Source: a virus. Taken from it: DNA of 24,875 nucleotides. Below the pieces are notes generated by a model. That model made no database searches. It saw nothing but the letters and a program-made list of their open reading frames with translations, and was not told where the DNA came from. Made by a program: the position numbers and the translations under genes. Positions 1 to 24,875 of this stretch are shown one piece after another (within the stretch, counting starts at the first letter, position 1; every line of letters starts with the position of its first letter). The DNA lies in IMG/VR virus record IMGVR_UViG_3300003690_000113, positions 1 to 24,875 of that record. One strand, 5' to 3'.

Positions 1-160
1 CGACATCGTAGACAACGGCTCCGTCCTGGGCCGTCACCTGGATAATATCAGCACACCGAAGTTCATACAGCCGTCACAGCGCATACACAGCAACAGCGGA
101 CAGGCCGTCATTGACAGTATCCTCGACGCCGCATCTAAACCCATGAGCAGATATGGCTGA
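1..160 (+). CDS. C-terminal end of an unidentified protein upstream of portal (partial)
   Basis: An open frame (codons starting at base 2) runs from the left edge to a TGA at 158-160. It encodes 52 residues ending in SKPMSRYG. The first bases of the portal gene overlap its stop, as in the rest of this operon. In most tailed phages the large terminase subunit sits directly before the portal, so this could be its C-terminus, but the visible residues carry no ATPase or nuclease motif and I cannot identify it. The overlap and the absence of any stop up to the edge support real coding. Confidence 0.6.
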   Translation, partial: DIVDNGSVLGRHLDNISTPKFIQPSQRIHSNSGQAVIDSILDAASKPMSRYG

Positions 161-2249
161 ACAGATTAAAATGTCGGACACAGAGGTAGACCACTGGTGG
201 AAGTCCATAAGCAACCGCAAGAAGTTTATGGAATCACACCACCGTGAGTGGCGCAGCAACCTCGACAGATATCAGCTCAAGAACATCGATATCCCCGGCC
301 TTGCGGAGGATGAGACCGTCCTGATATCACGCATATACCCTATGGTGCGTAAGATTATCGCCTCCATAGCCTTTAACTACCCCGAAGTATTTGTGCGGAT
401 AGAAGACTCTGAAGACATCGGATCAGAGGGACTGGAAGACATCCTCAATGTCGCCGCCAACGACATCCTGAAGGTTATGAACGCCCGCATAGAAGTCCAC
501 CAGGGCCTCTTCGACACTATCTTCTGCTACCGCCCCTGGTTCAAGATCGAATATAACAAGCCGGGATATGACACCTTCGGCGTCACCAGCGCCAGCGAGA
601 AGGAAGACTTCCCCTGCGTCTTCCGCGTAGACCCCTTCAAGATCCTCATAGACCCCAACGTAAAACCCCACGACTATACCACAGCCTCAGACATCATCGA
701 GGAGATGGACATACCCATAAAGAGGCTGATGAAGGACAGCCGCTTCCGCCACACACGAACAGAGCTGAAGAGCCTCATAAGCGAAGGCGGCAGCGACGAC
801 TTCGAGAAGACCTTCGGACAGGACATGGAGCCGGAGCCGCGCACCGAAGACCAGGAGGCGCGAGAGGAAGCACAGAGGCTGGCCGGCATCGTCAGGTGCT
901 ACGAGGTGCATGACCGCATACGGGGGCAGCGCAAGTTCTTCGTCAAGGGAATCAAAGACCCCATTGAAAATATCAGCCACCCCTTCCTGTTGCGTGAGGC
1001 CGTGCGCCGCACCGACCCCGCAACAGGAGAGGAGCTGTCTGTAGACTATACCCGGCCCAGCGACGAAAATGGGGAGGTACCCGAAAAGTTCCTTGTCAGG
1101 GGGGGCTTCCCCTACTTCACGCAGTCGCTGGACCTGGGAGACAGCTTCTATGGCAGGGCCATAGCCTCCTATGAGGAGCAGATAGAGTCTGTCATCATGG
1201 ACTCCGTCTCCCACCGCGCCGATAACCTGGCACGGCTGAAGCGCGTCATCGTAGGAGACGAGAGATCCAAGGAGAGAGACAGCAAGCTGCCGACAAGCCT
1301 GAAGAACGCCCAGGACAGCAGCATCGTCTGGACACAGCCGCCGCCGGGAGGAAGCGTTCGTGATATCCTCGCCCCCGTAGACTGGGGAGCGCCGCAGCCA
1401 GACCAGATACAGCTCGAGCGGGATGTTATGTTCTATGAGAGCCAACTCATAGAAGTCGAGGCCCGAGGGGGGAGGACGGCGACAGAGTCAGCCATAAACG
1501 CCACGACGGCAGAGCTGAACAGGGAGTGGATGCAGTCGCTGCCGGTAAATACCTATGAGTGGATAGTATCCTCAGCCTTTGATATTATGGCGGACGAGAG
1601 ATATATCCCCGAAGAGTGGTATGTAAGCCAGAGGCAGCGCGGCTCCGTAGACGCACAGGTGGCAATACAGGCACACTGGCTGCGCGTAAAGCGCCGCGTC
1701 ACCATAGCCGCACACTCTATGTCTCCCTTTGCAGAGCAGATGCAGAGAGACAGCGTTATGGCTTTCGTAGACAGGTTTTCCAATGACCCCCTATTCGATG
1801 CGAAGAAGCTGCGGATGACGGCAGCGAAGTCCTTTGGCTTCCCCGACCCCGAAGGACTCTTCAAGAAAGAGCAGAACATAGACGCCATCAGGGCCGCGCA
1901 GTTTGAGCTGATACAGCACATCCTGATGGGAGCGCAGATAAATCCTATACCCGGCGAAGACCATAACACCCACATGGAGATACAGCACCCCCAGGCCGTC
2001 TCGCAGATGCCGCAGTTCCTGAACCTCCTCCCGGCACAGCAGCAGCAGATACTCACCCTCTGTGAGCAGCACATACAGATGCACCAGGAGATGATAAGCC
2101 AGGAAGCGTCAGGAACAGGAGGGCCACGGGCCGTAGGCAAGCCCGACAAGGTAGAAGGCTCCATGGGAATTATTGGGAAGGTGCGCTCTAATGCCCAGGA
2201 GACAGCAAACCTCATCCAGACACAGCAGAAAGACGCGGGAGTGATATAA
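153..2249 (+). CDS. Portal protein
   Basis: 698 aa. The portal forms the dodecameric ring at the capsid vertex through which DNA is packaged and ejected, and which anchors the tail. The length suits podovirus portals (P22 gp1 is about 725 aa). The N-terminal part has a helical segment RIYPMVRKIIASIAFNYPEV, typical of the region before the portal wing. The middle (about residues 310-370) has the family-like pattern of a hydrophobic FPYFTQSLDLGDSFYG, then a long helix with paired acidic and amide residues and R-rich RADNLARLKRVIVGDE. The C-terminus is Gln/His-rich helix (QQQQILTLCEQHIQMHQEM), consistent with a barrel or crown. It is followed by a zinc ribbon, a scaffold and a coat gene, the usual head order. 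The ATG overlaps the upstream CDS by 8 bases with only a weak GAG ribosome site, which suggests translational coupling. Family assignment is by pattern, not search. Confidence 0.85.
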   Translation: MAEQIKMSDTEVDHWWKSISNRKKFMESHHREWRSNLDRYQLKNIDIPGLAEDETVLISRIYPMVRKIIASIAFNYPEVFVRIEDSEDIGSEGLEDILNVAANDILKVMNARIEVHQGLFDTIFCYRPWFKIEYNKPGYDTFGVTSASEKEDFPCVFRVDPFKILIDPNVKPHDYTTASDIIEEMDIPIKRLMKDSRFRHTRTELKSLISEGGSDDFEKTFGQDMEPEPRTEDQEAREEAQRLAGIVRCYEVHDRIRGQRKFFVKGIKDPIENISHPFLLREAVRRTDPATGEELSVDYTRPSDENGEVPEKFLVRGGFPYFTQSLDLGDSFYGRAIASYEEQIESVIMDSVSHRADNLARLKRVIVGDERSKERDSKLPTSLKNAQDSSIVWTQPPPGGSVRDILAPVDWGAPQPDQIQLERDVMFYESQLIEVEARGGRTATESAINATTAELNREWMQSLPVNTYEWIVSSAFDIMADERYIPEEWYVSQRQRGSVDAQVAIQAHWLRVKRRVTIAAHSMSPFAEQMQRDSVMAFVDRFSNDPLFDAKKLRMTAAKSFGFPDPEGLFKKEQNIDAIRAAQFELIQHILMGAQINPIPGEDHNTHMEIQHPQAVSQMPQFLNLLPAQQQQILTLCEQHIQMHQEMISQEASGTGGPRAVGKPDKVEGSMGIIGKVRSNAQETANLIQTQQKDAGVI

Positions 2250-2467
2250 TGCAGAAAGCTAAGAAAGCCAAGAAAGCCGCAGTAAAGGAACCAGCCAAGA
2301 CCACGGAAACCTTTGGCGTCTATAACGTCGTCAGGGTACGAACAGAAGGAGGACGGCACTGGGAAAAGAAGCCTGCCGGGAATATCGAAGTAGATTTATC
2401 CGACCTCAGCGAGAAAGACCAGCAGGCAGTGAGAGCAGTTCTTGAGAAGGTGCTGGGAGATATCTAG
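2249..2467 (+). CDS. Small basic hypothetical protein in head operon
   Basis: 72 aa. The first 16 residues are a Lys/Ala run (MQKAKKAKKAAVKEPAK), probably disordered and able to bind nucleic acid. The remainder (FGVYNVVRVRTEGGRHWEKK, then VDLSDLSEKDQQAVRAVLEKVL) looks like a short beta hairpin plus a C-terminal helix. I do not recognise a family. Its ATG shares the A of the portal stop (TAATG) and its TAG overlaps the next GTG start, so it is translated by coupling inside the portal-scaffold interval. A role as head accessory protein is inferred from position only. Confidence 0.7.
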   Translation: MQKAKKAKKAAVKEPAKTTETFGVYNVVRVRTEGGRHWEKKPAGNIEVDLSDLSEKDQQAVRAVLEKVLGDI

Positions 2468-2880
2468 TGCCTGTATACGACTTCAGGTGTGAGTGCGGAG
2501 AAGAAAAGAAAGACCTCTATTTTTCTATGAAGTCTTTACCGCGCTCCCTGAAATGCGACTGTGGGAAGAGGATGTACCAGCAGTGGGGCAAGGGATTTAA
2601 CAGGAAGAGGTCGCTGACATCCATACTGGGCAGCAATGCCAGCCACCACCCACAGATAGGGTATGACGTAGAAATCGAGTCACCGGACCATTACAAGCAG
2701 CTTCTGAAAGAAAATGAGATGGAAGAAGCCGGCGACCCGGTAAAGGGAGTACGGGAGTGGCACAGAGAAGAGATTGAGAATAAAGAAGAGAGGTATAAAC
2801 ACCGAGGGCCTGAAGCACAGATAGCGACACAAGAGCAGATCGTAGAAGCACAACGGGCAGGGGACGAAGGACTATTATAG
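2467..2880 (+). CDS. FmdB-like zinc-ribbon protein
   Basis: 137 aa from a GTG start overlapping the previous TAG. The N-terminus MPVYDFRCECGEEKKD, followed about 20 residues later by LKCDCGKRM, is the layout of the FmdB-type zinc ribbon (M-P-x-Y-x-F/Y-x-C...C...C...CG). The likely zinc ligands are C8, C10, C30 and C32; the knuckles are CxC rather than the CxxC of most bacterial members. The remaining 100 residues are charged and probably helical, with many Glu and Lys. Zinc ribbons of this type are common small genes near phage portals, but their role is not established; nucleic-acid or protein binding is plausible. It lies between portal and scaffold, 10 bases before the scaffold start. Confidence 0.75.
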   Translation: MPVYDFRCECGEEKKDLYFSMKSLPRSLKCDCGKRMYQQWGKGFNRKRSLTSILGSNASHHPQIGYDVEIESPDHYKQLLKENEMEEAGDPVKGVREWHREEIENKEERYKHRGPEAQIATQEQIVEAQRAGDEGLL

Positions 2881-2890
2881 GAGAAAGAAG

Positions 2891-3805
2891 ATGGCAGAAG
2901 AGATGGACACTGCACCGGTTGACGCAGGGCCTGCACCTGAACCTGACACCTTTGGCGACTCTTTTGGCGAGAACCTCGACCAGAACACGTTAGCACCGAA
3001 GGCAAGCCCTTCCCGTGACCATACCAGTACCTCCAGCTTTTCCATGGACGGAGTTGACTATCGCAGACAGTCGCTGGAAGACATCCCGGAAGATGCGAAA
3101 ATATCAGCACGTGACGCATTTTCCCATGCCCAGACAGCGGTAAAGAATGCGGAAGCCAAGTCCACGCAGGCGAGTTCCGAATATCGGGAGCTGGCCTCAC
3201 AACTCGAGGCGCAAAAGGAACGCTTCGACGCATGGGAGAACGGCAGCCAACAGGAAGAGCCGCAGGTTCCTACGCTTCCCGGTCAGGAACTGGACCAGGT
3301 AGCACAGAACATGGGCTTCAACCTGGCTACAGCCACAGAACAGCAGCGCAGCTCATTCGGGGTCGTCAGTCATATGATAGAGAACCACCCCGCCGTCCAG
3401 CAGCTTACGCAGATGCAAGAGCGGCTGGACAACATAGAGCAAAATGCCGGGATGGCGTCGCAGTATGTCCAGGGGCAACAGGACCAGGCATATGAAGGCG
3501 AGTATCTCGAGGCTGTAGAAAAACACGGAGAGCAGGCAGTAAATACGTGGCTTAACACCGCGGCCCTGCTAAGAGGAAGGCCGTCGCCGGATGGCGGCAC
3601 CTTCAACCTTGGCGATGCTTTGGATCGTGTGATAAGCTCACAGGCGGGACAGGAGTCGGCACAATTAAACCAGCAAGCGCAAGAAGCACGGCGCTCGGCC
3701 CGGTCTGCGGCTTCGGGTATTCCCACAACAACAGACCTGGGACTCTCCGACGGTGACATCTCCGATGCGGATTACAACGCCTTTTTCAATAAAAACTTCG
3801 GATAG
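2891..3805 (+). CDS. Scaffolding protein (probable)
   Basis: 304 aa with a good ribosome site (AGGAG about 8 bases before ATG). The protein is acidic, rich in Gln, Glu, Ala and Ser, and has no cysteine. It begins with a disordered acidic Pro-rich segment, then helical and coiled-coil stretches around residues 70-115 (SSEYRELASQLEAQKERFDAWE) and 160-195, another Gln-rich helix, and a short ending DADYNAFFNKNFG with aromatic and basic residues that could contact coat. Lying immediately upstream of the coat gene and with this composition it fits a phage scaffold, which directs procapsid assembly and is then removed. Scaffolds share little sequence, so the call rests on position and composition. 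Confidence 0.75.
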   Translation: MAEEMDTAPVDAGPAPEPDTFGDSFGENLDQNTLAPKASPSRDHTSTSSFSMDGVDYRRQSLEDIPEDAKISARDAFSHAQTAVKNAEAKSTQASSEYRELASQLEAQKERFDAWENGSQQEEPQVPTLPGQELDQVAQNMGFNLATATEQQRSSFGVVSHMIENHPAVQQLTQMQERLDNIEQNAGMASQYVQGQQDQAYEGEYLEAVEKHGEQAVNTWLNTAALLRGRPSPDGGTFNLGDALDRVISSQAGQESAQLNQQAQEARRSARSAASGIPTTTDLGLSDGDISDADYNAFFNKNFG

Positions 3806-3855
3806 CAAGAAGGTCTAAGGGGACGGGGCTTGCTCAATAACTAAGGAGTAAGTCC

Positions 3856-4836
3856 GTGGCAGCAGTTACAGCGTCAGAAACATGGGATGCGGCCTGGACG
3901 CTTACGCTTCGTAAGAACCGCAAGCGCCTGACCGATAACATCTTCGACGAATATCCAGTTCTCGCGGCCCTGCGTAAGAGCGGCAAGGTCGAGATCGAGG
4001 ACGGCGGCAAGGAATTCCAGGAAGATGTGATGTATGCCAAGAACACGGGCACATGGTTCAGTGGATATGATACCGTAGGCACCGCCGCCGTTGACGGTAT
4101 CACGGCAGCATTCTATGTGCCTCGCTATATCAGTGTTCCTGTAACAATCTCTATGACGGAAGAGGTCGAGAGCAACGCCGTTGGCTCCAAGAAACTTATG
4201 GAAGCCAAACAGGACCAGACTATGCTCACGGCCCGCGACTCCGTCTCCTCAGCAATGTTTGGCGCTACGTCCGGCAAGATCATGCTTGGTCTTCAGGATA
4301 TTATAGCCGACACCCCGACTACGGGAACGGTCGGCGGCATCAACCGCGCCAATGAATCCTGGTGGAGAAATCAGTATTCTGCGACAGCAACGACTTTCCT
4401 GTCACAGACGAAGACAAACGTCTTCGACGGGTGGGAAGCTCTGGGCGCAAAATACAACGACTGCTCCTCCGGCAACGATCAGCCAGACCTCATCGTAACA
4501 ACCCTTGCCATTATGTCGGACGTGGAAGCGTCCCGCGCAGGCCAGGGGTATACGACGCTGGTCGATGGCTCAGGCACACGCAACCAGCTCGGTGAAGTTG
4601 GAGACATCAAGTTCAAGAAGGCTATTGTTGTCTCTGACCGTGACTGTGCCGCCAGCCATTTCTACCTGATCAACACGAAGTATCTGAAATTGAAGATTAT
4701 GTCTTCCCTCAACTTCGCGAAGACACCCTTCAAGGAGAATACCGATCAGCATGCCAAGGTCGCACATGTGGTGTTTGGTGGGCAGCTTACCACTAACAAC
4801 CCGCGTCGTCTCGGCGTCCTGAGCAATATCTCATAA
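3856..4836 (+). CDS. Major capsid protein (HK97 fold)
   Basis: 326 aa, GTG start with AAGGAG about 9 bases upstream. The coat protein builds the icosahedral shell. The N-terminal helix is followed by a basic region with FDEYPVLAALRKSGKVEIEDGGKEF, a central domain with VPRYISVPVTISMTEEVE, and a C-terminal half with the pattern DIKFKKAIVVSDRD...FYLINTKYLKLKI...AHVVFGGQLTTNNPRRLGVLS. This last segment, with 'tables turned' strand pairs and a final asparagine/arginine-rich turn before the last strand, is typical of a large family of phage coat proteins of 310-340 aa. It follows the scaffold and precedes a probable decoration gene. High expression is expected, and inverted repeats flank the pair of genes downstream. 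I see no prohead protease gene, as usual for coats assembled on a separate scaffold. Confidence 0.9.
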   Translation: MAAVTASETWDAAWTLTLRKNRKRLTDNIFDEYPVLAALRKSGKVEIEDGGKEFQEDVMYAKNTGTWFSGYDTVGTAAVDGITAAFYVPRYISVPVTISMTEEVESNAVGSKKLMEAKQDQTMLTARDSVSSAMFGATSGKIMLGLQDIIADTPTTGTVGGINRANESWWRNQYSATATTFLSQTKTNVFDGWEALGAKYNDCSSGNDQPDLIVTTLAIMSDVEASRAGQGYTTLVDGSGTRNQLGEVGDIKFKKAIVVSDRDCAASHFYLINTKYLKLKIMSSLNFAKTPFKENTDQHAKVAHVVFGGQLTTNNPRRLGVLSNIS

Positions 4837-4842
4837 CCCTTG

Positions 4843-4860
4843 CTTCCAAGCCAATGGAAG
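4843..4860 (+). other. Perfect 6-bp stem-loop after the coat gene
   Basis: CTTCCA at 4843-4848 and TGGAAG at 4855-4860 form a perfect stem with a six-base loop, 6 bases after the coat stop. No T-run follows, so it is not a convincing intrinsic terminator. It could protect or delimit the 3' end of a coat-rich mRNA, or be an mRNA processing site. The intergenic gap here is 57 bases, long for this operon. Confidence 0.45.
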
Positions 4861-4893
4861 TTCTACCCTGCCCATAGGGGAAAGGATAGTTAG

Positions 4894-5676
4894 ATGCCTC
4901 AGTATCTCGATGATAAACATACCGTTAATCGTATTGGCGGTGATGCCAACCAGGGAATTTATGAAGAGAGTTCGACACCAAAGCACTCTATTGGTGAGAA
5001 GCTGGAACTTCAGGATGGCCGCTGCTTCCGATACGGCTACACCGCCGCTGCAATTAATGCGGCAGAACTGGTATCGAATGACGTATCTGCCGGTAATGCT
5101 CTCGTTGAAACAGATAATATTGTAATCGCTGCTTCTGGTGATTACAGTCCTGCGGCGGGATCATTGAAATTGCAGATAACACTGGCAAGTAAGTCCAAGA
5201 ATGATTTTCAGGGCAGTTATCTACAGATTGCTAATGATGGCGGTGACGGTATTGGAGAAGGTATCCAGTATCGCATTAAGAGCAGCAGTGCGACAGGCGC
5301 TACGACCAGTGGCAAGGTAGATATCGAACTGTTCGATCCTATTAAGGTCACTCTTACGACCGCTTCTGATATCGCAATAGTAGGATCGCTCTGGTATAAT
5401 CTTATCGGTGCTACTTCTGCCACCGATTATGTCATTTCTGGTGTCTCTACTATTGCGTTCACCGCAAATTATTACGGATGGTTTCAGACGGCTGGAGTCG
5501 CTTTGATTTCGTCTGATGGCGCAATTGCTATTGGTGTCAACCTTACGCTGTCCGATAGTGATACTGGCCATGTGCAGTTAAAAGATGCGGAAACAGAGCC
5601 GCTTGTTGGGTATTCACTGTACGCATCGGATGATAACGGTCATGTAGGCGTTTTGCTGCAAGGACTGACGCCTTAA
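4894..5676 (+). CDS. Probable capsid decoration or head accessory protein
   Basis: 260 aa, start supported by AAAGGA about 9 bases before ATG. The sequence is beta-rich, low in Lys and Arg, and full of Ala, Gly, Ser, Thr and Asp, with no cysteine after residue 45, a profile common in exposed virion proteins. The N-terminus (MPQYLDDKHTVNRIGG...LELQDGRCFRYGY) resembles the conserved start of proteins often found directly after coat genes in environmental phages. The end YSLYASDDNGHVGVLLQGLTP suggests a final strand. Decoration proteins bind the shell at symmetry axes and stabilise it. The gene uses noticeably more T-ending codons than the portal. The function is inferred from position and composition; it could also be a head-fibre base. 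Confidence 0.55.
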   Translation: MPQYLDDKHTVNRIGGDANQGIYEESSTPKHSIGEKLELQDGRCFRYGYTAAAINAAELVSNDVSAGNALVETDNIVIAASGDYSPAAGSLKLQITLASKSKNDFQGSYLQIANDGGDGIGEGIQYRIKSSSATGATTSGKVDIELFDPIKVTLTTASDIAIVGSLWYNLIGATSATDYVISGVSTIAFTANYYGWFQTAGVALISSDGAIAIGVNLTLSDSDTGHVQLKDAETEPLVGYSLYASDDNGHVGVLLQGLTP

Positions 5677-5687
5677 CAGACTGAATA

Positions 5688-5716
5688 AATCCCTTACCGC
5701 TTCGTGCCAAGGGATT
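5688..5716 (+). terminator. First of two tandem hairpins after the head module (8-bp perfect stem)
   Basis: AATCCCTT at 5688-5695 pairs perfectly with AAGGGATT at 5709-5716 around a 13-base loop. It starts 11 bases after the stop of the decoration gene and is followed directly by a second stem. There is no T-run, so termination would have to be factor-assisted or partial. An mRNA boundary after the highly expressed head genes is the likeliest role. Confidence 0.5.
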
Positions 5717-5758
5717 AGTGGGGGTGGGGTACCTTGTCCCTCCCGCCTCACCCCCACT
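5717..5758 (+). terminator. Second tandem hairpin (10-bp perfect G/C-rich stem)
   Basis: AGTGGGGGTG at 5717-5726 pairs perfectly with CACCCCCACT at 5749-5758, with possible extra GGG/CCC pairing inside the loop. It abuts the preceding hairpin without a spacer and lies 25 bases before the next gene's start. It is stable enough to stall polymerase or block RNA decay, but lacks the trailing T-run of an intrinsic terminator. Confidence 0.5.
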
Positions 5759-5783
5759 ACTTAAAGGGAGGATGGAGAGGACA

Positions 5784-6257
5784 ATGGAGAAAATAATTAA
5801 TCAGGATCTTTCAGAAGCTGCCTGGCTGGGTCTTATAGACCGCCTGACTGCACTTGAAAAGGCTAGTGAAACCAAAGATGCACAGCTGGCCGTTCTCAAC
5901 CAGCAGGTTTCAGAGAGAAGCACACGCATAAAAACGCCCGAGCTTCGGCGCAAACGCTCCAGGGCGACAAATGAAGAAGTGCGTGGGATAGCCAGGGCGA
6001 CGGGGGGAGCATCACACGAAGACCTTGAAGATGGAACGCCGTGGACACCCACACATCCCGACTGGGTGCTGGAGTCCTATCCTGAAGAAGAGCACGATGT
6101 CATCCTGACGCTCTACAAGCAGTCATGGCTCGATGGGCATCCGGTTCAGAACCTGGACCAGCTTCAGGAAATCATATATGCCTTCCGGGAAAACCAGGAG
6201 ATAGAGCATCCTGAGAATAATGCAGAGGAACATGCGGAAGCAATAGTAGGGGTATAG
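5784..6257 (+). CDS. Hypothetical protein after the head module
   Basis: 157 aa from the ATG at 5784, chosen because GGAGAGG lies 6 bases upstream. A longer reading from 5718 would begin inside the strong hairpin and add an unlikely Pro-rich leader; an ATG at 5772 sits too close to its ribosome site. The protein starts with a helical segment (LSEAAWLGLIDRLTALEKA...LAVLNQQV) likely to form a coiled coil. A basic patch PELRRKRSR follows, then PTHPDWVLESYPEEEHDVILTLYKQSWLDGHP and an acidic tail rich in Glu. I do not recognise a family. Position between coat and head-tail adaptor suggests a virion or assembly role. Confidence 0.65.
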   Translation: MEKIINQDLSEAAWLGLIDRLTALEKASETKDAQLAVLNQQVSERSTRIKTPELRRKRSRATNEEVRGIARATGGASHEDLEDGTPWTPTHPDWVLESYPEEEHDVILTLYKQSWLDGHPVQNLDQLQEIIYAFRENQEIEHPENNAEEHAEAIVGV

Positions 6258-6535
6258 TGGAAGAAAGCATCCACCAAAAGGACTATCTCTATCGAACAAG
6301 GGGGGGAGACAAATCCTTTTCGGGACACGTTGACGCTGTAGGATATAGTGGCGACGGAAGCCTTCTGACTTTTACCGAGATTACCTTGACGGCGCGGGCG
6401 GATACCCCTGCTGACCCGCCGTCAAATATCACACTTTTCTGGATGGACTCCTCAACCGGAGATGTAAAAGCCAAGATCACCAATGCCAGCGGCTCCACAA
6501 AAACCGGGACGATATTGGATTATTCAGCGCTATGA
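6257..6535 (+). CDS. Small beta-rich hypothetical virion protein
   Basis: 92 aa, GTG start overlapping the previous TAG by one base. It is beta-rich and hydrophilic, with SFSGHVDAVGYSGDGSLLTF and a C-terminal NITLFWMDSSTGDVKAKITN then GTILDYSAL. This style of short strands with Asp/Gly turns is common in phage head-fibre or tail-fibre elements. I cannot name a family. Its stop overlaps the ATG of the head-tail adaptor (ATGA). Confidence 0.6.
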   Translation: MEESIHQKDYLYRTRGGDKSFSGHVDAVGYSGDGSLLTFTEITLTARADTPADPPSNITLFWMDSSTGDVKAKITNASGSTKTGTILDYSAL

Positions 6536-7233
6536 CCCTGACAAAAGTTATGCAGCTGGGCCTCGCAAGAGCGGGGCTGAACACCTCAAACAGCGTATTC
6601 CTGGATCGTGCCAGAGACTATTTCAATGAGGGCACCAAAGACCTGGCACAACGTCACGACTGGAGGTGGCTGATAAAGTCATCTACAATAACAACGGCAG
6701 ATGGCACAAAAGCATATTCTCTGGCTTCAGATGTTTTGAAGCCTCTTATGTTTGTGCATACAACCGATGATGTGACGATGTCTATGATAGACATCCAGGA
6801 AATGATACAGGCCGACCCTGACAACGACGAAGAGGGGGCCAGCCGTTTTGTGGTTGTAAACGGCATCAACGCCTCAACAGGATACTGGGAAGTAGACCTC
6901 CATCCCATACCTGATACCAGCAGTGAGACGATTACATATCACTACTTCGCCTTTGTGCCAGACAAAACAAGCAGCAACGACAGCACAGACCTGGCGACAA
7001 CGATGCCTCTTTGGTCACAGTGGGCTATGGTTCACTTTATCGCCGCAAGATATAAGGGCGAAAAAGGTGACGAGGTGGGGGAGACAAACGACTTTAACAG
7101 CTATCTCTTTGCGGTAGAGTCTAACATCAAGACGGACGAATCCCAGGACGGAAACGAGCATTATCGCTTTCCGCGCCGTGGAAGCACCTATCCCATGGTT
7201 AACTTTGTTGTTCAGACAGGGACGCTCGGCTAA
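6532..7233 (+). CDS. Head-to-tail adaptor protein (gp6/gp4-like, probable)
   Basis: 233 aa. The adaptor forms a ring under the portal and joins it to the tail. The N-terminal helices contain the recurring pattern of this group: LARAGLNTS, then ARDYFNEGTKDLAQRHDWRWL, where a Trp-rich helix end precedes beta strands (KSSTITTADGTKAYSLASDVLKPL). The middle has paired strands, and the C-terminal helices carry LWSQWAMVHFIAARYKGEKGDE. Helical ends flanking a beta core are expected of portal-adaptor proteins of podoviruses. It overlaps its upstream neighbour by 4 bases and the tail-tube gene by 1, matching the usual adaptor-tube gene pair. The assignment is by pattern and position. Confidence 0.7.
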   Translation: MTLTKVMQLGLARAGLNTSNSVFLDRARDYFNEGTKDLAQRHDWRWLIKSSTITTADGTKAYSLASDVLKPLMFVHTTDDVTMSMIDIQEMIQADPDNDEEGASRFVVVNGINASTGYWEVDLHPIPDTSSETITYHYFAFVPDKTSSNDSTDLATTMPLWSQWAMVHFIAARYKGEKGDEVGETNDFNSYLFAVESNIKTDESQDGNEHYRFPRRGSTYPMVNFVVQTGTLG

Positions 7234-8771
7234 TGCCGATTCCTGGAAACCCGCACCCCTATGGTCCGTGGTCTGGCGGCATAAACTTCAGCAAGCCAGC
7301 TGAAGAGCTGACGCAGAACGAGATGGCCGATGGCAGAAATGTACGCATTGGCATCGGCGGGGAGGCGAAGAGCAGAAAAGGGACGACACCATATAATGGC
7401 ACGACGGTATCAGGAGGACACGCATATACGGCCTGCGGCCAGCACGAATTCAGCGCGACCAGCAGCCGTGAGTTCGCTATTGTAGGCACCAAGTTCTACG
7501 AGGGGGCGTCGGGGACGTGGACAGACAGGACCGGAAGCGCTACGATTACTGCCGGCGACGATAATACGTGGTCCCTGGCAGATGCTAACGGCACACTGTT
7601 TGGTCACAACGGAGTAAGTGGAGATGTTCTTTTTAAGTGGACGGCGGCAGGGGGGAATATAGCCGCCTGGGATGTTGACTCCCGCTTTACGTGGGCCAAG
7701 TCAATAGAGTTTTTTGATAACAGGGCGTGGGCCGGAAACCTCTCCTCGGGCACAGACAAACTATGGCGTAGTGACGTTGCGGATATTACAACGTGGGATG
7801 CTGACGGATACTATGATTTCGGCTCCGAAATAACGGGGCTGAAGAAAATAGGTACGATGCTGGCCGTCCACACCAAAGACACCATTTTTGGCATGAAGCC
7901 CACAGGAAATGCGGTGCTGCCGTTTTCTCGCAACCCACTTACCAACGCAGGCACCGTATCCAACAGGTCACTGGTAACGATTCAAGTTCCAGGGAGTGGC
8001 GAGATACAGCTGTACATCAGAAAAGATGGTATCTACGCCTTCAATGGCGTAGACAGCATCAAGATGTCAGCGCGGCTGGATGGCGAACGCTACTGGGACA
8101 GCATAAACGCCTCACGCCTGCACAAAAGCTTTGCCGTCGTATACGAACAGAAGAACGAAGTGTGGTTTTATATTCCCTATGGCACCACCCAGACGACGAT
8201 GAATCATATTCTCGTCTATGACTACCTGCGCAGCATCTTTTACCCGCCGTGGACGGGGGGGCTAAACAGTTCGCTTACTGCTTCTGGCATCGTTGACAAT
8301 GTCCCCGTGTCTGGAGATGAGTCTGACGGGTTTCTCTATAAGCACGAAGAGGGGCTTAACGATACAGACGGAAGCACTACAACCGCCATAGACTCCTGGT
8401 TCAAGACTGCGGCTTCGCCGGCGATGGGGACAGCCACGATGCTGCGGTGGCTTTTTGTAAGAAATAACTTTGACATTCTCGGAAACTATGAGGTGAGCAT
8501 CACCTACTCCTCTCCGGGGATAGTAGGGCAGACGACGACCTTCAACCAGGGTGGTGGGTTTGATGCTATCGGTGCCTTCGTTATCGGTGAGTCATCTATA
8601 GCTCCTGATGATCTTGTTGCTCTCGAGGACACCGACCTTACAGGGTATGACCCTGTCGTTCAGCTGCAATATCAGAATGCAAATGTCAGCGAAGAAATGA
8701 GCATACGTCGTGCTACGGCAATATATAAACCTATAGGCATAATGAGAAAACCGCAGGCCGGGGTCACCTAA
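7233..8771 (+). CDS. Tail tube / nozzle beta-propeller-like protein
   Basis: 512 aa. The start MPIPGNPHPYGPWSGGINFSKPAEEL, followed by NEMADGRNVRIGIGGEAKSRKGTTPYNG, is the classic opening of phage tail proteins that list blade-like repeats ('N-x-x-x-x-x-G-x-x-x-R-x-G'). Blade motifs recur: FDNRAWAGN, LKKIGTMLAVHTKDTIFGMKP, IQLYIRKDGIYAFNGVDSIKMS, KSFAVVYEQKNEVWFYIPYG and ILVYDYLRSIFYPPWTGG. Podovirus nozzle or stabilisation proteins (T7 gp12-like, P22 gp10-like) form the tube tip from six such propellers, and this gene fits that role next to the adaptor. The ATG shares the A of the upstream stop (TAATG). Confidence 0.75.
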   Translation: MPIPGNPHPYGPWSGGINFSKPAEELTQNEMADGRNVRIGIGGEAKSRKGTTPYNGTTVSGGHAYTACGQHEFSATSSREFAIVGTKFYEGASGTWTDRTGSATITAGDDNTWSLADANGTLFGHNGVSGDVLFKWTAAGGNIAAWDVDSRFTWAKSIEFFDNRAWAGNLSSGTDKLWRSDVADITTWDADGYYDFGSEITGLKKIGTMLAVHTKDTIFGMKPTGNAVLPFSRNPLTNAGTVSNRSLVTIQVPGSGEIQLYIRKDGIYAFNGVDSIKMSARLDGERYWDSINASRLHKSFAVVYEQKNEVWFYIPYGTTQTTMNHILVYDYLRSIFYPPWTGGLNSSLTASGIVDNVPVSGDESDGFLYKHEEGLNDTDGSTTTAIDSWFKTAASPAMGTATMLRWLFVRNNFDILGNYEVSITYSSPGIVGQTTTFNQGGGFDAIGAFVIGESSIAPDDLVALEDTDLTGYDPVVQLQYQNANVSEEMSIRRATAIYKPIGIMRKPQAGVT

Positions 8772-8781
8772 AAGGCACATC

Positions 8782-11763
8782 ATGAACGGCGCACCTGACT
8801 TTACACAGTTTGATCGAGATGCCGTAAGTCCCTACATCGACCAGGCGGTAACATTCCACCGTCAAAGGGGAGTCTTCCGAAGAAGGAACGGTGCTATTAC
8901 GTTTGAACAAGGAGAAAATGGTGCTAATTTTGGCAATGGCATAGAAGATGTAACTGAATATATAACATCGCCAGAGGGACTGTCGCCACAGCTAGGACCA
9001 TCCGCTGCCAGCGGAGTGCCTGCACCACCCTCTCAAGGGCCACCCACTCCGTTACCTCCCGGCGGCACCGGCACCCAGCCTCCTCCACCCGGCGGCATTG
9101 GAACACAGCCCCCACCTCCCAGCGGCATTGGAACACAGCCTCCACCCCCCGGCGGCACTGGAACACAGCCTCCACCTCCCGGCGGTGACGGTACACAACC
9201 ACCGCCTCCCGGTGATACTGGAGTACCTCCTGGTGTCACCGCAGACCCCCGTATTAACCCAGATTTTACAGCTGCTTTTAATACAGCCTTTGGTCAGCCA
9301 GGGTATGACGCTAGGTTCGACTATAACAGAGACAAAATTATTAACGTCTCTGATCTTCAGGAATATGGAAGACGATCGACTCCCGAAAGAATGGATCAGG
9401 GCATTCGGGCATACCGACCCAGCGAGGATCTGACCCCAGAGCAGATTGACCAACAAAACTGGACAGCCAAGACTCAAAGCAACATCGACCAAATCCTGAC
9501 GGCCCCAGATCCGGACGGACCGCTTCCAAGATTTTACTCTCAATTTATAGACGGATATAAAACACACCTGGAAGGTGCTTCTAAAAGCCAGAGAGACAAA
9601 GCTTTTGCAGCGCCGCATGTTGAATACAAGAATTATGTAATAAGCCAGCTCGCGGCTACCCCTGAACTGGAAGCTATAATGCGCGGGGAATGGACCCCCG
9701 AAAATGTAGATGCCGTTGTCCAAGCTATTGTTTCTGGCGAGGGCATCCTTAGCCGGAACCATCTGGAGTCAATTCCCGAAGCCCTTCTTTCCTCTAAATA
9801 CAAACAACATATCTATAGAGCTGTAACTGCTGCCCAGGAGGGGCCACGCACGAGGCCAGCCCTTGGCGATCCTGGGAGAGATGTTTCTGATTTTGATCCG
9901 GATCAAGAAGTCGACTACGAGGGTGATGTCACCCTACCTCCGGGTGCCAAGACCGATGAAGATATTAGAAAGGCTGTTGACGGGGCCGCAACGATGATGA
10001 GGCGCGTCGGTTTTCGGTCGGGAACATGGGACATAGAAGTCATACGCGGTGAACTAGCAGAGCAAGGCTTTAGCCCTGACCAGATAGAACAGATTCTTAA
10101 GGAGTCCCAGGGAATAGCTGGAGATGCTGACTCTTTCGTTAAGAATCTTTATGGGCAGATGGAAGCTGGAGAGTTTGATGAGGAAGCTGCCAGAAGTATG
10201 CTTGAAGCTGAGGGATTTGGCCCTAAGGAGATAGATTCTTTAATTGGGGAAGCCAGAAGTCGTTATGAAGGTAGGACGGATGAATTCGGTTTCGCTACTC
10301 CTCCCGATCCTGATGAACCAGATCCTGATGAACCCGATCCTGATGAAGTTGAATATCCTGCGGGATGGGTGGACAACGACGGAGATGGCTTTGATGATAA
10401 CACAGACCTGGACATAGATGGCACTCCAAGAACATTTACGCAGGAAGAACCGCCGCGAGTTGAAGGGGATATAGACCGTCCCGGTATTCCTGATACTGAC
10501 GATACAATACAGGACATCCTCACCTACCTCAGAGACGCGTCTCAAACAGAAGACGGCATCGACAATATCGCCGCCAGAGACCTGAATAAACTCAGCCGCA
10601 GTGCGGAAAAAGCCCAAGAGCAGCTCATGGAAGACCTTAACCGCCTGGGCCTTGCTGGTATGGAGACAGGAGATGCACAGGCGGCGATTGGTGAGTTTAA
10701 GGGTGCGATACTTGCTCGACAGGATGAAATACGCGCAGGGTCTGATGAGAGAATCAGGGATAACATCGACAAGCTGATTAATGTTGCCGGCCTTGAAGTT
10801 ACCAAAGCAGCGCACGACAAGAACATAAAGAGTCTAAAGGACAGCATCGAGAGCAGGGACCAGCTGGCGCTCTTCAATGGTCTTCTAGACTTGTTAGGCC
10901 CAAGCGGCATGAATCTTCTCAGTGGGGTCTTTGATGATGGTGGCGCAGGCCCCGGCACTGGTCCTGATTTTGGTGGTATTAATATTCCAGAAGGTCTTTG
11001 GGGTGTTGAGGGACTTGATACGAGCAAGCTTTCTGCCGCTTTTGATAAAGACGGAAAAGTTATTAAGGACATGTTCTCCTATACAAATGCCGCTGGTGAT
11101 ACAGTTAATATCCCTAAAAACTTTGATATCATGACCGACTCAAAGGCGATTGAAATGAGGGCGGGCGGGATGTCAAATGCTGATATTATGGACCAGATGG
11201 CAGCGACAAAGCCTCCCAAGTGGTTTGACAGGACAAAGCTGAAGCAGGCTGCTGGCTTTTTAGCGTTAGCCGAGATGGCGGATCAGGTTTTACCTGGAGT
11301 GGCGGGAGCAATCGCCAAGGGTGCTTCTCAGGGTGCGGCCATAGGAAGCATTGTCCCGATTATAGGAACGACGTGGGGAGCAGCTATTGGAGCCGGAATT
11401 GCAGGAGTAATAAATGTTCTTGGCATTGGTATGTCTGGACACAACGATAGACAGATTGAAAGTTCTTGGCATCCAGCCATTCTGGACGTGTTGTTCCAGA
11501 AGGGATTTACGCCTAGGGACAAGGTGTCAAAGGCAGTCCTTGATGAGATTGCCGGACAACTAAAGATTCCATTCACAGGAAAGAATTCTATTGCTTTCCG
11601 CAGGTCTTCACATTACCAGGGCGCAGATATAGAAAAACAAGATAAGATCTGGTTTGAGGCTTATCAGAATGGGGAGCTGTCACGCGAAGACTTTATCACC
11701 AGGTCTTTAGCTTCTAGTGTTGGTAATTCAGAGATTAACCTAAATGATAAGAAGTGGGGATAA
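8782..11763 (+). CDS. Very large virion protein with proline repeats, two calcium-loop motifs and a glycine zipper (ejection protein candidate)
   Basis: 993 aa. Residues about 76-150 are low-complexity Pro/Gly built from five 10-residue repeats of the type GGIGTQPPPP. At D180-Y-N-R-D184...N188-x-x-D191 there is a complete dockerin/EF-hand-type loop. A second acidic loop, D531-N-D-G-D-G, lies after a PDPDE repeat. Residues about 415-495 hold paired helical units with the pattern L-x-E-x-GF-x-P-x-x-I. Residues about 838-885 form a glycine-zipper hydrophobic stretch (AIAKGASQGAAIGSI, then GAAIGAGIAGVINVLGIG), which could insert in a membrane. The soluble C-terminus follows. Glycine zippers in big phage proteins after the tube gene fit internal proteins ejected to build a channel through the host envelope. 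AAGG lies upstream of the ATG. No catalytic motif was seen. Confidence 0.65.
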   Translation: MNGAPDFTQFDRDAVSPYIDQAVTFHRQRGVFRRRNGAITFEQGENGANFGNGIEDVTEYITSPEGLSPQLGPSAASGVPAPPSQGPPTPLPPGGTGTQPPPPGGIGTQPPPPSGIGTQPPPPGGTGTQPPPPGGDGTQPPPPGDTGVPPGVTADPRINPDFTAAFNTAFGQPGYDARFDYNRDKIINVSDLQEYGRRSTPERMDQGIRAYRPSEDLTPEQIDQQNWTAKTQSNIDQILTAPDPDGPLPRFYSQFIDGYKTHLEGASKSQRDKAFAAPHVEYKNYVISQLAATPELEAIMRGEWTPENVDAVVQAIVSGEGILSRNHLESIPEALLSSKYKQHIYRAVTAAQEGPRTRPALGDPGRDVSDFDPDQEVDYEGDVTLPPGAKTDEDIRKAVDGAATMMRRVGFRSGTWDIEVIRGELAEQGFSPDQIEQILKESQGIAGDADSFVKNLYGQMEAGEFDEEAARSMLEAEGFGPKEIDSLIGEARSRYEGRTDEFGFATPPDPDEPDPDEPDPDEVEYPAGWVDNDGDGFDDNTDLDIDGTPRTFTQEEPPRVEGDIDRPGIPDTDDTIQDILTYLRDASQTEDGIDNIAARDLNKLSRSAEKAQEQLMEDLNRLGLAGMETGDAQAAIGEFKGAILARQDEIRAGSDERIRDNIDKLINVAGLEVTKAAHDKNIKSLKDSIESRDQLALFNGLLDLLGPSGMNLLSGVFDDGGAGPGTGPDFGGINIPEGLWGVEGLDTSKLSAAFDKDGKVIKDMFSYTNAAGDTVNIPKNFDIMTDSKAIEMRAGGMSNADIMDQMAATKPPKWFDRTKLKQAAGFLALAEMADQVLPGVAGAIAKGASQGAAIGSIVPIIGTTWGAAIGAGIAGVINVLGIGMSGHNDRQIESSWHPAILDVLFQKGFTPRDKVSKAVLDEIAGQLKIPFTGKNSIAFRRSSHYQGADIEKQDKIWFEAYQNGELSREDFITRSLASSVGNSEINLNDKKWG
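9061..9225 (+). repeat. Tandem 30-base repeats coding for GGxGTQPPPP units
   Basis: Five full units of 30 bases (9061, 9091, 9121, 9151, 9181) plus a partial sixth, in frame in the 993-aa gene. Units differ mainly at codon third positions and one residue (T, I, I, T, D), so they are old enough to have drifted or were kept apart by selection. The array encodes a flexible proline-rich linker. Confidence 0.9.
10306..10350 (+). repeat. Three tandem 15-base repeats coding for DPDEP
   Basis: GATCCTGATGAAC-type units begin at 10306, 10321 and 10336, the last one diverging after GATGAA. They encode an acidic DPDEPDPDEPDPDE linker just before the second calcium-loop-like motif of the 993-aa protein. 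Confidence 0.85.
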
Positions 11764-11764
11764 T

Positions 11765-12601
11765 ATGCCTTTCGGACTTAGTCTCTCAACACTAGGCAAC
11801 CTGGGTAGAGTTGCTTCCAGAGGTGTAGAACAACATGCCCAGAAGCGTCAGGGAGATGCAGATCGTGAGCTATCCAAAGTCATGCTCCATGCTGCTGTTT
11901 CGGGAGACTACAGTAGGTTGTCAGAAGGACTTCAGCAGGGCCTTTTTAATAATGCCCAGCCAAAACTTATAAATGCTGCTGGTGAAACGGTTTCTAGGGG
12001 ACTACTACTTAAGAGAGAAGAAGAGTATACAAAAAGACAAAAGATATATGAGATAGAGGAACGCGAGCTTGAAAAGATAAAGGGCGATGATAAACAATAT
12101 GGTTTTATGACTCCAGATGAAAAGATAAAAGAGGCAAGGAGTCGTGCCCGTAGGGTTGTTAGCGGTGAAGAGCCTGGCGGTCCACCAGCGGCTGGTGGTG
12201 ATAGGATTAGGGGCACCGATGCGATTTCGGCAATGGTGACAAATATAGAGGGAATAGAAGATAAAGAAGAAAAAATAGAACGGGGTAGAGAAGCTATAAA
12301 GCGCGTTAAAGATGCGTATCAAAAAGGCCAAATGACAAGATCCCAGTACGATTCTGCTATATCACGTATAGAGAATGCAGCAGAACCAATGCTTCAATTT
12401 GGTAAGTTTGGTAGAGCCGCTACAGAATTTGGAGGTGCAGTCGCTGCTGGTGCTGGTGCCGGAGCACTAAGGGGCAGGCCCATTGTTGGTGGAATAGTAG
12501 GAGGAGCCGGATATTTGGGAAGTCAGCTTCTTCCTGATTTTGATTGGAGTAACCTGGGAAATATTTCTAAGGGATTTCGTGGACAAGGTCTTGGCAGATA
12601 A
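11765..12601 (+). CDS. Hypothetical internal virion protein with C-terminal glycine zipper
   Basis: 278 aa from the ATG at 11765, chosen because GGGGA lies about 5 bases upstream and this start sits just after the previous stop; a start at 11744 would overlap that gene by 20 bases. The protein begins MPFGLSLSTLGNLGRVASRG, followed by long charged helices (about residues 80-210, rich in Glu, Lys and Arg) likely to be coiled coil. Near the end lies a small-residue hydrophobic segment (EFGGAVAAGAGAGALRG, then IVGGIVGGAGYLGSQLL) that looks like a membrane-active glycine zipper. The same kind of segment is present in the preceding protein, suggesting a shared ejection apparatus. Codons are more A/T-ending than in the portal gene. 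No family recognised. Confidence 0.65.
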   Translation: MPFGLSLSTLGNLGRVASRGVEQHAQKRQGDADRELSKVMLHAAVSGDYSRLSEGLQQGLFNNAQPKLINAAGETVSRGLLLKREEEYTKRQKIYEIEERELEKIKGDDKQYGFMTPDEKIKEARSRARRVVSGEEPGGPPAAGGDRIRGTDAISAMVTNIEGIEDKEEKIERGREAIKRVKDAYQKGQMTRSQYDSAISRIENAAEPMLQFGKFGRAATEFGGAVAAGAGAGALRGRPIVGGIVGGAGYLGSQLLPDFDWSNLGNISKGFRGQGLGR

Positions 12602-12618
12602 AATAGAGAGGTAATTGT

Positions 12619-14127
12619 ATGGCACTTCCACTTGCTATAGGTGCAGCAAAACTTATTGGATCAACGGCTGCTTGGTATGGGGTTTCAGAAGTGATTGATC
12701 GCTTCATGTCTTCAGATACGGGCAAGGAAGAAGTAAGAAGACAAACAAAAGAAATATCAGAAGCCATACAAGACCCTTCTATCCCAGAAGAAGAAAGGGA
12801 AATTCTTGGCTCTACTCTTTCAAGTATGGAAGAGTATATGGGACCAGCATTTGCCGCGCTTGGGCTAACATCACTGGTGGCACCAATTAGAAAGTATATG
12901 GGAGGTCAAAAAGCATTGCCGCCAGGCCAAAAAGCATTGCCGCCAGGTCAAGAACCACCATTAACTGGTCCGGTTATGGGGACACCAAAAGGGCGTGGGG
13001 TACCTGGTAGACCTACTGGGAGACCACCCATACCAGTGGGTCAAGCTGCTAAAGCACAGAAAGCCTTGCCAGGAATGGCTAAAAAACTATTACCGGGACT
13101 GTCTAAACGTCGCGGGTTTAAAGGACTGCTTGCGGGCCTCTTGGCTTTTGCAGCTCCTTATTTATATGACACATACCAAGAGACTTTTGGAGAAGAACCG
13201 CCAGAAGACGATACTCCAAATACTCCAGAGACTCCAGAGACTCCAGAACCGCCAGGCCCTGGATTCCAGATCATTCCAGCTCCTACGGAAGACCCTGAAG
13301 AAGACACAGAAGCTCCTGAGACACCCAGCCGCAGACCAAGAGGTGGACATCCTGGAAATCGTCGAGGGCGACAGGGGCCAGGCGGGACGTGGCGAGACGA
13401 TCCCCCATACCCTCCCCGGCGCGGGTTAGAACGTCCTGTCCTTCCAATAACAGAAGTTCCCGGCGGGGAGCAGCCTGAAGCCCCTGATATGACGCCAACA
13501 GACCAGGACATCGAGAGGCTGTTTAATGGCGAGGGGATGCCAGACAGATTCCAAGACGATCCCTCTAAGGATGCGGTATCAGCCGCCTTTCTAAGGGAAC
13601 GAGGAAAAGCCTTTGGTGGTGCTCAAGGTCAAATAGAGGGTGCCCCTCCCCTGTACCAAGAACCAGAGGGCGTTGCTTTCATAGACACTCCTGAAGGGCA
13701 GGCATTTTTACAGCAGAGAATGACGCCTATGTCTCCACAGGCACAGCCCTCTCCCGGCGCACAACCAGAGCCTATCCCTCGAGATATCCCTTCTCCACAG
13801 GCACCGCCACCTCCTGGTATGCCCAGACCTACACTTCCAATGCCTGAAGTAGAAGAGGATCGACCAGAAGATGCCCAATCTCCTATTCAAGAAGATATTT
13901 TGGATGCTTCAGCCCGCAGTCTCGGTGGGCGTCCCGATCCTGGCCCTACAGATGACGATATTATCGGACTGTTTGAGGGCAGAGGTGTTCCGGTTTCTCA
14001 GTTAAGCGAAGAAGAGGCACAGGCACAGTTAGATGATATAGTATCAAAACTTGAAGAGGAACCTGTGGAATTGACAGAAGAGGAAGAAAAAAGATTTAGG
14101 GATCTTGTTGAAAGGCTTAGAAGGTAG
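12619..14127 (+). CDS. Proline-rich hypothetical virion protein with internal repeats
   Basis: 502 aa, with GAGAGG about 7 bases before ATG. The N-terminus MALPLAIGAAKLIGSTAAWYG is hydrophobic and could associate with membrane. A second hydrophobic patch (MGPAFAALGLTSLVAPI) follows near residue 75 and a third (GFKGLLAGLLAFAAPYLYD) near residue 170. Between and after them the protein is proline-rich and probably disordered: two GQKALPP units, a TPETPETPEPP stretch and many PxP segments. A motif of the form PTDxDIxxLFxGxGxP occurs twice, near residues 293 and 443. The very acidic helical end is rich in Glu. The layout suits a protein that unfolds and refolds during ejection; this is inference. 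No enzyme motif was seen. Confidence 0.65.
   Translation: MALPLAIGAAKLIGSTAAWYGVSEVIDRFMSSDTGKEEVRRQTKEISEAIQDPSIPEEEREILGSTLSSMEEYMGPAFAALGLTSLVAPIRKYMGGQKALPPGQKALPPGQEPPLTGPVMGTPKGRGVPGRPTGRPPIPVGQAAKAQKALPGMAKKLLPGLSKRRGFKGLLAGLLAFAAPYLYDTYQETFGEEPPEDDTPNTPETPETPEPPGPGFQIIPAPTEDPEEDTEAPETPSRRPRGGHPGNRRGRQGPGGTWRDDPPYPPRRGLERPVLPITEVPGGEQPEAPDMTPTDQDIERLFNGEGMPDRFQDDPSKDAVSAAFLRERGKAFGGAQGQIEGAPPLYQEPEGVAFIDTPEGQAFLQQRMTPMSPQAQPSPGAQPEPIPRDIPSPQAPPPPGMPRPTLPMPEVEEDRPEDAQSPIQEDILDASARSLGGRPDPGPTDDDIIGLFEGRGVPVSQLSEEEAQAQLDDIVSKLEEEPVELTEEEEKRFRDLVERLRR
12904..12945 (+). repeat. Two tandem 21-base repeats coding for GQKALPP
   Basis: GGTCAAAAAGCATTGCCGCC (12904) and GGCCAAAAAGCATTGCCGCC (12925) differ by one base over 21 positions, and a third degenerate unit (GQEPPL) follows. 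One-base divergence implies recent slippage duplication inside the 502-aa gene. Confidence 0.85.
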
Positions 14128-14133
14128 GCTGAA

Positions 14134-15096
14134 ATGGCAAAAGATAAACGCAAGGAACGAACTTCAGCTGCTGACCTATTAAAGCTGTATTATACTTCTC
14201 AGGAAAAGCCTGAGGAAGAGCCTGCCGTTATACCTAAGCCTGTTGTTACACCTAAGCAGGAAAAGCCTGAGATACCATCTGCCGTTATACCTAAGCCTGC
14301 GCCACCATCTCGGGAAAAGTCCAGGCGGGAGCCGCCTCCACCAGAAGACTCTAAGTCCTTTTTAGATTCGTTTGGAAGTCTTACGCAATATCTTCCAAGC
14401 GTTGCTGATGTCACCGAATACGCTGGTAGAGCTATATCGCCAACGGCATCTGCTGCGTACGACCTACTTCCAGACCATGCACAGGAATTTGTGAAGCAGG
14501 GAATTCAAGCTACAACAGGCATTGACACTGGCCCAATAACAGAAGGGGATCTTACTACTTCTACATTTGAGGCAATGAAAGAGAGTGCCTGGGCAGGTCT
14601 AAGAAGAACTGGCGGGAAGCGTTCTGACTATAAGGACTATACTATTGATAGTCCTTCAGATATTTTTGGTTCTCCTGAAGGGTTTGTTAGCGCAGCAGTT
14701 GAACCTAAAAAACGAGCGGGATATATTACTGGAAGAACAGACACTTTTGAAATTGATCCAGAAGGAAATCTGATTTTAAAAGACAAGTTTGATTTTGGAA
14801 GTGGGGGGTATGAAGGGTTTGGCTGGAAACCAAAAGACAAAAAACGATTTGGCTGGCTAGAAGGGATTCTAGCAGGCAAGAAAGAGTATGGTAGGGATGT
14901 AAGATCCCCCATGTATTCAAAAGTGCATAGTCTTTTTGATAAAAAGGGGCCATATCCCTGGAGTGGTGCTTTAAATACGTCAAGAGATATTCGTATTAAT
15001 CTTGGTCCGGCACCTCCAGATATTAAAAAGTTGCTGGCGAGAAAGAAAAATAACCCTGACCCTGTTGAAAGCAGCTTGGGAGCTAATACTCAGTAA
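14134..15096 (+). CDS. Hypothetical virion protein with duplicated N-terminal linker
   Basis: 320 aa; only a weak AGG-type ribosome site. The N-terminus is basic (MAKDKRKERTSAADLLKLYY) and continues into a Pro/Glu/Lys linker built from a 19-residue duplication (AVIPKP appears twice). Around residues 75-130 are helices (SFLDSFGSLTQYLPSVADV, then ISPTASAAYDLLPDHAQEF). The C-terminal half is Gly/aromatic-rich (DKFDFGSGGYEGFGWKPKD, FGWLEGI) and ends with MYSKVHSLFDKKGPYPWSG then NTSRDIRINLGPAPPDIKK, a pattern I cannot place. It sits among likely ejection proteins, and its stop overlaps the next ATG (TAATG). I do not assign a function beyond virion component. Confidence 0.6.
   Translation: MAKDKRKERTSAADLLKLYYTSQEKPEEEPAVIPKPVVTPKQEKPEIPSAVIPKPAPPSREKSRREPPPPEDSKSFLDSFGSLTQYLPSVADVTEYAGRAISPTASAAYDLLPDHAQEFVKQGIQATTGIDTGPITEGDLTTSTFEAMKESAWAGLRRTGGKRSDYKDYTIDSPSDIFGSPEGFVSAAVEPKKRAGYITGRTDTFEIDPEGNLILKDKFDFGSGGYEGFGWKPKDKKRFGWLEGILAGKKEYGRDVRSPMYSKVHSLFDKKGPYPWSGALNTSRDIRINLGPAPPDIKKLLARKKNNPDPVESSLGANTQ
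14200..14313 (+). repeat. Imperfect 57-base tandem duplication
   Basis: Units at 14200-14256 and 14257-14313 share CAGGAAAAGCCTGAG at their starts and the 20-base TGCCGTTATACCTAAGCCTG (14223 and 14280). The spacing is exactly 19 codons, so the frame is preserved. It lengthens the proline-rich linker of the 320-aa protein. Confidence 0.85.
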
Positions 15097-17999
15097 TGGC
15101 TAATGGTTTCGGAAGTGGTTTTGCTGGTGGGTATAAACCACTTCAAACATCTGGTAGGCTAGGAGACTTGCCTCGAATCGAGAACCTTAGTGACGCCCAG
15201 TATAGAAGCATGAAGGCGGCACGGACAGAAGCCCGGAGGACTAGGGAATACCTGGGTGCCGTAGGCCGCGAAGGTCTTATGGATGAGGAGCTAGAGCCGG
15301 AGGGGGGCCTCTTAACTACGGCGTTCGATTATCTGGGGCGCCCACATCGGGCCGTCCTGGGTGGAATATATGAGCTGACTAAGGGGTCTGGCGACATCAA
15401 CGAGGCTTTGTCTGAGGCGTCGCGTCAGTTTATCCAGAGTGAGGACCGTAGGTATAAGAAGCTGAGGAGCGGCAGCCAGCTTCTGACAGACAGGCTTGGG
15501 GACGAGGCAACGTGGGGTGAGGCTATAGCTGGCTTTGTCCTTGATATTGCTATGGACCCGATAAGCCATATCCCTATTGTTGGATGGGGAGGAAAGGCAC
15601 TCGGTGGGATAGAAAGGATCGCGGCTCCCGCAATAGCAAGGGCTGCAATAAAGCCTGGTACCCTCGGTGCGCTGGCGAGAAGCGGCATCAAGGCAAAAGA
15701 TGTCGGCGGCAGCATGTTTTCTCCTGGTTATAAACTCAGGCAGCAGGCGCATCGTCCAGAACTTGAAGATATCTCCAAGATGAAGTTTAGAAATCTCAGC
15801 GCCCTCCGAAGCGGAGAGGGAGCGCAAATCAACTTTATTGGCAGCAAGGTTATTGATGATAGTATGCTTGACAGCTATGCGGGAATGCAGATGGCTGACC
15901 AAACACTAAGAGCGAAGCTGGAGGCAGATTTAAGAGAAAAGATGGCCCACGCCATAGATGGGCTGACAGAATCAGAGTCCAAGCTTATTACGATACACGC
16001 AGAAAATGCCACTAAGACTCTGGATGAGCTTCTTAAAGAGGGGTATAAGAAGTTGGACCTTCCAGGCATTTCTGATCCAGAGCGCCGCAAGCTCGTTGTC
16101 GGCAAGGCCAAGGACGTTCTTGGTTATCTACGTAAGACCCTTGGCGAAGAAGAGGTAAGGTTAGGTCTTTTAGATAAGAAGCATCTTCGGAAAATTTATG
16201 TACCAATTCGTACACTGCAGGGCAAGCAAGTATCTACGGGGGCTTGGAGGGAAGCAACAGTAGCTACCAAGACGAGGAAGAGGGTGCAGCCATTCCAGAT
16301 GGAGAGAAAGTATAATACAGTAGAGAATGCCATTGATGCTGGTATTCCAAACCTGGAACTCGATATCCGAAAGCTGGTAGCGACAAGAACGTATGAGTCA
16401 ATAAAAGCAAGGACTACTCGCAACCTGAGAAAAAGTATCTTCGAGTCAGATATTGCCATTCCCTTACATAAGATTGGTATGGAGGTTGGTGTTGAATCTG
16501 ACGAGTTATTGAAGTCGATCAAGAGATATAAGCAGACAGGTATTGCAGATGACACTGTTAGGCAGGCTCTGGATATAGGCTATGACTTTGCCGAAGTAGT
16601 CAAGGGTGATGGCACCTGGTATACCCTGCCCAAGGCAATCGTTGACGATCTTGGTTCTGCCCAGAAATTCTTCTCAAATAATGAAGAGTTTAATACTCTG
16701 GTAGAAGGCTTTCAGCGGTGGCAGGGGATGTGGAAGGGCGGTGCATTGTTTAGCGTCGGCTACCATATGCGGAATATGTGGTCAAATAATTTTAATAATG
16801 CTATCGCAGGCATTACCGACCCTAGGCTTTATAAAGAAGCCGCAAAGCTACAGTATGCAAATGGTCAGATATCCAGAAACTTTATTACTGGTCTTCCTAA
16901 AGAGATTAGAAAACAAGCTACGCCAGAAGATATAGAGTTGTTTAACAGGATGCGCGGCTATGGTGTTGTGGGCCGTGGGCAGATCGGTGTAGAAATAGGA
17001 ACATCTGTAACGGGCAGGCCAACAGGTTCTATTCCTGGCATACCTGGGAAGGTTCTTGGAAGCCGCCCTATGATGGCAAACAGGCAGTTTGGTGAGACCG
17101 TAGAGGACAACGCAAGGATTGCCCATTTCTTAGGCATCAAGGAGAAAATCTGGAATAAGAAAAAAGGTCTTACAAGGAAGATGACCAAGTCAGAAGATCG
17201 GAAGCTTCAAGCATATAGAAAGACCTTCATTGCCAGCAGGATCAGACGGCCCCCTATCAGTAAGGATGAGCTGTTCGCAGAGATGCAGGCTGCTGACAGC
17301 GTAAAGAAGTATCTCTTCGACTATGAAGACCTGACACCTTTTGAGCGTGATGTAATGAAGAGTATCATCCCCTTCTATACTTGGATGAGGAAAAACATAC
17401 CTCTCCAGATCGAGTCTATGTTTACAAAGGAAATGTTTGGAAAGAAGGGGCTATGGTATATGGCGATTCCGAAGATCAAGAATAACCTGGAGCAGATGTC
17501 GGCAGACTTTGAAGAGGTGCATACTCCAGACTACTATGAAGATATGTATGCGACACGTCTTCCGATAAAGAGAGAGGGAAAGGCAATATACCTGAATCCC
17601 AACTTACCATTTCAAGACCTGAACAAAATGACCTACAAGGACGTTATGTCAAGCCTCAGCCCCGCATTCAGGTTACCCTATGAATTGATGGCGGGGGAAA
17701 AAGGCTACTCATATTTTCTTGATCGTCCTATCGAAACAAGAGCCGGAGATCCTGATCCACTTACGGGATTATCCAGGAAAACGCGATATGCTGCTGAGGT
17801 ATTGCTTCCTCCTGTTTCTCGTTTTATTACCAGGCCGATAGAAAAAGTTCAGAGGGGGCAAGGCTTTGAGCTGGCTTTATCCGAGCTTGCGGGTATCAAA
17901 CCTATGACGCTGGATATCGAAGGACGCAAGCGGGCCAGGATATATGCTGAACGTGATGCCGCTCGAGCGGCAAAATCTAAACTGCTGGGGGAACAGTAG
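15096..17999 (+). CDS. Large internal virion / ejection protein (probable)
   Basis: 967 aa. The protein is rich in charged helices, with R/K-rich segments throughout, and has only a short hydrophobic region near residues 125-190 (GFVLDIAMDPISHIPIVGWG, Ala-rich IERIAAPAIARAAIKPG). Near residue 745 it has YEDLTPFERDVMKSIIPFYT then WMRKNIPLQIESM. This 'PFER-x5-IIPFYTWMRKN-PLQ' segment recurs in very large phage-encoded internal or polyvalent proteins and is the best family clue. Around residues 540-560 is FQRWQGMWKGGALFSVGYHMRNMWSNNFNN, also typical of that group. It lies last before the fibre gene, where podoviruses carry ejection proteins. No lytic transglycosylase motif was found. Codon use is closer to that of the portal than to the preceding three genes. 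Confidence 0.65.
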   Translation: MANGFGSGFAGGYKPLQTSGRLGDLPRIENLSDAQYRSMKAARTEARRTREYLGAVGREGLMDEELEPEGGLLTTAFDYLGRPHRAVLGGIYELTKGSGDINEALSEASRQFIQSEDRRYKKLRSGSQLLTDRLGDEATWGEAIAGFVLDIAMDPISHIPIVGWGGKALGGIERIAAPAIARAAIKPGTLGALARSGIKAKDVGGSMFSPGYKLRQQAHRPELEDISKMKFRNLSALRSGEGAQINFIGSKVIDDSMLDSYAGMQMADQTLRAKLEADLREKMAHAIDGLTESESKLITIHAENATKTLDELLKEGYKKLDLPGISDPERRKLVVGKAKDVLGYLRKTLGEEEVRLGLLDKKHLRKIYVPIRTLQGKQVSTGAWREATVATKTRKRVQPFQMERKYNTVENAIDAGIPNLELDIRKLVATRTYESIKARTTRNLRKSIFESDIAIPLHKIGMEVGVESDELLKSIKRYKQTGIADDTVRQALDIGYDFAEVVKGDGTWYTLPKAIVDDLGSAQKFFSNNEEFNTLVEGFQRWQGMWKGGALFSVGYHMRNMWSNNFNNAIAGITDPRLYKEAAKLQYANGQISRNFITGLPKEIRKQATPEDIELFNRMRGYGVVGRGQIGVEIGTSVTGRPTGSIPGIPGKVLGSRPMMANRQFGETVEDNARIAHFLGIKEKIWNKKKGLTRKMTKSEDRKLQAYRKTFIASRIRRPPISKDELFAEMQAADSVKKYLFDYEDLTPFERDVMKSIIPFYTWMRKNIPLQIESMFTKEMFGKKGLWYMAIPKIKNNLEQMSADFEEVHTPDYYEDMYATRLPIKREGKAIYLNPNLPFQDLNKMTYKDVMSSLSPAFRLPYELMAGEKGYSYFLDRPIETRAGDPDPLTGLSRKTRYAAEVLLPPVSRFITRPIEKVQRGQGFELALSELAGIKPMTLDIEGRKRARIYAERDAARAAKSKLLGEQ

Positions 18000-18000
18000 T

Positions 18001-19047
18001 ATGGGAGCCATAACACTACCGTATACATTTGTTGCCGGCCAGACGCCTACACAGACGCAGTGGAATTCCAATCCGACCACTATTGCTACGCTGGTAAACG
18101 GCCAGATCGACAAGGCTAATGTGGACTCGTCCGGCAGCGACGGCATCGTGACGATGGATGAGGCGCAGACTGTCAGTGGTGCCAAGACATTTTCTGGGGC
18201 AACGACGATGACCGGGACGCTCACGGCTGGCGTTGACGACACTGGTGTCGATGTAAAGTTCTTCGGTGCTTCGGCGGGAGCCTTCTCTTTGTGGGATGAG
18301 TCTGCGAATAAGCAGATAATCCAAGGGGCTACAGCCGCAGGACCGGGGTCACTTACTCTGGCTACAGGAGAACTGACGAACGTAGACGGTGGTATCTTGG
18401 GAAGGATTGACTTTCAGGCACCGCTCGACTCTGCCGGCACGGATGCTATTTTGGTAGGTGCCAGCATCTGGGCAGAAGCCGACGCCACGTTCTCGTCAAC
18501 AGTGAACACGACTGACATTGTATTCGCAGCCGCAATAGGAGAGACAGCCGCTGCCGTTATGCGGATGAAGAAGGGAAGCCTTTCGCCAAATACTACGGAT
18601 GGAATGTCTTTAGGGACGACTGCGTTGAACTGGTCAGACCTGTTCCTCGACTCAGGCGCAATCCTCGACTTTGATAGTGGCAATGTCGTTATCACTCACT
18701 CCTCAGGGGTGATAAATGTATCTACCGGGGCTTTGCAGGTAGGCGGCGTGGCTGTTGCCACTGGTACCGCCGCGTCCCTGTCGGGGAGCACGAACAATAA
18801 CCTCGTCACGGTGACTGGCGCGAACGCGATGCTGGGTGAGGCGAACCTGAATTTTGACGGTTCCACCCTCGCAGTCACCGGGGGTGCTACCATTTCAACT
18901 ACTCTGGTAATGACGGGGAATATTACAGGAGCCGATGCCGCAGGCCCTGCTGTCGTAAACGAGGCTGCCTCGCTGACGAACCCCACACTGATCCCGAATC
19001 GAGCAGAACTGGCTTTATCTTGGGCGGCTCGAAACGGGCAACTATGA
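18001..19047 (+). CDS. Tail fibre protein
   Basis: 348 aa from the ATG at 18001 (GGGGGA about 9 bases upstream, one base after the preceding stop); a start at 17944 would overlap the previous gene. The N-terminus (MGAITLPYTFVAGQTPTQTQ, then WNSNPTTIATLVNG) is typical of the virion-binding end of fibres in environmental phages. The shaft has short repeats of Gly/Thr/Ala strands: SGAKTFSGATTMTGTLTAG, LGTTALNWSDLFLDSGAILD, NVVITHSSGVINVSTGALQVG. Fibres form trimers and bind host receptors. The ending NPTLIPNRAEL is a sequence that in related fibres continues into further shaft and a chaperone domain, but here the frame closes 12 residues later. The remaining part is encoded by the next ORF in another frame. 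Confidence 0.8.
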   Translation: MGAITLPYTFVAGQTPTQTQWNSNPTTIATLVNGQIDKANVDSSGSDGIVTMDEAQTVSGAKTFSGATTMTGTLTAGVDDTGVDVKFFGASAGAFSLWDESANKQIIQGATAAGPGSLTLATGELTNVDGGILGRIDFQAPLDSAGTDAILVGASIWAEADATFSSTVNTTDIVFAAAIGETAAAVMRMKKGSLSPNTTDGMSLGTTALNWSDLFLDSGAILDFDSGNVVITHSSGVINVSTGALQVGGVAVATGTAASLSGSTNNNLVTVTGANAMLGEANLNFDGSTLAVTGGATISTTLVMTGNITGADAAGPAVVNEAASLTNPTLIPNRAELALSWAARNGQL

Positions 19048-19589
19048 CAGCTAATACAGGCTTTAATGTAACAATCAGTTCAAATAATAACCGAGTGTTG
19101 AATCTTACAAATTCAGCAGGTACCGGTCCAAACGGTATTTACTGCCATCTTGATGGGGCGTCTCCAGATGACACCTCCAACACATTTTTCAAAGGTGATG
19201 ATGCTACGACAACACGAATCGACATCTACACTGACGGTGATATTGCAAACCACGACGGCACCTACGGCACGATCTCGGATTTGAAATACAAAGACGAGAC
19301 TACGATTGTCGATGCCCGCTCCTATTGGAACGATTTTAAAGCATTGAGATACAAGAAGTATAAGATGAAGTCGGACATCGCAGCGAAGGGTAATTTAGCA
19401 GAGTTCCGTCTCGGTCTTGTGGCGCAGGACGTAGAAAGAATTTTTCCTGCGCTGGTGCCAGAGTCGCCAGAGGGCGACAGCGAGACAGTGAGATTCAAAT
19501 GGGTGAAGTCGTCTATCGTAGAGGGGCCGATAATGGGCAGGGTTGTTCAGGAGTTGATGGCACGGGTTGAGGCACTGGAGGCAGCATAA
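19044..19589 (+). CDS. Fibre tip plus S74 intramolecular chaperone domain, as a separate ORF
   Basis: 181 aa from an ATG that overlaps the fibre stop (ATGA). Residues 1-75 are fibre-shaft-like (NVTISSNNNRVLNLTNSAG, then DATTTRIDIYTDGDIANHDG). From residue 74 comes the peptidase S74 chaperone: GTISDLKYKDE carries the catalytic Ser78 and Lys83 at the family spacing (S-D-x-x-x-K). It is followed by WNDFKALRYKKYKMK, EFRLGLVAQDVERIFPALV and a C-terminal coiled-coil end (VVQELMARVEALEAA). In the family this domain folds the trimeric fibre and cleaves itself off before Ser. Cleavage would leave a 77-residue tip and a 104-residue chaperone. No strong ribosome site; expression is likely by coupling, unless a frameshift joins it to the fibre. 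Confidence 0.85.
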   Translation: MTANTGFNVTISSNNNRVLNLTNSAGTGPNGIYCHLDGASPDDTSNTFFKGDDATTTRIDIYTDGDIANHDGTYGTISDLKYKDETTIVDARSYWNDFKALRYKKYKMKSDIAAKGNLAEFRLGLVAQDVERIFPALVPESPEGDSETVRFKWVKSSIVEGPIMGRVVQELMARVEALEAA

Positions 19590-19765
19590 TGACACAGAAT
19601 GAGATCACCACCAAGATCGACGAACTACAGGCCGCACTCAACCAGATCAGCCAACAGCTTATACAGGCGAACCCACAGGCGCAGAATATGATCGGGCAGT
19701 TGAATGCCTACAACGAGCTTCTGGCCGAACCGGAGAAAGAGCCATCGCCAAACAAAAAGCCCTGA
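19589..19765 (+). CDS. Small coiled-coil protein (58 aa)
   Basis: The ATG shares the A of the chaperone stop (TAATG) and the frame closes at TGA 19763-19765. The 58 residues (MTQNEITTKIDELQAALNQI ... NELLAEPEKEPSPNKKP) form an amphipathic, Gln/Asn/Leu-rich helix likely to oligomerise, then a polar Pro/Lys tail. Such short coiled-coil ORFs often follow fibre genes, but I cannot name a function. The last codons read AAC AAA AAG CCC TGA, and the next gene is open in the -1 frame across this point without a usual start codon, so part of the product may be a fusion (see findings). Confidence 0.65.
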   Translation: MTQNEITTKIDELQAALNQISQQLIQANPQAQNMIGQLNAYNELLAEPEKEPSPNKKP

Positions 19766-19797
19766 CGCCCTACTACTATCGGGCAGAGCTTCTGCGC

Positions 19798-20139
19798 GTG
19801 ATAGACGGGGACACGATAGATGTCCGCGCTGACCTCGGGTTCGATGTAAGCCTGAAGCTGAGGCTTCGTTTCTCGGGAATCAATACCCCGGAATCGCGGA
19901 CGCGCAATAAAGCCGAAAAAGTTCTGGGCCTTGCCGCAAAGGCAAGGCTGACGGAGATACTGGAGTCGGCTGACGCTATTGAATTTCAATCGTATGGCAA
20001 AGGCAAATTCGGTCGCGTACTGGCAACGCCTTACGCCATAACAGATGACGAGCGCATCGATATATGCGAGTTGCTGGTGCGCGAAGATCACGCTCGGTTG
20101 TATGACGGCGGTAAGCGAGAGCCGTGGGTGAAGGAATAG
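19798..20139 (+). CDS. SNase-like (thermonuclease family) nuclease
   Basis: 113 aa from the first conventional start (GTG). SNase-fold enzymes cut single- and double-stranded nucleic acid with calcium. Catalytic pattern residues seen: D3 and D5 (IDGDT), R24, E32 (GINTPE) and R73 (KFGRVLA), matching D19/D21, R35, E43 and R87 of staphylococcal nuclease; the position of D40 is Asn29, as in many phage homologues. The conserved first strand (YYYRAELLR, 19771-19797) lies upstream of this GTG, and the frame stays open through 19681 with no ATG, GTG or TTG. The real N-terminus is therefore probably earlier: an ATC at 19744 with GGAG 8 bases upstream, or a -1 frameshift from the 58-aa ORF. It sits between fibre and lysis genes; host DNA degradation or superinfection exclusion are guesses. 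Confidence 0.75.
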   Translation: MIDGDTIDVRADLGFDVSLKLRLRFSGINTPESRTRNKAEKVLGLAAKARLTEILESADAIEFQSYGKGKFGRVLATPYAITDDERIDICELLVREDHARLYDGGKREPWVKE

Positions 20140-20148
20140 GAGGACGGT

Positions 20149-20466
20149 ATGGGATTGGAAGCAGCTATAGAGACGATCATCCAGTTCACGATTTTAAGTA
20201 GCGTTGTGACTTTTGCTGCTGAGAACGTAAGAGGCGCACTGCATAATTCCGGATGGTGGGACGAGGCTATGCTTGGCCTCGGCATCGTCATCTGTCTGGT
20301 ATTCGATGTGCGGCTGATAGAGGCAATCAGCGGCAATGCATCGGTGCTGCAGGTCGGCGGGTATCTGGACTGTGTCATCGGCGGATCAGCGATGGCCGGC
20401 GGCGGGGCGAAGCTGCTTAAAAGAATCAACCGCGATGTCGCAAAAGTCCGCAAGGCGGCTGGATGA
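20149..20466 (+). CDS. Small membrane protein, lysis cassette (holin-like candidate)
   Basis: 105 aa with a perfect AGGAGG ribosome site 5 bases before ATG. Hydrophobic segments lie at about residues 9-25 (TIIQFTILSSVVTFAA), 40-58 (AMLGLGIVICLVFDVRLIEA) and 66-84 (LQVGGYLDCVIGGSAMAGGG), followed by a basic tail (KLLKRINRDVAKVRKAAG). Three short helices with a positively charged cytoplasmic tail resemble small phage holins or holin partners. It overlaps the next gene, itself a holin-type protein, by ATGA. Two membrane proteins in a row suggest holin plus antiholin, but which is which cannot be told from sequence. Confidence 0.65.
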   Translation: MGLEAAIETIIQFTILSSVVTFAAENVRGALHNSGWWDEAMLGLGIVICLVFDVRLIEAISGNASVLQVGGYLDCVIGGSAMAGGGAKLLKRINRDVAKVRKAAG

Positions 20467-20888
20467 TTGGGCTGGGCGGCATCACAGGACTCTTCAAGGC
20501 GGCAGGCGGCATCGTTGACGAGCTGCATACGTCAGATGAGGAAAAGCTGTCGCTGAAGAACGCCTTTGCGGAGTTGCAGGGCAACGTGATGTCGGACGTG
20601 CTGGAGTACCAGAAAAGTTTGAACGAGGCCCAGGCCAATATCATCATGGCCGAGGCGGGTGGGAAAAGCTGGATACAGCGGAGCTGGCGACCCGTCACGA
20701 TGCTGACGTTTGTCGGCATTGTATGTATGCGCTGGTTCGGTCTGACAGTGGCGGTGCCGGAGGCGGTAGAGGTGGAGCTGATGAGCCTGATCAAGATCGG
20801 CCTGGGTGGATATGTGGCTGGCCGGTCGATTGAAAAAGTTACGGAGACGGCAAGCAGTGCCCTGAAAGATTATGCGCGAACAAAATGA
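20463..20888 (+). CDS. Holin of the three-helix gene-transfer-agent type (GTA_holin_3TM-like)
   Basis: 141 aa. Amphipathic N-terminus (MIGLGGITGLFKAAGGIVDE), then a charged helical region with KNAFAELQG, and the diagnostic stretch ANIIMAEAGGKSWIQRSWRP followed by VTMLTFVGIVCMRWFGL and LIKIGLGGYVAGRSIEKV. 'IMAEA-GKSWIQRSWRPVTML' and 'GLGGYVAGRSIEK' are the signature of the holin family found in gene transfer agents and many phages of Pseudomonadota. It permits endolysin release by permeabilising the inner membrane at the end of infection. The ATG overlaps the stop of the upstream membrane protein, and the TGA overlaps the next ATG. Confidence 0.8.
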   Translation: MIGLGGITGLFKAAGGIVDELHTSDEEKLSLKNAFAELQGNVMSDVLEYQKSLNEAQANIIMAEAGGKSWIQRSWRPVTMLTFVGIVCMRWFGLTVAVPEAVEVELMSLIKIGLGGYVAGRSIEKVTETASSALKDYARTK

Positions 20889-21031
20889 AGACCATAAAAA
20901 ATGTCTCGACAGGAGAAATCCGCAGGGTGCGGGAGTTTGAAGCTTCGGAGCGTGTCAAGCGCGGCTGGACCTATATACCAAAGAGCCTGTGGAAGGCCAT
21001 AAGGGCTGGAGGGAACAAGGATGAGAAATGA
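20885..21031 (+). CDS. Very small conserved-looking basic protein (48 aa)
   Basis: The ATG overlaps the holin stop (ATGA at 20885-20888) and its TGA overlaps the next ATG at 21028. The sequence MKTIKNVSTGEIRRVREFEA, with an R/K-rich C-terminal half containing RGWTYIPKSLWKAIRAG, is of a type I associate with short phage proteins that start 'MKTIKN-STGEI-RV'. Function unknown. Double overlap with both neighbours and intact coding argue for a real gene. Confidence 0.65.
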   Translation: MKTIKNVSTGEIRRVREFEASERVKRGWTYIPKSLWKAIRAGGNKDEK

Positions 21032-21414
21032 ACTACGGCGACATGGGTCAGATCCCTCCATCCGCGTGGAAGCGGGAAGCGCTCGTCAAAAAAGTTGAGG
21101 AATTACAGGAACTTTGTGATAGGCTTCAGGGTAACCTGCGGACGATTTCCTCAACGGGAGACCGTGTCCGCGCAGAGAAGCAGATTCGTATTCACGGGAA
21201 AAAGAAAAAAGGTGTCGTTGATACGGTGGGGATGAAACATGTTGCGTCGATGACACGGCATACGATTCTGAGCAATCTGATTAGCAATGCTATCTGGGTG
21301 CCGAGCGCATATGCCGCCGGGGAGTTTTCAGTCTATATGCTGCTGGCGGCGGTGACGACATCCATCCTCCAGCCGTTACAAAAATATGTTCAGAAACGAC
21401 AGGAGGTGTATTGA
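21028..21414 (+). CDS. Hypothetical coiled-coil protein with C-terminal hydrophobic segment
   Basis: 128 aa. Residues 13-50 form a likely coiled coil (KREALVKKVEELQELCDRLQ), a very basic patch IRIHGKKKKG follows, and about residues 88-118 are hydrophobic (WVPSAYAAGEFSVYMLLAAV, TTSILQPL), possibly one membrane helix. Position between the holin and the endolysin suggests a lysis accessory or regulator, but it has neither a lipobox nor the usual layout of a spanin. The start overlaps the previous TGA; the stop overlaps the endolysin ATG by one base. Confidence 0.6.
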   Translation: MNYGDMGQIPPSAWKREALVKKVEELQELCDRLQGNLRTISSTGDRVRAEKQIRIHGKKKKGVVDTVGMKHVASMTRHTILSNLISNAIWVPSAYAAGEFSVYMLLAAVTTSILQPLQKYVQKRQEVY

Positions 21415-21809
21415 TGCCTACATTCGGGACGCGCTCCCTGCGTATGCTGTCGGAGTGCGACGAGAGAATACAGATCGTCCTCAATGATGTAATTCGCATA
21501 TATGACTGTGCCGTGATCTGTGGCTACCGCAATGAGGATGCACAGAACGAACTTTTCAGGACCGGGCGGTCACACGTACGGTGGCCTGACTCCCAGCATA
21601 ACCACCATCCGAGCCTGGCGGTGGATGTTGTGCCGTACCCTATTGACTGGTCTGACAGGGAGCGATTTAATTATTTCGCGGGCTACGTGATGGGAGTAGC
21701 ATCGTCACACGATGTGGTGTTGCGGTGGGGTGGTGATTGGAACAGGGACTGGAAGGTCAGAGACAACAACTTCGATGACCTGCCTCACTTTGAATTGATT
21801 GAGTCGTAG
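21414..21809 (+). CDS. Endolysin, M15 family L-alanyl-D-glutamate peptidase-like
   Basis: 131 aa from the ATG at 21414 (AGGAGG, 7 bases upstream), preferred over a TTG at 21411. It has the M15 pattern found in small phage endolysins: SQHNHHPSLAVDVVPYPIDW provides zinc ligands H62 and D71, and DLPHFEL provides H125 with D122 and E127 near the active site. ICGYRNEDAQNELFRTG is the conserved element before them. Its length matches single-domain M15C endolysins (about 130-140 aa), and there is no cell-wall-binding domain, as in phages of Gram-negative hosts. It has no signal peptide, so release depends on the upstream holin. Its last 25 bases overlap the convergent 106-aa gene. Confidence 0.85.
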   Translation: MPTFGTRSLRMLSECDERIQIVLNDVIRIYDCAVICGYRNEDAQNELFRTGRSHVRWPDSQHNHHPSLAVDVVPYPIDWSDRERFNYFAGYVMGVASSHDVVLRWGGDWNRDWKVRDNNFDDLPHFELIES

Positions 21810-22105
21810 ATCCTTCCCAGCAGTTCATCCATCATGAGAGTTTCATCCTCTGCTGTTTCCCTCCATGCCTGGATAAACTTATCCCGTGGCAAGTCTATCT
21901 CAGGGGGTGGTCCGTTAAGTTCCTCCAGATACTTGGTCCACTTCTGAGCTTTCTTAGATATCTCCTCTGGCGTAGCCTCCCCTGCCCACTTATATGCCTG
22001 CTGCCAGGTCTCGTCATCAATAGCACCAGCATCTACCGCTTTCAGTAGTACATTGCCGAATTTAATTTTCATCTCCTGACGTACGAAATTATTAAAGTTA
22101 TTCAT
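21785..22105 (-). CDS. Hypothetical helical protein, convergent with endolysin
   Basis: 106 aa. Mostly helical and acidic, e.g. KFGNVLLKAVDAGAIDDETW, KWAGEATPEEISKKAQKWTK and DETLMMDELLGRIYDSINSK. I do not recognise it. The ATG at 22105 has almost no ribosome site of its own, but it overlaps the stop of a 12-codon ORF with a strong AGGAGG site (TAATG), so coupling is likely. A second ATG at residue 12 is preceded too closely by AGGAG to be used well. The gene's last 25 bases overlap the endolysin on the other strand. It lies downstream of a 523-base noncoding stretch, so it may be expressed from the promoter at 22642-22670. Confidence 0.65.
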   Translation of the reverse strand: MNNFNNFVRQEMKIKFGNVLLKAVDAGAIDDETWQQAYKWAGEATPEEISKKAQKWTKYLEELNGPPPEIDLPRDKFIQAWRETAEDETLMMDELLGRIYDSINSK

Positions 22106-22143
22106 TATAAGACTTTTATAGATTTAAAATCGTCTAAGGTCAT
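22105..22143 (-). CDS. 12-aa leader ORF coupled to the 106-aa gene
   Basis: On the minus strand AGGAGG (22148-22153) lies 4 bases before an ATG that opens MTLDDFKSIKVL and stops at TAA; that stop shares its final A with the next start (TAATG). It has a far better ribosome site than the gene it precedes. A short leader of this kind can load ribosomes for the downstream gene or sense translation. It might also be the eroded 5' end of the downstream gene after a frameshift. Seen directly; function inferred. Confidence 0.5.
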   Translation of the reverse strand: MTLDDFKSIKVL

Positions 22144-22164
22144 ACACCCTCCTCTATAAAACCT

Positions 22165-22307
22165 AGTCCCCCCAAACCACGCAATATTTTAAGTCAGCGT
22201 CCGTCGACTGCTGTTGCACGTACCGATGACCCTTGGAGCCAGTCGGTAGTCGGAAGCTCAACGTCAGCGGCGTGGTTTATCGTGGGTGGCCGCACGTCCA
22301 CGTTTTT
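22165..22307 (+). ncRNA. Candidate structured RNA ending in an intrinsic terminator
   Basis: AAACCACGC (22174-22182) pairs perfectly with GCGTGGTTT (22270-22278), closing an 87-base domain. Inside, CGACTG (22205-22210) can pair with CAGTCG (22240-22245), while TACCGA (22221-22226) can instead pair with TCGGTA (22243-22248), two exclusive states. An AGTCGG-T-AGTCGG direct repeat and two copies of GTCAGCG (22193, 22263) are also present. The terminator hairpin follows 2 bases after the closing stem. A TATAAA sits at 22155-22160, but I see no good -35 box, so a dedicated + promoter is unproven. It may instead be the 3' end of the late transcript. No ORF of note lies here. Confidence 0.45.
22281..22307 (+). 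terminator. Intrinsic terminator, + strand
   Basis: CGTGG (22281-22285) pairs with CCACG (22298-22302), and GTG/CAC pair inside around the tetraloop GCCG. The stem is followed at once by five T (22303-22307). This is the only clear stem plus T-run in the window and would stop rightward late transcription about 470 bases after the endolysin, before it runs into the opposing early genes. Confidence 0.7.
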
Positions 22308-22364
22308 CCATCTTCACGATGTTCGGCGGGTCAGTTCATTTTGCTCACTTGAAGGACAATAGTG

Positions 22365-22460
22365 GGGGGGTGACAACGGCGTTCGCCATCACCCCCCTGA
22401 TGTCTTCGCAAAAAGAGGCGTCGAAGACACTCAGGGGGTAAACTCCCCAAGCTTACCCCC
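22365..22460. promoter_or_regulatory. Chain of three mutually exclusive G/C stems
   Basis: Stem 1 is GGGGGGTGA (22365-22373) with TCACCCCCC (22389-22397), with GGC/GCC inside around GTTC. Stem 2 is CCCCCTGATGTCTTCG (22393-22408) with CGAAGACA (22422-22429) and TCAGGGGG (22431-22438), 16 bp with one bulged base. Stem 3 is GGGGGTAA (22434-22441) with TTACCCCC (22453-22460). The C-run is shared by stems 1 and 2, and the G-run by stems 2 and 3, so forming stem 2 excludes both others. This is the architecture of attenuators and riboswitch expression platforms, though no T-run follows. Confidence 0.55.
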
Positions 22461-22463
22461 ACG

Positions 22464-22515
22464 CCAAAGGCACCCTCTCTCCCCGCAAAGCACCTTTGGA
22501 TATACAATACAAAGG
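22464..22515. other. Competing CCAAAGG / CCTTTGG / CAAAGG elements
   Basis: CCTTTGG (22493-22499) can pair with CCAAAGG upstream (22464-22470, 7 bp) or through CCTTTG with CAAAGG downstream (22510-22515, 6 bp). Again one segment has two perfect partners. Confidence 0.45.
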
Positions 22516-22640
22516 CCCTAGCCGATTTGTTTTAGAACCCACTAAAACGGTCACCCGGAGAAGGGAAAACAGGGACGCTCGGCTAGGGCAGTAGACATAA
22601 AAAAGACCTTGCTTTCTCTCTCCGTGGGTTCCAACAAAAC
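22515..22640. other. 11-bp-closed RNA-like junction with loop-complementary tail
   Basis: GCCCTAGCCGA (22515-22525) pairs perfectly with TCGGCTAGGGC (22579-22589). Inside is a perfect 7-bp hairpin GTTTTAG-AACCCA-CTAAAAC (22529-22548), and a weaker CCC/GGG stem (22554-22565) makes a possible three-way junction. GAACCCAC (22535-22542), covering the hairpin loop, is complementary to GTGGGTTC (22624-22631), and GTTTT (22529-22533) to AAAAC (22636-22640). This allows either a pseudoknot or a rearranged long-range helix. Confidence 0.55.
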
Positions 22641-22641
22641 C

Positions 22642-22670
22642 AAGATAGGAAAATATCCGGTCAAAGTCAA
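22642..22670 (-). promoter_or_regulatory. Sigma70-like promoter, minus strand
   Basis: Read on the minus strand: TTGACT (complement of 22665-22670), a spacer of exactly 17 bases, then TATCTT (complement of 22642-22647). The -35 matches 5 of 6 and the -10 matches 4 of 6 consensus bases. It overlaps the end of the 93-aa gene and would start RNA near 22635, directly into the hairpin-rich noncoding stretch. Confidence 0.5.
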
Positions 22671-22948
22671 AGCTTACTTCTGATCTTCCACCCCATCACG
22701 GCCTCCAGATATTCTTTTGAAGTCTGGGCCTTCTCGAGCAGGTCATAACACCATGCCTTGGTTTGATAGGGGACTTCCATCCACTGTGATTCGGCGTAAG
22801 CCCTGCAAATATCTCCCAGCCTGCGTTGTTCCTTCACCGCCTCCTCGGGTATTGGGCCTGGGCGTTCGGTATACTCGAACCGGTATATCTTGTGCAAGCC
22901 GTCCAGCTCTCCCCTTGCGAGAAGATATTCCTCTTTCGTTATGTGCAT
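22667..22948 (-). CDS. Hypothetical protein at end of recombination operon
   Basis: 93 aa from the ATG at 22948, with GGAGG 4 bases upstream; a longer reading from 23002 would overlap the resolvase by 64 bases and is unlikely. The sequence is helical and charged: MHITKEEYLLARGELDGLHK, RPGPIPEEAVKEQRRLGDIC, SQWMEVPYQTKAWCYDLLEK. No family recognised. It overlaps the upstream resolvase gene by 10 bases, placing it in the same transcript. Its stop coincides with the promoter that faces the noncoding stretch. Confidence 0.65.
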   Translation of the reverse strand: MHITKEEYLLARGELDGLHKIYRFEYTERPGPIPEEAVKEQRRLGDICRAYAESQWMEVPYQTKAWCYDLLEKAQTSKEYLEAVMGWKIRSKL

Positions 22949-23307
22949 AGTTCCTCCAGGTGTATGGTTACCTTGCCGTCTCCTCCCCTGCCTTTCTCCC
23001 ACCGATACATCCGTTCCAGATTTTTGGGTGCGTCATCCTCGAGGACATCAAGCTTGACCAGCGCATCCACGATCTCCTTGAAGGAGTATGCCAGGTTCTC
23101 GTAGTCGGGTTCTCTGGACGAGTGCCTTGTGAAGGTGCCTCTCGCCCGTTTTAAGGGACGCTTCGGCTTCCTCCCCTGTATCTCCACCCACAGCCGGTCA
23201 ACCCAGTATTTCGCCTCTCTGTGCCCCACGCTCCAGTGCCTGCCTCGCGTGTGGCTGGTGTTCATCTTGGGCAATTTCCCCGCCAACTCAATCTTCAGTG
23301 TGTACAT
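22939..23307 (-). CDS. RusA-like Holliday junction resolvase (probable)
   Basis: 122 aa from the ATG at 23307; an upstream GTG at 23340 lacks a ribosome site. RusA enzymes cut four-way junctions using paired acidic residues. The start LKIELAGKLPKMNTSHTRGR fits the 'P-x-N' opening strand, and the core REPDYENLAYSFKEIVDALV, then LDVLEDDAPKNLERM, matches the family's R-x-D-x-D/E-N...K...D-x-L...DD arrangement (D68, E70, N71, K77, D81, D91, D92 here). The second acidic residue is Glu rather than Asp. Length agrees with the family (about 120 aa). It overlaps the HNH gene by 20 bases and lies in the same operon as the annealing protein, which supports a recombination role. Confidence 0.7.
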   Translation of the reverse strand: MYTLKIELAGKLPKMNTSHTRGRHWSVGHREAKYWVDRLWVEIQGRKPKRPLKRARGTFTRHSSREPDYENLAYSFKEIVDALVKLDVLEDDAPKNLERMYRWEKGRGGDGKVTIHLEELCT

Positions 23308-23626
23308 ACCCCCCCATCTCGAGGTGGTCGGACAGGGCACAGTCGCCCACGATTTCCAGGAGTGTCTCTATGGTAGCCTGGTCGGTGTTAGTCCCTGCGT
23401 GAGCCTTGGCGTGGCACCCGTGGTGGACCTTTATCATCCTGAAATCTACGTGTATCGTCTCCTGACCCTTGCCGGCTTTCTTCCAGCTGCGCCCAAAGGT
23501 GTGGTGACCCTCTATCCTGTCGCCCCGCCTGAACACGGTGTCGCAGATGTCACAGGTGTCACGCTCTGGTGCCAGCACCTTCTCTCTGTACCATGCGTCC
23601 TGGACGAATCGCTTATTGCGTCTCAT
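23288..23626 (-). CDS. HNH-type endonuclease (probable)
   Basis: 112 aa. A zinc-knuckle pair C25-x2-C28 (TCDICDTVFRRGDR) is followed by IEGHHTFGRSWKK (H41, H42) and a C-terminal MIKVHHGCHAKAHA (H69, C71, H72, H76). This order, a CxxC, a DH/HH-containing strand and an H-x-C-H helix, is that of HNH or treble-clef nucleases; the second cysteine pair is reduced to one Cys plus His, so zinc binding may differ. It is too short to carry a separate DNA-binding domain. Possible roles are packaging-associated nicking, recombination (like small zinc proteins of lambdoid nin regions) or homing; position in the recombination operon favours the second. Overlaps both neighbours. Confidence 0.65.
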   Translation of the reverse strand: MRRNKRFVQDAWYREKVLAPERDTCDICDTVFRRGDRIEGHHTFGRSWKKAGKGQETIHVDFRMIKVHHGCHAKAHAGTNTDQATIETLLEIVGDCALSDHLEMGGYVHTED

Positions 23627-23900
23627 TCTTATCGATCTCTCTCAAGTCCTCGGCTCCCGCAGCGAAGTGGGCCTTAATGCGGTCGCCGCCGTAGTCAGCG
23701 AATACGGGCACCAGCTTTGCCTTTTCAAGTATCTGTTCCCTTTCGTAGTGGTCCTCCATGAACTTCCTCATGTGTTCCCTCAGAATAGAGGACATAATCA
23801 GGTGCTCTGACTTGCAGAACGCCATAAATTCTGAGACTGTCTTGTCGTCGTCGCCGTCTCTGACGGTGATGACATGCCCCTTACCTGGCCTGCTTTTCAT
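23613..23900 (-). CDS. Small protein, possibly ribbon-helix-helix-like
   Basis: 95 aa, GGGAGG 5 bases before ATG. A basic start (MKSRPGKGHVITVRDGDDDK) offers one beta strand (HVITVRDG), then two helices (TVSEFMAFCKSEHL and MSSILREHMRKFMEDHYERE). Strand-helix-helix with a short turn is the outline of ribbon-helix-helix DNA-binding proteins, so it may be an autoregulator of this operon; the resemblance is weak. The C-terminal half (LVPVFADYGGDRIKAHFAAG) is unassigned. Overlaps neighbours on both sides by 14-20 bases. Confidence 0.6.
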   Translation of the reverse strand: MKSRPGKGHVITVRDGDDDKTVSEFMAFCKSEHLIMSSILREHMRKFMEDHYEREQILEKAKLVPVFADYGGDRIKAHFAAGAEDLREIDKNETQ

Positions 23901-24033
23901 CTGTCCCTCCCTTGTCTTTGGTGTGGTCGTCTAAATAAACCACGCCCTCGCCGTAGGTTACGGAGAATGGAATGTGGTCCAGGAGCATCCGTATCACCAT
24001 CCCCATAGCCCGTTTCTCGTCTCTGATTGTCAC
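23881..24033 (-). CDS. Small protein (50 aa) between annealing protein and RHH-like gene
   Basis: From a GTG at 24033 to TAA at 23881-23883. The residues MTIRDEKRAMGMVIRMLLDH then IPFSVTYGEGVVYLDDHTKD form a helix and a strand pair of ordinary protein character, while the overlapping longer frame (23897-24100) reads as Arg/Gly/His-rich noise. An AAGGG precedes the GTG by about 7 bases. It overlaps the next gene by 20 bases, as do the other members of the operon. No family recognised. Confidence 0.6.
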   Translation of the reverse strand: MTIRDEKRAMGMVIRMLLDHIPFSVTYGEGVVYLDDHTKDKGGTDEKQAR

Positions 24034-24064
24034 GTCGGAACCCTTTTTGGTGATGCCCCTGCCA

Positions 24065-24084
24065 CCCTAATCCCCGTATTAGGG
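24065..24084 (-). other. Perfect 7-bp hairpin between annealing gene and 50-aa gene
   Basis: CCCTAAT (24065-24071) and ATTAGGG (24078-24084) pair perfectly around six bases. With the next hairpin it fills the only gap (77 bases) inside the minus-strand operon. No T-run follows on the minus strand, so it may be an mRNA-processing or partial termination site. Confidence 0.45.
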
Positions 24085-24100
24085 CAGCTGGGGCCGGCAT

Positions 24101-24119
24101 CGGGGTGAGCCTAGCCCCG
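24101..24119 (-). other. Hairpin over the stop codon of the annealing gene
   Basis: CGGGG (24101-24105) and CCCCG (24115-24119) form a 5-bp stem whose loop contains the TAG of the RAD52-like gene (24111-24113). It could stall or protect the mRNA end after the annealing protein. Confidence 0.35.
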
Positions 24120-24665
24120 TGCCTTGAGTCTGTCTATGGCGTCTGATACGTCTTTCTTGGCGGGGCTTGGCCCCAGGCCGGCCATGAACTTGCTTCGCTC
24201 CACGTCTGACATATTCGACAGGAGCTTCGACAGGAATCGCATCTGCGCTTCTGTCGCCGCATCCGAGGTCTGGGGCTGTGGCTGTGGCTGTGGTTGTGCG
24301 CTTTCCTGTGGGGGCGGTGGTGCCTCGTCGTACAGGTATCGGGCTATGCCCCACTTGACCCCGGCCCTCTTGAATGCGTCAGACAGCGCCCCCTTCTCTG
24401 CCTCTATGGTTGTCTCAGGTGCGCCGTCACTTTTCCATGTCCACTCCCCGTCCGTCTTGATGCCTATCTCGCAGACGGTTACGCCGTTGACGCATGTGTA
24501 TCGGTTCTGCCAGGATGCCTGGCCGACAACCTCATCCAGCCTGTCTGCTACATCCCGTGCATCAATATAGGCAAGTTGTTTCCCCTGTGGGCCTTGCCGG
24601 TACTTGACCGTCTCGAGCGGAAACGGATCTTTCAGCTCCATCAGATAGACTGCCTCGTCGCTCAT
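24111..24665 (-). CDS. RAD52-family single-strand annealing protein
   Basis: 184 aa, AGGAGG 4 bases before ATG. Annealing proteins pair complementary single strands during phage recombination and replication. The N-terminal domain (residues 1-115) shows the Rad52/Rad22 pattern: LAYIDARDVADRLDEVVG, WQNRYTCVNGVTVCEIGIKT, then SDGAPETTIEAEKGALSDAF and KRAGVKWGIARYLYD. This is followed by a Pro/Gln linker (APPPPQESAQPQPQPQPQ), and a small C-terminal helical domain (about 135-184; AQMRFLSKLLSNMSDVERSK) that in relatives may contact the partner SSB or nuclease. A RusA-like resolvase and an HNH-type protein lie downstream in the same operon, forming a coherent recombination unit. Confidence 0.85.
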   Translation of the reverse strand: MSDEAVYLMELKDPFPLETVKYRQGPQGKQLAYIDARDVADRLDEVVGQASWQNRYTCVNGVTVCEIGIKTDGEWTWKSDGAPETTIEAEKGALSDAFKRAGVKWGIARYLYDEAPPPPQESAQPQPQPQPQTSDAATEAQMRFLSKLLSNMSDVERSKFMAGLGPSPAKKDVSDAIDRLKARG

Positions 24666-24683
24666 ACTCCCTCCTCGTTAGTA

Positions 24684-24712
24684 GTTGGGATAAGGTTGGG
24701 GCTTATCCCAAC
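24684..24712 (-). promoter_or_regulatory. 11-bp perfect hairpin in the 5' region of the annealing gene, with an alternative fold
   Basis: GTTGGGATAAG (24684-24694) pairs perfectly with CTTATCCCAAC (24702-24712) around the loop GTTGGGG. The loop repeats the GTTGGG element, so on the minus strand CCCAAC in the loop can also pair with a GTTGGG arm, giving an alternative shorter hairpin. It lies 19 bases before the ribosome start of the annealing gene and contains the stop of the methyltransferase frame (24703-24705), so it may terminate one gene or control the next. No T-run is seen. Confidence 0.55.
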
Positions 24713-24875
24713 TGGTGTATATGTCTGCCGATCCATTCGGCACACTGCGGTACTACGGCGTTGCCGAGTCCTTTAAGTCGGTCCACCCTAGAGGGAACCC
24801 CATGAGCCACTCGACCCACGTCGGGTTCAGCTGACCACCATTTCCAGCACCCATCTTCAGTGCTTCCTCTTTCCC
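24703..24875 (-). CDS. DNA (cytosine-5) methyltransferase, C-terminal fragment (frame B)
   Basis: The frame is open from the right edge to TAA at 24703-24705 (56 residues). It reads WWSAEPDVGRVAHGVPSRVD followed by RLKGLGNAVVPQCAEWIGRH, which is the textbook C-terminus of phage and bacterial C5-methyltransferases; RLKxLGNAVVPQ carries the conserved motif X asparagine region that helps hold AdoMet. Such enzymes methylate cytosine and often protect phage DNA from restriction. The N-terminus lies outside the window. Its last codons fall inside the 11-bp hairpin, 38 bases before the annealing gene, so it may share that gene's transcript. A second open frame across the same bases also looks like a methyltransferase end (next entry). 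Confidence 0.75.
   Translation of the reverse strand, partial: ERGSTEDGCWKWWSAEPDVGRVAHGVPSRVDRLKGLGNAVVPQCAEWIGRHIHQLG
24753..24875 (-). CDS. Overlapping alternative methyltransferase-like C-terminus (frame A)
   Basis: The other minus frame is also open from the edge to TAG at 24753-24755 (40 residues) and reads GAGNGGQLNPTWVEWLMGFP then LGWTDLKDSATP. 'LNP-WVEWLMGFP-GWTDL' is itself a familiar C-terminal motif of phage DNA methylases. So one stretch of DNA encodes two known-looking endings in two frames. Frame B continues into the conserved GNAVVP and is the more likely product here; frame A could be used if a frameshift or a different upstream start places ribosomes there. Which frame the complete gene uses cannot be told without the sequence past the edge. 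Confidence 0.35.
   Translation of the reverse strand, partial: GKEEALKMGAGNGGQLNPTWVEWLMGFPLGWTDLKDSATP

Follow-up and report, generated by a model that had tools for sequence, protein, structure and literature searches.

The window analysed here comprises the 24,875 bases of a linear viral record, a fragment of the genome of a marine phage. Its late genes lie on the plus strand and end with an endolysin gene (21411-21809), and minus-strand genes, which include those of a RusA-like resolvase and an Erf-like protein, enter from the right. A geneless gap of 561 bases (22106-22666) is bounded by the minus-strand genes at 21785-22105 and 22667-23002. An earlier sequence-only reading had called this gap unusual among tightly packed genes, and it is the largest in the window by far; the runner-up, at 20889-21027, has 139 bases and precedes the gene at 21028. 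The same reading had delimited a noncoding stretch at 22144-22666, which is indeed geneless but falls short of the full gap, and whose start omits a possible 12-codon ORF. The features assigned to the locus are listed in the table in the order of the minus strand.

Features of the gap and its borders (positions are those of the window; P1, P2, a and h1 to h4 are helices)
Feature	Position	Strand	Remarks
-35 box TTGACT	22665-22670	-	Shares bases with the upstream gene's stop codon; L013 has TTGACG at this position
-10 box TATCTT	22642-22647	-	17 bp from the -35 box; within conserved block CCTATCTTG
Structured RNA, ~467 nt	22168-22634	-	Predicted start to GGGGGG; 475 nt in L013; ends inferred
Pseudoknot 5' strand TTGGAACCCAC	22624-22634	-	At the predicted transcript start; GTGCGGCTG instead in L013
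Stem P1, 5' arm GCCCUAGCCGA	22579-22589	-	10 bp in both phages, 9 identical
Hairpin a, short, inside P1	22554-22573	-	4 shared pairs, 2 double changes
Hairpin P2, inside P1	22529-22548	-	7 pairs: 4 double changes, 1 single change
Pseudoknot 3' strand GUGGGUUCUAA	22532-22542	-	In and beside the P2 loop; UGGCCGCAC instead in L013
Stem P1, 3' arm UCGGCUAGGGC	22515-22525	-	From the stem list and the shared-fold alignment
Hairpin h1	22464-22499	-	13 pairs, 4 of them G-U on the minus strand; 6 double and 6 single changes in L013
Hairpin h2	22434-22460	-	GGGGGUAAG... in the window, GGGGGCAAG... in L013; 2 double and 2 single changes
Hairpin h3, variable domain	22400-22430	-	Arranged differently in L013
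Hairpin h4, variable domain	22365-22397	-	14 pairs, aligned to a hairpin of L013; 8 double changes; least certain part of the alignment
3' branched domain	22173-22279	-	Closing helix 22270-22279/22173-22182; inner hairpins match L013, closing helix partly
Conserved hairpin loop block (G)ACGGACGCUGAC	22193-22205	-	Window/L013 alignment
Conserved 3' block GCGUGGUUUGGGGGG	22168-22182	-	Window/L013 alignment
106-aa gene, no assigned function	21785-22105	-	Downstream of the RNA; 57% identical to its L013 counterpart

Perfect stems were found at 22515-22525/22579-22589 (11 bp), 22365-22373/22389-22397 (9 bp), 22174-22182/22270-22278 (9 bp) and 22393-22400/22431-22438 (8 bp), along with a near-perfect one at 22434-22444/22450-22460 and others. 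The dense perfect stems reported earlier between 22174 and 22589 are therefore present, except that the 16-base pair is imperfect, with 81% complementarity. A reported complementarity between a loop and the tail was also recovered (22532-22542 with 22624-22634). The gap folds better than its dinucleotide shuffles on both strands, in line with the claim of structure beyond chance: the minus strand reaches -201.6 kcal/mol against -179.7 kcal/mol for the shuffled sequences (z=-3.8), and the plus strand has z=-3.2. Because such z-scores are by themselves insufficient to establish a functional RNA, relatives of the locus were sought.

Scanning with the endolysin identified L013, in which the gene order around the gap matches that of the window. 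It is the sole syntenic relative found, and the comparison is one of two sequences. The neighbouring proteins of the two phages are 57-78% identical, and the product of the gene just upstream of the RNA only ~31-38%. No similarity between the two gaps was detected by blastn, and a search for coding conservation within them gave nothing significant. When the minus strands are aligned, short blocks common to both gaps appear in the same order: CCTATCTTG, GCCCTAGCCGA, CGGCTAGGG, ACGGACGCTGAC and GCGTGGNTTGGGGGG. A further common string, CACGATA, was set aside as probably a chance 7-mer.

A simple scan placed a sigma70-type promoter at the same minus-strand position in both phages, TTGACT-17-TATCTT in the window and TTGACG-17-TATCTT in L013. 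In the window, scanned on both strands, this predicted promoter is the single site of the strict form TTGACN-(16-18)-TATNNT. A transcript would be expected to start 7-8 nt past the -10 box, where the 5' strand of the pseudoknot begins. From there the order of elements is common to the window and L013: the promoter is followed by the pseudoknot 5' strand, and P1 with an internal hairpin whose loop is the pairing target; after another two hairpins and a variable domain comes the branched 3' domain, which carries the loop ACGGACGCUGAC, and the RNA ends in GCGUGGNUUGGGGGG. At 467 nt, the core of the window is almost as long as that of L013, which has 475 nt.

The shared fold of the two gaps was obtained with a purpose-written program for simultaneous folding and alignment. 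It comprises 95 pairs in 13 helices, and 49 of the 95 pairs are changed on both sides, a count that is inflated because the alignment was fitted to the structure. We also computed a structure-only score, which gives no credit for common letters, and compared it with a null of circular permutations of L013, in which the helices are mostly kept while their order is destroyed. On the minus strand the score was 197.8 versus 141.9 ± 11.2 for the permutations (z=5.0), a null that used our own aligner and few permutations; in a larger null of 40 permutations the maximum was 174.3. The plus strand gave z=2.0, and two homologous coding stretches serving as controls gave z=0.2 and 0.0. RNAalifold gave a weaker signal, z=-1.9, on a sequence-based alignment; a MAFFT alignment with many gaps proved too poor for this program. 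Three of the hairpins, h1, h2 and h4, contain G-U pairs that also speak for the minus strand. With compensatory changes found in the shared fold of the two sequences, the gap very probably encodes a conserved structured RNA on the minus strand. The L013 comparison supports the structured phage RNA proposed from the sequence alone, and the strand, left undecided there, is by this evidence most likely the minus strand, which also carries the predicted promoter. Loss of the stems in relatives that keep the genes had been named as the outcome that would speak against such an RNA; in L013, the stems are retained, and the fold appears to have persisted in this distant relative despite the change of most letters. 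The location, the strand, the conservation of the promoter and the fold common to the two phages are supported.

Within the 5' domain, a pseudoknot is formed in the window by UUGGAACCCAC and GUGGGUUCUAA, and at the corresponding place in L013 by GUGCGGCUG and UGGCCGCAC. This helix begins 6 nt after CCTATCTTG in both phages and is retained with completely different letters; it is 11 bp long in the window, 9 bp in L013. P1, in turn, is a 10-bp stem (GCCCUAGCCG/CGGCUAGGGC) nearly unchanged between the phages. In two sets of 4000 shuffles, a hairpin plus pseudoknot of such strength arose 13 and 9 times, figures that serve as guides rather than exact probabilities because the thresholds were chosen after the case had been seen. 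Farther along the RNA, both phages offer the 3' arm of h2 an alternative partner, a G-rich strand downstream (CCCCCUGA/UCAGGGGG and UUGCUCCC/GGGAGCAA), at 22393-22400 and 22431-22438 in the window and at ~11045-11052 and 11010-11017 in L013. This alternative pairing may be a switch between two folds, or an effect of the G/C runs.

To our knowledge, very few large structured phage RNAs are known, and the functions of GOLLD and ROOL are poorly understood. The Rfam search suggested earlier matched no known class: no family reached its gathering score in the window or L013, and under permissive thresholds the best match around the gap had an E-value of 0.13, far below its gathering score. The covariance models of GOLLD and ROOL gave no match up to E=10 at 22000-22800 of the window and 10650-11300 of L013. 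The comparison with these two classes that had been drawn from the sequence holds for the character of the RNA, but neither Rfam model matches it. Both are large RNAs of phages that contain pseudoknots and assemble into cages of RNA alone, with no known function (PMC12286853). ROOL, an RNA of phages or prophages, resembles the present one in its large size, its multiple pseudoknots and the absence of a known function, whereas a described example has 659 nt (PMC12286853) and the RNA here is shorter, has no Rfam match and lies in a window, itself a genome fragment, where ARAGORN found no tRNA or tmRNA. GOLLD shares with it the large size, marine examples and a division into one conserved and one variable part (PMC12286853). 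In contrast, GOLLD RNAs often exceed 800 nt and lie near tRNAs, and the RNA here has no Rfam match and carries its variable part internally. The association of GOLLD with tRNA genes is common but not universal.

Downstream, the RNA is followed on the same strand by the 106-aa gene, whose protein is modelled, with moderate confidence, as entirely helical and yielded no significant match. No intrinsic terminator was found after the core on the minus strand of the window or L013. Since no terminator separates the core from this gene, the RNA may be the leader of the gene, or may stand alone with its 3' end formed otherwise. As a matter of judgement, we favour the stand-alone reading, in view of how large and branched the fold is and of its tethered 5' end: judged from the sequences, the RNA of ~467 nt probably functions by itself, made from its own predicted promoter. 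A long structured 5' leader from the same promoter, controlling translation of the 106-aa gene, had been offered before as the alternative, and we consider it the less probable of the two, though a serious one. It would account for the missing terminator, for the almost constant distance from the core to the AUG (62 nt in the window, 63 nt in L013), and for the co-occurrence of RNA and gene in both phages, as against the recombinant relative L094, where neither turned up. Long regulatory leaders and riboswitches likewise have a promoter, a structured RNA and a gene in the same direction. However, the RNA is far bigger than usual phage leaders, its pseudoknotted 5' end is unusual for them, and no cis-regulatory family of Rfam matched at gathering score. 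The window gene lacks a clear Shine-Dalgarno sequence except through the overlapping 12-codon ORF, whereas the L013 gene has its own; a possible anti-Shine-Dalgarno pairing in the window has no counterpart in L013, and the pairing of the tail with the core is modest. The 12-codon ORF itself (MTLDDFKSIKVL, 22105-22143, minus strand) has a good Shine-Dalgarno sequence (GGAGG), and its terminal TAATG overlaps the start of the 106-aa gene, an arrangement reminiscent of translational coupling.

Three other explanations fare much worse. The 106-aa gene overlaps the end of the endolysin gene convergently in both phages, and transcription from the promoter heads toward the endolysin gene, so that antisense control of lysis, with a structure that merely stabilises the RNA, could be envisaged; the detailed conservation of the fold and its loops would then go unexplained, and we regard this as highly improbable. 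Still less credible is a DNA element, either a replication origin or a packaging site, built of inverted repeats. The inverted repeats are dense and lie between converging late and early genes, but the pseudoknot pairs cross others, which is impossible in DNA cruciforms, and yet are retained with new letters; moreover, the G-U pairs suit one strand and the promoter sits exactly at the edge. Chance folding of a noncoding sequence rich in G/C runs is just as improbable, for although G-runs and C-runs pair readily and the fold z-scores alone are moderate, the order of helices is the same in L013, with z=5.0 against about 0 for the coding controls.

For the RNA acting on its own, the following course can be proposed. 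A host-type RNA polymerase would start at the conserved TTGACn-17-TATCTT promoter on the minus strand, and from such a start the transcript would begin with the strand that pairs into the P2 loop. Once this first strand had paired there, the pseudoknot would anchor the 5' end at the three-way junction of P1, and h1, h2, the variable domain and the branched 3' domain would come next, giving a compact fold of ~467 nt. We infer the transcription, the position of the 3' end and an action of the RNA itself beyond that of a leader, whether as a binding platform or, in the manner of GOLLD and ROOL, as a scaffold or assembly. We see an even chance that it founds a new family, unrelated to GOLLD and ROOL, of large pseudoknotted phage RNAs that are transcribed independently; such an RNA would work as an RNA machine, or as an assembly made of RNA only, while the phage infects an uncultured marine host. 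It would offer an independent case among phage RNAs, with its own predicted promoter and a defined 5' pseudoknot, and it is short enough for chemical probing and cryo-EM.

Further relatives were looked for in several ways. Protein scans with both flanking genes found none, and DNA patterns of the conserved blocks recovered only L013 and chance matches from viral contigs. A covariance model of the 5' domain, run on 48 whole viral records, identified L013 alone, besides weak matches with E-values of 0.15 and 0.39. A genome scan for the P1 stem yielded 43 stretches, and the top-scoring one, L129, was rejected as a relative: it sits in a bacterial chromosome and resembles an ordinary terminator. 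No relatives emerged when phage databases were queried with the gap, the portal, the 967-aa protein, RusA and HNH. The searches of the viral and genome collections used exact short patterns, so relatives have probably been missed. The probable portal (153-2249) and the 967-aa protein (15096-17999) yielded no relatives when compared with 50,697 deposited phage records, and fragments 71-93% identical to them occur in viral contigs; the phage is therefore taken to belong to an uncultured lineage. Two partial relatives diverge near the locus. In L094 (2777-6745), the Erf and HNH genes are the same as in the window, RusA is broken off after ~19 residues, and beyond it lie other genes, including an apparent terminase, with no gap RNA seen; this arrangement points to recombination near the site of the RNA. 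In the viral contig L012 (1-1190), the preceding gene of the lysis cassette is 97% and the endolysin 80% identical to the window, and the sequence continues into a 778-aa gene in place of the minus-strand module.
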